From: Sphingomonas bisphenolicum
GTDB lineage: Bacteria; Pseudomonadota; Alphaproteobacteria; Sphingomonadales; Sphingomonadaceae
Assembly (NCBI RefSeq): GCF_024349785.1
Contig: NZ_AP018817.1
Span: 527,501-591,500, forward strand
Length of the DNA stretch: 64,000 nucleotides
Direction of reading: 5' to 3'
Positions 1-64,000 of the stretch are shown here, in pieces. Under the pieces are notes generated by a model. That model did no database searches. It worked only from the letters and a program-made list of their open reading frames with translations, and was not told where the DNA came from. Every line of letters begins with the position of its first letter. The stretch's first letter is position 1. The translations under genes and the position numbers were made by a program.

Positions 1-1
1 G

Positions 2-883
2 TTCAGGCCGATACCCAGCTTCGATTTCCGCGGCACCGGCGCGATGGTCGCCTATGGCGCATCGCTGCTGGGCGGGCAGCTCTTCTGGATCGTCCAGAGC
101 CAGGCCGATATCTTCATCGGCGGCCGGATGCTGGAACCGCACCAACTGGGCCTCTACGCCGAAGCCCTGTTCCTGACCCAGATTTTCGTCAGCAAATTCG
201 TGCCGCCGCTCAACGACGTCGCCTTCCCCGCCTATGCGCGGATGCAGAAGGACGTATCGCGGGTGGCCTGGTCCTTCTGCAAGGCGGTGAAGCTGCTGCT
301 GCTGCTGACCTGTCCCATCTATCTGGGCATGGCGGTGACGGCCGAGCCGCTGGTCGAGACATTGTTCGGGCAGAAATGGCTGGAAATGGCGCCCTTCGTC
401 GCGATCCTGGCGCTGGCGATGCCGTTCATGACGCTGCAGGTGATGTTCGCGCCGGTCAGCAATGCGCTGGGCCGCCCCGGCACGACCGCGCGAGTCGCCG
501 CGGTCGGCGCGGTGCTGATGCCGGTCGCCTTCCTGATCGGCATCCAGTCCGGCGCGATCGGCCTGGCCTGGGCCTGGCTGATCGCCTTCCCGATTCTCAC
601 CGCTGTCACCGCCCGATTGGCGGGCGGCCCGATGGGATTGCGCTTCGTCGACCTGATCCGCGCCGCCGCACCGGGGCTGGGCTGTTCGATCCTGATGGCG
701 GGGGTGGTGATGGCGATCGACCGGCTGCTGCCGCCGCTGGCAGCGCCGTTGCGGCTGTGCGTGCTGGTGCCGGCGGGAGGGCTGGCCTTCCTCGCCGCGC
801 TGATGCTGTGCGCGCGCGGCACGTTGATGGAACTGGTCGCGCTGGTGGTGCGGCGCGCGCCGCCGGTCCAGGCCCCGGCCTGA
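2..883 (+). CDS. Polysaccharide/lipopolysaccharide flippase (MOP superfamily), 3' part
   Basis: The frame is open to the left edge, so the gene begins before the window and about 293 codons are visible. The protein is a chain of hydrophobic helices with short basic loops, and the segment reading QADIFIGGRML followed by LGLYAEALFL resembles Wzx/RfbX-type oligosaccharide exporters of the inner membrane. These flip lipid-linked glycans for O-antigen or exopolysaccharide assembly. An internal ATG at 44 is not the true start, because the reading frame and the family-like sequence continue upstream of it. The substrate cannot be read from this fragment. The next gene is convergent, with a 19-nt gap. 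Confidence 0.8.
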   Translation, partial: FRPIPSFDFRGTGAMVAYGASLLGGQLFWIVQSQADIFIGGRMLEPHQLGLYAEALFLTQIFVSKFVPPLNDVAFPAYARMQKDVSRVAWSFCKAVKLLLLLTCPIYLGMAVTAEPLVETLFGQKWLEMAPFVAILALAMPFMTLQVMFAPVSNALGRPGTTARVAAVGAVLMPVAFLIGIQSGAIGLAWAWLIAFPILTAVTARLAGGPMGLRFVDLIRAAAPGLGCSILMAGVVMAIDRLLPPLAAPLRLCVLVPAGGLAFLAALMLCARGTLMELVALVVRRAPPVQAPA

Positions 884-902
884 ACCGACGGCTGGGGCCG
901 GA

Positions 903-1328
903 TCAGGCGGTCTGGATATAGTCGCGCAGCGCCGCGGCTTCCGATTCGATGGTATCGATCCGGAATTTGACCAGATCGCCGATCGAGATCATGCCCACCA
1001 GCGCGCCGTCGACCACGACCGGCAGATGGCGGATGCGCCGCTTCGTCATCAGCGACAGGCCGTGAATTACCGGCGTTTGATGGTCGATGGTGATGGCGGG
1101 CGCGGTCATGACTTCGCCGACATCATGGTCGAGTGCGGCTGCGCCTTCGGTGGCGACCCGATAGACCACATCGCGTTCGGAAAAAATGCCGACGACCTGC
1201 CCATCCTCAACCACCGGCACGCAACCGATCCGCCGTTCCGCCAGCAATTGCACGACGGAGAGCACGCTGTCGGTGGGCCGTACGCTGACAACGTCGCCCT
1301 TGCCCTGCAAAATCGTTGCGATGCTCAT
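903..1328 (-). CDS. CBS-domain pair protein
   Basis: This is a 141-residue soluble protein made almost only of two CBS domains, roughly residues 8-62 and 74-128. CBS pairs usually bind adenine nucleotides and act as energy or redox sensors; stand-alone versions like this have no assigned reaction. I chose the ATG at 1328 because a good ribosome site (AGGAGAG) lies just upstream and the CBS fold begins at once. The frame stays open to 1472, but that extension has no family similarity and would run into the divergent neighbour. The partner protein is unknown. Confidence 0.88.
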   Translation of the reverse strand: MSIATILQGKGDVVSVRPTDSVLSVVQLLAERRIGCVPVVEDGQVVGIFSERDVVYRVATEGAAALDHDVGEVMTAPAITIDHQTPVIHGLSLMTKRRIRHLPVVVDGALVGMISIGDLVKFRIDTIESEAAALRDYIQTA

Positions 1329-1401
1329 GACCACTCTCCTTTTCCGAGACATTTCCCGATAGGCGCTTGATGATCCCACTTTCGCGGCCCAATGAAAAGA
1401 G

Positions 1402-1701
1402 ATGACGCGCAAGCAAGCCCTGGATGATCCACAGATCGCCGCAACCGCCTGGGCGCGGTTTCGCCGCATCATGGCGTGGATGGCGCTGGGCGGCGCGGTC
1501 TGTGTCGGACTGGCGCTGTTGTTCCTCCATTGGTGGGCGGGCCAGTTGCCGATTCACATGGCGATCGCCACCATATTGGGCGTATGGCTGACCTTCATGC
1601 TGGGGACCGGCCTGATGGCGCTGACATTCCTGTCGAGCGGCACCGGGCATGACGAACAGGTGATGGACAGGCTGAAGGACGAGGTGCCGCTTGACGACTG
1701 A
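1402..1701 (+). CDS. Small two-helix membrane protein, uncharacterised
   Basis: A 99-residue protein with two predicted membrane helices, about residues 24-45 and 52-76, and a charged C-terminal tail. I do not recognise a named family. It starts 73 nt from the divergent CBS gene. Its 3' end overlaps the following thioesterase by 11 nt, so the two are probably translated together. A role in membrane or lipid homeostasis alongside a thioesterase would only be inference. Confidence 0.7.
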   Translation: MTRKQALDDPQIAATAWARFRRIMAWMALGGAVCVGLALLFLHWWAGQLPIHMAIATILGVWLTFMLGTGLMALTFLSSGTGHDEQVMDRLKDEVPLDD

Positions 1702-2086
1702 CACGGCGAAAACCGGAAAGCGGGGTGAGGTGGTGCTGCGGCTGGTGCCGCATCTGACCGACATCAACGCCAACGGCCACATCTTCGGCGGCTGGGTGCT
1801 GAGCCAGATGGATATCGCCGGCGGCATCGTCGCGGCGCGAATCGCGCGCGGCGCGGTGGCCACGGTGGCGATCGAGAGCATGACCTTCATCACGCCGATC
1901 CTGCTGGGCGATGTCGTGTCGGTCTATGCGGTCGAGGAACGGCGCGGCCGCACGTCGGTCGCGATCCGGATCGACGTGGTGGCGATCCGCGGCGTCGGCA
2001 TGGACGAAGTGCTGCTGACCAGCGGCGTCTATACGTTCGTGGCGCTGGACGCCAATCACCGGCCGCGGCCCCTCCCCGACTTTTGA
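1691..2086 (+). CDS. Acyl-CoA thioesterase, hotdog fold (YciA-like)
   Basis: The 131-residue protein has the hallmarks of a YciA/BACH-type hotdog thioesterase: an N-terminal strand, then NANGHIFGGWVLSQMD with the conserved Asn, Gly-Gly and Asp, then a central helix and the FITPILLGDVV segment. These enzymes hydrolyse acyl-CoA to free acid and CoA in the cytoplasm. Translation appears to start at a TTG inside the end of the preceding membrane-protein gene; no better-placed ATG exists. The acyl chain preference cannot be read from the sequence. Confidence 0.85.
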   Translation: MTTDTAKTGKRGEVVLRLVPHLTDINANGHIFGGWVLSQMDIAGGIVAARIARGAVATVAIESMTFITPILLGDVVSVYAVEERRGRTSVAIRIDVVAIRGVGMDEVLLTSGVYTFVALDANHRPRPLPDF

Positions 2087-2103
2087 CGTCCGACGCCTGA
2101 CGG

Positions 2104-3666
2104 TCAGCGCGCCAGCCGCTCCGCATAGGACCAGGTCACCGTGTCGTTGGCCGGGATCGTGACCCGCCAGATCCATCCGTTGCCACGCCGCTCCATGGCG
2201 GTGGGACGGGGCGCGATGTCGTGCGGAATGGTGACTTCCGCCGTCACCGCGAAGGGACGGGCGTTGCTCAGCGTGATCGCCCAGTTGCGGGACTTGCGGG
2301 ACTGTCCCGTCGCCCGCGCGGCGATGCGGACGTCGGCGCTGGCCGCGATGTCATAATCGACCCGTTCGCCTTCCGCCTTGTCGCCGATATCGGCTTCGCC
2401 CGCGAGCAGGCGCAGGCCGCCGACATCCTCGAAGATCGCGACCCGGCCCGACGGCATGGGCAGGCCGAGGCCGTCATCCTTACGATTCTGCAATCGCAGC
2501 CGCAGCGTCATCGGCCGCGAATCGCCCGCGCCGTCGCCATAGCCGATGGCGGCCGCATAGAGCCGCTCCACCTTGACGCCCGGCTGGCGCAGCAGCGCGA
2601 CCTGCTTCTGGGCATTGGCGGCGACATCGACGGTCACCGGCACGCGATAGAGTTTGAGGTCGCCGACATCTTCGGGCGGCGGCGGTGGCGGTGGCGGAGG
2701 AGGGGGCGGCGCCGCGGGCGCTGCCATGGCGACGCGTTCGGTGCGGCGCATCGAGGTGACGACGATGTCCTGCGCGCCCTCCATCATCATCGCGGCTTCG
2801 GGCGCCTGCACCGGGAACAGATCCCAGCGCGGATGGGTGCTGGTGACGTCCATCGGCCAGCAGGTCAGGCGCAGCGGACCGCCGGTCGGGCGCGGTTGCA
2901 CCCCGCGCGCCTGCTTGTTGGGCTGGCCCGCGATGACGCTCAACTGCGCGTCGGGAAAGCCGGTGACCCCGCCATTGGCGACCGTCAGCCAGGCCATGAG
3001 GTCGAGCATGCTGCCGTCATCGCCCAAGTCCGCGACATAGTTGGCGGCCCAGTCGAACCCTTCGGCCAGATAGGTGAGTTGCAGCGTCGCACGGGTCGGC
3101 CGGTCGCTTGTGGCGATCACCGACAGGGTCGGGCGGGGCGACAGATCGGCGGGTCTTTGCGGATAGAGCATCCGCTCTGGCAGGCCGCTGCACCCCAGCG
3201 CCTCATAGCCCTGCGCCGTCTTGAGAATCACGCCCCCGGTCGGCCCGGCGCTGATGATCGCGTCCTGCTCGGTTACCTTGCCGGTCTTGCGGTCGGTGCG
3301 GCGCAGGGTGACGCTGCGCTTGAGATAGGCGTCGACGAGGCCGGCGGGGGACAGCAGCCGGGCGTCCCGGTTCTTTTCCCGCACGCCGCGCGGCATGCCG
3401 GAGAGGATCGCGGTTTCGGGCATCAGTCCTTCGGCCACCCCTTCGAACCGCACGACCGAGTCGCCCTGGGGCAGATCGACGGTGCGGCTTTCGGTGACGA
3501 GCGCATAGCCGCCCGGCCAGTCGCGGTCGATCGGCCCCTTGGCCCGGAAGGGCGCGCGGTAGACGGTGACGGAGACGGAATCGGCGCGGGGCGAAACGAT
3601 CGTTTCCGCCTGCGCCGGGACGGCCAGCGCCCAGAGCGCCAACAACAGGACAAGGATGCGCGGCAC
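2104..3666 (-). CDS. Exported DUF4139-domain protein with a 12-proline run
   Basis: A 520-residue protein with a clear Sec signal peptide (about residues 1-20, ending near PAQAE). The body has the beta-rich architecture of DUF4139 proteins, a family whose function is not known. Residues 320-331 are twelve consecutive prolines between the N-terminal and C-terminal halves; such a run normally needs elongation factor P to be translated. The start is a GTG at 3666 with a GGGAG ribosome site that sits at the stop of the gene before it, 13 nt upstream. It is the second gene of a two-gene unit with a paralogue. Confidence 0.8.
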   Translation of the reverse strand: MPRILVLLLALWALAVPAQAETIVSPRADSVSVTVYRAPFRAKGPIDRDWPGGYALVTESRTVDLPQGDSVVRFEGVAEGLMPETAILSGMPRGVREKNRDARLLSPAGLVDAYLKRSVTLRRTDRKTGKVTEQDAIISAGPTGGVILKTAQGYEALGCSGLPERMLYPQRPADLSPRPTLSVIATSDRPTRATLQLTYLAEGFDWAANYVADLGDDGSMLDLMAWLTVANGGVTGFPDAQLSVIAGQPNKQARGVQPRPTGGPLRLTCWPMDVTSTHPRWDLFPVQAPEAAMMMEGAQDIVVTSMRRTERVAMAAPAAPPPPPPPPPPPPEDVGDLKLYRVPVTVDVAANAQKQVALLRQPGVKVERLYAAAIGYGDGAGDSRPMTLRLRLQNRKDDGLGLPMPSGRVAIFEDVGGLRLLAGEADIGDKAEGERVDYDIAASADVRIAARATGQSRKSRNWAITLSNARPFAVTAEVTIPHDIAPRPTAMERRGNGWIWRVTIPANDTVTWSYAERLAR

Positions 3667-3679
3667 GGGCGCTCTCCCG

Positions 3680-5110
3680 TCAGTAGCGCGAATCGAAGGT
3701 GACGCTGAGGTCGATCGTGCCGTTGGCCGGCACCGGCACGCTCCATTCCATCCGGTCGGCAGAGACGCGCTTGCCTTCCAGACTTTGCGCCGTCACGCGC
3801 TTGTCGCCCCATAATCCCTGCTGCGCCAGATCGATCGTCACGGATTCGGGCCGGGCGTTGGTGAGCGTGTAGCGCATCCTGGTTTCCCAGCGCGCGCTGC
3901 CCTTGCGCGTGCGCTGTTCGACGGTGGGGCGCACCTTCACGTCGAACGCCTCGCCGGTGCGGAGCGCCATGGAAGACCCCATGGGCGTATGGTCGATGCT
4001 GTTTTCGCCGATGAATTGCGGGTTGCCGCGCGCGTCGCGCATATAGACGCGGATCGTGCCGGCAGGCAGTTGATCGCCCAGGCCGCCTTCCTTCGAGGTG
4101 GAGAATTTCAGCACGCTCGATGCGCTCATCGGTTCGGCCGAACTGCCAAGCCAGCCATTGACATATTCATAGGTGGCGCGGGCCGGCGCGCCCTTCACGT
4201 CGAGGAAACTGACCTGTTTCTGCTGCGCATTGGCGATCGTGGTGCGGGCGGCCAACGGATAGAGATAATAGTCGCCCAGCCGTTCGCGTGGACCGCTTTC
4301 GGTCCCGGCCTGATCGATCGCGCCGCTGCCTGTTTGCCACCAGTTGGTGCGCCCGCCGCCATTGGCCGGGTTGCCCGCGACCAATATCGTCTTCGCGTCG
4401 GTGAAGGTCGTGCCCGTATTGTTGGTGAGCGTGACCCATCCCTGCATGTCCATGGCCCCCTTGGCCGCGTCGAACAGCGCGACATAGTCGGCCGTCCAGC
4501 CCAGATTGGGGGTGAGGTAGGAGAGGCGCGCGGGCACCGTGCCGCCGCGATCCGCCTGCACCGTGACCGACAGGGTGGGACGGGCGCGCAGATTGGGGGG
4601 CACCCGGTCGAAGATGACGCGGACCGGCAGGCCATCGTCGCGCAGCACCTCGATCCGGCTGCCAATCTGGAGGACAATGCCCCCATTGGCGGCGAGAATC
4701 TTGGCGCGTTCGCGCGTTTCCGCGCCGGTGGCCGGGTTGGTGCGCAGCAGCGTCACTTCCTGCCCCACCGCCTTGTCCATCAACTTGTCGGGGGAAAGGA
4801 GGTCATAATCGAAATTCTGTTCGACGATGGCGAGGCCGGGGCCGGACAGGTTCACCGTTTCCGGGCGGATGCGGGCCGACACGTCGGGAAATTCGATGCG
4901 GTTGCGGCCTGCCGTCACCGGCAATTGCCGATCGTCCTGCACCAGCGACTGGCCATTATTGTAGATGGTGACGGCGACATCGCCCTGCGCGGTGGCGCCG
5001 GTGGGATCGGCCGCGCTTTGCGCCATCGCCGAAGGGGACAGGGCCGACAGGGAAAGGGCCGACAGGGGCAGGGCAGTGAACATCAGGGGCAGCAGGTGCG
5101 CGGCACTCAT
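3680..5110 (-). CDS. Exported DUF4139-domain protein
   Basis: A 476-residue secreted protein. The signal peptide runs to about residue 30 (ending SAMAQS), and the rest is a DUF4139-type beta-rich protein. It shares phrases with the gene downstream of it, such as LSVTVQADR/LSVIATSDR and the C-terminal TIPANDT/PVPANGT motif, so the two are diverged tandem copies. The ATG at 5110 is preceded by GGAGAGAGG. The family has no established biochemical role; the location is inferred to be the periplasm or outer surface. Upstream lies a composite palindromic repeat. Confidence 0.8.
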   Translation of the reverse strand: MSAAHLLPLMFTALPLSALSLSALSPSAMAQSAADPTGATAQGDVAVTIYNNGQSLVQDDRQLPVTAGRNRIEFPDVSARIRPETVNLSGPGLAIVEQNFDYDLLSPDKLMDKAVGQEVTLLRTNPATGAETRERAKILAANGGIVLQIGSRIEVLRDDGLPVRVIFDRVPPNLRARPTLSVTVQADRGGTVPARLSYLTPNLGWTADYVALFDAAKGAMDMQGWVTLTNNTGTTFTDAKTILVAGNPANGGGRTNWWQTGSGAIDQAGTESGPRERLGDYYLYPLAARTTIANAQQKQVSFLDVKGAPARATYEYVNGWLGSSAEPMSASSVLKFSTSKEGGLGDQLPAGTIRVYMRDARGNPQFIGENSIDHTPMGSSMALRTGEAFDVKVRPTVEQRTRKGSARWETRMRYTLTNARPESVTIDLAQQGLWGDKRVTAQSLEGKRVSADRMEWSVPVPANGTIDLSVTFDSRY

Positions 5111-5140
5111 CGGCCTCTCTCCAGATATGTGCCAGATATA

Positions 5141-5243
5141 TAGAGCGATTTCTAATCAGATGAAATCATCTGATGACTCGGAAATCGCGTAAAACCAATA
5201 ATCTAGAGCGGTTGATCCGATACAATCGGATCAACCGCTCTAG
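5141..5243. repeat. Composite palindromic intergenic repeat
   Basis: Two dyads sit side by side between genes. The first has an inner 9-nt stem (5155-5163 with 5166-5174) inside an outer 8-nt stem (5145-5152 with 5181-5188). The second is a perfect 19-nt inverted repeat, 5203-5221 with 5225-5243, separated by 3 nt. Both contain the word TAGAGCG near an end, which suggests one repeat family. They look like the non-coding palindromic repeats scattered through alphaproteobacterial genomes. Confidence 0.75.
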
Positions 5244-5314
5244 CGCCTTGTGCCGGATCGCGCCGGGGTTGCAAAGCCGGCTTGTCGGTAGCGGCAAGAA
5301 AAGACAGGGACATG

Positions 5315-5355
5315 AAAAAGGGGACGGCGCGTTGCGGCGCCGTCCCCTGATTTTT
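5315..5355 (-). terminator. Rho-independent terminator of the DUF4167 gene
   Basis: A 12-nt GC-rich stem (5319-5330 with 5337-5348) with a 6-nt loop lies directly after the DUF4167 stop. It is followed on the minus strand by a T run. A T run on the other side means it could work in both directions. Confidence 0.85.
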
Positions 5356-5369
5356 TCGCTATCGAGCGC

Positions 5370-6350
5370 TTATTCGGCGGCTTCGGTCGCCGGGCGGGCG
5401 CGACGGGTGCGCTTCTTGGGCGCTTCCTCGGCCACTTCGGCGTCATTGTCGGCGCGGGCGATCGAGGGCGGCAGCACCGCCAGGTCCAGCCCTTCGCTCG
5501 CTTCCGCTTCAGCCACGACCTTGCGCGGGCGACCGCGACGGGGGCGCGGGGCCTCGGCTTCGGGCGCGGCCGCTTCGGGTGCGGTCTGGACGACCGGCTG
5601 CTGGCGCGGGGCTTCCGTAGCGGGATTGCCCGCCGGGCCTTCTACGCCCATTTCCTGCTGCACCGGGGCATCGCCGTCGGCATTGAAGCGATCGCGGCGG
5701 GGACGGTCGCGACGGACATTGCCGGCGCGCGCCTCGCGGGGTTCGCGCGGCTCGCGATTGTCGCGGGGTTCCCGATAGTCGCGACTGTCGCGCGGCTCGC
5801 GGGCTTCGCGATCGTCCTGACGCTCAGACCGGCGATCCTGCTGGTCACGCGGGGCCTGCTGGTCGCGCTGACCCTGTTCACGCTGGCCCTGTTCACGCTG
5901 GCCCTGTTCACGCTGGCCCTGGTCCCGCCCATTTTGTTCACGGGGGGCCTGCTCCCGCGGGGTACGATCATAGGCGTGCTGCTGGTCGCTGCGGAAATCG
6001 TCGACGCCATCGTAGCCGCCGTCGAAATCGTCGCCATCCTGGTCGAAATTCTCGTCGCGGGTGCGCTGCCGGGGGTTCTGCTCCTCCTGGCGGGCGCGGT
6101 TGTCGGCGAGCACGCGGAAATAATGATCGGCGAACTGGAGATAATATTCGGCATTCACCCGGTCGCCCGCCATCTGGGCGTCGCGGGCAATATTCTTGTA
6201 TTTCTCAAGAAGCTGGGTCGCATTGCCGCGGGCGCGGTTGTCGATGCGATTACCGTTGTCGCCACCGCCCCGATTATTGCCGTTGGGACGTCCGTTGTTA
6301 TTATTGTTCCGGCCGCGATTGCGGCGGCCGGCCTGCCGGTTGTTGATCAA
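5370..6350 (-). CDS. DUF4167 protein, basic and low-complexity
   Basis: A 326-residue protein. The first ~25 residues are rich in Arg, Asn and Gly, then comes the conserved DUF4167 core (about residues 40-90, ATQLLEKYKNIARDAQMAGD then NAEYYLQFADHYFRVL). A long charged, disordered region with Gln/Arg/Glu repeats follows, and then a basic tail with GRPRK. The family is common in alphaproteobacteria and of unknown function; the RG-rich start and basic tail suggest nucleic-acid binding, which is inference. It is a single gene with its own terminator and a leader rich in hairpins. Confidence 0.85.
   Translation of the reverse strand: MINNRQAGRRNRGRNNNNNGRPNGNNRGGGDNGNRIDNRARGNATQLLEKYKNIARDAQMAGDRVNAEYYLQFADHYFRVLADNRARQEEQNPRQRTRDENFDQDGDDFDGGYDGVDDFRSDQQHAYDRTPREQAPREQNGRDQGQREQGQREQGQREQGQRDQQAPRDQQDRRSERQDDREAREPRDSRDYREPRDNREPREPREARAGNVRRDRPRRDRFNADGDAPVQQEMGVEGPAGNPATEAPRQQPVVQTAPEAAAPEAEAPRPRRGRPRKVVAEAEASEGLDLAVLPPSIARADNDAEVAEEAPKKRTRRARPATEAAE
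5866..5923 (-). repeat. 15-nt tandem repeats inside the DUF4167 gene
   Basis: A 15-nt unit is repeated about three and a half times with few changes (units at 5879-5893, 5894-5908 and 5909-5923, with a diverged copy before them). In frame it encodes repeats of QREQG in the disordered region. Copy number could vary between strains without a frameshift. Confidence 0.8.
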
Positions 6351-6660
6351 GACATGATCCTTGCGTTCGCTATGATATCATTCACTGAAAACACTGTTCA
6401 GTCGCCATCCCCAAGCACGGCCTGTCCTTCAGGCCGGATACGGCTCCGCCACGGCATGATCCTTCCCGGATCATTACCCCGACTGCCAGCGGCGCTGCGC
6501 AGCATGCGCCGTCATGACTTTAAGGAGCGGGAAAACGGCCTTTTCTATCAACGATCTAAGCGACCATGTCACAAGATAGAGCCGTCCCTGACGCTGATGT
6601 AGTGGCTTTCGCGCGATAAACCAAGCAATTTTCGCTTGCCCGATGGTAAATCGACCATTT
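6351..6660 (-). other. 310-nt gene-free region: DUF4167 leader with three hairpins
   Basis: No gene is supported here. Three small inverted repeats lie upstream of the DUF4167 start: 6384-6389 with 6397-6402, 6419-6424 with 6430-6435, and 6456-6462 with 6468-6474. The last two are perfect 6- and 7-nt stems with 5-nt loops. They could form structure in the DUF4167 mRNA leader, or mark a small RNA. The remaining sequence, to the prmC stop, is more A/T-rich and probably holds the promoter; I see no confident -35/-10 pair. Confidence 0.5.
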
Positions 6661-7491
6661 CTAACCTGGGTTTGTCACGATCAGGCAGCGGTCGTGCCCG
6701 GCGAGGTCGCGCCGCAAGGCGACGGCCAGCCCCCTTTCCTTCAGCAGCGCGGTGACGCTGGCCGCCTGGTCATGGCCGATCTCGATCGCGGCCATGCCGC
6801 CCGGCGCGATCAGCCGCAGCAAATCGGGCGCGATGCGGCGATAATCGTCCAGGCCATCGGCGCCCGCGAACAGCGCGCTGGCCGGTTCGCGCAGCACGTC
6901 GCCGGAAAGCGGCAGGTCGGCGACGATATAGGGCGGGTTGATGAGCAGCAGGTCGAACGGGCTTTCCACATCCTGCGCCCAGTCGCCCAAGCGGAAAACG
7001 GCGCGGTCGGCCATGCCCAGTCGCATCGCATTGCCCTGCGCCACCGCGAGCGCGGGTGGGGAAGCGTCTATGCCGAGCCCCTGCGCGCCGGGCCATTGCG
7101 CCAGCGCCGCCAGCAGCAGCGCGCCGGAGCCGGTGCCCAGGTCGAGGATCGTGGCGGGCGATTGGGTTGCGAAATGATCGACCGCCGCCTCGATCAGCGT
7201 TTCGCTGTCGTGTCGGGGGATCAGCGTGTCGGGCGTGACGGACAGGCTGATCGTCCAGAAATCGCGGGTGCCGGTGATATGGGCGATCGGTTCGCCCGAC
7301 AGGCGTCGGTCCAGCAGCGCGGGGAAGGTGTCGGGGATGCCGAGGTCGCGCTGGCGCAGCAGCATGTCACCCCGCGACAGGCCCAGCGCATGGGCCATCA
7401 GCAGTTCGGCGTCGAGCCGGGCCGTGTCGCTGGCGACGGCGAGTTGGACAGTGGCTGCACGGAGCGCGTCTGCCACGCCCTCGATCGTCAT
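6661..7491 (-). CDS. prmC: Release factor glutamine methyltransferase PrmC
   Basis: PrmC methylates the glutamine of the GGQ motif in peptide release factors, using S-adenosylmethionine. The 276-residue protein shows the SAM-binding DLGTGSG at 117-123 and the catalytic NPPY at 185-188, with the helical N-terminal domain in front. The frame continues upstream to 7950, but that part is antisense to prfA. The ATG at 7491 follows the prfA stop by 13 nt and gives the usual length. Placement right after prfA, whose product is its substrate, confirms the call. It is the last gene of hisS-prfA-prmC. Confidence 0.95.
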   Translation of the reverse strand: MTIEGVADALRAATVQLAVASDTARLDAELLMAHALGLSRGDMLLRQRDLGIPDTFPALLDRRLSGEPIAHITGTRDFWTISLSVTPDTLIPRHDSETLIEAAVDHFATQSPATILDLGTGSGALLLAALAQWPGAQGLGIDASPPALAVAQGNAMRLGMADRAVFRLGDWAQDVESPFDLLLINPPYIVADLPLSGDVLREPASALFAGADGLDDYRRIAPDLLRLIAPGGMAAIEIGHDQAASVTALLKERGLAVALRRDLAGHDRCLIVTNPG

Positions 7492-7504
7492 GCGGGCAAA
7501 GGGA

Positions 7505-8599
7505 TCAAGACACCCCGTCCAGTTGCGCCAGCCTTGCCGCTTCATCTTCCGCGACCAGCGCGTCGATGACGTCGGCGAGGCCCGGGCCTTCGAGAATCTC
7601 GGGCAGGCGGTGCAGGGTGAGGTTGATGCGGTGGTCGGTGACGCGGCCCTGCGGGAAATTATAGGTGCGGATGCGTTCGGAGCGGTCGCCCGATCCCACC
7701 ATCGCCTTGCGTGCGCCGGCCTGTTCGCTCTGGGTGCGCTCGCGCTCGGCTTCGTAGAGGCGGGCGCGCAGCACCTGCATCGCCTTCGCCTTATTTTTGT
7801 GCTGCGAGCGTTCGTCCTGCTGGATGACGACGGTGCCGGTCGGCAGATGGGTGATGCGCACGGCCGAATCGGTGGTGTTGACGTGCTGACCGCCCGCGCC
7901 CGATGCGCGGTAGATGTCGATCTTGAGGTCGCCATCGGCGATCTGCACATCGACTTCCTCGGGTTCCGGCAGGATGGCGACGGTCGCCGCGCTGGTGTGG
8001 ATGCGCCCGCCGCTTTCGGTCGCAGGGACGCGCTGGACGCGGTGGACGCCGCTTTCGAACTTCAGCTTGGCGAAGACGCCGACGCCATTGATGCTGGCCA
8101 CCACTTCCTTGAAGCCGCCGACTTCGGACGCATTGGCCGACATCAGCTCCATCTTCCAGCCCTGGGTGTCGGCATAGCGCTGATACATGCGGAACAGGTC
8201 GCCGGCGAACAGCGCCGCTTCGTCGCCGCCGGTGCCGGCGCGGATTTCCAGCATGGCGGGGCGGGCGTCGGCGGCGTCGCGGGGGAGCAATTGCAGCGCC
8301 AGCGCGCGTTCGGCTTGCGGAAGCTGGCTTTTGAGGATCTGCATTTCCTCCTGCGCCATTTCGCGCATGAGGGGGTCGGCGTCGGGATCGCCGCCGCCGC
8401 CCGCCATGACATCGAGCGCGGCCAGTTCCTGCCGCAGGCGGCGCACCTCATGCGCGGCGCGGGCGACCGGTTCGATCTCCGCATATTCCTTCGACAGTTT
8501 GACGAACGCTTCGGGCGCGAGGTCGGCGCGCGTCATCGACGCCTGCACCTCGTCCCGGCGCGCCTCGATCTGCGCGATGCGTTCGGGGGAGATGTGCAT
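7505..8599 (-). CDS. prfA: Peptide chain release factor 1
   Basis: RF1 recognises UAA and UAG stop codons and triggers release of the finished protein. The 364-residue protein carries the stop-codon-reading PAT tripeptide (in VPATESGG) and the GGQ motif at residues 236-238, both at the normal places. Length is typical. The start codon shares one base with the hisS stop (TGATG), so translation is coupled. prmC, which methylates this GGQ, follows. Confidence 0.97.
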
Positions 8600-9861
8600 C
8601 AGAGCGCCGTCACCGTCCCGATCAGGGCGTCCAGCGCGACGGCCTGCTGCTGGCCCGTGCCTAGATTCCGCACCGACGCTTCGCCGCGGGCCAGTTCATC
8701 GTCGCCCAATATGATCGCCCATGACGCACCAGACGCATTAGCGCGCTGCATCCGCTTCTTCATATTGCCGCGATAGCCCATGTCGCAGGCGACGCCAGCG
8801 CGACGCAGATCGGCGACGATGCCGATCGCCTTCGTTTCGGCCGCTTCGCCCATAGGAATCAGCACCACGCTGGGCTTCTCGATGTCCGGCATATCCATCA
8901 GCATCGCCAGCCGCTCGATCCCTGCCGCCCAGCCGACCGCAGGGGTCGCGGGGCCGCCCAGATTTTCGATCAGGCCATCATAGCGCCCTCCGCCCAGCAC
9001 GGTGCCCTGTGCGCCCAGACGGTCGGTGATGAATTCGAACGCGGTGTGGCGATAATAGTCGAGGCCGCGGACCAGCCGGGCATTGCGTTCCCACGCCACG
9101 CCTGCGGCATCCAGCCCCGCCGTCACCTTCTCGAAGAAGCTGCGCGCTTCGTCGGTCAGATAGGCGTCGATGTCCGGCGCACTGTCGGCGACCGGGCGGT
9201 CGCGCGGGTCTTTGCTGTCGAGGATGCGCAGCGGGTTCTTCGCCAGCCGCTCGACGCTGTCTTCCGACAACTGGTCGCGATGCGCCTCGAAATGGGCGAT
9301 CAGCGCCGCGCGCCAGGCATCGCGGCTCAGCCCGTCGCCCAGCGTGTTGAGGGTGAGCGTCACGCCGTCTGCGACGCCCAGTTCCTTGAGCAACTGGTCG
9401 GCCAGCACCAGCAGTTCCACGTCGGCGCCCGGTTCGCCCGCGCCGATGATTTCGGCGTCGAGCTGGTGGAACTGGCGGAAGCGGCCCTTTTGCGGGCGTT
9501 CGTAGCGGAAGAGCGGGCCGTGGGTCGCCACTTTGAGCGGCGCATATTGCTGCCAGCCTTCGGTGATGTAGGCGCGGCTGATCCCGGCGGTGAATTCGGG
9601 GCGCAGGGTGATGCTGTCGCCGCCGCGATCCGTAAACGTGTACATCTCCTTCGAGACGACGTCGGTGCTTTCACCCAGCGACCGGGCGAAGACGGCGGTG
9701 GATTCGAACACCGGCACTTCGACCCGCTGGAAGCCATAAAGCTTGCGCACCCGGTCGAAGGTCGCGACCACATGGGCGAAGCGTTCCGCAAACGCCTCCG
9801 TGGTGCCGCCCAGCATGTCCTGCGTTCCGCGCACCGGGCGCGGCGTTTCTATCTTCGCCAT
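8599..9861 (-). CDS. hisS: Histidyl-tRNA synthetase
   Basis: This class II synthetase charges tRNA-His. The 420-residue protein has motif 2 ([18 protein letters not shown]), the histidine-specific [15 protein letters not shown] and motif 3 region GGGRYDGL, followed by an anticodon-binding domain. It heads a minus-strand operon with prfA and prmC, overlapping prfA by one base. The promoter should lie in the 142-nt gap shared with the divergent M61 peptidase gene. Confidence 0.97.
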
Positions 9862-10003
9862 GGGGCCGGGCCTTTAACGGCAAATCACCCCCAAGGAAAC
9901 GCGCTTTTTACCGGCCGCCATCAGGGGGTGGACGACGCGCCGCGCCCTCGCCATGCTAGGGGCAATCGGGCCGTTCGGCCCATCTGCATTTTCGGAGACC
10001 TCC

Positions 10004-11923
10004 ATGATCCGCAGCATTGCTGCCGCCCTTTGCCTTTCGACGGCCATCGCCAGCCCGCTCTTCGCCCAGGACGCGATCCGGTCCAAGCCGACCGCCCTGC
10101 CCGTCGACAGCGCCGCACCTGCACCAAAGGACATCCCCTATCCGGGCGGCACCATCAAGCTGGAGGTCGATGCGACCGACACGGTCCAGCGCATCTTCCG
10201 CGTCAAGGAGACGATCCCCGTCGCCGCCGCCGGGCCGATGACGCTGATGATGCCGGCCTGGCTGCCGGGCAATCACGCCCCGCGCGGGCAGATCGAGAAG
10301 CTGACGGGCCTGACCTTTACCGCCAATGGCCAGACGCTGGCATGGAAGCGCGATCCGTTGAACGTCTATGCCTTCAATCTCGACGTGCCGCAGGGTGTGA
10401 CCGAAGTCGTGGCGCAGTTCCAGTTCCTGTCCGCCACCCAGCCCGCCCAGGGCCGCGTCGTCGTGACGCCCAAGATGCTGAACATCCAGTGGGAGAGCGT
10501 GTCGCTCTATCCGGCCGGCTATTATACGCGCCAGATTCCGATCCAGCCGACCGTGACCTATCCCGCCGGCTGGCAGGCCGCGACCGCGCTGCGCGGGACG
10601 AAGAGCGGCAATGTCATCGCCTATGAGACGATCGACTATGAGGCGTTGCAGGATTCGCCGGTATTCGCCGGCACCCATTTCAAGGCGGTGGACTTGGGGC
10701 AAAACGTCACGCTGAACCTGGTCGCCGACGATGCCGACGAACTGGATTACAAGCCCGAGCAGATCGCCAAGCACAAGAAGCTGGTAGCGGAGGCGGGCGC
10801 CTTGTTCGGCGCCTATCATTTCAACCATTATGACTTCCTGCTCGCCATCACCGACGAGATGGGCGGGATCGGGCTGGAGCATCATCGCAGTTCCGAGAAC
10901 CAGGTCGAGCCGGGCTATTTCAAGAGCTGGGACAAGGGCGAGGCGCTGCTGGACCGCAACCTGTTGCCGCATGAATTCACCCATAGCTGGGACGGCAAGT
11001 TCCGCCGCCCGGACCTGTTGTGGACGCCCGACTTCAACGTGCCGATGCAGGACAATCTTCTGTGGGTCTATGAGGGGCAGACGCAATTCTGGGGCTATGT
11101 GCTGGGCGCGCGGTCGGGGATGTTCAGCAAGCAGGAGACGCTGGACGCCTATGCCCAGATCGCGGCCAAGCTGGACACGGCGGTCGGCCGCCAGTGGCGC
11201 CCGATGGAGGACACTACCCATGATCCCATCATCTCCGCCCGCCGGCCCAAGGGCTGGGCAAGCTGGCAGCGGTCCGAGGACTATTATAATGAAGGGCTGA
11301 TGATCTGGCTGGAGGCCGACGCGATCATCGCCAAGGCGACCCGCGGCAGGAAGGGGCTGGACGATTTCGCCAAGGCCTTCTTCGGCATCAATCCGGGCGA
11401 CTGGGGTCAGGTCGTCTATAATCGCGGCGACGTCATCAAGACGCTGAACGCTATCGCGCCCTATGACTGGGCGGGCTTCTTCCAGAAATATGTGGATGCG
11501 CCCACCAGGGAAACGCCCAAGGGCGGCTTCATCCTGGGCGGCTACTCCCTCGTCTATGGCGACGAACCGGGCGCCATCACCAAGGCGGCCGAGGGCGCCA
11601 ACAAGATGGTCGACCAGAGTTTCGGCATCGGCGCGATCGTCAAGAATGACGGCGAAGTCAGCGGCGTCATCTGGGACAGCGCGGCGTTCAAGGCGGGCCT
11701 TGTGACCGGCGCGAAGATCGTTGCGGTCAATGGCGACGAATATTCGGGCGACGCATGGAAAGCGGCGATCAAGGCCAAGACGCCGATCCAGATCATCCTA
11801 AAGCAGGATAAATACTATCGTGTTTTGACACTCGATTATTCGGGCGGGCTGCGCTATCCGCGCCTCGAAAAGACAGGAGAGGGTGAAGGCAGTCTCGATA
11901 AGCTGCTCAAAGCCAGAACGTGA
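10004..11923 (+). CDS. M61-family metallopeptidase with PDZ domain, exported
   Basis: A 639-residue protein with a signal peptide (about 1-22, ending LFAQ). The zinc-binding HEFTH sits at residues 323-327, followed about 50 residues later by a glutamate in the VYEGQTQFWG helix, as in M61 glycyl-aminopeptidases. A PDZ-like module lies near the C-terminus (about 545-620, GVIWDSAAFKAGL). It is expected in the periplasm, trimming peptides. The ATG at 10004 has GGAGA upstream and gives a clean signal peptide; an earlier in-frame ATG at 9953 would spoil it. ppa follows by 37 nt. Confidence 0.9.
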   Translation: MIRSIAAALCLSTAIASPLFAQDAIRSKPTALPVDSAAPAPKDIPYPGGTIKLEVDATDTVQRIFRVKETIPVAAAGPMTLMMPAWLPGNHAPRGQIEKLTGLTFTANGQTLAWKRDPLNVYAFNLDVPQGVTEVVAQFQFLSATQPAQGRVVVTPKMLNIQWESVSLYPAGYYTRQIPIQPTVTYPAGWQAATALRGTKSGNVIAYETIDYEALQDSPVFAGTHFKAVDLGQNVTLNLVADDADELDYKPEQIAKHKKLVAEAGALFGAYHFNHYDFLLAITDEMGGIGLEHHRSSENQVEPGYFKSWDKGEALLDRNLLPHEFTHSWDGKFRRPDLLWTPDFNVPMQDNLLWVYEGQTQFWGYVLGARSGMFSKQETLDAYAQIAAKLDTAVGRQWRPMEDTTHDPIISARRPKGWASWQRSEDYYNEGLMIWLEADAIIAKATRGRKGLDDFAKAFFGINPGDWGQVVYNRGDVIKTLNAIAPYDWAGFFQKYVDAPTRETPKGGFILGGYSLVYGDEPGAITKAAEGANKMVDQSFGIGAIVKNDGEVSGVIWDSAAFKAGLVTGAKIVAVNGDEYSGDAWKAAIKAKTPIQIILKQDKYYRVLTLDYSGGLRYPRLEKTGEGEGSLDKLLKART

Positions 11924-11960
11924 CTCACCCGCAACGCAACATGAAGCAGAAGGCGTTTCC

Positions 11961-12503
11961 ATGAACATCGAACTGATCCCGGTCGGCGACGATCCGCCCA
12001 ACAGCCTGAACGTCATCATCGAAGTGCCGGTCGGCGGCGAACCGGTGAAATATGAATTCGACAAGGCCAGCGGCGCGCTGTTCGTGGATCGCATCCTGCA
12101 CACGCCGATGCGCTATCCGGCCAATTACGGCTTCGTGCCGCACACGCTGTCGCCCGACGGCGATCCGCTGGACGCGCTGGTCATCGCCCGCTCGCCCTTC
12201 GTCCCCGGCTCCGTCGTGCGCGCGCGCCCGATCGCGGTGCTGAACCTGGAAGACGAAGCCGGCGGCGACGAAAAGCTGGTCTGCGTCCCCGACAACAAGA
12301 CCTTCCCCTATTATGCCGACATCAGCGAAAAGGACGACCTGCCCGGCATCGTGATGGAGCAGATCGAGCATTTCTTCACCCACTATAAGGATCTGGAAAA
12401 GACCAAGTGGGTCCGCATCGGCACCTGGGGCGGGGCGGAGGACGCCAAGCAGATCACCCTGGAAGCGATCGCGCGCTATCAGGCAGCGAAGAAGACGGAC
12501 TGA
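11961..12503 (+). CDS. ppa: Inorganic pyrophosphatase
   Basis: Family I soluble pyrophosphatase hydrolyses pyrophosphate from biosynthetic reactions. The 180-residue protein includes the metal-binding signature DGDPLDALV (about 66-74), the YPANYGFVP region and the C-terminal KWVRIGTWGG. The length is normal. The ATG at 11961 has an AGAAGG ribosome site; the frame is open upstream but overlaps the M61 gene. A strong terminator follows. Confidence 0.96.
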   Translation: MNIELIPVGDDPPNSLNVIIEVPVGGEPVKYEFDKASGALFVDRILHTPMRYPANYGFVPHTLSPDGDPLDALVIARSPFVPGSVVRARPIAVLNLEDEAGGDEKLVCVPDNKTFPYYADISEKDDLPGIVMEQIEHFFTHYKDLEKTKWVRIGTWGGAEDAKQITLEAIARYQAAKKTD

Positions 12504-12525
12504 GGTCTGTTCTTCGAATGACATA

Positions 12526-12562
12526 AAAGGCCGCGCGGATCACTCCGCGCGGCCTTTCTGTT
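12526..12562 (+). terminator. Rho-independent terminator after ppa
   Basis: A perfect 14-nt stem (12526-12539 with 12544-12557) and a 4-nt loop is flanked by A residues before and T-rich sequence after. It can end ppa transcripts and, in the other direction, those of the MocR-type gene. Confidence 0.88.
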
Positions 12563-12580
12563 ATACATATATATATATGC

Positions 12581-12606
12581 CGTGTTCCCGCCTTCGCGGG
12601 AACACG
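12581..12606. repeat. Palindromic intergenic repeat
   Basis: A perfect 11-nt inverted repeat (12581-12591 with 12596-12606) with a 4-nt loop, next to an alternating AT tract at 12564-12578. The word GTTCCCGC/GCGGGAAC is a typical dispersed palindrome of sphingomonad genomes. It has no T run, so it is not called as a terminator. Confidence 0.65.
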
Positions 12607-12629
12607 CAGCATTCAATGCAAGCGCCCGC

Positions 12630-14093
12630 TCAAATCAGCCGGTCCGCGTCCAGCGCCATGGCCAGCGAATCGCGGCCCTTGGGCAGGCGCGCATGGAGCC
12701 GGGCGTCGGCCTCGACCAGCCGCTCGACGCCGATGTCGAGTTGCTCTTCGGGCAGGGTGAAGGGCAGGCGCAGGAAGCGTTCGAACGCCCCGCTGACGCC
12801 GAAGCGCGGGCCGGCGGCGATGCGGACGCCCAGACTTTCGGCCAATGCCGCCAGCGCGGTCGCCTCCGCACGGGGCAGTTCGGCCCAGAGCGACAGGCCG
12901 CCCGCGGGCGATTCCACCCGCCAATGGGGCAGGCGCCGCGCGATGAGGCCCAGCAGATGGTCGCGCCGCCCGCGCAGCAGGCCGGCCCGTTCGCCCAGGC
13001 CCACATCGGCGTCGATCAATTGCGCGACCGCGATCTGTTCGACCACCGGGCTGGCCATGTCCATCGTGGTGCGCAGACGGCCGAGCGCCGCGACCGTCTG
13101 AACATCGGCGCGAATCCAGCCCACCCTCAGCCCGCCCCAGAAAATCTTGCTCGCCGACCCCAGGGTGATGACCTGCCGCCCCGACGGATCGTGCATCGCG
13201 ACCGGCGGCGGCGGCGCGAAGTCCAGCCCCATCGCCACCATCGTTTCGTCGACGATCAGCGGGGTGTGGGTACGCATCGCCGCCGCGACCAGCGCGCGGC
13301 GGGTGGCGGGGTCCATGCTGCGCCCGGTGGGATTGTGGAAATCGGCGATGACATAGGCGAAGCGGGGGCTGGTCTGGCGGAAGGCGGCCTCCATCGCGTC
13401 GACGTCCCAGCCCTGCATGGGCAGGCCGACCGGCACCGGCACGACATGGGCGCGCTGCAACGCCTGGATGGCGTTATGATAGGTCGGATGGTCGATCACC
13501 ACCCTGTCGCCCGGCCCGGCCAGCCATTTGAGCAGCAGCGAAAAGCCCTGTTGCGCACCGTTGGTGACCATGATCTGGTCCGGGGAGGTGGGGCAGCCGC
13601 GCCGCTCATAATGGGCGGCGATCGCGCGGCGCAGCACCATGATGCCCAGCGGATCATAGCCCAGATCGCCGAGATAGCCGGGCAGCGCCTCCACCGCATG
13701 GGCATAGGCGCGCGCGACGCCGGGCGCGGCGGGCAGGGCGGCATGGGTCCAGTTGAGCAGGTTGCCGCCGGTCGTCGCGTCGATCTCCCCCGGCGTCGTT
13801 TCGGCCCGGCCCGGCGGGATGCGGGTGACGCTGCCCGACCCCTGCCGGCTTTCCAGATAGCCTTCGTCGCGCAGCCGGTCGAAGGCGGCGGCGACGGTGG
13901 TGCGCGAGAGGCCCAGCGCCGCGGCCAGTTCGCGTTCGCCCGGCAGGCGGACATTAAGGCCGACCCGGCCGTCCAGCACCAGCATCCGCAGCGCCTGCGC
14001 CAACTGGCGATAGGCCGGTTCGGCGCTGTCCTGCGCGCGCCAGGCGCCGAGCAGGCGGAGCAGGGACGGGGGACGGAGAAGCGAAGTGGACAT
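12630..14093 (-). CDS. MocR-type regulator (GntR DNA-binding domain fused to aminotransferase)
   Basis: The N-terminal ~80 residues form a GntR winged helix (LPGERELAAALGLSRTTVAAAF). The remainder is a fold-type I aminotransferase domain with the PLP-binding lysine in GSASKIFWGGLRVGW (Lys316 from the chosen start). MocR proteins use the aminotransferase part as a ligand sensor. Start choice is uncertain: in-frame ATGs lie at 14129, 14102 and 14093. I prefer 14093, because the two upstream starts would bury candidate operator repeats in the coding sequence. It is divergent from a YczE-type membrane-protein gene, which is the probable target. Confidence 0.87.
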   Translation of the reverse strand: MSTSLLRPPSLLRLLGAWRAQDSAEPAYRQLAQALRMLVLDGRVGLNVRLPGERELAAALGLSRTTVAAAFDRLRDEGYLESRQGSGSVTRIPPGRAETTPGEIDATTGGNLLNWTHAALPAAPGVARAYAHAVEALPGYLGDLGYDPLGIMVLRRAIAAHYERRGCPTSPDQIMVTNGAQQGFSLLLKWLAGPGDRVVIDHPTYHNAIQALQRAHVVPVPVGLPMQGWDVDAMEAAFRQTSPRFAYVIADFHNPTGRSMDPATRRALVAAAMRTHTPLIVDETMVAMGLDFAPPPPVAMHDPSGRQVITLGSASKIFWGGLRVGWIRADVQTVAALGRLRTTMDMASPVVEQIAVAQLIDADVGLGERAGLLRGRRDHLLGLIARRLPHWRVESPAGGLSLWAELPRAEATALAALAESLGVRIAAGPRFGVSGAFERFLRLPFTLPEEQLDIGVERLVEADARLHARLPKGRDSLAMALDADRLI

Positions 14094-14108
14094 GGGGCGC
14101 ATTCCAAT

Positions 14109-14166
14109 CTGGCCATGGATCAAGGCCATTTACCCGCAATTGGCTGTTTTGGAAAAGGCCAGTTGC
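14109..14166. promoter_or_regulatory. Candidate MocR operator between regulator and YczE gene
   Basis: Two direct GGCCAT copies (14111-14116 and 14124-14129) are followed by an inverted pair, GCAATTGGC at 14136-14144 and GCCAGTTGC at 14158-14166, one mismatch apart. The elements fill the gap between the divergent genes. MocR regulators usually bind direct repeats near their own promoter, so this is a good operator candidate, but no binding is shown. Confidence 0.5.
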
Positions 14167-14183
14167 GCGAAATAAGCCTCCCC

Positions 14184-14795
14184 ATGACGCACAACCGCTA
14201 CGCCCTCCGTTTTTGGCAACTCTTCTGGGGCCTTGGCCTCTACGGCTTTTCCATGGCGCTGATGCTGCGCGCCAATCTGGGGCTGGATCCGTGGGACGTG
14301 CTGCATCAGGGACTCGCGCCCCGGATGGGCCTGAGCTTCGGCATGACCGTCAACCTGATCGGCGCGCTCGTGCTGCTGCTATGGTGGCCGCTGAAGCAGC
14401 GACCGGGGGTCGGCACGATCGCTAACATCCTGGTGATCGGGACCGCGGTGGACCTGTCGCTGATGCTGCTGCCGACACCCGAAGGCCTGTGGGTGCGCAC
14501 GGCGTGGCTGGGCGCGGGGATCATCCTCAACGGCATTGCCGGGGGCGCCTATATCGGCGCGGGGATGGGGCCGGGGCCGCGCGACGGATTGATGACGGGC
14601 CTGTGCCGCCGCACCGGCTGGCCGGTCAAATGGGTGCGCACCGCGATCGAGATCGGCGTGCTGGCGATCGGCTGGCTGCTGGGCGGCACGGTGGGCGTGG
14701 GCACCATCCTCTATGCCGCGACGATCGGCTGGATCGTCCACCATGCGTTGCCCTTTTTCCGCATCGCCGCGCCGGAGCGTCCGGCGCGCGCGTGA
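14184..14795 (+). CDS. YczE/YyaS/YitT-type membrane protein
   Basis: A 203-residue inner-membrane protein with about five hydrophobic helices. The RANLGLDPWDVLHQGL segment near residue 30 and the GMGPGPRDGLMTGL segment near 130 are typical of the YczE/YitT family, whose substrate is unknown. The ATG at 14184 follows a short purine stretch. The gene is divergent from a MocR-type regulator; such pairs recur in other bacteria and suggest ligand-controlled expression of this protein. Confidence 0.85.
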   Translation: MTHNRYALRFWQLFWGLGLYGFSMALMLRANLGLDPWDVLHQGLAPRMGLSFGMTVNLIGALVLLLWWPLKQRPGVGTIANILVIGTAVDLSLMLLPTPEGLWVRTAWLGAGIILNGIAGGAYIGAGMGPGPRDGLMTGLCRRTGWPVKWVRTAIEIGVLAIGWLLGGTVGVGTILYAATIGWIVHHALPFFRIAAPERPARA

Positions 14796-14914
14796 CGGTG
14801 GCGCCGCTTCGGGTCGATGCCGTTTGAACTCCACGGCATTGATACCGGCAGCGGCCGCCATATCTATGCGATCAGGGCCGATACCGGCATCCAATGAGAA
14901 GAGGGACGCGCGCC

Positions 14915-15421
14915 ATGGCGACCGCATTATATGACCTGACCGTGCCGCTGTTCGTCCGCGGGCTGACCGCGCTGTCGGGACTGCTCGACAAGGGCGCCGC
15001 CTTTGCCGCCGAAAGGGGCATCGACCCGGCGACTTTGACCGGCGCGCAACTGATCGCGGACATGAAGCCGCTGACCGCGCAGGTGCAGTTCGCCTGCGAC
15101 ACCGCCAAGGGCACGGTCACGCGGCTGGGCGAGCTGGAGCCGGTGGCGATGGCGGATACCGAGCAGACATTCGCGGAATTGCAGGCGCGCATCGCCAGAA
15201 CGATCGCTCTGCTGGAAGCGGTGCCGCACGAGAAGATCGACGGGCGGGAGGACGCCGCCGTGGTGCTCAAGGTGCCGGGTGGCGAGATTCCCTTCACCGG
15301 GCGCAGCCATGTGCTGACCTTTGCCCTCCCCAATTTCTATTTCCACCTGACGACGGCCTATGCGCTGCTGCGCCAGGCGGGCGTGCCGGTCGGCAAGATC
15401 GATTTTCTGGGCGGGATTTAA
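14915..15421 (+). CDS. DUF1993 family protein
   Basis: A 168-residue cytoplasmic, mostly helical protein that matches the DUF1993 pattern: a start with ALYDLTVPLFVRGLTALSGLLDKG and a C-terminal NFYFHLTTAYALLRQAGVPVGKIDFLG. The fold is related to DinB-like four-helix bundles, and no function is established. The ATG at 14915 has GAGAAGAGGGA upstream and is preferred over the ATG at 14894. The stop codon shares the four bases TTAA with the stop of the convergent lipoprotein gene. Confidence 0.85.
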   Translation: MATALYDLTVPLFVRGLTALSGLLDKGAAFAAERGIDPATLTGAQLIADMKPLTAQVQFACDTAKGTVTRLGELEPVAMADTEQTFAELQARIARTIALLEAVPHEKIDGREDAAVVLKVPGGEIPFTGRSHVLTFALPNFYFHLTTAYALLRQAGVPVGKIDFLGGI

Positions 15422-15912
15422 CCCGCGATCAGCCGCACATAGGCGCTGGCGACCCAGCCGCTGGCGCAGGGGCCGGCATAGGGCTGCTTGCGTTCCACGG
15501 GAGACGCCACGCCGCAGTCGGCCGCCGGCGGCGCTTGGCCAGCCGCCGGTGCGGGCAGGACGACGACGCCCAGCCATTTCTGGTCGAGGCTGCGGGTGCA
15601 GACGTAGGCCCGCTGGCCCTCCGCCAGTCGGCCCAGTTCCTTCGCGTCGCCGAAGGGCGCGGCATGGAGGCCCAGGCCGTTGGGGCCGGCACGGCTGACC
15701 TGTCCCAGCGTGCCGCAGGCGTCGAGCCGCGGTCCGTCCTCGCCGATCGTCACCGGCCGCGCGACCGGCGCATCCATGCGGGTTTCGGGCACGTCCGCGC
15801 GCGGCGCGCCGGCGAGCGAGCTGTTGGGCAATTCCTCATAGACGTCGTTGCTTTTCGAGCAGGCGCCAATCGGCAGCAGCAAGGGCAAAAGGAGGAGAGG
15901 GGCGACGCGCAT
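15418..15912 (-). CDS. Lipoprotein with SH3-like region, uncharacterised
   Basis: A 164-residue protein with a lipoprotein signal peptide (LLPIGAC, lipidation Cys near residue 18). The rest is small and polar; the section around GPNGLGLHAAPFGDAKELGRLAEGQRAYVCT resembles a bacterial SH3-type module, often seen in envelope proteins. The ATG at 15912 gives a proper signal sequence; the in-frame ATG at 15942 does not. It is divergent from gyrB, and its last bases overlap the convergent DUF1993 gene. Confidence 0.75.
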   Translation of the reverse strand: MRVAPLLLLPLLLPIGACSKSNDVYEELPNSSLAGAPRADVPETRMDAPVARPVTIGEDGPRLDACGTLGQVSRAGPNGLGLHAAPFGDAKELGRLAEGQRAYVCTRSLDQKWLGVVVLPAPAAGQAPPAADCGVASPVERKQPYAGPCASGWVASAYVRLIAG

Positions 15913-15968
15913 GAACGCCGTGATAGACCGCGCCCGACCCAAGCGGAAGCCGCCATGTTTCGCTTTAG

Positions 15969-18515
<2,547 letters not shown>

Positions 18516-18611
18516 TTTGATCGCGGCGCCAGCCCATGCCTCCACCCGGCCTCCCTGCCTGGGTGGGCTGGTGCGGCGGACATGCGCGTTGCAGCGCATG
18601 AAGAAGCTGTG

Positions 18612-19172
18612 ATGGAGCGGGTCCGCTGCGGCTGGGCCGGGACCGACCCGCTTTATTGCGCCTATCATGACGATGAATGGGGCGTGCCGGAACGCGATTC
18701 GCGGATGCTCTGGGAAATGCTGATGTTGGAGGGATTCCAGGCCGGACTGTCCTGGATCACCATCCTGCGCAAGCGCGAGACATTCCGCGCCGCCTTTGCC
18801 GGCTTCGACCCGGACAAGGTCGCGGCCTTCACCGATGCGGATGTCGAGCGGCTGATGGGCGACCCCGGCATCGTCCGGGCGCGGGCCAAGATCGTCGCGA
18901 CGATCGCGGGTGCGCGCATCTTCTGCGCGATGCGGGACGCGGGCGAGGATTTTTCCGCCTATGCCTGGTCCTTCGTCGATGGGGTACCGTTGCAGGGGGA
19001 CGGGGTGACCGTCCCGGCGCAGATCCCGCTATCGGTTGCTATCTCGAAGGATTTAAAGGCGCGCGGTTTCAAATTCGTCGGCCCGACCATCGCCTATGCG
19101 TGGATGCAGGCGACCGGCCTGGTCAACGACCATGCCGTCTCCTGCTTCCGCCGCGACGCGCTGCGGCCATGA
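18612..19172 (+). CDS. tag: DNA-3-methyladenine glycosylase I
   Basis: Tag removes 3-methyladenine from alkylated DNA, starting base-excision repair. The 186-residue protein begins RCGWAGTDPLYCAYHDDEWGVP and continues with MLMLEGFQAGLSWITILRKR, then FKFVGPTIAYAWMQATGLVNDH, all characteristic of the family including its zinc-binding Cys and His residues. The ATG at 18612 gives the standard N-terminus. The stop overlaps the start of the next gene as ATGA, so the pair is translationally coupled. Confidence 0.95.
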   Translation: MERVRCGWAGTDPLYCAYHDDEWGVPERDSRMLWEMLMLEGFQAGLSWITILRKRETFRAAFAGFDPDKVAAFTDADVERLMGDPGIVRARAKIVATIAGARIFCAMRDAGEDFSAYAWSFVDGVPLQGDGVTVPAQIPLSVAISKDLKARGFKFVGPTIAYAWMQATGLVNDHAVSCFRRDALRP

Positions 19173-19714
19173 AGGCGGCGCGCCTGCTGCTGCCCGTCGC
19201 CCTGCTCGGCGGGTGCGGGGACGGGGAACCGGTCGCGAATCAGACGCAGCCGGTGCCGGCCAAGGCGATCGCCGTGCCGATCGACAAAGGCGGCGTCGTG
19301 CATGAGGCGATGACGGCGGCCCCGCCTCCGCCGACCGCCGTACTGCCCAAGCCTTTGGTTTCACGTGGAACATCATCGCCACGCCCCGCCGCACCCGCTT
19401 ATCGCGCGATCGGCACCGAGCCTTTCTGGGCGGTCACTGTCCGCGGGTCGACCGCTACGCTGGAACGGCCGGACCATGCGCCGCAGCGCTTTTCCGTGCG
19501 GACGGAGGCGGACGACAAGGCTATCCGCTATCAGGGCGACGGCTTTGCCATGACGCTGACGCAAGGACCGTGCAGCGACGGCATGAGCGATGCGATCTGG
19601 TCCGACCGGGTGCAGGTGGCGTTCGGCGAGGGGACGCTGAAAGGCTGCGGCGGCGAACGGGATGGGGGTGAACGGGACGGGGGCGAACGGGACGGGGGCG
19701 ACGACGCGCCTTAA
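19169..19714 (+). CDS. Lipoprotein with COG3650-like domain, uncharacterised
   Basis: A 181-residue protein with a short lipoprotein signal (LLGGC, Cys near residue 16), a Pro/Ala-rich linker, and a domain starting YRAIGTEPFWAVTV and ending VQVAFGEGTLKGCGG. That domain resembles small META/COG3650-type envelope domains. The tail is a run of GGERD repeats. The ATG overlaps the tag stop (ATGA). The stop codon shares TTAA with the convergent helicase gene. The function is unknown. Confidence 0.75.
   Translation: MKAARLLLPVALLGGCGDGEPVANQTQPVPAKAIAVPIDKGGVVHEAMTAAPPPPTAVLPKPLVSRGTSSPRPAAPAYRAIGTEPFWAVTVRGSTATLERPDHAPQRFSVRTEADDKAIRYQGDGFAMTLTQGPCSDGMSDAIWSDRVQVAFGEGTLKGCGGERDGGERDGGERDGGDDAP
19357..19372. 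promoter_or_regulatory. parS-like site (two mismatches)
   Basis: The 16-mer around a CACGTG centre differs from the consensus TGTTTCACGTGAAACA at positions 1 and 12. It lies in the coding region of the lipoprotein gene, about 24 kb from parAB. Binding by ParB is plausible but weaker than for the sites next to parA. Confidence 0.45.
19655..19699 (+). repeat. Three 15-nt tandem repeats at a gene end
   Basis: Units at 19655-19669, 19670-19684 and 19685-19699 are identical except for two changes in the first. In frame they encode GERDG-type repeats at the C-terminus of the lipoprotein. Loss or gain of units would keep the frame. Confidence 0.85.
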
Positions 19715-22200
19715 TCCGCGCGCATCGCTTCGGCCACCAGCGCTTCGGCCTCTATCAGCAGCGCATCCTCGGCCGCTGATTGCGCCACATGTTCGCGGCC
19801 GATCAGGATCAGCACCGGCACGGCGAGCGGACTGACCCGTTCCAGCGTGACATGGAGCATCGTCGTCGCCGCCCGGTCGATCAGGTCGCCCAGCCGCCCG
19901 ACATCGGTCATGCGCGCGCGCGCATCGGCCCAGGCGGCCTTCAGGAGCAGATGGTCGGGCTGATATTTGCGCAGCACGTCATAGATGAGGTCGGTCGAGA
20001 AGGTCACCTGCCGCCCGGTCTTGCGCTTGCCCGGATGCTGACGCTCGATCAGGCCCGAAATCACCGCCACATCGCGAAAGGCGCGCTTCAGGAGGCTCGA
20101 TTGCTCGACCCAGTCGACAAATTCATGGTCGAGGATATCGGCGGAAAACAGGCTTTGCGGATCGGTCACGGGCTTCAGTCCATAGACCGCCAGCGCATAG
20201 TCGTTGGAGACGAAACCCAAGGGCATCAGCCCCTGGCTCTCCATCCGCCGGGTCAGCAACATGCCGAGCGACTGATGCGCGTTCCAGCCTTCGAAACTGT
20301 AACAGACGAGATAATGGCGCCCTTCATGCGGGAAGGTTTCGATCAAAAGCTGGCCGGGCTGGGGCAGGGCGGAGCGTAATTTCTGCATCTCCAGCCATTC
20401 GCGCACATCGGGCGGGAAGCGATGCCATTCCTGCGGCGCCGCCAGGAAATGCCGCACCCGGTCGGCGAGGCGGGTGGACATCGCCATGCGGGTGCCGCCC
20501 CAACTGGGAATGCGCGCCTGTTTCGATGTCGCCCGGACCGTGAGGTCGGACGTGTCCATCCGCACCACCTCCAGCGCCATGCCGGAGAAGAAGAAACTGT
20601 CGCCGGGGCGTAGCTGCGCCGCGAAGCCTTCCTCGACCGTGCCCAGCTTGCGCCCGTTGGCGAAGCGAACAGCGAGCGCCGGCTGGTCGACGATGATGCC
20701 GGCATTGAGCCGATGCTGCTGGATGAAGCGCGGGTGGGACACGCGCCAAAGCACATTGCCCTGGCCATCATCGTCCTGCGTCAGCCGCTTGAACCGGTCA
20801 TAGGCGCGCAGCGCATAGCCGCCACCCTCGATGAAATGCAGGACATGGTCGAAGGCTTCGGCGGTCAGCCCGCTATAGGGCGTGGCGGATCGCAGCTCGT
20901 CCAGCAGATCCTCCGCCCGGAACGGCCCGGCGCAGGCCAGGCCCATCACATGCTGGACCAGCACATCCAGGCTGCCGGCGCGGAAATCGTCGGCGTCGCG
21001 CTCGCCCGCCTCGACGGCATCGAGGGCGGCGCGCGCCTCCAGATATTCGAAGCGGTTCCCCGGAATCAGGATCGCCTCGCTCGCCTGATCCAGCCGGTGA
21101 TTGGCGCGACCGATCCGCTGGAGCAGGCGTGACGATCCCTTGGGCGCGCCCATCTGGATCACGCAATCGACATTGCCCCAGTCGACGCCAAGATCGAGCG
21201 AGGCCGTCGCCACCAAGGCGCGCAGCTTGCCTGCCGCCATCGCGGATTCGACCTTGCGCCGCGCCTCGATCGACAGGCTGCCATGGTGGATGGCGATCGG
21301 CAGGTTGGCGTCATTGACGGACCAGAGTTCCTGGAAGATGAGTTCGGCGAGGCCGCGCGTATTGCAGAAGACCAGCGTCGTCTGCCGCGCCTCTATCTCC
21401 GCCATCACCTGTTTCGCGGCATATTTGCCCGAATGGCCCGACCAGGGGACGCGGCCTTCGGGGATCAGGATGGCGACGTTCGGCTCCGCGCCCGCTTCGC
21501 CCATCACCGGCGTCACCCTGTCGATATCGCCATCGGGTGCGAGCCAGGCGCGATAGGCGTCGACATCGGCGACCGTGGCGGACAGGGCGACGCGGCGCAG
21601 CGCCGGGTTGATCGCCTGCAACCGCGCCATCGACAGGCTGAGCAGGTCGCCTCGCTTCTGCGTGGCGAAGGCATGGACTTCATCGACGATCACGGTCCGC
21701 AGGTCGGAAAAGAGCAAGGCCGCGTCGGGATAGCTGAGCAGCAGCGACAGCGATTCGGGCGTGGTCAGCAATATCTGCGGCGGACGGACGCGCTGCCGCG
21801 CCTTGCGATCGGACGGCGTGTCGCCGGTGCGCGTCTCCACGCTGATGGGAAGCCCCATCTCCTCGATCGGGGTCAGGAGGTTGCGCCGCACATCGACCGC
21901 GAGCGCCTTCAGGGGCGAGACATAAAGGGTATGCAACCGGTCGGTCGGATGGGCGATCAGATCGGCGAGGCTGGGCAGGAATCCGGCCAGCGTCTTGCCC
22001 GCGCCGGTCGGCGCGACCAGCAAAGCATGATCGCCCCGCTGCGCCGCCCCCAGCATGTCCATCTGGTGCCGCCGGGGTCGCCAGCCGCGCGACGCGAGCC
22101 AGCGTCCAATGATGGCGGGGAGGGCGAGCGGCATCAGGGGGATGTAGGGAGCCATGGCCCCGCTGTCACGCTCTGCGCTTTGCCACGAGGTTTCGGCCAT
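19711..22200 (-). CDS. Ligase-associated DEXH-box DNA helicase (Lhr-like)
   Basis: An 829-residue superfamily 2 helicase of the Lhr type that usually occurs with an ATP-dependent DNA ligase, an MBL-fold exonuclease and the PdeM phosphoesterase. Walker A APTGAGKT ends at residue 70, DEVH is at 173-176, and motif VI appears as QRIGRANHRLD. The start at 22200 has a GGAAGAG site about 10 nt upstream; a shorter start at 22155 is possible. The frame is open to 22350, but this is chance coding across the neighbour. No ligase or exonuclease lies beside it, while pdeM is 34 kb away. Confidence 0.92.
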   Translation of the reverse strand: MAETSWQSAERDSGAMAPYIPLMPLALPAIIGRWLASRGWRPRRHQMDMLGAAQRGDHALLVAPTGAGKTLAGFLPSLADLIAHPTDRLHTLYVSPLKALAVDVRRNLLTPIEEMGLPISVETRTGDTPSDRKARQRVRPPQILLTTPESLSLLLSYPDAALLFSDLRTVIVDEVHAFATQKRGDLLSLSMARLQAINPALRRVALSATVADVDAYRAWLAPDGDIDRVTPVMGEAGAEPNVAILIPEGRVPWSGHSGKYAAKQVMAEIEARQTTLVFCNTRGLAELIFQELWSVNDANLPIAIHHGSLSIEARRKVESAMAAGKLRALVATASLDLGVDWGNVDCVIQMGAPKGSSRLLQRIGRANHRLDQASEAILIPGNRFEYLEARAALDAVEAGERDADDFRAGSLDVLVQHVMGLACAGPFRAEDLLDELRSATPYSGLTAEAFDHVLHFIEGGGYALRAYDRFKRLTQDDDGQGNVLWRVSHPRFIQQHRLNAGIIVDQPALAVRFANGRKLGTVEEGFAAQLRPGDSFFFSGMALEVVRMDTSDLTVRATSKQARIPSWGGTRMAMSTRLADRVRHFLAAPQEWHRFPPDVREWLEMQKLRSALPQPGQLLIETFPHEGRHYLVCYSFEGWNAHQSLGMLLTRRMESQGLMPLGFVSNDYALAVYGLKPVTDPQSLFSADILDHEFVDWVEQSSLLKRAFRDVAVISGLIERQHPGKRKTGRQVTFSTDLIYDVLRKYQPDHLLLKAAWADARARMTDVGRLGDLIDRAATTMLHVTLERVSPLAVPVLILIGREHVAQSAAEDALLIEAEALVAEAMRAD

Positions 22201-22291
22201 GGTAGATTGCGCCTCTTCCTTCAGGACCGCGCAACGCCCTACAGGATCAAGCGTATAGGCTGTTGCGCAGCATAGCGCATGGAGAGTGGCC

Positions 22292-22489
22292 ATGACCAAG
22301 ACCATCCACACAGAGCCGATGCCGGACGTCTTTTTCGACATCTGGTTCATGCCTGCCGCCTTCTGGACCCAATGGTGGGGCTTTTATGCCGAGACGTTGA
22401 ATGTCGGTCGTCTCTGCACGCCGCATCATCCGGTCGTACAGGATGAGTCGCCGGTCGATATCGAGGTCGAAGAGGGGCTGGTCGCCTGA
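22292..22489 (+). CDS. 65-aa aromatic-rich protein, uncharacterised (copy 1)
   Basis: I do not recognise this protein. It starts at an ATG 5 nt after GGAGAG, a strong ribosome site, so it is very likely translated. Its middle section is unusually rich in Trp, Phe and Tyr (FFDIWFMPAAFWTQWWGF) and could form an amphipathic, membrane-touching helix; the C-terminus is acidic. It lies upstream of a sulfur amino-acid enzyme gene. An apparently identical second copy follows 512 nt downstream. No signal peptide or Cys-pair motif is seen. Confidence 0.7.
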   Translation: MTKTIHTEPMPDVFFDIWFMPAAFWTQWWGFYAETLNVGRLCTPHHPVVQDESPVDIEVEEGLVA

Positions 22490-22591
22490 ATCGCCGCGGG
22501 GTACGCGGAATAATCATATAACGGCAAGAAATAATCTTACGCGCCCCTCTGGCCCTCCGCCGCCGCCCTGCGTTACACTCCCGCCACGACA

Positions 22592-22610
22592 GCGGCGCAT
22601 CAGACGCCGC
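22592..22610 (+). promoter_or_regulatory. Hairpin beside a ribosome binding site
   Basis: GCGGCG (22592-22597) can pair with CGCCGC (22605-22610); the AGGAG ribosome site begins about 5 nt further on. The same arrangement recurs at 23104-23122 before the intact gene. It might influence translation of the PLP enzyme gene, but it is a small hairpin in GC-rich DNA. Confidence 0.35.
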
Positions 22611-22626
22611 CAGCAGGAGATATGAT

Positions 22627-22770
22627 ATGACCGGCGAAACCGAAGCCGACCTGACCGGCGTGGAAGCCCCGCGCAACCGCCGCCGCCCCAAGGCCCCGAT
22701 CATGGAGATCGACGGCCGTAAGCTGAAGCCTGCCACGCTCGCGCAACGCCCTACAGGATCAAGCGTATAG
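22627..22770 (+). pseudogene. Truncated 5' copy of the cystathionine gamma-synthase-family gene
   Basis: The first 38 codons match the start of the intact gene at 23139. The frame then crosses the duplication junction and runs 9 more codons to a TAG at 22768-22770. It keeps the ribosome site, so a 47-residue fragment may be made. It is a by-product of the tandem duplication, not an independent gene. Confidence 0.85.
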
Positions 22771-23251
22771 GCTGTTGCGCAGCATAGCGCATGGAGAGTG
22801 GCCATGACCAAGACCATCCACACAGAGCCGATGCCGGACGTCTTTTTCGACATCTGGTTCATGCCTGCCGCCTTCTGGACCCAATGGTGGGGCTTTTATG
22901 CCGAGACGTTGAATGTCGGTCGTCTCTGCACGCCGCATCATCCGGTCGTACAGGATGAGTCGCCGGTCGATATCGAGGTCGAAGAGGGGCTGGTCGCCTG
23001 AATCGCCGCGGGGTACGCGGAATAATCATATAACGGCAAGAAATAATCTTACGCGCCCCTCTGGCCCTCCGCCGCCGCCCTGCGTTACACTCCCGCCACG
23101 ACAGCGGCGCATCAGACGCCGCCAGCAGGAGATATGATATGACCGGCGAAACCGAAGCCGACCTGACCGGCGTGGAAGCCCCGCGCAACCGCCGCCGCCC
23201 CAAGGCCCCGATCATGGAGATCGACGGCCGTAAGCTGAAGCCTGCCACGCT
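22740..23251. repeat. 512-bp direct tandem duplication, copy 2
   Basis: This copy reads the same base for base as 22228-22739 in my comparison and leads without break into the rest of the intact gene, so copy 2 is continuous with the original downstream sequence. The lack of differences means a very recent event or an assembly error. Confidence 0.92.
22804..23001 (+). CDS. 65-aa aromatic-rich protein, uncharacterised (copy 2)
   Basis: This is an apparently identical second copy of the gene at 22292-22489, with the same GGAGAG ribosome site and upstream sequence, so its expression signals are probably duplicated as well, unless the promoter lies further upstream. It ends 137 nt before the intact PLP-enzyme gene. 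The product is unknown. Confidence 0.7.
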   Translation: MTKTIHTEPMPDVFFDIWFMPAAFWTQWWGFYAETLNVGRLCTPHHPVVQDESPVDIEVEEGLVA

Positions 23252-24464
23252 GATGATGGGCCATGGCTATGATCCGACCCTGTCGGAGGGGTCGCTCAAG
23301 CCGCCCATCTTCCTGACCTCCACCTTCGCCTTCGAAAGCGCCGCGGCCGGCAAGCGCCATTTCGAGGGCGTGACCGGCATTCGTCCCGGCGGATCGGAAG
23401 GGCTGGTCTATTCCCGCTTCAACGGCCCCAATCAGGAGATTTGCGAGGATCGCCTGTCGGTGTGGGAAGAGGCGGAAGATGCGCTGCTCTTTTCCAGCGG
23501 CATGTCGGCCATCGCCACCACATTGCTGGCGCTGGTGCAGCCCGGCGACGTGATCGTCCATTCGGCGCCGCTCTATGCCGCGACCGAATCGCTGATCGGC
23601 CGCATATTGGGCAAATTCGGGGTGCAATGGCTCGATTTTCCGGCCGGCGCGACCGAAGAAGAAATCGGCGCGGTGATCGAGAAGGCCAGGGGTCTGGGCC
23701 GCGTCGCCCTGCTCTATCTGGAAAGCCCGGCCAACCCGACCAATGTGCTTGTCGACGTGGAAGCGGTGGTCGCGCGGCGCGACTCGCTGTTCGCCGGGGA
23801 AGCGCATGTCCCGCCGATCGCGATCGACAATACGTTCCTGGGGCCGCTGTGGCACAAGCCGCTCGCCCATGGCGCTGACCTCGTCATCTACAGCCTGACC
23901 AAATATGCCGGCGGGCATAGCGACCTCGTCGCGGGCGGGGTGCTGGGCTCCAACGCGCTGATCACCACCATCCGGTTGATGCGCAACACGATCGGCACGA
24001 TCCTCGATCCCCATAGCGCCTGGATGCTGCTGCGATCGCTGGAGACGCTGGAATTGCGCATGAGCCGGGCGGGCGAGAATGCGGAGAAAGTCTGCGCCTG
24101 GCTCAAGGACCAGCCGCAGGTGGAGAAGGTGGTCTATCTGGGCTTTCCCGAAACCGAGCGGCAGGCGGACATCTATCGCCGCCATTGCACCGGCGCGGGA
24201 TCGACCTTCTCGCTCTACCTCAAGGGTGGCGAGGCGGAGGCCTTCGCCTTTCTCGACGCGCTCAAGATCGCCAAGCTGGCGGTCAGCCTGGGCGGGACCG
24301 AGACGCTCGCCAGTCATCCCGCCGCCATGACCCATCTGTCCGTGCCGGCCGAGCGCAAGAAGGCGCTGGCGATCGGCGACAATATGGTCCGCATCTCGAT
24401 CGGCTGCGAGGATGCCGACGACCTGATCGCCGATTTCGCCCAGGCGTTGCGGCAGGTCGGCTGA
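23139..24464 (+). CDS. Cystathionine gamma-synthase-family PLP enzyme
   Basis: A 441-residue member of the Cys/Met-metabolism PLP family (cystathionine synthase/lyase, methionine gamma-lyase). The PLP lysine is Lys255 in YSLTKYAGGHSD, with SSGMSAIATTLLAL for phosphate binding and the family C-terminus ending in SIGCEDADDLIADF. The family covers gamma-synthase and lyase reactions on homoserine esters, cystathionine or methionine; the exact substrate is not clear. AGGAG precedes the start. The first 38 codons are duplicated upstream. A dehydrogenase gene follows after 3 nt, suggesting co-expression. Confidence 0.9.
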   Translation: MTGETEADLTGVEAPRNRRRPKAPIMEIDGRKLKPATLMMGHGYDPTLSEGSLKPPIFLTSTFAFESAAAGKRHFEGVTGIRPGGSEGLVYSRFNGPNQEICEDRLSVWEEAEDALLFSSGMSAIATTLLALVQPGDVIVHSAPLYAATESLIGRILGKFGVQWLDFPAGATEEEIGAVIEKARGLGRVALLYLESPANPTNVLVDVEAVVARRDSLFAGEAHVPPIAIDNTFLGPLWHKPLAHGADLVIYSLTKYAGGHSDLVAGGVLGSNALITTIRLMRNTIGTILDPHSAWMLLRSLETLELRMSRAGENAEKVCAWLKDQPQVEKVVYLGFPETERQADIYRRHCTGAGSTFSLYLKGGEAEAFAFLDALKIAKLAVSLGGTETLASHPAAMTHLSVPAERKKALAIGDNMVRISIGCEDADDLIADFAQALRQVG

Positions 24465-24467
24465 GCC

Positions 24468-25403
24468 ATGACCCGCCCCTTGCTGTTGCTGGGCCAGCCG
24501 CATCTGGCGCCGCTGCTGCCGCTGCTGGAGGCGGATCATGACGTCATCGCCTTGTGGGATGCGCCCGCGCCGGATCGGCTGTCCGCAGTGGATGCGCTGG
24601 TCTGGGCGGGCGAATTTCCACTCGGCCGCGACCTGATCGACGCGATGCCGCGGCTGCGCCTCATCGCCTGCTTCACCGTGGGCTATGATGGTGTCGATCT
24701 GGGGCTGGCGCGGCAGCGGGGCATCGCCGTCGCCCATGCCGGCAATGTCAATGCGGAGGATGTCGCCGACCATGCGATCGGCCTGCTGCTGGCGCATCGC
24801 CGCCGGATCGTGGACGGCGACCGCCAGGTGCGTGGCGGCGGCTGGACCGCCGCGACCAAGATGATCACCCGGTCGATCGGCGGCGCACGGCTGGGGATCG
24901 TGGGCATGGGCGCGATCGGCCAGGCGGCGGCCGAACGGGCTGCGGCGATGAAGATGCGCATCGGCTGGTGGGGGCCACGGCCCAAGCCCGACCTGCCCTG
25001 GCCCCGCGCCGACACGCTGGAGACTCTGGCCCGAGACAGCGACATCCTGCTGGTCGCCGCACGCGCCGATGCGGATAATCGCGGCATGATCGATGCCCGG
25101 ATCATGGACGCGCTGGGCCCGGACGGATTGCTGGTCAATGTCGGACGCGGACAATTGGTGGATGAGGCGGCGCTGGTCGTCGCGTTGCGGAAGGGGCGGC
25201 TGGGCGGCGCAGCGCTCGACGTGTTCGACCCCGAGCCGACCGATCCGTCACGCTGGGTCGATATGCCCCATCTGGTGCTGACCCCGCATAGCGGCGGCGC
25301 GACGCATGAGGCAGTGGGCCGGATGGCGCAGGCGCTGATGGCCAATCTGGCCGCCCATTTCGCCGGCGAACCGCTGCCATCGCTCGTGACCGGGCACGGG
25401 TGA
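24468..25403 (+). CDS. D-isomer-specific 2-hydroxyacid dehydrogenase
   Basis: A 311-residue NAD(P)-dependent dehydrogenase that interconverts 2-oxo acids and D-2-hydroxyacids. The nucleotide-binding GIVGMGAIG lies near residues 144-152, and catalytic residues are visible as Arg in NVGRGQLVDE, Glu in FDPEP and His in TPHSGGAT. The sequence looks like a glyoxylate/hydroxypyruvate-reductase type. It begins 3 nt after the PLP-enzyme stop. It may handle a 2-oxo acid released by a lyase reaction of that enzyme; this link is inference. Confidence 0.88.
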   Translation: MTRPLLLLGQPHLAPLLPLLEADHDVIALWDAPAPDRLSAVDALVWAGEFPLGRDLIDAMPRLRLIACFTVGYDGVDLGLARQRGIAVAHAGNVNAEDVADHAIGLLLAHRRRIVDGDRQVRGGGWTAATKMITRSIGGARLGIVGMGAIGQAAAERAAAMKMRIGWWGPRPKPDLPWPRADTLETLARDSDILLVAARADADNRGMIDARIMDALGPDGLLVNVGRGQLVDEAALVVALRKGRLGGAALDVFDPEPTDPSRWVDMPHLVLTPHSGGATHEAVGRMAQALMANLAAHFAGEPLPSLVTGHG

Positions 25404-25507
25404 CGCCGAATCGATCGAAACGACAAGGCGAAAGGCGCAGCACGGCCGAATCAACGAACGCAAAGCAATCAGATGAACGGGAAGACGATCGACGGACCGT
25501 CAGCGCA

Positions 25508-26236
25508 TCAGAATTTGAAGATGGTGCCCAGATAGACGGCCTGGCTGTCCTGCCGCTCGTCGGTCATCGGGGTCAGGCGACCCGCCACGCTATTATTGTA
25601 GCGCACGCCGGCGGTGACGTTCAGGTTGCGCGTCAGCGAATAGGAGCTGGCGAGATCGAGCGAATAATCCTTGTCCGCCGACGGATTGCGTACGGTCGCG
25701 CCGGGTTCGCGGCGGCTTTCGAGCAGCACCTTGGTGCTGAACCGATCCTTCTTGCCGTCATCCAGCGAGAAATTCTTCGCATCGACCATGGTTTCGACCG
25801 GCACCGGGTCCAGCGCCTTGCGGCCCACCGCGTCGGGCAGGGCGAACTTGCGCCAGTTATGCGCGCCGTTCAGGCTGAACGCCACCGGCTTGATGTCGAT
25901 CGCATCGATCGCGCGGTTCACCGCCACCCGGTCGTCACCGGCCGCGCGCACCATGACGGTGATCGAACGCTGGCCGCTCTGCGAGCCGCTGGTCGGGGTG
26001 AAACGAAAACCCTGCCGACCCGCCGACGCCGCGATCTTCGCATAGGCCGCGGCAAGACGCGGGTCCTTGATGGTGGGGGTGAAGGAGGAGATGCTGCCCA
26101 GATCGCCCAGCGACACGGGCGCTTCCGCACGCAGCCGCATCAGATCGGTCGCCGCGCCGAAAGCGGGAGACAGCATGAAGCCAGCGACGGCCAGCGCCGC
26201 GCCCGTTCCTGCCAAATATCCCCTGTTCACACGCAT
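25508..26236 (-). CDS. Exported outer-membrane-like protein, uncharacterised
   Basis: A 242-residue protein with a signal peptide (about residues 1-28, ending AFGAA). The second half alternates polar and hydrophobic residues as in a beta-barrel, and the last residue is Phe (YLGTIFKF), the usual signal for outer-membrane insertion. The family is not recognised. The ATG at 26236 gives the signal peptide; the frame extends to 26392 without one. It is divergent from the DUF3576 gene across a 256-nt gap, in which I see no clear element. Confidence 0.7.
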   Translation of the reverse strand: MRVNRGYLAGTGAALAVAGFMLSPAFGAATDLMRLRAEAPVSLGDLGSISSFTPTIKDPRLAAAYAKIAASAGRQGFRFTPTSGSQSGQRSITVMVRAAGDDRVAVNRAIDAIDIKPVAFSLNGAHNWRKFALPDAVGRKALDPVPVETMVDAKNFSLDDGKKDRFSTKVLLESRREPGATVRNPSADKDYSLDLASSYSLTRNLNVTAGVRYNNSVAGRLTPMTDERQDSQAVYLGTIFKF

Positions 26237-26492
26237 GACCCGATTCTTTTCCCCGCCGATATGTCTTGCGTAACGCTCTACACCCGCAAAGCCTCCACTG
26301 ACTAGGGGCAGAACGCCTTTTTGTCCGAGCTGTTGCATGGAACACACAGGCGTCGGCCGCCGAACGGGAGCGTTACCAGCGCGCGCGATCACGCATCCCG
26401 TCGCGTGCGCGGTCGCGCCCCCTTGCCCCGCGCCGCACGACCACTATAGAAGCGGTCAGTTTTTGTCGTCTTTTCATGCTAGGACATGCCTG

Positions 26493-26939
26493 ATGGTCCG
26501 CCGCCTTCCCGCTTCTGCAACCGCCGGCCTGCTGCTGGCCGCGCTCCTTCCGCTGGCCGCTTGCGGTGGCGGCGCCAAGGACCGGCCCAAGGCCGACCTC
26601 GCCGCATCGAAGGTCACGACGATCGGCGTCAACGCCTATCTATGGCGCGCCTCGCTCGACACCCTGTCCTTCATGCCGATGGTGCAGACCGATTCGAACG
26701 GCGGCGTGATCGTCACCGACTGGTACGCCAATCCCAACAGCCCCAATGAACGGATGAAGCTGACCGTGTCGATCCTGGACCAGGATCTGCGCGCCGACGC
26801 GCTGCGCGTCGCGGCCAGCCGCCAGGTCAACCAGGGCGGCCAGTGGGTCGACGCCCCGGTCGCCGCGGCCACCGTGCAGAAGCTGGAGGAAGTGATCCTG
26901 ACCAAGGCGCGCGACCTGCGCCGCATGGCGATCGGCTGA
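26493..26939 (+). CDS. DUF3576 lipoprotein
   Basis: A 148-residue protein with a lipoprotein signal (PLAAC, Cys near residue 24). It continues with VTTIGVNAYLWRASLDTLSF, MVQTDSNGGVIVTDWY and a C-terminal helix, matching DUF3576, a family found in alphaproteobacteria beside leuS and lptE. The function is unknown; attachment to the outer membrane is likely. The ATG at 26493 gives the lipobox at the right depth. It precedes leuS by 100 nt. Confidence 0.85.
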   Translation: MVRRLPASATAGLLLAALLPLAACGGGAKDRPKADLAASKVTTIGVNAYLWRASLDTLSFMPMVQTDSNGGVIVTDWYANPNSPNERMKLTVSILDQDLRADALRVAASRQVNQGGQWVDAPVAAATVQKLEEVILTKARDLRRMAIG

Positions 26940-27039
26940 CCCACCGGTTCGGGCGGCGCAGGCGCGGCGTCCCATTTTTCTGATCCGTCGGGGCTGGGCT
27001 TGGAAAGGTCCAGCCCGATCGCATTTGTAAGGACATGAC

Positions 27040-29568
27040 ATGCAAAGGCGCTTCAACCCGCTTGAGGCCGACGCCCGCTGGCAGGCGACCTGGGACGAGC
27101 AGCAGAGCTTCAAGGCCGACGATGCGTCGCCCAAGCCGCGCAGCTATGTGCTGGAGATGTTCCCCTATCCGTCGGGGCGCATCCATATCGGCCATGTCCG
27201 CAACTATTCGATGGGCGACGTGCTGGCGCGATTCCGCCGGATGACGGGGCATGAAGTGCTGCATCCGATGGGCTGGGACGCCTTTGGCATGCCGGCCGAA
27301 AATGCGGCGATGGAAAAGAAGGTCCATCCGGGCGAATGGACGCGGTCCAACATCGCCAACATGCGCGCGCAGTTGAAGAAGCTGGGCTTCGCGATCGACT
27401 GGAGCCGCGAACTCGCCACCTGCGAGCCGGACTATTATGGCCATGAACAGGCGCTGTTCCTGGACATGCTGGAAGCGGGCCTGGTCTATCGCAAGGAATC
27501 GGCGGTCAATTGGGATCCGGTCGACATGACCGTGCTGGCCAACGAGCAGGTGATCGACGGGCGCGGCTGGCGATCCGGTGCGCTGGTCGAGAAGCGCAAG
27601 CTGAGCCAATGGTTCCTGAAGATCACCCAGTTCGCCGACGATCTGGTCGCGGGGCTGGCTACGCTGGACCAGTGGCCCGACAAGGTGAAGCTGATGCAGG
27701 AAAACTGGATCGGCAAATCGGTCGGTTTGCAATTCCATTTCGAACCGGTCGCGCCGTTCGACAGCCGGATCGAGGTCTATTCGACCCGGCCCGACACGAT
27801 TTTCGGGGCCAGCTTCGTCGCGATCGCCGCCGACCACCCGATCGCGCAGGCCGTCGCCGCGAACAACCCGCAAGCGGTCGCCTTCATCGATCAATGCAAG
27901 GCGGGCGGCACCACCGCGGCCGAACTGGAAACGGCGGAGAAACTGGGTTTCGACACCGGCCTGACCGTCGCGCATCCGTTCGATCCCGACTGGCACCTGC
28001 CGGTCTTCATCGCCAATTTCGTGCTGATGGACTATGGCACCGGCGCGGTCATGGGCGTGCCCGCGCACGACCAGCGCGACCTCGACTTTGCGCGCAAATA
28101 TATGCTCCCCGTCGAGCGCGTGGTCGCGGCCGAGGGCGACGAGCAGGCGCCGATCCATAACGAAGCCTATAGTGCGCCGGGCCGCCTGGTGAACTCCCGC
28201 TTCCTCGACGGCATGACCGTGGACGAGGCGAAGGCCGAGGTCATTCGCCGCGCCGAATCGGAAGGCTGGGGCGCGGGCAAGACCGTGTTCCGCCTGCGCG
28301 ACTGGGGCGTATCGCGCCAGCGTTACTGGGGCACGCCGATCCCGGTCATCCATTGCGAGGCCTGCGGCCCGGTGGGCGTGCCCAAGGACCAGTTGCCGGT
28401 CGTGCTGCCCGACGATGTCACGTTCGACATTCCCGGCAATCCGCTCGATCGCCATCCGACCTGGAAGCATGTCGATTGCCCAAGCTGCGGCCAGCCGGCA
28501 GTGCGGGAAACCGATACGCTCGACACATTTGCGGATTCGAGCTGGTATTTCATCCGCTTCGCCAGCCAGCCGGACGACAAGCCGTTCGACCGCGAAACGG
28601 TCGAACAATGGCTGCCGGTCGGCCAATATATCGGTGGCGTGGAACATGCGATCCTGCACTTGCTCTACGCCCGCTTCTGGACCCGCGCGCTCCAGCATAT
28701 GGGGAAATTGGGTTTCGCCGAGCCGTTCACCGGCCTGTTCACGCAGGGCATGGTGACGCACGAGACCTATAGCCGCGAGCAGGGCGAGGGGCTGCCTCCC
28801 GTCTATTTCGCACCCGGCGAGATCGACAGGACGTCCGAGGGCGCGACGCTGATCGCCGACGCTGCGCCGGTCGAGGTCGGCCGGGTCATCAAAATGTCCA
28901 AGTCCAAGAAGAATGTCGTCGATCCCGACGACATCATCGCCCAATATGGCGCGGACGCGGTGCGCTGGTTCATGCTGTCCGACAGCCCGCCCGAGCGCGA
29001 CCTGCCCTGGACCGAGGCAGGAATCGAGGGATCGTGGCGCTTCGTCAACCGCGTGTGGCGGCTGTTCGGCGAATATGACGCGTCGGCGGAAGGCGCCGAC
29101 AAGGCGCTGGATCGCAAGCTGCACCAGACCGTCGATGGCGTCGCCCGGGATATCGAGGCGCTGGGCTTCAACAAGGCCGTCGCCAAAATCTACGAACTGG
29201 TCAACACGATCGAGAAGGCCAAGCCGTCCGCGTCGCGCACCGCCGCGATCCGTGGCCTTGCGCTGCTGGTCGCGCCGATGACCCCGCATCTGGCCGAAGA
29301 GGGCTGGGCGGAGATGCACGGAGACGGCCTGATCGCCGACGCCGCCTGGCCGCCGGTCGATCCGGCGCTGCTGGTGGACGATGAAGTCACCATCGCCTGC
29401 CAGGTGATGGGCAAGCTGCGCGACACCATCACCGTGCCCAAGGGGACGCCGAAGGACGAACTGGAGAAGCTGGCGCTGGCCGCGCCCAACGTCATCCGCA
29501 CGCTGGACGGGGCCACGCCCAAGAAGATCATCGTCGTGCCCGACCGGCTGGTGAATATCGTCTTCTAA
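27040..29568 (+). CDS. leuS: Leucyl-tRNA synthetase
   Basis: This class I synthetase charges tRNA-Leu. The 842-residue protein has the HIGH motif at 49-52, a zinc-ribbon CPSCGQP in the middle, the editing-domain region TRPDTIFG and the KMSKS loop at 618-622. The length is standard. TAAGGA lies before the start. The order DUF3576-leuS-lptE-holA is a conserved alphaproteobacterial block. Confidence 0.98.
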
Positions 29569-29587
29569 AACCGCCTGGAAGGCAGGA

Positions 29588-29616
29588 AGGGGCTTCGACA
29601 AGCTCAGCCCGAACGG
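29588..29616. repeat. Dispersed hairpin repeat between leuS and lptE
   Basis: The sequence around GGCTTCGACAAGCTCAGCCC can fold into a small hairpin and matches a very common dispersed word of sphingomonad genomes. It occupies most of the 63-nt leuS-lptE gap. Confidence 0.6.
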
Positions 29617-29631
29617 TTAAAGGTCTCACCC

Positions 29632-30132
29632 ATGAAGCGCATCCTGCCCCTGCTCGCCATCCCGTTGCTCCTCTCCGCCTGCGGGCTGCGCCCCGTCTAT
29701 GGCGGGGGCGGACAGGGTGCGGTGGCGCAGGCACTGGGCAATGTCACGGTCGAACCGATCGAGGGCAAGGGCGGATGGCTGGTGCGCAATGCGCTCAACG
29801 ACCGGCTGTCGGCGATGAACAGCGGCAGCGGCCCACGCTACAAGCTGGTGGTGAAGCTGGACGACGATATCAGCGGTTTCGGCCTGCGCGCCGACGCCGC
29901 CATCACCCGCGAGCGCCGCACCTTGCGGGCGCGCTATCAACTCGTTGATGAAGCCACCGGCGCGCAGTTGCTGGACGATACTGCCGGGTCCGACGCGGGC
30001 ATCGACGTCACGTCGAGCGAATATGCCACGATCGCGGCCGAAGACACGGCGCTGGAACGGCTGTCGCAGACGGTGGCGGACCAGATCGTCACCCGGCTGG
30101 CGCTCTATTCGCGCAAGGCGGCCAATCCTTGA
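29632..30132 (+). CDS. lptE: LPS-assembly lipoprotein LptE
   Basis: LptE is the lipoprotein plug of the LptD pore that inserts lipopolysaccharide into the outer membrane. The 166-residue protein has the lipidation Cys at residue 17 (LLSAC) followed by GLRPVYG, which is typical of alphaproteobacterial LptE. The position between leuS and holA is diagnostic. The stop codon overlaps the TTG start of holA. Confidence 0.9.
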   Translation: MKRILPLLAIPLLLSACGLRPVYGGGGQGAVAQALGNVTVEPIEGKGGWLVRNALNDRLSAMNSGSGPRYKLVVKLDDDISGFGLRADAAITRERRTLRARYQLVDEATGAQLLDDTAGSDAGIDVTSSEYATIAAEDTALERLSQTVADQIVTRLALYSRKAANP

Positions 30133-31157
30133 AGGCCAATCGCGGCCAGATCGAACGGGCGCTCGACGCGCCGCCACAGGATATCCGCTTCTTCCTGCTC
30201 TACGGACCTGACGAAGCAGGCAGCCAATCGCTGGCCAAGCGGCTGGAGCGCGCCATGGGGCCGCAGGCGGAACGGATCGACCTGGACGGCGCGACGCTGA
30301 AGGACGATCCCGCCCGGCTGTCCGACGAAGCCGCATCCTTTTCCATGTTCGGCGACAAACGCTGGATTCGCATCAACGGCATGGGCGAGGAATCGGTGCC
30401 GGCGCTGACGGCGCTGCTGGAGGCGGAAGCCGCTGGCAACCCGGTGATCGCGGTCGCCGGCGCGCTGAAAGCCACGTCGAAGCTGGTCAAGCTGGCTCTG
30501 GATCACAAGGCGGTGATGGCCTGCATCTCCTACCAGCCCGACGCGCGCGAATCGGAACAGATCGCGGTCGGCATCGCCCGCGACGGCGGGCTGCGCCTGC
30601 CATCCGACCTCGCCCGCCGCATCGTAGATCTCGCCAATGGCGACCGCGCGCTGATGGCCGGCGAGATCGAGAAGCTGATCCTCTATCTCGACGCCGCGCC
30701 CGACCGGCCGCGCGAGGCGACGGCGGAGGCGCTCGACGCCTTGTCCGCCGACAATCCCGACACGGAAGTCGGCCCGCTGGTCAACGCCGTGCTGGGCGGC
30801 GACCTCAAGGCCATGCACCGCGAACTCACCAGCCTCAGCGAAACCGGCACGGCGATGGCCTCGGTCATCCGCCCGCTGCTGAACCGCGCGATGCTGATCG
30901 CCCATATCCGCACCGATTTCGACGCCGGCGGCCGGCTGGAAGGCGCGGTCGAGGCGGCGGGCAAGGCAGTATTCTGGAAGGAAAAGGGGCTGGTGTCGCG
31001 GCAGGTGCGGCAATGGGATGCGCCTGGCATCGCCCGCGTGCTGCAACGGCTGCTGGATGCAGAGCGCGCCACCCGGTCGGGCCGGGGGCTGGGCGACCTG
31101 ATGGTACGCCACGAATTGCTGACGATCGCGCGGCAGGCAGCGCGCGAGCGGGTCTGA
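30129..31157 (+). CDS. holA: DNA polymerase III subunit delta
   Basis: The delta subunit opens the beta sliding clamp in the clamp-loader complex. The 342-residue protein starts with the family's FFLLYGPDEAGSQ (a degenerate P-loop), followed by LFGDKR-like FSMFGDKRWIRI and the C-terminal helical collar domain. Translation begins at a TTG that overlaps the lptE stop (TTGA), so the genes are coupled. No ATG is available near the start. Confidence 0.92.
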   Translation: MKANRGQIERALDAPPQDIRFFLLYGPDEAGSQSLAKRLERAMGPQAERIDLDGATLKDDPARLSDEAASFSMFGDKRWIRINGMGEESVPALTALLEAEAAGNPVIAVAGALKATSKLVKLALDHKAVMACISYQPDARESEQIAVGIARDGGLRLPSDLARRIVDLANGDRALMAGEIEKLILYLDAAPDRPREATAEALDALSADNPDTEVGPLVNAVLGGDLKAMHRELTSLSETGTAMASVIRPLLNRAMLIAHIRTDFDAGGRLEGAVEAAGKAVFWKEKGLVSRQVRQWDAPGIARVLQRLLDAERATRSGRGLGDLMVRHELLTIARQAARERV

Positions 31158-31202
31158 ATCCGAAGGCTTGAACCCCCGGTTCGCCGGGGCCATATTGCGG
31201 TC

Positions 31203-31607
31203 ATGGACAAGCTGAACCTGAGCGAAGCCGAATGGCGCGCGCGCCTTTCCCCCGAACAATATCATGTGCTGCGCGAAGCCGGCACGGAACGGGCCTTCAC
31301 CGGCCCCTATAATGGCAACAAGGCCGACGGCGTCTATTATTGCGCCGGATGCGGCGCGGAACTGTTCGACGCGGAAGAAAAATATGACAGCGGATCGGGC
31401 TGGCCCAGCTTCACCGCGCCGGTGGATATCGACGCGGTCGAGGAGATTCGCGACGCCAGCCACGGCATGGTCCGCACCGAAGTGCGCTGCGCGACCTGCG
31501 AGGGCCATCTGGGCCATGTCTTCCCTGACGGGCCGGGCGTCAACGGCCTGCGCTATTGCATGAACAGCGCCAGCCTGGACTTCAAGCCGCGCGACGAAGA
31601 AGCGTAA
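31203..31607 (+). CDS. msrB: Peptide-methionine (R)-S-oxide reductase
   Basis: MsrB repairs oxidised methionine in proteins. The 134-residue protein has zinc-binding Cys47, Cys50, Cys96 and Cys99, the GSGWPSF segment and the catalytic Cys119 in RYCMNSASL. No signal peptide is seen, so it acts in the cytoplasm. It follows holA by 45 nt and may have its own promoter. Confidence 0.96.
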
Positions 31608-31616
31608 CCACCACTA

Positions 31617-31691
31617 TCCGCTCGTTTCGAGCATGTGGAGAAACGCGTGCGCCATGCTGGCCGCTTCTCGACTAAGCTCGAAGCGAACGGA
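31617..31691. repeat. Long imperfect palindromic repeat after msrB
   Basis: Outer arms 31617-31632 and 31676-31691 pair with two mismatches, and inner GAGAA/TTCTC arms can extend the fold. It uses the CTCGAAGC/GCTTCGAG vocabulary of dispersed sphingomonad repeats. No gene is visible in the 212-nt gap before the PBP gene. Confidence 0.6.
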
Positions 31692-31819
31692 TTTGTTGGC
31701 GTCGGTTCATCCCCGGTAAAGCGCCGCTCTCCATGGAAGGCGCGACGGTCTTTTTCCGCGCCGGACGCATGATTTGCGCTGGCAGGGGCCGGGATTAGCG
31801 CGTATCCGGGGCGGCACAA

Positions 31820-33949
31820 ATGGCAGGATCAGGCAAGAGCAAGGGCGCGCCGCGTGGCCGCGCGAAGACATGGATGCTGCGCGGGCTGAAGATCGGCCTC
31901 GCGGCGGCGGTGGCCGGGCTGCTGGCCGTGGTTATCGCGGTGGTGATCGCGATGCAGTCGCTGCCCGACTATGACAGCCTGAAATCCTCCCCCAATGGCC
32001 AGATGATCCGCGTCCATGCCGCCGACGGCAGCGTGATCGTGTCCCTGGGGCCGAGCTTTGGCCGCTGGATGGATTATGACCAGATCCCCCAGGTCATGGT
32101 CGACGCGATGGTGTCGACCGAGGACAAGCGTTTCTACCTCCATCCCGGCGTCGATCCGATCGGCATGGCGCGCGCCGCCTGGGTCGCGGTGGAACGGCGC
32201 GGGTCGGGCCGCCGCTGGCAGGGTGCATCGACCATCACCCAGCAGGTGACGCGCAACATCTTTCTCAACAACAGCTATAGTTTCGGCCGCAAGCTCCGCG
32301 AAATGGTGCTGGCGCTGGCGCTGGAGCGCAAATTCTCCAAGCGGCAGATCCTCGAACTCTATCTGAACAAGGTCTATTTCGGCGGCGGCGCCTATGGCAT
32401 CGACGCCGCGAGCCGCAAATTTTTCGGCCATCCCGCCAACAGCCTCAGCCTGCCCGAAGCCGCGATCGTCGCCGGGCTGGTCAAGGCGCCGTCCAGCTAT
32501 TCCCCCACCGCCGACGCGGAAGCCGCGATCGGCCGCGCCGGCGTGGTGCTGGACCTGATGCAGGAAAATGGCGCGATCTCCGCGTCGCAGCGGGCCGCGG
32601 CCGACATCCAGGACGTCAAGCTGGCGCCCGAAGCGCCGCAGAACAGCGTGCGCTATTTCACCGACTGGGCGCTGCCCCAACTCGACCTGCTGATCGACGA
32701 GCCGAACGAGCCGCTGGAGGTCTATACCACCATCGACCTGGGGATGCAGAAGGCCGCGACCGCAGCGATCCAGGCCAATGTCCCGTCCGGCACCCAGGGT
32801 GCGCTGGTCAGCCTGGACCGCGACGGCGCTGTGCGGGCAATGGTCGGCGGCCTCGATTATGTGACGTCCAACTATAATCGCGCCACTACCGCGACGCGCC
32901 AGCCGGGGTCCGCCTGGAAGATTTTCGTCTATATGGCGGCGCTGGAGGCGGGCTACACCCCCGATACCGGCGTTACCGACGAGCCGGTGACGATCAATGG
33001 CTGGTCGCCGCGCAACAGTTCGGGGCGCTTTTCCGGCGACATCGATATCCGCACCGCCTTCGCCTATTCGATAAACACGGTCGCGGCTAAGCTGGGCGTC
33101 GAGGTGGGCTTCCCGACCGTCGCCGACATGGCCCGCCGCTTCGGCGTCACGACCCCGGTCAATACCCATCCCTCGATGGTGCTGGGCACGTCCGACGTCC
33201 GCCTGATCGACATGACCCGCGCCGCCGCCTCGATCGCGCGCAAGGGCATCGCGGTGACGCCCTATGGCATCACCAAGGTGACCACCGCCGACGGCCGGCT
33301 GCTCTACAGCCACCAGGACGACACCAGCCGCGTGCTGGTCGCCCCCTGGGTCGCCGCCGGCATGACCGACCTGATGCAGACGGCGGTCAGCACCGGCACC
33401 GGCAAGGCCGCGCAGATCGGCCGGCCGGTCGCGGGCAAGACCGGCACCACGACCAGCAACAAGGACGGCTATTTCCTGGGCTTTTCCAGCGGCATCACGA
33501 CCGGCGTCTGGATGGGGCGCGACGACGCCAAGTCCGTGGGCGGACTACAGGGCGGCCGCGCGCCCGCCCGCGCCTTCGCCGATTATATGAAGGCGGCCGT
33601 CGCCAAACGCCCCGTGGAACAGTTCGAAACTCAGGTGACCTTGCCCGAATGGCAGCTGGAGCCGGACGAGGAGGCCTATTATGGCAGTCCGGACAACGGG
33701 ATGGACGGCGGCGCGGACGGGCCCGGCGGCATGATGGTCGACGAGAATGGCCTGCCGATCCAACGCCCCCGCGCACGGTCTCCGGACGGGGATAGCGACG
33801 ATCCGCAGATGGAGATCGACCCCGAAGACCGGCCCCAGCAGGACCGGCCGCAGCCGCCGCGTATCGACCAGCAATGGATCGACAATGTGCTGGGCCGCGA
33901 CCGCCAGCGGCAGCAGCAGCCCCCGCCGCGGTCGACACCCAATCCCTAG
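31820..33949 (+). CDS. Class A penicillin-binding protein (PBP1A type)
   Basis: A bifunctional peptidoglycan synthase of 709 residues, anchored by one N-terminal helix (about 22-45). The glycosyltransferase domain has catalytic Glu101 in STEDKRFYLHPGVD; the transpeptidase domain has Ser364 (SAWK), SIN at 417-419 and KTGT at 540-543. The last ~110 residues form an acidic, Pro/Gln/Arg-rich tail that looks disordered. It polymerises and cross-links glycan strands in the periplasm. The gene stands alone and ends 3 nt from a convergent protease gene. Confidence 0.95.
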   Translation: MAGSGKSKGAPRGRAKTWMLRGLKIGLAAAVAGLLAVVIAVVIAMQSLPDYDSLKSSPNGQMIRVHAADGSVIVSLGPSFGRWMDYDQIPQVMVDAMVSTEDKRFYLHPGVDPIGMARAAWVAVERRGSGRRWQGASTITQQVTRNIFLNNSYSFGRKLREMVLALALERKFSKRQILELYLNKVYFGGGAYGIDAASRKFFGHPANSLSLPEAAIVAGLVKAPSSYSPTADAEAAIGRAGVVLDLMQENGAISASQRAAADIQDVKLAPEAPQNSVRYFTDWALPQLDLLIDEPNEPLEVYTTIDLGMQKAATAAIQANVPSGTQGALVSLDRDGAVRAMVGGLDYVTSNYNRATTATRQPGSAWKIFVYMAALEAGYTPDTGVTDEPVTINGWSPRNSSGRFSGDIDIRTAFAYSINTVAAKLGVEVGFPTVADMARRFGVTTPVNTHPSMVLGTSDVRLIDMTRAAASIARKGIAVTPYGITKVTTADGRLLYSHQDDTSRVLVAPWVAAGMTDLMQTAVSTGTGKAAQIGRPVAGKTGTTTSNKDGYFLGFSSGITTGVWMGRDDAKSVGGLQGGRAPARAFADYMKAAVAKRPVEQFETQVTLPEWQLEPDEEAYYGSPDNGMDGGADGPGGMMVDENGLPIQRPRARSPDGDSDDPQMEIDPEDRPQQDRPQPPRIDQQWIDNVLGRDRQRQQQPPPRSTPNP

Positions 33950-33952
33950 GCC

Positions 33953-34933
33953 CTAACCCTTCAACCCGTCATTGGCGGCGAAGCGCGTCTTGCTCAGCGC
34001 GCTCGCGTCGGGCAGCAGGAAATCCACCTTCCCCCGGCCGAAATCGATCGCCACCCGGTCGAAAATCTTGAGCGCGCTGATGCCCAGCAGCAGCGCCGGC
34101 TTGTCCTTCATTCCCAGTTCGGCAAAGGGGCTGGCGTCGGCGAACAGCACTGGCACCTCGGTCAGGTTGACGCGTCCCATCCGCACCGATTTGATCCGTC
34201 CGACCTGCCCGGTCAGCAGGCCGCCCGTCACGCTCGTCAGCGTCGCTTCCAGCATGGCGGGCGCGCGCTTCTTCGCCAGCAATTTGTCGCGCAGCGCCAG
34301 ATTGCCGATGCTGAAATTGGTGCCGGTGTCGAGCATGATGTTGACCCGCATCCCGTTGACGTTGGAATCGAGCAGGATCAACTGCCCCCGCTTGCGCCGC
34401 GCCTCCACCACGATCGTGTCGGGATCGGCCGACCGGGGGCGCACAGCGCCGCTATCGGCGATCTCCATCCGCCCGGTGCGGAAATTAAGCGTCACCCGTT
34501 TCGCGTGCAGACTGTCCAGCCCCAGCAGGCCCGGCGCGCCCAGATCCCCGCCTTCCAGCACCGGCGCTTCGATATCGTCGATCGTCCCACCGCCAAAGCC
34601 CAGCCGCGGCACGGCGACGGTGCTGGCTTCCGATCGCCCCGTCATGCTGATGATCGTCACATTCGCGCGCGGCGGCAGCGCCAGCTTTTCGGCCAGGTCG
34701 CGGGCAATGACGGTCCGCTGCGATCCGGTGTCGATGACGAAGTTCCACGGCCCCTTGCCGTCGATCGAGATGGGGATGGTGACGCGGTCGTCCAGCGACG
34801 GGCCGGTATGCACTATGGTCGGCGGCACGGCCGGATCGAGCGGAGGGCGCATAGTCTGAGCGGCCAGCGGCCAGCCGCCGACCGCAAGGCCGGTCCCCAG
34901 CAACAATGTGCATGAGACAGCGCGCCGTCCCAT
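33953..34933 (-). CDS. Exported retropepsin-like aspartyl protease, two domains
   Basis: A 326-residue protein with a signal peptide (about 1-26). It has two retropepsin-like halves, with active-site motifs DTGS (from residue 68) and DTGT (from 202), so it may form a pepsin-like intramolecular dimer. Similar two-DTG proteins are found in the envelope of sphingomonads and other proteobacteria; substrates are unknown. It is divergent from rho. Confidence 0.85.
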   Translation of the reverse strand: MGRRAVSCTLLLGTGLAVGGWPLAAQTMRPPLDPAVPPTIVHTGPSLDDRVTIPISIDGKGPWNFVIDTGSQRTVIARDLAEKLALPPRANVTIISMTGRSEASTVAVPRLGFGGGTIDDIEAPVLEGGDLGAPGLLGLDSLHAKRVTLNFRTGRMEIADSGAVRPRSADPDTIVVEARRKRGQLILLDSNVNGMRVNIMLDTGTNFSIGNLALRDKLLAKKRAPAMLEATLTSVTGGLLTGQVGRIKSVRMGRVNLTEVPVLFADASPFAELGMKDKPALLLGISALKIFDRVAIDFGRGKVDFLLPDASALSKTRFAANDGLKG

Positions 34934-35058
34934 ATTCTCATCCTCTCATCTTATGGCTTTATTCTATCATGAAAGGCCATCGTCGCGCCAGCGCCACCAT
35001 TGGGCGCGGATCGGCGGTAAAACCGCTCTTTTCCGCTGCTGCATCCTGTCTTCCTATC

Positions 35059-35087
35059 TTGACTTGCCTATCATCGGATCGCTAAAC
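35059..35087 (+). promoter_or_regulatory. Candidate rho promoter
   Basis: TTGACT at 35059-35064 and CTAAAC at 35082-35087 are separated by 17 nt, fitting a housekeeping sigma promoter. It would leave a leader of about 110 nt before the rho start. The -10 match is imperfect. Confidence 0.4.
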
Positions 35088-35146
35088 GCCACACTATTCA
35101 TCCCGTCCATCCGGAACGGGACTCGACCGGCGTCCTGCCCGGTTCG

Positions 35147-35183
35147 CCAACCTTCCCTTTTCCGACCCATTTCACCCTCTCGC
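35147..35183 (+). promoter_or_regulatory. C-rich, G-poor rho leader (possible rut site)
   Basis: In the 35 nt from 35147 to 35181 I count 18 C and only 1 G, which is striking in this GC-rich genome. Rho binds such unstructured C-rich RNA. The stretch ends about 18 nt before the rho start, so it is placed for autogenous control by premature termination, as known for rho in other bacteria. Confidence 0.5.
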
Positions 35184-35200
35184 CATCGGACCGATTCGCA

Positions 35201-36457
<1,257 letters not shown>

Positions 36458-36513
36458 GCGGCGCCCGCGATCCTTGCGGTCGCGCGCCGGTCCATCATAA
36501 ATTTTGCCGCGAC

Positions 36514-36545
36514 AGCCGGGCCATGTATATGGTCCGGCTTTCTTC
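36514..36545 (+). terminator. Rho-independent terminator after rho
   Basis: An 11-nt stem with one G-U pair (36514-36524 with 36529-36539) and a 4-nt loop is followed by a pyrimidine/T-rich stretch. Confidence 0.75.
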
Positions 36546-36576
36546 TTCCTACAGACAGGGACGTTAGCAGGCCGCC

Positions 36577-37299
36577 ATGATCGACCTCATCGCCACCGCC
36601 GCGTCGGCGGCCCAGGGCCTCGGCTCTCCCGCCGATATCTGGCAGCATATCGTCAATGATTTCAGCAATATAACCTCACCCAGCGCGCTGGCCGCCTTCG
36701 GGCAGGTGCTGATGATCGACATTCTCCTGGCCGGCGACAATGCGATCGTCGTCGGCGCGCTGGCGGCGGGGCTTCCGGCCGCCCAGCGCAAGAAGGTGAT
36801 CCTGATCGGCATCATCGCCGCGCTGGTGCTGCGCATCGCCTTCGCGCTGGTGGTCAGCCAGTTGATGCAGATCGTCGGGCTGATCCTGGCCGGTGGCCTG
36901 CTGCTGCTGTGGGTCAGCTTCAAGATGTGGCGCGAACTCCATCCCAAGCGGGGCGGGGACACGCCGGGCGACAGCAGCGATGACGATGTATCGGGCCTGC
37001 GCCCGGCCAAGAGCTTCGCTGCGGCCGCCTGGGCCGTGGCGGTCGCCGACGTCAGCATGAGCCTGGACAATGTGCTTGCGGTTGCCGGCGCCGCGAAGGA
37101 CCATCCCGGCATCCTCATCATCGGGCTGATCCTGTCCGTGGCATTGATGGGCATCGCCGCCAACATCATCGCCAAATATATCGAACGCTTCCGCTGGATC
37201 GCCTATCTCGGCCTCGCCGTCATCATCTATGTCGCGCTCAAAATGATCTATGAAGGCTTTGTCGACCATCAGGTCGGGATATTGACGCTGTTCGGCTGA
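36577..37299 (+). CDS. TerC-family integral membrane protein (YjbE type)
   Basis: A 240-residue protein with about seven hydrophobic helices. The two acidic motifs of TerC proteins are visible: DILLAGDNAIVV near residue 49 and DVSMSLDNVLAV near 157. Members are metal exporters, often for manganese, and help load metals onto exported enzymes; the ion here is not defined. I see no manganese riboswitch-like structure in the 119 nt before it, most of which is the rho terminator. Confidence 0.9.
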   Translation: MIDLIATAASAAQGLGSPADIWQHIVNDFSNITSPSALAAFGQVLMIDILLAGDNAIVVGALAAGLPAAQRKKVILIGIIAALVLRIAFALVVSQLMQIVGLILAGGLLLLWVSFKMWRELHPKRGGDTPGDSSDDDVSGLRPAKSFAAAAWAVAVADVSMSLDNVLAVAGAAKDHPGILIIGLILSVALMGIAANIIAKYIERFRWIAYLGLAVIIYVALKMIYEGFVDHQVGILTLFG

Positions 37300-37313
37300 A
37301 TGGCCGGACGCGC

Positions 37314-37355
37314 AAAAATGGGGGCGGAACCATATCGGTTCCGCCCCCATTTTTT
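37314..37355. terminator. Strong bidirectional terminator
   Basis: A perfect 18-nt stem (37314-37331 with 37337-37354) with a 5-nt loop has A and T tracts at both ends. It lies between the convergent TerC and quinone-oxidoreductase genes and should stop both. Confidence 0.92.
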
Positions 37356-37371
37356 GTGCTTCAGCAGAGCA

Positions 37372-38340
37372 TCAGGGGATGAGGATCGTCGCCCCCGTCG
37401 TCTGCCGCGCCTCCAGCGCGCGGTGCGCCTCGGCCGCATCCGCCAGGGCGAAACGCTGGCCGATCACCGCCTTCACCACGCCGCGTCGCATCCGGTCGAA
37501 CAACCGGTCTGCGCTATGCGCCAGTTCCTCGGCCGTCGCGATATAGTCGAACAGAGTCGGCCGGGTGACATAGAGCGATCCACCGCGGCTCAGGTCCAGC
37601 AGGCTGACCGGCGGCACTGCCCCCGACGCATTGCCATAGCTGACCATCAGCCCACGCCGCCTGAGGCTGGCGAGCGAGGCGGCCCAGCTATCCTTGCCCA
37701 CGCCGTCATAGACCACGTCCACGCCCTGGCCCCCGGTCAGGTCGCGCACACGCGCAGCCAGATCATCGAAGCGCCCGTGCAGGCTATGGTCGGCATCGAC
37801 GCTTGCCGCCTTTTCGGCCGATCCGCAATGGGCGATGACGATCACGCCCTTGTCGCGCAGCCAGGGGACGAGGACGGAGCCGACGCCGCCGGCCGCGGCA
37901 TGAACCAGCGCGACCTGCCCGGCCCGGAGCGCGATCGTGTCTTCGGCCAGATAGCAGGCGGTCATGCCCTTGAGCATCATCGCCGCCGCATCCTGCGTCG
38001 ATACGCCATCTGGAATGCGCACCACCCGATCCGCCGCGACGATCCGATGGGTGGCGTAGGCGCCCAGCCCGGTGGTGCAGCCAACGACATCGCCGACCGC
38101 AAAACCGGTCACGCCCGGTCCGATCGCGGCGATCCGTCCCGCCCCCTCCGACCCCAGAGGGGTGGGCAAGGGGGCCGGGTAGAGGCCGGTGCGATAATAG
38201 GTATCGATGAAGTTGAGGCCGACCGCATCCTGCGCGATCAATATCTCGCCCTCACCCGGCGCGCCGGGATCGAAATCCTCGCGCGCGATCACCTCCGGCC
38301 CGCCATGAGCGCGGGCGACCATGCGCCATGCGCCGCTCAT
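37372..38340 (-). CDS. NADPH:quinone oxidoreductase-like zinc-free dehydrogenase
   Basis: A 322-residue medium-chain dehydrogenase/reductase of the QorA type. The coenzyme site is AAAGGVGSVLVPW, near residue 145, and the N-terminus has the YRTGLYPAPLP segment typical of quinone reductases; no catalytic zinc cysteines are present. It reduces quinones or enones with NADPH. The start overlaps the stop of the dienelactone-hydrolase gene by 4 nt, so the two are coupled. Confidence 0.9.
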   Translation of the reverse strand: MSGAWRMVARAHGGPEVIAREDFDPGAPGEGEILIAQDAVGLNFIDTYYRTGLYPAPLPTPLGSEGAGRIAAIGPGVTGFAVGDVVGCTTGLGAYATHRIVAADRVVRIPDGVSTQDAAAMMLKGMTACYLAEDTIALRAGQVALVHAAAGGVGSVLVPWLRDKGVIVIAHCGSAEKAASVDADHSLHGRFDDLAARVRDLTGGQGVDVVYDGVGKDSWAASLASLRRRGLMVSYGNASGAVPPVSLLDLSRGGSLYVTRPTLFDYIATAEELAHSADRLFDRMRRGVVKAVIGQRFALADAAEAHRALEARQTTGATILIP

Positions 38341-39038
38341 CCGGCGAGATGCTCGGCGAAGAAATCAGCGGTGCGGCCATCCGCCAGTTCGGCGCCCTCT
38401 TCGTCGCGACGCTGGCCCATCTCCGCCGCGAAGCCATGATCCAGCCCTGCATAGTCATGCAGCGTGACATGGCGATTGTCGGCCAGCCCCTCATGCATCG
38501 CCTTTTGCGCATCGGGCAGGACGAAATGATCGGCGGTCGGCACATGCAGCAGCACCGGCTTGCCGATCGCATGTTGTTCGCCCAGCAAGCCGTCGATGCC
38601 GACGCCATAATAGGCGACGAACGCATCGCCATCGGTGCGACAGGCGCTCATGAAGGCCAGCCGCCCGCCCAGGCAATAGCCGACCAGTCCGACCTTGCCG
38701 CCGCCAGCGGCGGGGCGCGCCGCCTTGATCGTCGCCTCGATATCGCGAATGGCCTGGTCCTGGTTGAGTTTCTGCATCAGGCCGAGTGCAGTCTGAAACT
38801 CTTCGGGCACATCGGCATCCAGTTCGACATGCGGCTGCTGTCGCCAGAACAGGTCGGGCGCATAGGCGACATAGCCGGCCTTTGCCCAGCTATCGCATTT
38901 GCGACGAATGCCTTCATTCACCCCGAAAATTTCCTGGATGACGATGATCGCCGCGCTCGCCTCGCCTTCGGGCTTCGCCACATAGGCGTCGAATTGTGCG
39001 TCACCGTCCAGGGTCTTGATAGAAGTGAACTCGCCCAT
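38337..39038 (-). CDS. Dienelactone hydrolase family protein
   Basis: A 233-residue alpha/beta hydrolase with the dienelactone-hydrolase triad: Cys122 in GYCLGG, Asp170 and His201 (GLDHGF), plus Glu36 in IQEIFGVN. Classical members open dienelactones in chlorocatechol breakdown, but many chromosomal copies such as this have unknown substrates; no aromatic-degradation genes are nearby. It is the first gene of a two-gene unit with the quinone oxidoreductase. Confidence 0.9.
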   Translation of the reverse strand: MGEFTSIKTLDGDAQFDAYVAKPEGEASAAIIVIQEIFGVNEGIRRKCDSWAKAGYVAYAPDLFWRQQPHVELDADVPEEFQTALGLMQKLNQDQAIRDIEATIKAARPAAGGGKVGLVGYCLGGRLAFMSACRTDGDAFVAYYGVGIDGLLGEQHAIGKPVLLHVPTADHFVLPDAQKAMHEGLADNRHVTLHDYAGLDHGFAAEMGQRRDEEGAELADGRTADFFAEHLAG

Positions 39039-39190
39039 GCCGATATCCTTTCCGCTATGAGAATGGAGCGCATATTGGCCGATCCGGGCGGAGGCGCAAC
39101 CGCCTGTCGCGTTTAAAAATTTGCCTTGATGCCGGCAATTGCGGCATGACAGCGCGCAGTGGATGCAAAGGCCAAGGGAAGGGCAGCGAC

Positions 39191-39439
39191 ATGAAGGTTA
39201 CCGTCGACGTGGACTGCACTCCGGCCGAAGCCCGCTCTTTCCTGGGCCTGCCCGATGTCACCCCCATCCACGATAAATATATCAAGACGATGCTCGACGG
39301 CTTCGACGGCGTCGCCAATGTCGAGCAGATGGAAACATTGTTCAAAAGCTTCTCGCCCATGGGTGATGCGGGGATGCGCCTGTTCCAGCAGATGATGAAT
39401 ATGGGCCTGGCGGGCATGTCCGGCGGCGACAAGAAATAG
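39191..39439 (+). CDS. DUF6489-type small protein
   Basis: An 82-residue cytoplasmic protein with MKVTVDVDCTPAEARSFLGLPDV at the start and a Met/Gly-rich C-terminus (QQMMNMGLAGMSGG). I assign it to DUF6489 from memory of this N-terminus; its function is unknown. AAGGGAAGGG precedes the ATG. It ends 4 nt before the GTG start of mnmE, so the two are probably in one operon. Confidence 0.75.
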   Translation: MKVTVDVDCTPAEARSFLGLPDVTPIHDKYIKTMLDGFDGVANVEQMETLFKSFSPMGDAGMRLFQQMMNMGLAGMSGGDKK

Positions 39440-39443
39440 GCCT

Positions 39444-40736
39444 GTGTCCGGTTCCGACGGCGACACGATCTTCGCCCTGTCGAGCGGTGCCCCGCCGGCG
39501 GGGATTGCAGTCATAAGGATCAGCGGCGTCCGGGCCGGGGCAGCGCTTGCTGCTTTGGCCCGCCGCTTGCCATCCCCCCGCACCGCCAGCCTGGCGCTGC
39601 TGAAAGACCCGCGCGACGATGCGCCGCTCGACCGGGCGCTTCTGCTCTGGCTGCCCGGTCCCGCCACCGTCACCGGTGAGGATATGGCCGAACTTCATTG
39701 CCATGGCGGCCGCGCCGTGGTGGCCGCGGTCGAAGAGGCGCTGGCCGCCATGCCGGGATTGCGCCGCGCCGAAGCCGGAGAGTTCACCCGGCGCGCCTTC
39801 ACCCATGGCCGTATGGACCTCAACGCGGTGGAGGGCCTGTCCGACCTGCTCGCCGCCGAAACCCAGGGGCAGCGCCGCGCCGCCCTGTTGATGGCGGAGG
39901 GGCATTTTTCCCGCCGCATCGACGGTTGGCGTCGCACCTTGCTCGACCTGTCCGCCATGGCCGAAGCCGCGCTCGATTTTTCCGACGAGGATGACGTGCC
40001 CGACGCCGCGATCGAAACGCGGATCGGGGAGGGGATCGCCGCGCTGGCGCAGGACGTCGCCGTCATCCTCGCCGCCCCATCCGCCGAGCGTCTGCGCGAC
40101 GGCATCCGCGTTGTGCTGGCCGGGCCACCCAATGCCGGCAAGTCCACCCTGCTCAACGCGCTGGTCGGGCGCGAGGCGGCGATCGTGTCGGACATTGCCG
40201 GCACCACCCGCGACCGGATCGAAGTCCCCGCCGCGATCGGCGGCACCGCCTTCCTGTTCACCGACACCGCCGGCCTGCGCGGGGAGACGGACGATGCGAT
40301 CGAGGCGATCGGCATCGACCGCGCCCGCGCGGCGTTGGACGCGGCCGACATCATCCTGTGGCTGGGCGATGCGGCTGAACTGCCGCGCACCGACGCCCTG
40401 CTGGTCGCCGCCCAGTCCGACCGCAGCGAGGCGGATCGCCCCGGCCTGCGCCTTTCCGCCCGTACCGGTGAAGGCATGGACAGGCTGATCGCCACACTTA
40501 AGAGCCGTGCCGCTGCGCTGCTGCCCGGGGAGGGCGACTATGCCCTGCATGCGCGACAGAGACAGCAAGTTGGACAGTTGCACGCACATCTCGACGCGGC
40601 GGGCGCGACCGCCGATCTGCTCGTCATCGCCGAAGATTTGCGCCAGGCACGCCGCACCATCGACGCGCTGACGGGGCAGGCGGGGACAGAAGATATGCTC
40701 GACCGTCTCTTTTCGGGCTTCTGCATCGGCAAATGA
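39444..40736 (+). CDS. mnmE: tRNA modification GTPase MnmE
   Basis: With MnmG, MnmE adds a carboxymethylaminomethyl group to U34 of some tRNAs. The 430-residue protein has the tetrahydrofolate-binding N-domain, the G domain with GPPNAGKST (G1), GTTRDR (G2) and DTAGLRG (G3), and the C-terminal FCIGK. The G4 site, normally NKxD, reads AQSD at 323-326, which is non-canonical. The start is GTG. mnmG follows after 60 nt that contain a parS-like site. Confidence 0.95.
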   Translation: MSGSDGDTIFALSSGAPPAGIAVIRISGVRAGAALAALARRLPSPRTASLALLKDPRDDAPLDRALLLWLPGPATVTGEDMAELHCHGGRAVVAAVEEALAAMPGLRRAEAGEFTRRAFTHGRMDLNAVEGLSDLLAAETQGQRRAALLMAEGHFSRRIDGWRRTLLDLSAMAEAALDFSDEDDVPDAAIETRIGEGIAALAQDVAVILAAPSAERLRDGIRVVLAGPPNAGKSTLLNALVGREAAIVSDIAGTTRDRIEVPAAIGGTAFLFTDTAGLRGETDDAIEAIGIDRARAALDAADIILWLGDAAELPRTDALLVAAQSDRSEADRPGLRLSARTGEGMDRLIATLKSRAAALLPGEGDYALHARQRQQVGQLHAHLDAAGATADLLVIAEDLRQARRTIDALTGQAGTEDMLDRLFSGFCIGK

Positions 40737-40740
40737 TGCA

Positions 40741-40756
40741 TGTTCCACGTGGAACG
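40741..40756. promoter_or_regulatory. parS: parS-like site upstream of mnmG
   Basis: The 16-mer has the CACGTG core with GTTCC/GGAAC arms and differs from the consensus at three positions, two of them symmetrical changes (T to C, A to G) that keep the palindrome. It is 2.5 kb before parA, in the mnmE-mnmG gap. Confidence 0.65.
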
Positions 40757-40796
40757 CTTTTGACCCCACCCCCCTCATTCTGATAAGGGGCGGCTC

Positions 40797-42647
40797 ATGC
40801 AAATACGCTATGATGTGATCGTGGTCGGCGGCGGCCATGCCGGCTGCGAGGCCGCCGCTGCAGCTGCGCGCAAGGGCGCGTCGGTCGCACTGCTCACCTT
40901 CGCCCGCGACACCGTCGGCGCCATGTCCTGCAACCCGGCGATCGGCGGGCTGGGCAAGGGCCATCTGGTGCGCGAAGTCGATGCGCTCGACGGGCTGATC
41001 GCCCGCGCGGCAGACGCTGCCGCCATCCATTATCGGATGCTCAACAGCAGCAAGGGCGCCGCCGTCCAGGGACCGCGCGTGCAGGCCGATCGCAAACGCT
41101 ATCGCGCAGCCATTCACCAGATGCTCGACGCGCAGGCGGGGCTGGAGATCGTCGAAGGGGAGGCCGACGCGCTGCTGATCGCGGGCGACGCGATCGCCGG
41201 CGTGGCGCTGGCCGATGGCCGGACCATCGCAGCGCCAACCGTGGTGCTGGCGACCGGCACCTTCCTGGGCGGCAAGCTCTTTCGCGGCGATGAGCGCGAA
41301 ACCGGCGGCCGGATCGGCGAACGCGCCGCCAGCGCGCTGGGCGTCCAGTTGCGCGACCTCGGCCTGCCGATCGCCCGGCTCAAGACCGGAACACCGCCGC
41401 GCCTCGACGGTCGCACCATCGACTGGGGGCGGCTGGAAACCCAGCCGTCGGACGGGGAGGGGTGGACCATGTCGCCGCTCTCGCCGGGCCGCGTCCTGCC
41501 GCAACTCGCCTGTGCCATCACCCGCACCAATGACGCCACCCATGCGATCATCCGTGACGGCATGGACCGGTCGCCCTTGTTCAGCGGCGCGATCGAAGGG
41601 CGGGGGCCGCGTTACTGCCCGTCGATCGAGGACAAGGTGCTGCGCTTCGGCGACCGCGACGGACACCAGATTTTCCTGGAGCCGGAGGGGCTGGACGATC
41701 CGCTCGTCTATCCAAATGGCATCAGCACCTCGCTGCCGACCGATGTGCAGATCGCGATGGTGCGATCGATGCCGGGGCTGGAGCAGGTCGAGATTGCTGT
41801 GCCGGGCTATGCGGTCGAATATGACCATGTCGATCCGCGCGCACTCGATTCCACGCTGGAGGTGCGGCAACTGCCCGGCCTGTTCTGTGCCGGCCAGATT
41901 AACGGCACGACCGGCTATGAGGAGGCGGCGGCACAAGGACTGATCGCCGGCGTCAACGCCGCCGCCCGCGCGCGCGGCGACGCGCCGATGATCCTCGACC
42001 GCGCCAGTTCCTATATCGGCGTGATGATTGACGACCTGGTTTTGCAGGGCGTGACCGAACCCTATCGCATGTTGACCGCCCGCGCCGAATATCGGCTGCG
42101 GCTGCGCGCCGACAATGCGGAAACACGGCTAGGCCCGATCGGCCTGACCCATGGCGTCATCGGCACCGATCGCGCGGCACGACTGGCTGACCGCCAGACC
42201 CGACGCGCCGCGATCGAAGCCGAACTGGCCCAACCGAGGAGCGCCAGCGAAATGGCGCGCGCCGGCGCAGCGGTCCGGCAGGATGGCGCGCGACGCAGCC
42301 TGTTCGACTGGGCGCGCTTCCCCGAAGTCGATCGGGACCTGCTCTGTGCGCTCGCACCGACCTTGCGCGACGCGCCCGCCGACCTGCGCGACGAAATATG
42401 GGAGGACGCCCATTACGCCCCCTATCTGCAACGGCAGGATAGCGAGATTGCCGAACTGCGCCGGAACGAGCGTGTCATCATCCCCACCGATTTCGACTTC
42501 CGCACTATCGGTGGCCTGTCCACCGAGATGATCGAACGTCTTGACGCCGCCCGCCCCGATACGCTGGCCGCCGCCGGTCGCATCCGCGGTATCACCCCCG
42601 CGGCGCTGGCTGCCATCCTCGTCCATGTCCGCCGGGTGGCGGCGTGA
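40797..42647 (+). CDS. mnmG: tRNA modification enzyme MnmG (GidA)
   Basis: MnmG is the FAD-dependent partner of MnmE in U34 modification of tRNA. The 616-residue protein begins with the FAD-binding [12 protein letters not shown]. It has the family phrases [23 protein letters not shown] (first part), KTGTPPRLD and [16 protein letters not shown], and a C-terminal helical domain that binds MnmE. The 4-nt overlap (GTGA) couples it to rsmG. Confidence 0.97.
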
Positions 42648-43279
42648 CCGAAGAGGAAGCCCGCGCCTGGCTAGCGGCGCAGTGCGATGTTTCACGTGAA
42701 ACATGGAACAGGCTGGAACGCTATGTCGCAATCCTGCTGTCCGCGATGGATGAGCAGAATCTGATCGCGCAATCGACCCGGCCCCATGTCTGGGCGCGGC
42801 ATATCGTCGATTCCGCGCAGCTGCTCCTGCACACCAGGGATGCGAGCGATGGCGACTGGATCGATCTCGGATCGGGCGCCGGTCTGCCCGGTATCGTGCT
42901 GGCCTGCCTGTCCGGCCGGCCGCTGATGATGGTCGAATCCCGGCGCAAGCGGATCGATTTTCTGGAAGGCGTGATCGCCGAATTGGGCCTCACCCACGCG
43001 CGCGTCTTCGGCGGCCGGGTCGAAATGGTGCCGCCAGCCCATGCGGCTGTCATCAGTGCGCGCGCCTATGCGCCTCTGCCTAAATTGTTTGAATCGGCGC
43101 TCCATCTTTCGGATAAAAAAAGCCTCTGGGTGCTGCCCAAGGGACGAAATGCAGAAAATGAACTGGAGGCGGCGCGTCCGGCATGGCAAGGTGTGTTTCA
43201 CGTGGAACCCAGCGTAACGGACGCCGATAGCGCCATCATCGTTGCCCACGCCGTGAAACCCGCCAAAAGGAAAGGCTAA
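42644..43279 (+). CDS. rsmG: 16S rRNA (guanine527-N7)-methyltransferase RsmG
   Basis: RsmG (GidB) methylates G527 of 16S rRNA. The 211-residue protein has the SAM-binding [14 protein letters not shown], and [10 protein letters not shown] in the active region. The GTG start overlaps the mnmG stop. A consensus parS site lies inside its 5' end and a second one near its 3' end, so coding and ParB-binding constraints overlap. parA follows after 2 nt. Confidence 0.95.
42688..42703. promoter_or_regulatory. parS: parS centromere site, exact consensus
   Basis: The sequence TGTTTCACGTGAAACA is a perfect match to the chromosomal parS consensus, the loading site for ParB. It lies in the rsmG coding sequence (codons for DVSRETW), 579 nt before parA. 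Confidence 0.95.
43194..43209. promoter_or_regulatory. parS: parS site near the end of rsmG
   Basis: TGTTTCACGTGGAACC keeps the core and left arm of parS, with changes at positions 12 and 16. It is 73 nt before the parA start, so bound ParB could also affect parAB expression. Confidence 0.75.
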
Positions 43280-43281
43280 GG

Positions 43282-44064
43282 ATGATCCGCATCGCCATCG
43301 CCAATCAGAAGGGCGGCGTGGGTAAGACCACCACCGCGATCAATCTCGCCACCGGTCTGGCCGCGACCGGGCTGCGCGTGCTGCTGGTCGATCTTGACCC
43401 ACAGGGCAATGCCTCCACTGGCCTGGGCGTCGGCCATGCCGATCGCGCCCAGTCCAGCTACGACCTGCTGGTCGGCAATTGCGCGCTGGACGATACCGTC
43501 ATCGCAACCCGCGTTCCCAAGCTGGACCTGGTCCCGGCGACACAGGATCTGTCTGGCTGCGAGATCGAACTGATCGATTATGAGGAACGCACCCACCGGC
43601 TGGAGCGCGTGCTGGCCGAAGCCCAACCGGGCCGCTGGGACATCTGCCTGATCGACTGCCCGCCGTCGCTGGGCCTGCTGACCATCAATGCGATGGTCGG
43701 CGCGCAATATCTGCTGGTCCCGTTGCAGTGCGAATTTTTCGCGCTGGAAGGCCTGTCGCAACTGCTCCAGACGGTCGAGCGTATCCGCGGCCGCTTCAAC
43801 CCCGGCCTGTCGATCATGGGCGTGGCGCTGACCATGTATGATCGCCGCAATCGCCTGACCGATCAGGTGGCCGACGATGTGCGCGCCTGCCTCGGCGATC
43901 TTGTCTTTTCGACCGTCATCCCGCGCAACGTTCGCTTGTCGGAAGCGCCCAGCCACGGCGTGCCCGCCCTTATCTACGACTTCCGCTGTTCGGGGTCCGA
44001 AGCCTATATGCGTCTGGCGCGCGAACTGATCGCCCGACTGCCCCGACAGGAGGTTGCCGCTTGA
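43282..44064 (+). CDS. parA: Chromosome partitioning ATPase ParA
   Basis: ParA binds DNA in its ATP form and moves ParB-parS complexes to the cell poles. The 260-residue protein has the deviant Walker A KGGVGKTTT (near residue 10), LLVDLDPQGNAS and DCPPSLGLLTINA. Its size fits chromosomal Soj-type ParA without an N-terminal DNA-binding domain. AAGGCTAAGG lies before the start. It overlaps parB and follows rsmG by 2 nt. Confidence 0.97.
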   Translation: MIRIAIANQKGGVGKTTTAINLATGLAATGLRVLLVDLDPQGNASTGLGVGHADRAQSSYDLLVGNCALDDTVIATRVPKLDLVPATQDLSGCEIELIDYEERTHRLERVLAEAQPGRWDICLIDCPPSLGLLTINAMVGAQYLLVPLQCEFFALEGLSQLLQTVERIRGRFNPGLSIMGVALTMYDRRNRLTDQVADDVRACLGDLVFSTVIPRNVRLSEAPSHGVPALIYDFRCSGSEAYMRLARELIARLPRQEVAA

Positions 44065-44987
44065 GCGACGAAACGACCGACAAGCCCAAGATCGCCAAGC
44101 GCCCCCATGGTCTGGGCCGCGGCCTGTCCGCTTTGCTCGGCGATGTCGCGCGCGAGGAACCGGTGTCGCCCAGCGCCATCCCCGCCAATGGCAAGGCGGT
44201 GCAGAGCATCGAAGTGTCGTTGATCCAGCCGCACCCCGAACAGCCGCGCCGCCATTTCGACGAAGGCGCGTTGCAGGAACTGGCCGAAAGCATTGCCAAG
44301 CGCGGCGTGATCCAGCCGATCATCGTGCGCGCCCATGGCGGCGGGTTCCAGATCATCGCCGGCGAACGCCGCTGGCGCGCGGCGCAGCGGGCGCAGATGC
44401 ACCGCATCCCCGCGATCGTCCGCGATTTCGACGAGCAAGAAACGCTTGAAATCGCGCTGATCGAAAATATCCAGCGCGAGGATCTCAATCCGATCGAAGA
44501 GGCGGAAGCCTATCGCAAGCTGATCGCCGAATTTCATCACAGCCAGGATGCGCTGGGCCGCATCGTCGGAAAATCGCGCAGCCATGTCGCCAACCTGATG
44601 CGCCTGCTCGAACTGCCCCAGACGGTGCAGCAGCAGGTGATGGAGAACAAGATCAGCATGGGCCATGCCCGCGCGCTGATCGGCGTGCCCGATTGCGAGG
44701 CGCTGGCGCGGCAGGTCGAGGATAAGGGCCTGTCGGTCCGCGACACCGAGAAGCTGGTGCGCCGGGTCAAGACAGGCGCCGACGCACCCGCCGCCCGCCG
44801 CAATGCCGGAAACGGCGACAAAGACCCGGACATCGCGGCGCTGGAACAGCATCTGGCCGACATATTGGGCCTGAAGGTCGAGATCGCGCATGAAGGCGCA
44901 TCGACCGGCGGCATCCTGGCGCTGCGCTATTCCAATCTCGACCAGCTCGACATGCTGTGCCAGCGCCTGTCGGGCGAACGCATCTAG
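44061..44987 (+). CDS. parB: Chromosome partitioning protein ParB
   Basis: ParB loads at parS and spreads as a CTP-dependent clamp. The 308-residue protein begins with KRPHGLGRGLSALLGD, has the CTP-binding GERRWRAAQ and ENIQREDLNPIEEA motifs, a helix-turn-helix (QDALGRIVGKSRSHVANLMR) that reads parS, and a C-terminal dimer domain. Translation starts at a TTG overlapping the parA stop (TTGA), with CAGGAGG upstream. It ends the operon. Confidence 0.97.
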   Translation: MSDETTDKPKIAKRPHGLGRGLSALLGDVAREEPVSPSAIPANGKAVQSIEVSLIQPHPEQPRRHFDEGALQELAESIAKRGVIQPIIVRAHGGGFQIIAGERRWRAAQRAQMHRIPAIVRDFDEQETLEIALIENIQREDLNPIEEAEAYRKLIAEFHHSQDALGRIVGKSRSHVANLMRLLELPQTVQQQVMENKISMGHARALIGVPDCEALARQVEDKGLSVRDTEKLVRRVKTGADAPAARRNAGNGDKDPDIAALEQHLADILGLKVEIAHEGASTGGILALRYSNLDQLDMLCQRLSGERI

Positions 44988-45099
44988 CGGCCGTTGCCCA
45001 CGATTCGTCACAGCGCATAAGGGCGACGTTCGCGAAGTTCGGGCAGCGTATCCGCAAAGCCCACTGGTCTTTTTGCCCCCCGCTCCCTAGGTTGCGGGG

Positions 45100-47700
45100 A
45101 TGGCCGACATGATCTCCACCCACGCCGCTGCGCCCGTCATCATCCGCCGGCTGGACTATCGTCCGCCCGACTGGCTCGTCCCCGACGTCACGCTCGATTT
45201 CGATCTCGATCCTGCCTTGACCAAGGTGCGCGCGACCCTGTCGGTCACGCGCAACGGCGATCACGACCGCCCCCTGCGCCTCGACGGCGAAGGCATCGTG
45301 CCGCTGGCGGTCTGCGTCGATGGCCGCCCGTTGGCGCAGGACGAATGGCATCTGGAAGCCGGCGCGCTCATCATCGCGCTACCAGACAGCGCGCACAGCG
45401 TCGAAACGCTGGTGGAGCTGTCGCCAGAGGGCAATAGCAAGCTGATGGGCCTTTATGCCAGCGGCGGCCTGCTCTGTACCCAATGCGAGGCGGAAGGCTT
45501 CCGCCGCATCACCTTCTTCCCCGACCGTCCCGATATATTGTCGCGCTACAGCGTGCGGATGGAAGCGGACAAGGCGCGTTTCCCGATCCTGCTGGCCAAT
45601 GGCGACCCCATCGAACAGGGTGACCTGACCGGCGGCCGTCACTGGGCGCGCTGGAACGATCCCTTTCCCAAGCCCTGCTATCTTTTCGCGTTGGTCGCGG
45701 GCGATCTTGCCTGCAACGCCGACCGCTTCGTAACGATGAGCGGGCGGGAAGTCGCCCTCGGCATCTGGGTGCGCGAAGCCGATATCGCCCGGACCGATCA
45801 CGCCATGCAGGCGCTCAAGAACAGCATGGCATGGGACGAGCGGGTCTATGGCCGCGAATATGATCTGGACGTGTTCAACATCGTCGCGGTCGCCGACTTC
45901 AATTTCGGCGCGATGGAAAATAAGGGCCTCAACATCTTCAATTCGCGCTACATATTGGCCGATCCCGAAACCGCGACCGACATCGATTATGACGGGGTGG
46001 AAGGCGTGGTGGCGCATGAATATTTCCACAACTGGTCGGGCAACCGCGTCACCTGCCGCGACTGGTTCCAGCTTTCCTTGAAGGAAGGCTTCACCGTCTT
46101 CCGCGACCAGAATTTTTCCGCCGACATGGGCAGCCATGCGGTCAAGCGGATCGAGGATGTCCGCATCCTGCGCGCCGGCCAGTTTCAGGAGGATTCAGGC
46201 CCGCTCGCCCATCCGGTGCGTCCCGAATCCTATATGGAAATCAGCAACTTCTACACGGCGACCATCTATAATAAGGGCGCCGAGCTGATCCGGATGATGG
46301 CCTTGATGCTGGGGGCGGAGCGCTTCCGGGCGGGTACTGACCTTTATTTCGACCGGCATGACGGGGAGGCCGCCACGTGCGAGGATTTCGTGCTGGCGAT
46401 GGAAGAGGGTGGGGGCATCGACCTGACCCAGTTCCGCCTCTGGTATGAGCAGGCCGGTACGCCCCATGTCCGCGCGCTCGTCACCCATGATCCGGTGAGC
46501 CAAAGCGTCGAACTGACGCTGGACCAGACGATGCCGCCGACGCCGGGCCAGGTGGACAAGCAGCCCATGGCGATCCCGCTGCGCACCGCCCTGTTCGATC
46601 CCGCGAGCGGGGAGCATCGCGGCGACGAGCTGCTGATGCTGACGGAGGGCCGGCAGAGCTTCACCTTCACCAGCTTCCCTGCTGCGCCGATCCTGTCGAT
46701 CAATCGCGGCTTTTCCGCGCCGGTGATCGTGGAGACGAATCGCAGCCAGGCCGATCTCGCCTTTTTGTCGGCGCATGATGACGATCCCTTCGCCCGCTAT
46801 GAGGCGATGCAACAGTTGATGGTCAATGTGCTGGTCGGCCGCATCGCCGGTCATGCCACGGACGACGCGGACGTTGTCGATGCCGTGCGCAACATCATCA
46901 CCGATCCGCTGCTCGACCCGGCCTTCGTCGCGGAAGCGATCCGCCTGCCCAGCGAAGCCTATCTGGGCGATCAGATGCGCCTGGTCGATCCCGACGCCAT
47001 CCATGCCGCGCGCGATGCCCTGCAGCAGCAGATCGGGGCGGCGCTGGAGCCATTCTGGCGCGATATCCATGCCCGGACGAAGGCCAACGCCTTCTCCCTC
47101 TCGCCGGCCGCCAAGGGCGCCCGCAAGCTGCGCAACGCGGCGCTCCATTATCTGGTGGCGTCGGGCGCGCAGGACGGCCCCGCCATCGCCTTCGCTCAGT
47201 TCAGCGAAGCCGACAATATGACCGAGCGGCAGGCGGCGCTGGGCACGCTGGCCAATGGCGCCAGCCCGGAGCGCGAGGCGGCGCTCGACATTTTCTACAA
47301 TCGCTATGCCGCGGACGCGCTGACGCTGGACAAATGGTTCCAGACCCAGGCGTTCGCGCTGCATCCCGACACGGTGGAACTGGTGGCGCAACTGAGCGAG
47401 CATAAGGATTTCACGCTCGCCAACCCCAATCGGGTGCGGTCGCTGTTCGGCGCCTTTGCGGGCAACCAATGGGGGTTCCACCACAAGTCGGGCAAGGGCT
47501 ACCGCCTGCTGGCCGACTGCATCATCGCGCTGGACCGGCTCAACCCGCAGACCGCCGCGAAGCTGGTGCCGCCGCTGGGTCGCTGGAAACGGTTCGAGGA
47601 AGGGCGCGCGGCGCTGATGCGCGCCGAACTGCAGCGCATCCTGGCGCAATCGGGCTTATCCAAGGACGTGACCGAACAGGCAGGCAAGAGCCTGGAATAA
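45100..47700 (+). CDS. pepN: Aminopeptidase N (M1 family)
   Basis: PepN removes N-terminal residues from peptides in the cytoplasm. The 866-residue enzyme has the GAMEN substrate motif (near residue 270) and the zinc site HEYFH at 306-310 followed by LKEGFTVFRDQNFS. There is no signal peptide. The size and the C-terminal helical domain match the gammaproteobacterial PepN subtype. It is a single gene after parB, and no clear promoter was picked in the 112-nt gap. Confidence 0.95.
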   Translation: MADMISTHAAAPVIIRRLDYRPPDWLVPDVTLDFDLDPALTKVRATLSVTRNGDHDRPLRLDGEGIVPLAVCVDGRPLAQDEWHLEAGALIIALPDSAHSVETLVELSPEGNSKLMGLYASGGLLCTQCEAEGFRRITFFPDRPDILSRYSVRMEADKARFPILLANGDPIEQGDLTGGRHWARWNDPFPKPCYLFALVAGDLACNADRFVTMSGREVALGIWVREADIARTDHAMQALKNSMAWDERVYGREYDLDVFNIVAVADFNFGAMENKGLNIFNSRYILADPETATDIDYDGVEGVVAHEYFHNWSGNRVTCRDWFQLSLKEGFTVFRDQNFSADMGSHAVKRIEDVRILRAGQFQEDSGPLAHPVRPESYMEISNFYTATIYNKGAELIRMMALMLGAERFRAGTDLYFDRHDGEAATCEDFVLAMEEGGGIDLTQFRLWYEQAGTPHVRALVTHDPVSQSVELTLDQTMPPTPGQVDKQPMAIPLRTALFDPASGEHRGDELLMLTEGRQSFTFTSFPAAPILSINRGFSAPVIVETNRSQADLAFLSAHDDDPFARYEAMQQLMVNVLVGRIAGHATDDADVVDAVRNIITDPLLDPAFVAEAIRLPSEAYLGDQMRLVDPDAIHAARDALQQQIGAALEPFWRDIHARTKANAFSLSPAAKGARKLRNAALHYLVASGAQDGPAIAFAQFSEADNMTERQAALGTLANGASPEREAALDIFYNRYAADALTLDKWFQTQAFALHPDTVELVAQLSEHKDFTLANPNRVRSLFGAFAGNQWGFHHKSGKGYRLLADCIIALDRLNPQTAAKLVPPLGRWKRFEEGRAALMRAELQRILAQSGLSKDVTEQAGKSLE

Positions 47701-47754
47701 GCGGGCATCGCCGGTTCGGTCCGCGTCCAGGCGCGACGCGAACCGGCAGGATGC

Positions 47755-48417
47755 TCAGTCCTTCACCGCCGCGGCCCAGGCCGCCACGTCGGCTGCCACC
47801 TTGTTCGCCGCGACATTGATCGGCGCGCCGATCGTCCCGGCTTCGATCTTGCCGCCCACCGGCTGGCTGGCGGTGAACCGCTGCCGCGCCAGCGCGACGC
47901 CATTGGGGGTGGTCAGCACGGCATCATAGGTGACGACGGCATTGTTGCTCGCCGCATCCAGTCCGAAAGCGACCAGTTCGCCGCTCAGCCGCTGCCCGCC
48001 GTCGCCCGAAAACTGCCCCGAATCCAGCACCACCCGATCCGTGGTGGCGGAGATGGTTTCGGCCAGCAGGCGCCGGAACAGATGGCGGGGCGTGTCGGCC
48101 CATTGCACCTTGGTCACATAGGCGACCGATGTCGGCCCCAGTTGCACCGGCACGCGCACCGTATCCAGCATCTTGGGCGCATCGGGATCGGCGACGATCA
48201 GCGTTCGCCCTCCGCCCGCTACCCGCGACGCTCCAGAAGGCACCTTCTGCGCCGCATCCAGCGTCAGCAATTGCGACGGCGGCTTGGCGCCGAAGGATAC
48301 GCAACCCGACAGCAGGAAAGCGGCGGTCAACGCGGTCAGCGCGCCCTTCCGGTTCGCGCCGGGGTGTTTCACATGGAACATGGTCCGCATCTCTCTCATC
48401 ATCCTGTCCGCGATCAT
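47755..48417 (-). CDS. ABC-transport auxiliary lipoprotein (PqiC/MlaA-operon type)
   Basis: A 220-residue lipoprotein (LLSGC, Cys near residue 39 from this start) with the body of ABC-type transport auxiliary proteins that accompany MCE systems (PqiC-like). It is the last gene of the permease-ATPase-MCE operon and should receive lipid at the outer membrane. The ATG at 48417 overlaps the MCE stop (ATGA); an internal ATG at 48381 would give a more normal signal peptide, so the start is uncertain. Confidence 0.85.
   Translation of the reverse strand: MIADRMMREMRTMFHVKHPGANRKGALTALTAAFLLSGCVSFGAKPPSQLLTLDAAQKVPSGASRVAGGGRTLIVADPDAPKMLDTVRVPVQLGPTSVAYVTKVQWADTPRHLFRRLLAETISATTDRVVLDSGQFSGDGGQRLSGELVAFGLDAASNNAVVTYDAVLTTPNGVALARQRFTASQPVGGKIEAGTIGAPINVAANKVAADVAAWAAAVKD
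48365..48380. promoter_or_regulatory. Degenerate parS-like site
   Basis: TGTTTCACATGGAACA matches the parS consensus except at positions 9 and 12; the change at 9 breaks the CACGTG core. It lies in the start region of the lipoprotein gene, 4 kb after parAB. It is a weak candidate. Confidence 0.3.
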
Positions 48418-49376
48418 GGCTTATAGTCCGGCAGCTTGGGCGATCCGACCAGCGATCCGGCGCCCTGCTGGTCGAGCTTTTCCGCAACGCCGCGGAAGGA
48501 ACGCGACATTTCGCGCAGGTCGCGGACCAGCTGGTTGACCTCCGGCATGGTCTGCGTGCTGAACTGCTTCACGCCCGGCTGCGCCTCGCCGATAGTCTTG
48601 TCCAGCGTCTCGATGCTGCGGGTCGCAGCCTGCACGCTCTTGCGCAAGTCGCCCATCAGCGGCCGGCCTTCCTCGTTCAGCATCGTATCGGTGGTGGCGG
48701 CGAGCTTGCCGATCTGTTCGACCGCGACGCCCGTGCGCTGCACCGCGATGCGGGCTTCGGCCAGGGTAGCGGCGATTTCGGGGCTGCGATCGGCCAGCGC
48801 GCCGGATACCCGCTCGACATTGGCCAATATGCCCGCGATCGACTGCTGATTCTTGTCATTCAGCAATTCGGTCAGGCGCTCGGTCAGCGTCGACAGCCGC
48901 TCCAGCAGTTGCGGCGCATTGTTGAGAAGCTCGCCCAGCGCGCCCGGCTTGGTAGGTATCACCGGCACGCCATCGGGGCAGGCGGCCAGCACATTGTCGG
49001 CGGGGCAGGCGATCGGCGGCGCGCCCTTGACCGCGCCGTCCAGCACCACTTCGCTGACGCCGGTGAAGCCGACGCCGGCGATGGTCGCGGTCGTACCCTG
49101 CAGGACGGGGGTGCCGTCCTTCACCGAAATGCGGACCTTTACGAAGCTCGGATCGCGCTTCCACAGCTCGATCTTCTCCACCTTGCCCGATGGAACGCCC
49201 GAATAATTGACGCTCGATCCCTTGGCGAGGCCATTGACCGACTGTTTGAAGAAGATGTCATACTCCTTATTCTCGCCATCGGAGATGCGCGAGAACCAGA
49301 AGGCGGCGGCCATGATCGCGGCCAGCAGCAACAGCGTGACTGCGCCCACCAGCACATGATTGGAGCGGGTTTCCAT
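48414..49376 (-). CDS. MlaD/MCE-family lipid-transport protein
   Basis: A 320-residue protein with one N-terminal membrane helix (about 9-29), an MCE domain (about 38-115, with SVNYSGVPSGKVEKIEL) and a long helical C-terminal region. MCE proteins form hexameric rings or tubes that carry phospholipids across the periplasm. It lies between the ATPase and lipoprotein genes of the operon. Confidence 0.92.
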   Translation of the reverse strand: METRSNHVLVGAVTLLLLAAIMAAAFWFSRISDGENKEYDIFFKQSVNGLAKGSSVNYSGVPSGKVEKIELWKRDPSFVKVRISVKDGTPVLQGTTATIAGVGFTGVSEVVLDGAVKGAPPIACPADNVLAACPDGVPVIPTKPGALGELLNNAPQLLERLSTLTERLTELLNDKNQQSIAGILANVERVSGALADRSPEIAATLAEARIAVQRTGVAVEQIGKLAATTDTMLNEEGRPLMGDLRKSVQAATRSIETLDKTIGEAQPGVKQFSTQTMPEVNQLVRDLREMSRSFRGVAEKLDQQGAGSLVGSPKLPDYKP

Positions 49377-49379
49377 ATC

Positions 49380-50264
49380 CTATCGCCTTCCGTCCGGCGG
49401 ACTGAGCGCCGCCTGTGTCTGTTCCCGGTCCTTTTCGCGCGAGACCGCCGCGGTCGCGGCCCGGCCGCGCGGACCGTTGAAATATTCCTGAATCCAGGGA
49501 TGATCGGTCGCCAGCAATTCCTCGATCGTACCCACCGCCGTCACCTTTTTGTCGGCCAGCACCGCCACCCGGTCGCAAATCGAATAGAGCGTATCGAGAT
49601 CATGGGTGATGAGGAAGACGGTCAGGCCCAGCGTCTGCTGCAATTTGCGCGTCATCTCATCGAAGGCCGCCGCGCCGATCGGGTCCAGGCCCGCCGTGGG
49701 CTCGTCCAGAAACAACAGGTCGGGGTCCAGCGCCAGCGCACGGGCGAGGCCGGCGCGCTTCTTCATGCCCCCCGACAATTCAGCCGGATATTTGGGGCCT
49801 GCTTCGGTCGGCAGGCCGGTCATGCGGATCTTGTAGGCAGCGATCTCGTCGCGCAACTCCGCCCCGATATTGGGATAATATTCGCGGATCGGCACCTCGA
49901 CATTCTCGGCCACCGTAAGGGTCGAAAAGAGCGCGCCGCCCTGGAACAGCACGCCCCAGCGTTTGCGGATCGCCAGCGCCTCGTCATCCAGCCGCCCGAT
50001 CATCGATTCGCCAAAGACGTGAATCTCGCCCTCGTCCGGGGTCTGCAAGCCGATGATCGCGCGCATCAGCACCGACTTGCCGGTGCCGGAACCGCCGACC
50101 ACGCCCAATATCTCGCCCTTGCGCACGTCCAGGTCCAGCCCGTCATGCACCACCTGGTCGCCGAAACTGTTGCGCAGCCCGCGCACCGAGATAGCGATAT
50201 CCGACGTCTCGACCGCCTGTTCGATCCGCTCTTCCTCGGCGCGCTGAATCTCTTCTTCGCTCAT
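49380..50264 (-). CDS. MlaF-type ABC transporter ATPase
   Basis: A 294-residue ATPase that powers the lipid transporter. Walker A is GGSGTGKS (56-63), the signature is LSGGMKKR and Walker B is LLFLDEPTAG. The long frame on this strand continues upstream to 51473, but the true start at 50264 shares one base with the permease stop (TGATG). The first ~22 residues form an acidic extension. Confidence 0.93.
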   Translation of the reverse strand: MSEEEIQRAEEERIEQAVETSDIAISVRGLRNSFGDQVVHDGLDLDVRKGEILGVVGGSGTGKSVLMRAIIGLQTPDEGEIHVFGESMIGRLDDEALAIRKRWGVLFQGGALFSTLTVAENVEVPIREYYPNIGAELRDEIAAYKIRMTGLPTEAGPKYPAELSGGMKKRAGLARALALDPDLLFLDEPTAGLDPIGAAAFDEMTRKLQQTLGLTVFLITHDLDTLYSICDRVAVLADKKVTAVGTIEELLATDHPWIQEYFNGPRGRAATAAVSREKDREQTQAALSPPDGRR

Positions 50265-51373
50265 CAGTTCCAGCCTACCCAGGTGAAGAAGACTGCGAAA
50301 AAGGCGTCGATCACGATCACCAGGAAGATCGCCTGCACCACGGCCGCGGTGGTGCGCAGGCCGACTTCCTCGGCATTGGCCTTCACCTGCATACCCTGGT
50401 AGCAGCCCGACAGCGCGATGATGATGCCGAAGACGGGCGCCTTGATGAGGCCGACCCACAGGTCGGTGATCGGCACGACCTCCCGCAGTCGCTGGATGAA
50501 GGTGATGGGCGGAATCTCCAGCGCGATCGCGCAGAGGAAACCGCCGCCGACGACCGCCATCACCGATGCGTAAAAGCCCAGCAGCGGCATCATGATGACG
50601 ACCGCAAGCGTGCGTGGCAGCACCAGCGCCTCCATCGGCGACACGCCGATGGTGCGCATCGCATCGACCTCTTCGGTCAGCTTCATCGTGCCCAACTGCG
50701 CGGCGAAGGCGGAACCGGAACGCCCCGCAACCATGATCGCGGTCGTCAGCACGCCCAGCTCCCGGAAGGTCAGCCGGCCGACCAGGTTGATCGTCAGCAT
50801 CTCCATGCCGAACTGGCGCAACTGCACCGACCCTTGCTGGGCGATGACGATACCTATGAGGAAACTCATCAAGCCGATGATGCCGAGCGCCGACACGCCG
50901 ACCACCTCGAACCGCTGCACCACCGCATTGATGCGGAAGCGATGTGGATGGCGGATGACGCTCCATGTCGCGATCAGCGTGGCGCCGAAAAAGCCGAGCA
51001 GCCCCATCAGGGTCGCGCCGGACGCGATCACCGCTTCGCCAATCTGGCCGACGACGCGACGCAGCGGATGGACATAGGCCGGCCGGATCGGCACCGGCTC
51101 GTCCAGTTCGCCGACTGCATGGATCAGGCGGCGCGCATCGTCGCTGGCACCGGTGACCTCGCAACCCAGCCGCTTGGTCGCGCGATGCACGGTCCAGGCG
51201 CCGATCGTATCCATGTGGTCGACAGCCGACAGGTCGATCGCGCCGACCGGCTCCTGCACGGCGTCCAGCCGGTCGGGCAGGTCGCCCAGACAGGCGATCG
51301 CGAGCGATCCGGAAAGCCGGACCACATTGCTGCCGTCGCGCTGTTCCTCGGCAAGTTCGGCGGCTTTGTTCAT
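50264..51373 (-). CDS. MlaE-type permease with N-terminal STAS domain
   Basis: A 369-residue inner-membrane permease. The first ~100 residues form a STAS domain like MlaB (GSLAIACLGDLPDRL, IDLSAVDHMDTIGAW). The rest is the MlaE permease with the conserved REVDAM-like LTEEVDAMRTIGVSPMEALVLPR. MlaB and MlaE are separate in E. coli but fused here. It is the first gene of a four-gene operon and is divergent from a HAD phosphatase gene. Confidence 0.93.
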   Translation of the reverse strand: MNKAAELAEEQRDGSNVVRLSGSLAIACLGDLPDRLDAVQEPVGAIDLSAVDHMDTIGAWTVHRATKRLGCEVTGASDDARRLIHAVGELDEPVPIRPAYVHPLRRVVGQIGEAVIASGATLMGLLGFFGATLIATWSVIRHPHRFRINAVVQRFEVVGVSALGIIGLMSFLIGIVIAQQGSVQLRQFGMEMLTINLVGRLTFRELGVLTTAIMVAGRSGSAFAAQLGTMKLTEEVDAMRTIGVSPMEALVLPRTLAVVIMMPLLGFYASVMAVVGGGFLCAIALEIPPITFIQRLREVVPITDLWVGLIKAPVFGIIIALSGCYQGMQVKANAEEVGLRTTAAVVQAIFLVIVIDAFFAVFFTWVGWN

Positions 51374-51471
51374 GCGATGGGATTACTGGTCCATTATCGG
51401 TTGCACGGCAAGCCGAAACGGCCCATCCGCAAGCCAGAACGAAGGGCGGACAGAAAAGTTTCGGAAACGGC

Positions 51472-52149
51472 ATGACGAGCTACAGGCTGGCGATCTACGA
51501 CATGGACCGCACGGTGACCTTCAGCGGCACCTATACCGGCTTCCTGATCCATGTGGCGGGGCATATGGCGCCATGGCGACTGGTGCTTTTTCCCTGCGTC
51601 ATCCTGCTGATGCTCGCCTATGTGGTGAAGCTGATCAGTCGCCAGCGGCTGAAGGAGCTGAATCAGGCGCTGATGATCGGCTTCAATGTCGAACGCGCGA
51701 AACTGATGCCCCATGTCGAAAGCTATGCTGACCGGGTGATCGCCCGCAACCTGCGCGCCGGCGCGGTGGCGCAGATCGCGCAGGATCGCGCCGACGGCTA
51801 TACGCTGGTGCTCGCCACCGCCTCCTACCGCCTCTATGTCGAACCGATCGCGCGGCGGCTGGGCTTCGACGCGGTGATCGCCACCGATCATCTGAGCCAG
51901 GATCTGCGCTATGTACGCGCCAAGATCGCGGGCGAAAATTGCTACGACACCGGCAAGCTGCGGATGATCAAGGCATGGATGGCGTCGCAGGCGATCGACC
52001 GTGCGCAGGCGCATATCCGCGCCTATTCCGACCATGTCTCCGACGCGCCGATGCTGGAGTTCGCCGATATCCCCTTCGCCTCCAACCCGCACAAGCCGCT
52101 GGCCAGGCTGGCGGAGGACCGCGGGTGGACGCGGGTGGACTGGAGCTGA
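51472..52149 (+). CDS. HAD-superfamily phosphatase (HAD-IB type)
   Basis: A 225-residue HAD phosphatase with nucleophile Asp10 and Asp12 (YDMDRTVTF), motif II in LATASYRLYVEPIA and motif IV in SDHVSDAPML. One hydrophobic segment (about 35-56) in the cap may contact the membrane. HAD-IB proteins dephosphorylate small phosphates, including phosphoserine and lysophospholipid-type substrates. Its divergent placement beside the lipid-transport operon hints at a lipid link, which is inference. Confidence 0.87.
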   Translation: MTSYRLAIYDMDRTVTFSGTYTGFLIHVAGHMAPWRLVLFPCVILLMLAYVVKLISRQRLKELNQALMIGFNVERAKLMPHVESYADRVIARNLRAGAVAQIAQDRADGYTLVLATASYRLYVEPIARRLGFDAVIATDHLSQDLRYVRAKIAGENCYDTGKLRMIKAWMASQAIDRAQAHIRAYSDHVSDAPMLEFADIPFASNPHKPLARLAEDRGWTRVDWS

Positions 52150-52158
52150 TCTGGCGGC

Positions 52159-52713
52159 TTAGTCCGTCAACCCGTCGATCGCGGCCCAGCCGTCCGCGCC
52201 GATCCCCCGCAACATAGGCCGATGCCCCCGGCGCACGCCGCCCAGCGCCATGACCGGCACATCGACCTGCCGTGCCAGGGCGGCGAAGCGCACCCGCCCC
52301 AATGCGCGCCCTCCGACATGCGACCGGGTCGGGAAGAGAGGGGAGACGAAGCAAAGATCGGCGCCGGCCCGGCGCACCGCCACAGCCTCCCGCCCATCAT
52401 GGACGGCGCGGCTGCGCAACAGGGGGCGGGCCGCCCGACGCGCGTCCCGCCCATGCGCGCCATCGGCCCGCCACGCCGCCGCATCGCGCACCGGCCCGGC
52501 CAGCATCAGCACCAGCCGCCGCCGCCGCGCGATCGTCCGCAGCACCTCGAACAGCGCCCTTCGCGCCAGTGGCTCGGTCCGATAGTGCCGAAACACGATG
52601 CCGCCGCCACCCTTGGGCAGGCGCGCGGCCGCCGCCAGCAACGCCGCCGGCGCGACCCGCTCGTCGGTCATCAGCCAGAGGGCAGGGCGTTTTTTGCGGT
52701 GGCGACCATCCAT
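52159..52713 (-). CDS. ThiE-like TIM-barrel protein, degenerate
   Basis: A 184-residue protein resembling thiamine-phosphate synthase: LWLMTDER at the start, FVSPLFPTRSHVGG and VPVMALGGV near the end. Several ThiE residues are not obvious: the QLR-K strand reads IVFRHY and the GVHLGQ motif reads GAHGRD. It may be a diverged enzyme or regulator rather than a true thiamine synthase. The C-terminus is convergent with the HAD gene, and the 5' end lies 23 nt from the divergent YggS-family gene. Confidence 0.7.
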   Translation of the reverse strand: MDGRHRKKRPALWLMTDERVAPAALLAAAARLPKGGGGIVFRHYRTEPLARRALFEVLRTIARRRRLVLMLAGPVRDAAAWRADGAHGRDARRAARPLLRSRAVHDGREAVAVRRAGADLCFVSPLFPTRSHVGGRALGRVRFAALARQVDVPVMALGGVRRGHRPMLRGIGADGWAAIDGLTD

Positions 52714-52736
52714 GGGCTTCGCCTATAGCAGCGCGT

Positions 52737-53471
52737 ATGACCACAGACAGCCTTATCGACGCGGCGCAGCGCCTCGCCACCCTGCGCGACAGCATCGACC
52801 GCGCCGCGCGCCTGACGCAGCGCACCGCCGACGACATCCGCCTGATCGCGGTGTCCAAGACCCACGACGCCGACACGATCCGCCCGCTGCTCCATGCCGG
52901 GCAACGCCGCTTCGGCGAAAACCGGGTGCAGGAAGCGCAGGAGAAATGGCCCGCGCTGCGCGAGGAATTTTCCGCCGTCGAACTGCATCTGGTCGGCCAG
53001 CTCCAGTCGAACAAGGCCGCCGACGCCGTCGCGCTGTTCGACGTCATCCACAGCCTCGATCGGCCCTCGCTGCTCACCGCGCTGGCGAAAGCGATGGACG
53101 CAGCGGACAAGCGCGTTTCTTGTTTCATCCAGGTCAATATCGGCGCGGAGGCGCAGAAGGGCGGCTGTGCCATAGCGGATCTGCCTGCATTGATCGCAGC
53201 GGCGCGCGCCGCCGATATCCCTGTTTTGGGCCTCATGTGCGTCCCGCCGGCCGATATCGAGGCGGCACCCTTCTTCGCGCTCTTGGCGAAGATCGCGCGG
53301 GAAGAGGGGCTGGAGCGCCTTTCCATGGGCATGTCGGGCGATTATGAAACCGCCATCATGCTGGGCGCGACCGACATTCGCGTCGGCACGGCGCTGTTTG
53401 GGGAAAGGCCATCCCCCGTTCGCCCCGTACCGGCGAGCGGGAGAGGGATGCTCAGAAACTCCCGCGCCTAG
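52737..53471 (+). CDS. YggS-family PLP-binding protein
   Basis: A 244-residue PLP homeostasis protein (PROSC/PLPBP family). It has the N-terminal LIAVSKTHDADTIRPLL with the PLP lysine, FGENRVQEAQEKW, HLVGQLQSNKA and SMGMSGDYETAIMLGATDIRVGTALFG (in parts), all characteristic. It carries PLP but no known catalysis. The frame is open upstream to 52272, antisense to the ThiE-like gene; the ATG at 52737 is correct. Its TAG shares CTAG with the stop of the convergent receptor gene. Confidence 0.93.
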   Translation: MTTDSLIDAAQRLATLRDSIDRAARLTQRTADDIRLIAVSKTHDADTIRPLLHAGQRRFGENRVQEAQEKWPALREEFSAVELHLVGQLQSNKAADAVALFDVIHSLDRPSLLTALAKAMDAADKRVSCFIQVNIGAEAQKGGCAIADLPALIAAARAADIPVLGLMCVPPADIEAAPFFALLAKIAREEGLERLSMGMSGDYETAIMLGATDIRVGTALFGERPSPVRPVPASGRGMLRNSRA

Positions 53472-56278
53472 AAACTCCCGCGCAGCGTGATGCCATAGGT
53501 CCGCGGTTCGGCCAGATAGGCGGAGATGAGCTGGTTCGCCATCGGTGCGCCCAGCGCGAACTGGCCGGTGGTCGATGTGCCCGGACTGCTCGACTGGAGC
53601 GGGCTGGAGAAGGCGACCTGGGTATAATTCTGGTTGAAGATATTCTGGCCCCAGAACTCCACCGCCCAGCGCTGGTCCGCACCGCGGATGCCGACGCGGG
53701 CATTGACGATGGCATAGCCGTCCTGCCGTTTTTCGGGGAACAGGTCGGACCCGGTATTATAGTCGCTGGTCATGCGGCCATCGACGTAGAAGAGGGCCGA
53801 CAGGCCCGATGAGCCGATGTCCGGGGTCCACGCGACGCTGGCGGTCGTCACCAGCTTGGGCGCATTGCTGTTGATCGATCCGGGCAGCAGGAACAGTGCG
53901 GTGTCCAGCGGCACGCTGCCGTCGCCGCTGCCCACCAGACGGTTGGCGAATTTGGCGCGGGCATAGGTCGCGCCGCCCGACACGCGGAAGTTGCGCGCGG
54001 GGGTGACCGACGCTTCCAGTTCCACGCCCTGGCTGATCAGGCCCGGCCCGACATCGCCGCTGTCGCAGGTGCGGGCCGCCGACAGCGCCCCGTCACAGCC
54101 ATTGATATTCTGCACGACGAAGCTGGTGCCGTTGAAGGTGTTGAGCTGGAAGTTCTTGAACTCCTGCCGGAAGGCGGCGATGTTCACGCTCCATTTGGGC
54201 TGGACATATTTCAGGCCCACTTCGAACGAATCCACCTTTTCCGCAGCGAAGCGCAGGCTGGTGACGTCGGCATTGGTGCGCGGCGAGAAGACGGCGGGAA
54301 TGGCGTTCAGGCCGGTCGATCCGAGCTGGAAACGATCGAGATTATAGCCGCCCGCCTTGTAGCCCTTCGAATAGCTGCCATAGAGCAGCAATTCGTCGAT
54401 CGGCTTCCACGACAGCACCGCCGTGCCGGAAAATTCGCCGTCGCTGATCTTGTCGTTCAGGTCGAGCGCATTGAGGCCGGTGGACCCGTTGCCCAGGCAT
54501 CCCAGCGTCAGGATGCCGCCCGCCAGCGTCGCCGCGCTGCCCAGTGCCGGGTTGGTGGCGATGCCGGGCAGGCCCGACGCCTGCAAGGCCGCGCAGGTCG
54601 CGTTATTATTGTTGAAATCGGCCGAGAAGCGCTTGCTTTCATGGGTGTAGCGCAGGCCCAGCGTCAGATCGAGCCGGTTGGTGATGTGGACGATATTATG
54701 GGTGAAGAGCGCCCAATTCTCGCTCTTCTGGCGATAGAGCGACGCGACGTCGCCCGTACCCTCCGGAATTGCGGCCAAAGCGCGCAGGCCATTGCCCAGG
54801 CCCGTGGAAATCGCCCCGGCCTGCGCCGCCGCGATCGGCGCGGGCACGCCGCGCGCGATCAGCGCCGCGGTCAGCCCTGCATTGAGCTGTGCCTGCGTGC
54901 CGTTGATCAGCGGCTGGGTGGCAAGGCCGCTGCCGCAGGCTGCGAGCTGCGGCGCGGTGAAAATGCTGTTCACGCTGGCCCCCGCCATCAGGCGGCAGGC
55001 CGCGAACCGGCCATAATCCGCGCCGAAGCGGATATTGTCCTGCAATGTCAGCTTCTCATTGGCGTAATAGCCGCCGACCAGCCAGTCGAGCTTGTCGGCG
55101 AAGGCCGAACCCTGCAACCGCAATTCCTGCGTGAAGGTCTTGAACTGGCGATAGGTGTTGGGATCGCGGTAGAGCAGGTCGGCGCGATTATAGTCGTAAT
55201 CGCCATAGTCGCGGGATTTATAATCGCGATAGGCGGTGATGCTGGTCAGCTTGGCGCCGCCGAAATCATAGTTGATCTCGCCCGACACGCCCCAATCCTT
55301 GAGCTTGCTGACATAGTCGCGGCCCGGCGTGACATGGAGTTCGCGATCATAGGGATCGGCCGGGATAACGCTGCCCTGGCCGGCCAGGATCGCGGCGATG
55401 CGATTGAATGGCGCGTCGGTATAGCCGCCGCCGGCCGCGGGCCGCCGCTCGCGCGCTTCGATATAGGCTGCGCCGCAGCAGCTTTCATCGCGATTGGTGT
55501 AATCGCCGATCAGCCGGATGGAGAGCGCGTCGTTCGGTTCGATCAGCGCCTGGCCGCGCAGGAAATAGCGGTCGCGGTCATTGGTGTCGCCCACCGTCTT
55601 CCCCGCGCCGTCGACCAGCTTGTAGAAGCCGTCGCGCTTGCTCCACACGCCGTCGAGGCTCAGCGCGATACCCTCGGCCACCGGCCCGGTGACGCGGCCC
55701 GACAGGCGCCAATAGTCATAATTGCCATAGGTGATCTCACCCTTGGCATGGAAGCTGTTTTCCGGCGCCTTGCTGATGATGTTGATCAGGCCCGCCGACG
55801 CATTGCGGCCAAACAGCGTGCCCTGCGGCCCGCGCAGCACCTCGACCCGTTCGATCTCGCCCAGTTCGTTGAGGCCCGCACCGGTGCGCGAGCGATAGAC
55901 GCCGTCGATGAACACCGCGACCGAGCTTTCCAGGCCGGGATTGTCGCCGACCGTGCCGATGCCGCGGATGCGGGCGGAGGCATTGGCTTCGGACCCGGTG
56001 GAGGAGACGAGCAGCGATGGAGCCAGCTGGTTCAGCGTGCGGATGTCGCTCGCGCCGCTATTCTGCATTGCCTGCGCGCCCACCGCAGACACCGCGATGG
56101 GCACGTCGGACAGGGGGCTGGCGCGGCGGGTGGCGGTGACGATGATGTTCGCGCCCATATCGTCCACGACCGGCTGCGGCGCCGTCCCGTCCTGCATTCC
56201 GTCCTGCGCCTGCGCGGCGGATGCGCCCATGACCAATGCGGCGATGGCGGCAGATGTCCAGAGACTCTTGTCTGTCAT
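53468..56278 (-). CDS. TonB-dependent outer-membrane receptor
   Basis: A 936-residue receptor with a signal peptide (about 1-24), a TonB-box-like IIVTATRR near residue 45, a plug domain (about 50-170, with VEVLRGPQGTLFGRNASAGLINI) and a large beta-barrel ending in Phe (GITLRGSF). Such receptors import siderophores, vitamins, glycans or aromatics; no regulator or substrate gene is next to it, so the ligand is unknown. A 189-nt leader separates it from pdeM on the same strand. Confidence 0.94.
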   Translation of the reverse strand: MTDKSLWTSAAIAALVMGASAAQAQDGMQDGTAPQPVVDDMGANIIVTATRRASPLSDVPIAVSAVGAQAMQNSGASDIRTLNQLAPSLLVSSTGSEANASARIRGIGTVGDNPGLESSVAVFIDGVYRSRTGAGLNELGEIERVEVLRGPQGTLFGRNASAGLINIISKAPENSFHAKGEITYGNYDYWRLSGRVTGPVAEGIALSLDGVWSKRDGFYKLVDGAGKTVGDTNDRDRYFLRGQALIEPNDALSIRLIGDYTNRDESCCGAAYIEARERRPAAGGGYTDAPFNRIAAILAGQGSVIPADPYDRELHVTPGRDYVSKLKDWGVSGEINYDFGGAKLTSITAYRDYKSRDYGDYDYNRADLLYRDPNTYRQFKTFTQELRLQGSAFADKLDWLVGGYYANEKLTLQDNIRFGADYGRFAACRLMAGASVNSIFTAPQLAACGSGLATQPLINGTQAQLNAGLTAALIARGVPAPIAAAQAGAISTGLGNGLRALAAIPEGTGDVASLYRQKSENWALFTHNIVHITNRLDLTLGLRYTHESKRFSADFNNNNATCAALQASGLPGIATNPALGSAATLAGGILTLGCLGNGSTGLNALDLNDKISDGEFSGTAVLSWKPIDELLLYGSYSKGYKAGGYNLDRFQLGSTGLNAIPAVFSPRTNADVTSLRFAAEKVDSFEVGLKYVQPKWSVNIAAFRQEFKNFQLNTFNGTSFVVQNINGCDGALSAARTCDSGDVGPGLISQGVELEASVTPARNFRVSGGATYARAKFANRLVGSGDGSVPLDTALFLLPGSINSNAPKLVTTASVAWTPDIGSSGLSALFYVDGRMTSDYNTGSDLFPEKRQDGYAIVNARVGIRGADQRWAVEFWGQNIFNQNYTQVAFSSPLQSSSPGTSTTGQFALGAPMANQLISAYLAEPRTYGITLRGSF

Positions 56279-56467
56279 GATGGGTCTATCCTCTCCTGGT
56301 CCGCACGACTTTTCGCCGCGTCGGAACTGTGGGTGATTATGCGGACACAGCAGGGCGAAGGCAATAGAGCCCAGCTTTTCTGCGCCTTTTGGCGCAGCCG
56401 ACGGCCGAATGATCCGGCTCTGTTGCCTATCGGCAACGGCTTAATATCTGCTTTCCGTAACGTCGCC

Positions 56468-57127
56468 TTACGATAAGGGAAAGCGCAGCAACCGGTCGGC
56501 GACCGGCACCAGAGCGGCGGCTCCCGGTCCCACGGCGCGGCGAATCTCTCCATGTCCGGCATCCAGACCCCCTGTCAGCGCGCCGAGCGCAGGCAGGATC
56601 AGCTTGGTCGCCGATCCCACGAAGCACCGCCGCGACACATGCCGACCGCGCAGCGACAGGCGCAGCTTGGGATGGAAATGGCCGGATATTTCGGGGCGCG
56701 GATCGTCCGCCTCCGCCTCATGCCGCAGCCATATCCCCTCGACCTGCGCTTCCGCTACCCGCCGTCCCCCCGGCATGTCCGCGACACCGACGTCATGATT
56801 GCCGGTAATCCAGGTCCAGTCCAGCCTTTCCGTAAGGGAAAATAGTCTTTTTCGGGGCGAGGGATCGAGCCGGGCGGCGCCGTCGGCGTCGTGGAAGCTG
56901 TCGCCCAGGGACCAGACCGCCTGCGCGCCCGTGCGTTCCACAAGCGCCTCGATCACGTCCAGCGTCGCTTCGCTGTCATGCGGCGGCAGGAACTGGCCGA
57001 AGCGCGCATACCAGCTCGCCTTCTCGAAATGCAGGTCGGCGACCAGCAGCGCCCGCTGCGCCGGCCAGTAGAGCGCGGCTTCGGGCAGCGCCATGAAAGC
57101 GTGGCCTGCGAACGAAAGGGGAACCAT
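56468..57127 (-). CDS. pdeM: Ligase-associated DNA damage response phosphoesterase PdeM
   Basis: A 219-residue metallophosphoesterase. The metal-binding motifs are DLH near residue 31, GDSFHD, GNHD and GHFHP. The start (FAGHAFMALPEAALYWP) matches PdeM, which works with the ligase-associated helicase, exonuclease and ligase. The helicase is encoded 34 kb away; ligase and exonuclease are not in the window. The TonB-receptor gene lies downstream on the same strand. Confidence 0.88.
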   Translation of the reverse strand: MVPLSFAGHAFMALPEAALYWPAQRALLVADLHFEKASWYARFGQFLPPHDSEATLDVIEALVERTGAQAVWSLGDSFHDADGAARLDPSPRKRLFSLTERLDWTWITGNHDVGVADMPGGRRVAEAQVEGIWLRHEAEADDPRPEISGHFHPKLRLSLRGRHVSRRCFVGSATKLILPALGALTGGLDAGHGEIRRAVGPGAAALVPVADRLLRFPLS

Positions 57128-57193
57128 CGCCCGGCTATGCGCCTCTACGCCGCGGCTTTCAAGAGGGCGCGCAAAGGCCTATAGGCGCTGGCC

Positions 57194-58033
57194 ATGTCCG
57201 CCATCCCATCTATTTACACCGTCGCCGCCCTCTATTGTTTCGCCCGCTTTCCCGATCCGCAGGCGCTGGCCGCAGATCTGCGCGCGCGCTGCGCCGATCT
57301 GGGCACGTGCGGCACGCTGATCCTGGCCGGGGAGGGGATCAACGGCACGGTCGCGGGCGATGCGGGCGCCATCATGGCTTTGATCGGGCATATCCGCACC
57401 CTGCCTGGCTGCACCGACGCCGACGTCAAATATTCCTGGGCCGATGCCGCGCCCTTCGCCCGGATGAAGGTGAAGGTGAAGGCGGAGATCGTGACGCTGG
57501 GCGTGGGCGATCTCGACCCGGCGACGCAGGCTGGCACCCATCTCGACCCGGCCGACTGGAACGCGCTGATCGCCGATCCCGATACCGTCGTCATCGACAC
57601 CCGCAACGCCTATGAAGTGGCGGTCGGCACCTTCCAAGGCGCTATCGACCCGGAAACCCGGTCCTTCCGCGAATTTCCCGACTGGTTCGACGCCTTCGCC
57701 GCGGACCTGAAGGCGCAGGGTCGGAGCCCGAAGATCGCGATGTTCTGCACCGGCGGCATACGCTGCGAAAAATCCACCGCGCTGGTCAAGGCGCGCGGCT
57801 TTGCCGACGTCTATCACCTCAAGGGCGGCATCTTGCGCTATCTGGAGGAGATGCCCGAAGCCGACAGCCGCTGGCAGGGCGATTGCTATGTCTTCGACGA
57901 GCGGGTCGCGGTCGGCCATGGCCTCCAAGCCGGCGACTATGTCACCTGCCGCGATTGCGGCCTGCCCCATCTGCGCGATGCGGCGCATGACTGTCCGGGC
58001 GACGAGTCCGGTGTTTGGCCGCACCGGGGTTAA
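57194..58033 (+). CDS. trhO: tRNA uridine-34 hydroxylase TrhO
   Basis: TrhO (YceA) is a rhodanese-like enzyme that hydroxylates U34 of tRNAs with oxygen. The 279-residue protein has the N-terminal ferredoxin-like domain (ILAGEGINGTVAG) and a rhodanese domain with catalytic Cys185 in CTGGIRCEK. A short Cys motif (CRDCG) lies at the end. The stop codon shares TTAA with the convergent gene. Confidence 0.93.
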   Translation: MSAIPSIYTVAALYCFARFPDPQALAADLRARCADLGTCGTLILAGEGINGTVAGDAGAIMALIGHIRTLPGCTDADVKYSWADAAPFARMKVKVKAEIVTLGVGDLDPATQAGTHLDPADWNALIADPDTVVIDTRNAYEVAVGTFQGAIDPETRSFREFPDWFDAFAADLKAQGRSPKIAMFCTGGIRCEKSTALVKARGFADVYHLKGGILRYLEEMPEADSRWQGDCYVFDERVAVGHGLQAGDYVTCRDCGLPHLRDAAHDCPGDESGVWPHRG

Positions 58034-58290
58034 GCGGACGTCTCCACCAGTTCCGCTATCTCGAAATCATAGCGTTTCCATCCCCGCATCTTCGCCCCTT
58101 CCGCTGCGGCGGCGCGCTTCTTCTTCGCCTCCGCCAGCGAGCGGACATGGCCCCAGAAGACCTCGGTCCTGCCATTGTCCAGCACCGCGACGATCCGCCA
58201 ATAATGGGTGAAGGGATCGGCGGTAGGTCCGATCGTCTTGACATAGCCGTCCGCCATGGTGGCGGTCAGGTAACGCTTCCTGCGGGCCAT
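58030..58290 (-). CDS. Small basic protein, uncharacterised
   Basis: An 86-residue protein, rich in Lys and Arg, with WRIVAVLDNGRTEVFWGHV in the middle and an acidic C-terminus. I do not recognise a family. It begins 3 nt after the YgjP-like gene stop and is likely the last gene of the SCO/YcgN/YgjP-like unit. Codon use is like its neighbours. Confidence 0.65.
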   Translation of the reverse strand: MARRKRYLTATMADGYVKTIGPTADPFTHYWRIVAVLDNGRTEVFWGHVRSLAEAKKKRAAAAEGAKMRGWKRYDFEIAELVETSA

Positions 58291-58293
58291 GCG

Positions 58294-59034
58294 TCAGCCC
58301 CGATAGCGATGCAAGCCCGCGCCATGCGCACGCAGCCATGCCCGCGCCGGGCGCGGGTCCGCGCCATAGATCCGCTTATGCGCCGCATGAAAGGCGGGGC
58401 TGTGATCCATGTGCAGCAGATGCGCCAGTTCATGCGCCACGGTCGCCCTGCGCACCTCGGGCGGGGCCAGAATCAGCCGCCAGCTATAGCGGATGGCCCC
58501 GGACGAGGCGCAACTGCCCCAGCGGCTGCGGGTATCGCCCACGCCGACCGATGCAACGATCAGCCCATGCTCGCGCGCGATTTCGTGGCTTTCGGTCTCC
58601 AGCACCGCCCTGGCGCGGCTGACGAGCCAGCGCTGCACTCGCACCCCCACTGATTCCGCCGCGCCGCCCAGCAGCAGCCGGTCGCCCTCCAGTCGGATCG
58701 TGCGGGTCGCGCCCGCGACCCAGTGGATCGTCACCTCGCGCCCCTCCAGCGGGAAGACCGCACCATGGTCGAGCCGCGTGACAGCGGGCTGCCTGGCCAT
58801 CTGGGCGCGCACCCAGCCTTCATGATCCTGCGCCCAGCCGAGCGCCTTTTTCAGGTTTGCCCGCGCCGGCAGCGACAGGCGCAACGCCCCGCGCGTGCTG
58901 TCGATCGTCAGCCGGTAGGCCCGCGCCCGCGCCGATCGGCGCACCAGCACCGGCATGGCCACGCCATCGATCAGGATCGCCGCATCGGGATCAGAGTTCG
59001 CGGTCGACAAGATGATTTTCCCAATCGCCCGCAT
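58294..59034 (-). CDS. YgjP-like zinc metallopeptidase (DUF45/M48-related)
   Basis: A 246-residue protein with the zinc site HELAHLLHMDHSPAFH near residue 200 and the family phrase VGDTRSRWGSCASSG before it, matching YgjP/WLM-type peptidases of unknown substrate. The ATG at 59034 has GGAGG just upstream but overlaps the YcgN gene by 44 nt; a shorter start at 58956 is possible. It is in a four-gene minus-strand unit. Confidence 0.85.
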   Translation of the reverse strand: MRAIGKIILSTANSDPDAAILIDGVAMPVLVRRSARARAYRLTIDSTRGALRLSLPARANLKKALGWAQDHEGWVRAQMARQPAVTRLDHGAVFPLEGREVTIHWVAGATRTIRLEGDRLLLGGAAESVGVRVQRWLVSRARAVLETESHEIAREHGLIVASVGVGDTRSRWGSCASSGAIRYSWRLILAPPEVRRATVAHELAHLLHMDHSPAFHAAHKRIYGADPRPARAWLRAHGAGLHRYRG

Positions 59035-59428
59035 CGGCCTCCGCGATCGTCCAGCCGCGCACCGATTCCTGCGCCCGATGCACCGCTTCCCGGTCGCCGC
59101 AGATCAGATAATGCCAGTCGGGCAGCGGCAGTCCCTCTTCACGCAGCCGGTAGGCGCATGTTCTGGGCAGCCAGCCGATCTGCCTGACCTTGGCCGGGGT
59201 CAGCCGCACGCAATCCGGGACGAACGTTCGCCGATCCTTGTAATTGCTGCATTGCCCGCTCTGCCGGTCGAGCAGGCGGCAGGCGACATTGGTCGGATAG
59301 ATCCGCCCCGTCTCCTCATCCTCGGCCTTGTGCAGACAGCATTTGCCGCAGCCATCGCACAGGGCTTCCCACTCGGCCTTGTCGAGCTTGTTAAGCGGTT
59401 TTTCCCAGAAGTGCGTCACTTGACCCAT
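58991..59428 (-). CDS. YcgN-family cysteine-cluster protein (UPF0260)
   Basis: A 145-residue protein with CDGCGKCC near residue 24 and further cysteines (ACRLLDRQSGQCSNY, CVRL, CAYRL), matching YcgN/UPF0260, which probably binds zinc or an Fe-S cluster; the function is unknown. It overlaps the SCO gene by 13 nt and the YgjP-like gene by 44 nt. Confidence 0.9.
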   Translation of the reverse strand: MGQVTHFWEKPLNKLDKAEWEALCDGCGKCCLHKAEDEETGRIYPTNVACRLLDRQSGQCSNYKDRRTFVPDCVRLTPAKVRQIGWLPRTCAYRLREEGLPLPDWHYLICGDREAVHRAQESVRGWTIAEADAGDWENHLVDREL

Positions 59429-60081
59429 TTTTCCAAGAAGGCGACCACCTTGTCCGGCGCGCCTTCATTCACGTCCGCCGTGGCGGGATCATCCACCGGC
59501 ACGAGCGCAACCGGCTTGCCCTCGCCGTCGAACAGATAGGGGGTGCGGCTGTGGCTGACCATATAATCGCTCGCGCCCCCGGCCTTTCCAGACCCTTCCT
59601 CGGGATTATAGATCACCACGAAATCCTTGGCGACCTTGGCGATCTGATCCTTCGTGCCGGTGAGGCCGATCAGGCGCGGATGGAAGGCCGCGACATAGGT
59701 TTTGAGCACGGCGGGCGTATCGCGTTGCGGATCGACGCTGATGAGCATCGGCTGGACCCTGGCGGCCAGGGCCGGCCTGTCCTTCTCGAATTGCGCGAAC
59801 CCTTGCATGATCCGTTGCAGATCGACCGGGCAGACGTCCGGGCAATAGGTATAGCCGAAATAGACCAGCCGATACTGGCCCTTATAATCGTCCCAATGGG
59901 TCGGCTTGCCGTCCTGGTTGGTCAGGGTGAAGGGCGCGCCGATCCGCGCGCCGATCAATTCGCCCTGTTCGCTGTCGCCGCTTGATGCATTCCCGCCAGC
60001 ACCCATATTGCAGGCAGCCAGCAAGGCGAGGAAGGGCAGGGCGATGGAAGGCAGGATGGATGGGGCGACGTCTTTGTTCAT
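59416..60081 (-). CDS. SCO1/SenC-family copper chaperone lipoprotein
   Basis: A 221-residue lipoprotein (LLAAC, Cys24) with a thioredoxin-like SCO domain. The copper-binding CPDVC is at Cys80 and Cys84, with a downstream His in VSHSRTPY. SCO proteins deliver copper to cytochrome oxidase or protect thiols. No oxidase genes are nearby. The ATG at 60081 gives a normal signal peptide. It is the first gene of a four-gene overlapping unit. Confidence 0.9.
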   Translation of the reverse strand: MNKDVAPSILPSIALPFLALLAACNMGAGGNASSGDSEQGELIGARIGAPFTLTNQDGKPTHWDDYKGQYRLVYFGYTYCPDVCPVDLQRIMQGFAQFEKDRPALAARVQPMLISVDPQRDTPAVLKTYVAAFHPRLIGLTGTKDQIAKVAKDFVVIYNPEEGSGKAGGASDYMVSHSRTPYLFDGEGKPVALVPVDDPATADVNEGAPDKVVAFLEKWVK

Positions 60082-60134
60082 GGCATGGCCAGCCATGCCC
60101 TGCTAGGACGCGATTTGCAAATGCAACGGGGCGC

Positions 60135-60749
60135 ATGATGAAGACGAAGCTTTTTTCCGCATTGCTGGGTTCGCTGGCGCTGGCGCTGCTGGTTCCCGGT
60201 CCCGCCCAGGCGCAATTTTCGGACAATTACAATTTTCTGAAGGCGGTGAAGGACAAGGATGGGGAGAAGGTCACCAACCTGCTCCAGAAACCCGGCTCCA
60301 CCGTCATCAACAGCCGCGACGTATCGACCGGCGAAAATGCGCTGCACATCCTCGTCGCCCGGCGCGATGGAACCTGGCTGACCTTCCTGTTGTCGAAGGG
60401 CGCCAATCCCAACCTGACCGACAATGACGGCAACAGCCCGCTGATGGATGCGGTGCAGGGCCGGTTCGAGGAAGGCGTGCGCACGCTGCTCGCCTACAAG
60501 GCGCAGGTCGACAAGGTGAATGACAGCGGCGAAACCCCGCTGATCCGCGCGGTGCAGCTGCGCGACGTCGGTCTGGTCCGCCTGCTGGTGGCGCAGGGCG
60601 CCAATCCGGAGAAGCGCGACACCATCGCCGGCATGTCCGCCCGCGACTATGCCAAGCGCGACGGCCGCACCCCCGGCCTCACCGAAGCGCTCGACGCCGC
60701 CAAACCCGCAGCCGCGCCCAAGGGGCCGGTACAAGGCCCGGTGTTTTAG
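60135..60749 (+). CDS. Exported ankyrin-repeat protein
   Basis: A 204-residue protein with a signal peptide (about 1-27, ending AQAQ) and about four ankyrin-type units, e.g. NALHILVARRDGTWLTFLLSKGA, SPLMDAV and TPLIRAV. Ankyrin repeats bind other proteins; the partner is unknown and the location is likely periplasmic. Two ATGs stand in tandem at 60135 and 60138. It is divergent from the SCO gene. Confidence 0.88.
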   Translation: MMKTKLFSALLGSLALALLVPGPAQAQFSDNYNFLKAVKDKDGEKVTNLLQKPGSTVINSRDVSTGENALHILVARRDGTWLTFLLSKGANPNLTDNDGNSPLMDAVQGRFEEGVRTLLAYKAQVDKVNDSGETPLIRAVQLRDVGLVRLLVAQGANPEKRDTIAGMSARDYAKRDGRTPGLTEALDAAKPAAAPKGPVQGPVF

Positions 60750-60783
60750 GGGACGCGGAAGGTCGGCTTTACCCAACGTCATG

Positions 60784-60831
60784 CCAGCGAAGGTCGTTAA
60801 GAGGCGCGTGACTCTCAACGACCTTCGCTGG
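60784..60831. repeat. 20-nt inverted repeat between ankyrin and mmcB genes
   Basis: Arms 60784-60803 and 60812-60831 pair with a single G-U, around an 8-nt loop. It lies between two convergent genes and has the CCAGCGAAGG words typical of dispersed sphingomonad palindromes. It lacks a T run; it may act as a processing or stop structure. Confidence 0.65.
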
Positions 60832-60872
60832 AGTTACGACAGTCGGTGACCAAGAATGGTCGTCTATGGCCT

Positions 60873-61373
60873 TCAACCTCCCCAGCCCAGCTCGGCCGCA
60901 TGGTCCGGATCGCTGAGCGCCGTCAACCGCCGGGCGGCGCGCCGGGCGAAGCGCAGCGTCTCCGCCTTGCGCCGAGCCGCCGCCAGCGGCTCCACCGGGG
61001 CCGGGCGCACCAGTTCGGCGTCATATTGGTCCGCGACGATCAGGCCTGTGCGCGTCGGCCACAGCGCCTCGCTCTCGAACGGGCCAAGGTCGAACCCCGC
61101 CGGCACAGCCCAGAAGAAGCGATCGCAATAGTCGAAATAGTCGGGCCATTTCATGTCGCCCAGCAGATCGGCGCGACTGCACTTGATCTCGACGATGGTC
61201 AGCCGTCCCGCACCGTCGATCGCCATGATGTCGGCGCGGCGCCCGTTGGGCAACGGCACTTCCAATATACCGCTCATGTCGTGGCGGAAGAAGAGCCGCA
61301 GCGTGCCGCGCGCCACCGCCATTGCGGTGCCGTCGGTCAGCGGCGAACAGGTGTCGACAGGGGCGCTATTCAT
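60873..61373 (-). CDS. mmcB: MmcB-family DNA repair protein
   Basis: A 166-residue protein of the MmcB family, a small nuclease-like fold. LPNGRRADIMAIDGAGRLTIVEIKCSRADLL contains an Asp and the Glu-x-Lys of PD-(D/E)XK enzymes, in two parts. In Caulobacter, mmcB is SOS-controlled and aids translesion DNA synthesis. I see no clear LexA site upstream. It is convergent with the ankyrin gene. Confidence 0.88.
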   Translation of the reverse strand: MNSAPVDTCSPLTDGTAMAVARGTLRLFFRHDMSGILEVPLPNGRRADIMAIDGAGRLTIVEIKCSRADLLGDMKWPDYFDYCDRFFWAVPAGFDLGPFESEALWPTRTGLIVADQYDAELVRPAPVEPLAAARRKAETLRFARRAARRLTALSDPDHAAELGWGG

Positions 61374-61405
61374 CGGCTCATCTTAGAACAGAAAAGGAAC
61401 AAATG

Positions 61406-61437
61406 AAAAGGCCGATTCGGATGAACCGAACCGGCCT
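61406..61437 (-). terminator. Rho-independent terminator of the SleB-type hydrolase
   Basis: A 12-nt stem with one mismatch (61409-61420 with 61426-61437) is followed on the minus strand by a T-rich stretch, 45-70 nt past the hydrolase stop. Confidence 0.75.
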
Positions 61438-61481
61438 GACGCTTTCGCTATCGCGAACCGGCGCGTTCCCGCGCCCGCTCC

Positions 61482-62147
61482 TCACCGATAGAAGATATGA
61501 TTGTCGATCATCGCCAGCTTGGCCTTGCCCCAGCCCGGCGAAACCCGGCGGGCGTGGAAGAAGAGCGCGCCTTCCGCGCGGCTGTCCCAGCTGTCGTTCA
61601 TCGCGATCTGGGCGATGGCGACGGCTTCGCGCCAGCTACGGCTGTCGGCGCGCACGGCCGGCATCGAATGGCCCCGCACGAAGCTGAACTGGCTGGGCTG
61701 ATAGACGACGCCGCACAGGCTGTCGGCGAAGCGGCCGGACTTGGCCCGGTTGATGATGACGCGCGCGACAGCCAACTGGCCTTCCAGGCTTTCGCCCTTG
61801 GATTCGAAATAGACCGCGCCGGCCAGGCAATGCATGTCGCCTTCCAGCTCCTCGGGTGCGCCCTGGGCGTCGACCAGAGCAGCGAGGCTGGTTGCCTGCG
61901 TGTCGGAATCGGTGGAAAATTCGGTTGTGGCCTTGTTGGCCGATGCCAGCGGCTGCGTAACTTCACGCGGCGCGGCGAAAATGACGGCGGACTGCGCGCC
62001 AGTCGGAGACGTTTGCGGGAACGTCCGGGGGAGAGAGGTGGCCGTGGCGATCGATTCGCCAGCGATCGACATGTCGGACGCCGTGACCGCCGCGGCGGCG
62101 GACAGGGCAAAGGCTGCGGCGATGGCAGCTTTCAGACGAAAACTCAT
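61482..62147 (-). CDS. SleB-type cell wall hydrolase
   Basis: A 221-residue exported protein with a signal peptide (about 1-23) and a C-terminal hydrolase domain (about 105-221) of the SleB/CwlJ family: CLAGAVYFESKGESLEGQ with the catalytic Glu, then VARVIINRAKSGRF and YQPSQFSFV. It cleaves peptidoglycan glycan strands. In non-sporulating bacteria its role is in wall remodelling. The region between signal and domain is Thr/Ser-rich linker. Confidence 0.9.
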   Translation of the reverse strand: MSFRLKAAIAAAFALSAAAAVTASDMSIAGESIATATSLPRTFPQTSPTGAQSAVIFAAPREVTQPLASANKATTEFSTDSDTQATSLAALVDAQGAPEELEGDMHCLAGAVYFESKGESLEGQLAVARVIINRAKSGRFADSLCGVVYQPSQFSFVRGHSMPAVRADSRSWREAVAIAQIAMNDSWDSRAEGALFFHARRVSPGWGKAKLAMIDNHIFYR

Positions 62148-62322
62148 TACTACTCAAAAACATGCGGTTATTGGCCAGCAACGTCGTTTTCAACACATAT
62201 TCTATGACGTTCGGCCGCCCCCCGTCTGCGTGTTTACCGGCCCCGCCCCCCAATGGGCGAATTCGGCAACCTGCGCGTTGGCGTGGGCGGCCTGTGCCCA
62301 AACCATTGCGATGAGTCAACGA

Positions 62323-62664
62323 TCAGCAGAGTGTTTCAGCGGCAAACCGTTCCGCTTCCGGGATGTCGAGTTCTATTATCCACAGGTCGGGGTCCGACTT
62401 GCGCCGGCGCGCCACATAATCGGCGAGCGCCTCAGTCCCCTCTTCGACCGAAGGACCACAGCGCATCAACGCATGACCCCCGGCAAAGTTCGACACCCGC
62501 TCGAAAAGACCCGATTCCTGGCCTTTTTCCAGCGTCTGGACCAGAATCACGCCACTGATCGCGTCGCCTCTGACCAGGATCGTGGCAAAGCCGCCCGCGG
62601 CCGCGACCCGCCGCCGCAATGCACCCACCAGCATTGCGCTGGTAAGCCGGGCTTCAGGCGCCAT
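62323..62664 (-). CDS. DUF1491 family protein
   Basis: A 113-residue cytoplasmic protein with ALRRRVAAAGGFATILVRGD and the C-terminal DPDLWIIELDIPEAERF, matching DUF1491, an alphaproteobacterial family of unknown function. The ATG at 62664 overlaps the thioesterase stop by 11 nt and gives the standard start; the frame is open further up. It is the last of three coupled genes after ptsN. Confidence 0.85.
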   Translation of the reverse strand: MAPEARLTSAMLVGALRRRVAAAGGFATILVRGDAISGVILVQTLEKGQESGLFERVSNFAGGHALMRCGPSVEEGTEALADYVARRRKSDPDLWIIELDIPEAERFAAETLC

Positions 62665-63130
62665 AGCCCGGCAGCGAGGAGAGCGGAAATTGCGATCGCA
62701 TGAAGGTGCCGGTGCCGCGCCCGACCTCTTCGCCATCGGAATCGATCAGGCTCGCTTCGGCGACATAGACCCGGCGCTTGCCGCTGATCCAGCGGCCCTC
62801 GGCGCGAATCCGGCCCGGCGCGATCGGACGGGTGAACAGCAGGTTGAAGGCGGTGGTCAGCAGGAAACGGTCGCTGACCAGGCTGTTGGCGGCGTAGAAG
62901 GCCGCGTCATCCAGCATCTTGAAATAGACGGTGCCATGTACCGCGCCCGCGGCGTGGAACTGGCTTTCGTCGACGTCGAAATCGATCACCGAGCGGCCCG
63001 GTTCACGGATGGTGAGGTCCGACCGGAACAGCCGGTTGATCGGCGCCGAACGATAGAGATTCTCCAGCGCGCGAAAATGCGCCGCTTCGCCGCTCGCGCC
63101 GCTGCCGGGGTGCAGCTCAGGCTGCGTCAC
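62654..63130 (-). CDS. PaaI-type hotdog thioesterase
   Basis: A 158-residue hotdog protein with AAGAVHGTVYFKMLDDAAFYAANSL (in parts) and a C-terminal strand with VGRGTGTFMRS, typical of PaaI-like acyl-CoA thioesterases. The likely start is GTG at 63130, which overlaps the ptsN stop by 14 nt; an ATG at 63208 would lie well inside ptsN. The substrate is unknown. Confidence 0.85.
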   Translation of the reverse strand: MTQPELHPGSGASGEAAHFRALENLYRSAPINRLFRSDLTIREPGRSVIDFDVDESQFHAAGAVHGTVYFKMLDDAAFYAANSLVSDRFLLTTAFNLLFTRPIAPGRIRAEGRWISGKRRVYVAEASLIDSDGEEVGRGTGTFMRSQFPLSSLPGYGA

Positions 63131-63584
63131 GCGCCCCGCCGCCCGCCAGCAGCGCATGGAGCGCGCCGGTCGACTGAGCGCCGCGCAGCCGGGCCACCTG
63201 GCCTTCATCGCGCAGATAGCGCGACACGCGCGCCAGGGTCTTCAAATGCTCCGCGCCGCTGTCGACCGGCGACAGCAGGGCGAAGACGACGTCCACCGGC
63301 GCTTCGTCCACCGCGTCGAACGGCACCGCTGGATCGAGCAGCACGACTACGCCGCACATCTTGGACAGGCCAGCGATCTTCGCATGGGGAATGGCGACGC
63401 CGCCGCCAAAGCCGGTCGACCCCAGCCGCTCACGCTCGAACAGGGCGTCACCGACTTCGTCGGCATCCAGATCATAGGCGCAGGCGGCCAGCCCGGCGAT
63501 CTTCTGGAACAATTGTTTCTTGCCGTTCGCCGACAGGCCCGTGGCGAGCGCTTCGGGCGAAACGATGTCGTTGAAATGAACCAT
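63117..63584 (-). CDS. ptsN: Nitrogen-type PTS enzyme IIA (PtsN)
   Basis: PtsN is a regulatory phosphocarrier, not a sugar transporter. The 155-residue protein has the phosphorylated His in GGGVAIPHAKI and the LLSPVDSGAEHLKTLARVSR segment of EIIA-Ntr. The ATG at 63584 is used; a TTG two codons earlier is possible. It lies after hpf, the usual hpf-ptsN order. Confidence 0.93.
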   Translation of the reverse strand: MVHFNDIVSPEALATGLSANGKKQLFQKIAGLAACAYDLDADEVGDALFERERLGSTGFGGGVAIPHAKIAGLSKMCGVVVLLDPAVPFDAVDEAPVDVVFALLSPVDSGAEHLKTLARVSRYLRDEGQVARLRGAQSTGALHALLAGGGARDAA

Positions 63585-63645
63585 GGTCAATCCGAAACGG
63601 CCGAGCCGCGCGGCATAGTCTTCGCGCTTTCCTCGGACAATGAAA

Positions 63646-63700
63646 GCCCGGCCCCATAAGCCGCCCGCACCATCAGGTCAACAGGCGGCCGGGGCCGGGC
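63646..63700 (-). terminator. Probable terminator between hpf and ptsN
   Basis: Ten-nt GC-rich arms (63646-63655 with 63691-63700) can pair around a 35-nt loop that has its own GGCGG/CCGCC pairing, and the minus strand continues with CTTTCATT. It may weaken hpf read-through into ptsN. Confidence 0.5.
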
Positions 63701-63743
63701 GTGGGGTCAGCCGCGCGGACCGACCCAGTCACCACCCATGGCG

Positions 63744-64000
63744 TCAGCCACGGGGCTCGACCCATCCAATGGTCCCGTCATGGCGACGATAGACCATGTT
63801 ATAGGCCGATGTGCCGGCATTAAGGAACAACAGCGCATTGGTGTTGCGCAGGTCCAGCATCATCACTGCGTCCGAAACGCTGGCTTCGGGAATGTCGACG
63901 CGGGTTTCCGCCACGATCAGCGGCGCATCGGCGGCTTCTTCCTCGTCCTCCGCATGACCGGCGAAGATGGTGTAGCCGGCGCCGTCGATATCATCGACGC
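63744..64000 (-). CDS. hpf: Ribosome hibernation promoting factor, long form (3' part)
   Basis: The gene enters from the right edge, so its start is missing; 84 codons plus the stop are visible. The end of the frame reads SVSDAVMMLDLRNTNALLFL and then YNMVYRRHDGTIGWVEP, the C-terminal domain of long HPF, which dimerises ribosomes in stationary phase. The position next to ptsN fits. This region was read directly by translating the minus strand. Confidence 0.9.
   Translation of the reverse strand, partial: VDDIDGAGYTIFAGHAEDEEEAADAPLIVAETRVDIPEASVSDAVMMLDLRNTNALLFLNAGTSAYNMVYRRHDGTIGWVEPRG

What the first reader, a model, noticed from the sequence alone, without database searches (positions are those of the whole stretch)
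22228..23251. Perfect 512-bp tandem duplication that copies a microprotein gene and the start of a PLP-enzyme gene
Two head-to-tail copies, 22228-22739 and 22740-23251, read as identical, with bounded edges and no obvious microhomology at the join. The result is two full copies of a 65-aa protein gene with their upstream regions, plus a truncated 47-aa leader of the cystathionine gamma-synthase-family gene. Such duplications raise gene dosage and collapse easily by recombination, so it may be a recent adaptive or unstable state. An assembly error is equally possible.
Basis: seen in the sequence. Interest (0 to 1): 0.7.

Follow-up and report, generated by a model that had tools for sequence, protein, structure and literature searches.

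The report
Recent perfect 512-bp tandem duplication
A Sphingobium-type bacterium's assembled chromosome carries one short stretch twice in a row, copying a tiny gene of unknown function and the start of an enzyme gene; it looks like an ordinary, very recent copying accident (or an assembly slip) rather than a new biological system.

Summary
The genome holds exactly these two copies. The ancestral state is one copy: the 65-aa gene lies between a divergent helicase gene and the cystathionine gamma-synthase (CGS)-family gene in 20 of 94 genus genomes, and only this genome has two. The 47-aa ORF made by the junction is recorded on one database contig, as long as this chromosome; the microprotein is on six, the longest 3,731,630 bp against 3,731,049 here. 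So the event appears private to this assembly. Ku (3 loci) and LigD_N (4 loci) are encoded, so blunt end-joining is available. The chromosome closes exactly without end overlap, and 960,141 sampled bases show no other exact tandem repeat of 40 bp or more; both weaken the artefact reading without excluding it. Best reading: a very recent, probably neutral, illegitimate tandem duplication (0.6); main rival, an assembly error (0.32). No sign of selection was found.

The parts
22228..22739 (+). Copy 1 of the 512-bp unit
   Evidence: 512/512 identical to copy 2, maximal extent
22740..23251 (+). Copy 2 of the 512-bp unit, contiguous with the intact CGS-family gene
22739..22740 (.). Novel junction: the start of the CGS-family gene (38 codons) joined to the point that in copy 1 lies 24 bp before the helicase start; 0 bp microhomology, no inserted bases
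   Evidence: five relatives run straight through at both edges
22292..22489 (+). 65-aa microprotein gene, copy 1
   Evidence: ORF with GGAGAG upstream; orthologues in relatives; dN/dS 0.16-0.47 in 11 comparisons
22804..23001 (+). 65-aa microprotein gene, copy 2
   Evidence: as copy 1
22627..22770 (+). 47-aa chimeric ORF: first 38 codons of the CGS-family gene plus 9 foreign residues; by-product of the junction
   Evidence: in the protein database on one contig, of 3,731,049 bp
23139..24464 (+). Intact PLP-enzyme gene, NCBIfam NF005455 cystathionine gamma-synthase family protein (692.8 bits, cut-off 504)
19711..22203 (-). Divergent neighbour: ligase-associated DEXH box helicase (TIGR04121, 1064 bits, cut-off 850); its likely start lies 24 bp left of the unit
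22507..22539 (+). Conserved 33-bp element GGAATAATCATATA-N7-GAAATAATCTTA, copy 1 (putative operator or promoter part of the CGS-family gene; two AATAATC repeats 21 bp apart)
   Evidence: pattern drawn from relatives; exact match in 16 of 94 genus genomes, once each except twice in this one
23019..23051 (+). The same 33-bp element, copy 2

Best explanation
A single, very recent illegitimate (homology-independent) tandem duplication in one strain of a Sphingobium-type bacterium. Likely mechanism: a break or stalled fork between the helicase and CGS-family genes, followed by joining of one sister chromatid's end to the other at a non-homologous point, leaving 512 bp head to tail. The blunt join with no shared bases fits Ku/LigD end-joining or microhomology-free template switching. 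Effects: a second intact microprotein gene, a dead 47-aa leader, and the CGS-family gene left intact with its own upstream region; microprotein copy 2 now also lies downstream of a copied CGS upstream region. Shown: anatomy, junction, single-copy ancestry, Ku and LigD_N genes. Inferred: the joining mechanism, neutrality, and that the DNA molecule really exists.
For: Exact identity, sharp edges, 0 bp microhomology. Only this genome of 94 in the genus has two copies; the other 24 with a match have one. Relatives keep the same gene order around one copy. The junction ORF is on one database contig against six for the microprotein. The best-matching relative (G013) differs over the unit at 82.7% identity (67 mismatches and 25 gap positions over 532 aligned), the two copies at 0, so the event postdates that split unless the copies were homogenised. 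Three Ku and four LigD_N loci. C1 is closed: the nadA-DUF4230 gap across the contig ends is 53 bp, against 53-54 bp in four relatives (by hand). No other exact tandem repeat of 40 bp or more in 960,141 bp. Homology-free tandem duplications are described in bacteria (PMC11111574, passages).
Against: No reads, read depth or sequencing method could be seen. A contig of nearly equal length (3,731,630 bp) carries the same microprotein, but the junction ORF is not recorded on it; if it is the same strain, the duplication is an assembly slip or a culture variant. That absence rests on gene calling by each source. Many of the relatives are drafts of tens to hundreds of contigs, in which short reads could have collapsed such a repeat. 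In Salmonella, duplications were confirmed only at junction microhomology of 11 bp or more (5 of 8 tested; those with 7 and 9 bp failed, and candidates had been picked for longer microhomology; PMC3411829, passages).
Confidence: 0.6

Rival explanations
1. Assembly artefact: two overlapping contig or unitig ends (or an untrimmed circularisation overlap later moved inside) were joined without merging, leaving a perfect 512-bp repeat.
For: Perfect identity, random-looking edges and 0 bp microhomology are what such a join gives. Start/end duplication is a known fault of long-read assemblers; Redbean and Shasta are said to produce some duplication often, of unstated size (PMC6966772, passages). The junction ORF is known from this assembly alone.
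Against: The chromosome contig is opened 42 bp upstream of nadA, not at dnaA (C1:1293913), and closes to the base, so it gives no sign of having been rotated. No shared 25-mers between the first 10 kb and the last 4-10 kb of the five replicons tested (C1, C3-C6). C3-C6, scanned whole, have no such repeat. For Canu and NextDenovo PMC6966772 reports overlaps of thousands of bases, larger than 512.
Confidence: 0.32
2. Adaptive amplification: the duplication was kept because more of the microprotein, or its capture by the copied CGS upstream region, helps the strain.
For: The unit contains one whole gene with its upstream region and a conserved 33-bp element. The microprotein is under purifying selection (dN/dS 0.16-0.47 in 11 comparisons). 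Promoter capture by tandem duplication is described in E. coli (PMC11111574, passages).
Against: None of the other 24 genus genomes with a match has two copies. The right edge cuts the copied enzyme gene after 38 codons, as an unselected event would. Only two copies; no array.
Confidence: 0.07
3. Mobile-element footprint (insertion, imprecise excision or integration duplication).
For: The genome holds repeated ATPase-domain genes: ten equal-scoring hits among the 15 DnaA-family matches (that they are IstB-like transposition genes is my inference).
Against: No exact inverted repeat of 20 bp or more in the window; the genes at the edges are a helicase, the microprotein and a PLP enzyme, not transposases; 512 bp is far longer than target-site duplications (general knowledge); relatives with one copy show continuous sequence on both sides.
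Confidence: 0.01

Closest known systems
Short-homology-independent spontaneous tandem duplications in bacteria (PMC11111574, passages; it cites Li and Bock 2019, Shimizu et al. 1997, Reams and Neidle 2004, which I saw only as citations)
   Same: Head-to-tail, junction without homology, places a gene next to a new upstream region
   Different: The duplications of PMC11111574 were selected in the laboratory; here no selection is known and the copied gene has no known function
Start/end overlap duplication in long-read assemblies (PMC6966772, passages)
   Same: Perfect repeat with arbitrary edges
   Different: Here the repeat is internal, the contig ends are clean, and 512 bp is smaller than the thousands of bases reported there for Canu and NextDenovo

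Membership tests
Homology-independent tandem duplication | Two adjacent direct copies | tested here: met
Homology-independent tandem duplication | No homology at the join | tested here: met
   0 bp
Homology-independent tandem duplication | Single-copy ancestral state | tested here: met
   many relatives are drafts
Homology-independent tandem duplication | Present in the DNA of the cell, not only in the assembly | not testable with these tools
   no reads available
Ku/LigD end-joining product | Host encodes Ku and LigD | tested here: met
   3 Ku and 4 LigD_N loci, above cut-off
Ku/LigD end-joining product | Join depends on Ku/LigD | not testable with these tools
   needs mutants
Circularisation-overlap artefact | Repeat at the contig ends, or a contig rotated away from its original ends | tested here: inconclusive
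   no end overlap and no start at dnaA, but rotation to an arbitrary point is not excluded
NF005455 cystathionine gamma-synthase family protein | Score above the curated cut-off | tested here: met
   692.8 bits, cut-off 504
Known small-protein family (for the 65-aa protein) | Pfam or NCBIfam match | tested here: not met
   no Pfam family at E 0.1; 27 members scanned at E 1, best E 0.2; NCBIfam only a weak AraC match, 14.4 bits against cut-off 208

The most novel reading that the evidence does not exclude
The duplication is real and functional: it rewires an uncharacterised Sphingobium microprotein (one predicted helix, conserved C-terminus EVEEGLVA, possibly a degradation tag) so that its second copy is read from the copied CGS upstream region with the 33-bp element, coupling microprotein output to the enzyme gene.
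Probability: 0.06. Interest if true: 0.4.

Novelty: new member of a known kind. Interest (0 to 1): 0.2.

Why it matters
If real, it is a clean natural example of a small, blunt, very young tandem duplication in a genome with several Ku and LigD_N genes, useful for measuring how such repeats form and collapse outside model species. If not, it is a reminder that perfect small tandem repeats in finished genomes need read support. The by-catch may matter more: a conserved microprotein family whose named sources are Sphingobium or Sphingomonadaceae, and a conserved 33-bp element next to it; I matched neither to a known family.

Tried and rejected
Adaptive amplification: looked for a second genome with two copies among 94 genus genomes; none. 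Mobile-element footprint: no exact inverted repeat of 20 bp or more in the window, no transposase among the neighbours identified. Known RNA element: no Rfam match at the gathering threshold in the window; in 22980-23300 two matches, far below their gathering scores, E 1.5 and 5. Promoter/terminator scan of 22100-23300: 1 promoter-like and 2 terminator-like sites against 0.4 and 0.5 in shuffles; not used. Microprotein structure: one helix (residues 11-41), mean pLDDT 68.8, pTM 0.34; too little fold for a structure search, so none was run. Degron idea: the genome's tmRNA tag is ANDNEALAIAA and LVA endings are known ClpXP tag variants in E. coli (recalled); left as speculation. Context of two loci of distant microprotein relatives (L070, L072) was listed as ORFs only and gave no lead.

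Literature (PMC library only): Sphingobium + tandem duplication, 10 papers, 9 listed; Sphingobium/small protein/CGS, two of three terms, 23 papers, 10 listed; by title and start of abstract none is on this locus. Searches on homology-free duplication (12 of 153 listed) and on assembly overlap (10 of 486 listed) led to the three papers of which I saw passages. LigD/end-joining/duplication, 6 papers, listing only, not used.

Full report
What is there. Positions 22228-22739 and 22740-23251 are identical at all 512 bases and the match cannot be extended on either side; the base left of copy 1 (C) differs from that left of copy 2 (T), and the base right of copy 1 (C) from that right of copy 2 (G), so the join is blunt with 0 bp of shared sequence. 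The next-longest exact direct repeat in the 64-kb window is 35 bp. The whole genome (5,209,012 bp, 6 contigs) holds the unit exactly twice.

Anatomy. Left of the unit, on the minus strand, is a ligase-associated DEXH box helicase gene (TIGR04121, 1064 bits) whose likely start lies 24 bp away. Each unit holds a 65-aa ORF (22292-22489, 22804-23001), then 137 bp of non-coding DNA, then the first 38 codons of a PLP-enzyme gene. Copy 2 runs into the intact gene (23139-24464, NF005455). In copy 1 the reading frame crosses the junction and ends after 9 foreign residues (22627-22770).

Ancestral state. The 65-aa gene sits once between the helicase and CGS-family genes in five relatives aligned first. 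A search of the 94 genus genomes held gave a match in 25: one match in 24 of them, two in the window's genome. In 20 of the 25, the own included, both neighbours flank it; in 5 neither neighbour was found in the about 3.2 kb fetched. Of 18 relatives without it at this locus, 12 have helicase and CGS-family starts about 68-158 bp apart, one about 897 bp, and five have no helicase match in the locus. So the single-copy order is old and the duplication is derived. Caution: many of these genomes are drafts, in which short reads could collapse a 512-bp repeat; G001 (3 contigs), G097 (3), G069 (4), G075 (5) and G098 (7) are not, and each has one copy.

Private and young. The microprotein is recorded on six contigs, the longest 3,731,630 bp. 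The 47-aa ORF that only the junction makes is recorded on one, of 3,731,049 bp, the length of the window's contig. This depends on how each source called genes, so it is suggestive, not proof, that the other assemblies lack the junction. The copies differ at 0 of 512 positions, against 82.7% identity to the single copy of the best-matching relative.

Real or artefact. Against an artefact: the chromosome contig is opened just upstream of nadA, and the 53-bp gap between nadA and its neighbour across the contig ends compares with 53-54 bp in four relatives (worked out by hand; in L146 the last two residues were unaligned and assumed without indel), so the circle closes to the base. There is no end overlap in the five replicons tested (C2's end was not fetched), and the contig does not start at dnaA (C1:1293913). 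960,141 bp of the own genome (C3-C6 whole and 438 kb of C1 with the window) show no other exact tandem repeat of 40 bp or more; three dispersed exact repeats of 60 bp or more (239-404 bp) were seen. For an artefact: perfect identity, arbitrary edges and the privacy of the junction. Overlap duplications are a documented fault of long-read assemblers (PMC6966772, passages). I cannot see reads. I give 0.6 to a real event and 0.32 to an artefact.

Mechanism. The genome has three Ku loci and four LigD_N loci, three of which lie within 3 kb of a Ku locus, so blunt end-joining between sister chromatids is possible; microhomology-free template switching would look the same. Tandem duplications without homology are reported in E. 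coli (PMC11111574, passages). In Salmonella the confirmed duplications had at least 11 bp of microhomology, though candidates were picked for it (PMC3411829, passages). The junction alone cannot tell the pathways apart.

Consequence. The microprotein gene is doubled, the enzyme gene is not. Copy 2 of the microprotein now lies downstream of a copied CGS upstream region that holds a 33-bp element, GGAATAATCATATA-N7-GAAATAATCTTA. A pattern drawn from the alignments matches exactly in 16 of 94 genus genomes, once each but twice here, always within about 60 bp of the microprotein gene's end, and never for the reversed control. Four genomes with the microprotein at this locus (G002, G050, G086, G093) lack an exact match. 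Whether the duplication changes expression is unknown. No other genome shows extra copies, so selection is not indicated.

The microprotein. In the protein searches, hits with a given organism are Sphingobium or Sphingomonadaceae; in the genome collection 15 loci were found, 12 titled Sphingobium, one Sphingomonadaceae, two MAGs without genus (their copy number was not examined separately). No Pfam match. Alignment A1 used 17 of the 18 proteins (P0009 left out) plus 10 sequences from the loci. Invariant or nearly invariant residues include W18, P21, W28, E58, E60, E61, G62, L63, A65. dN/dS against the 11 relatives whose ORF aligns without gaps is 0.16-0.47, so it is a real gene. Model: one helix, residues 11-41, with flexible ends (mean pLDDT 68.8).

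Verdict. An ordinary kind of event, correctly spotted: a new instance of a known kind, low interest, with a real chance of being an assembly slip.

Noticed in passing
22292-22489 and relatives (alignments A1, A2): A microprotein family, mostly 61-72 aa, named sources Sphingobium or Sphingomonadaceae, no Pfam family, with a W/P/WW-rich helix and a conserved C-terminus around E-x-EEGL(V/C)A.
   Followed up: partly
22507-22539 and 23019-23051: 33-bp conserved element with two AATAATC repeats 21 bp apart upstream of the CGS-family gene; exact pattern in 16 of 94 genus genomes, once each except twice here.
   Followed up: partly
23084-23131 (copy 1 at 22572-22619): Conserved stretch before the CGS-family start in many relatives: GTTACACT, then a GC-rich inverted repeat (GCGGCG-CATCAGA-CGCCGC) just before AGCAGGAGA. 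Single-sequence folds did not agree on one structure; no credible Rfam match.
   Followed up: partly
G000 C1 and C2: Three Ku and four LigD_N loci in one genome, three of them as close neighbours.
   Followed up: partly
L053-L057: Five genomes carry a distant version of the microprotein (ending EAEGLCA or EDEEGLCA) away from the helicase-CGS locus.
   Followed up: no
window 5872-5921: Short exact tandem repeat of 15-bp units (35-bp match at offset 15).
   Followed up: no
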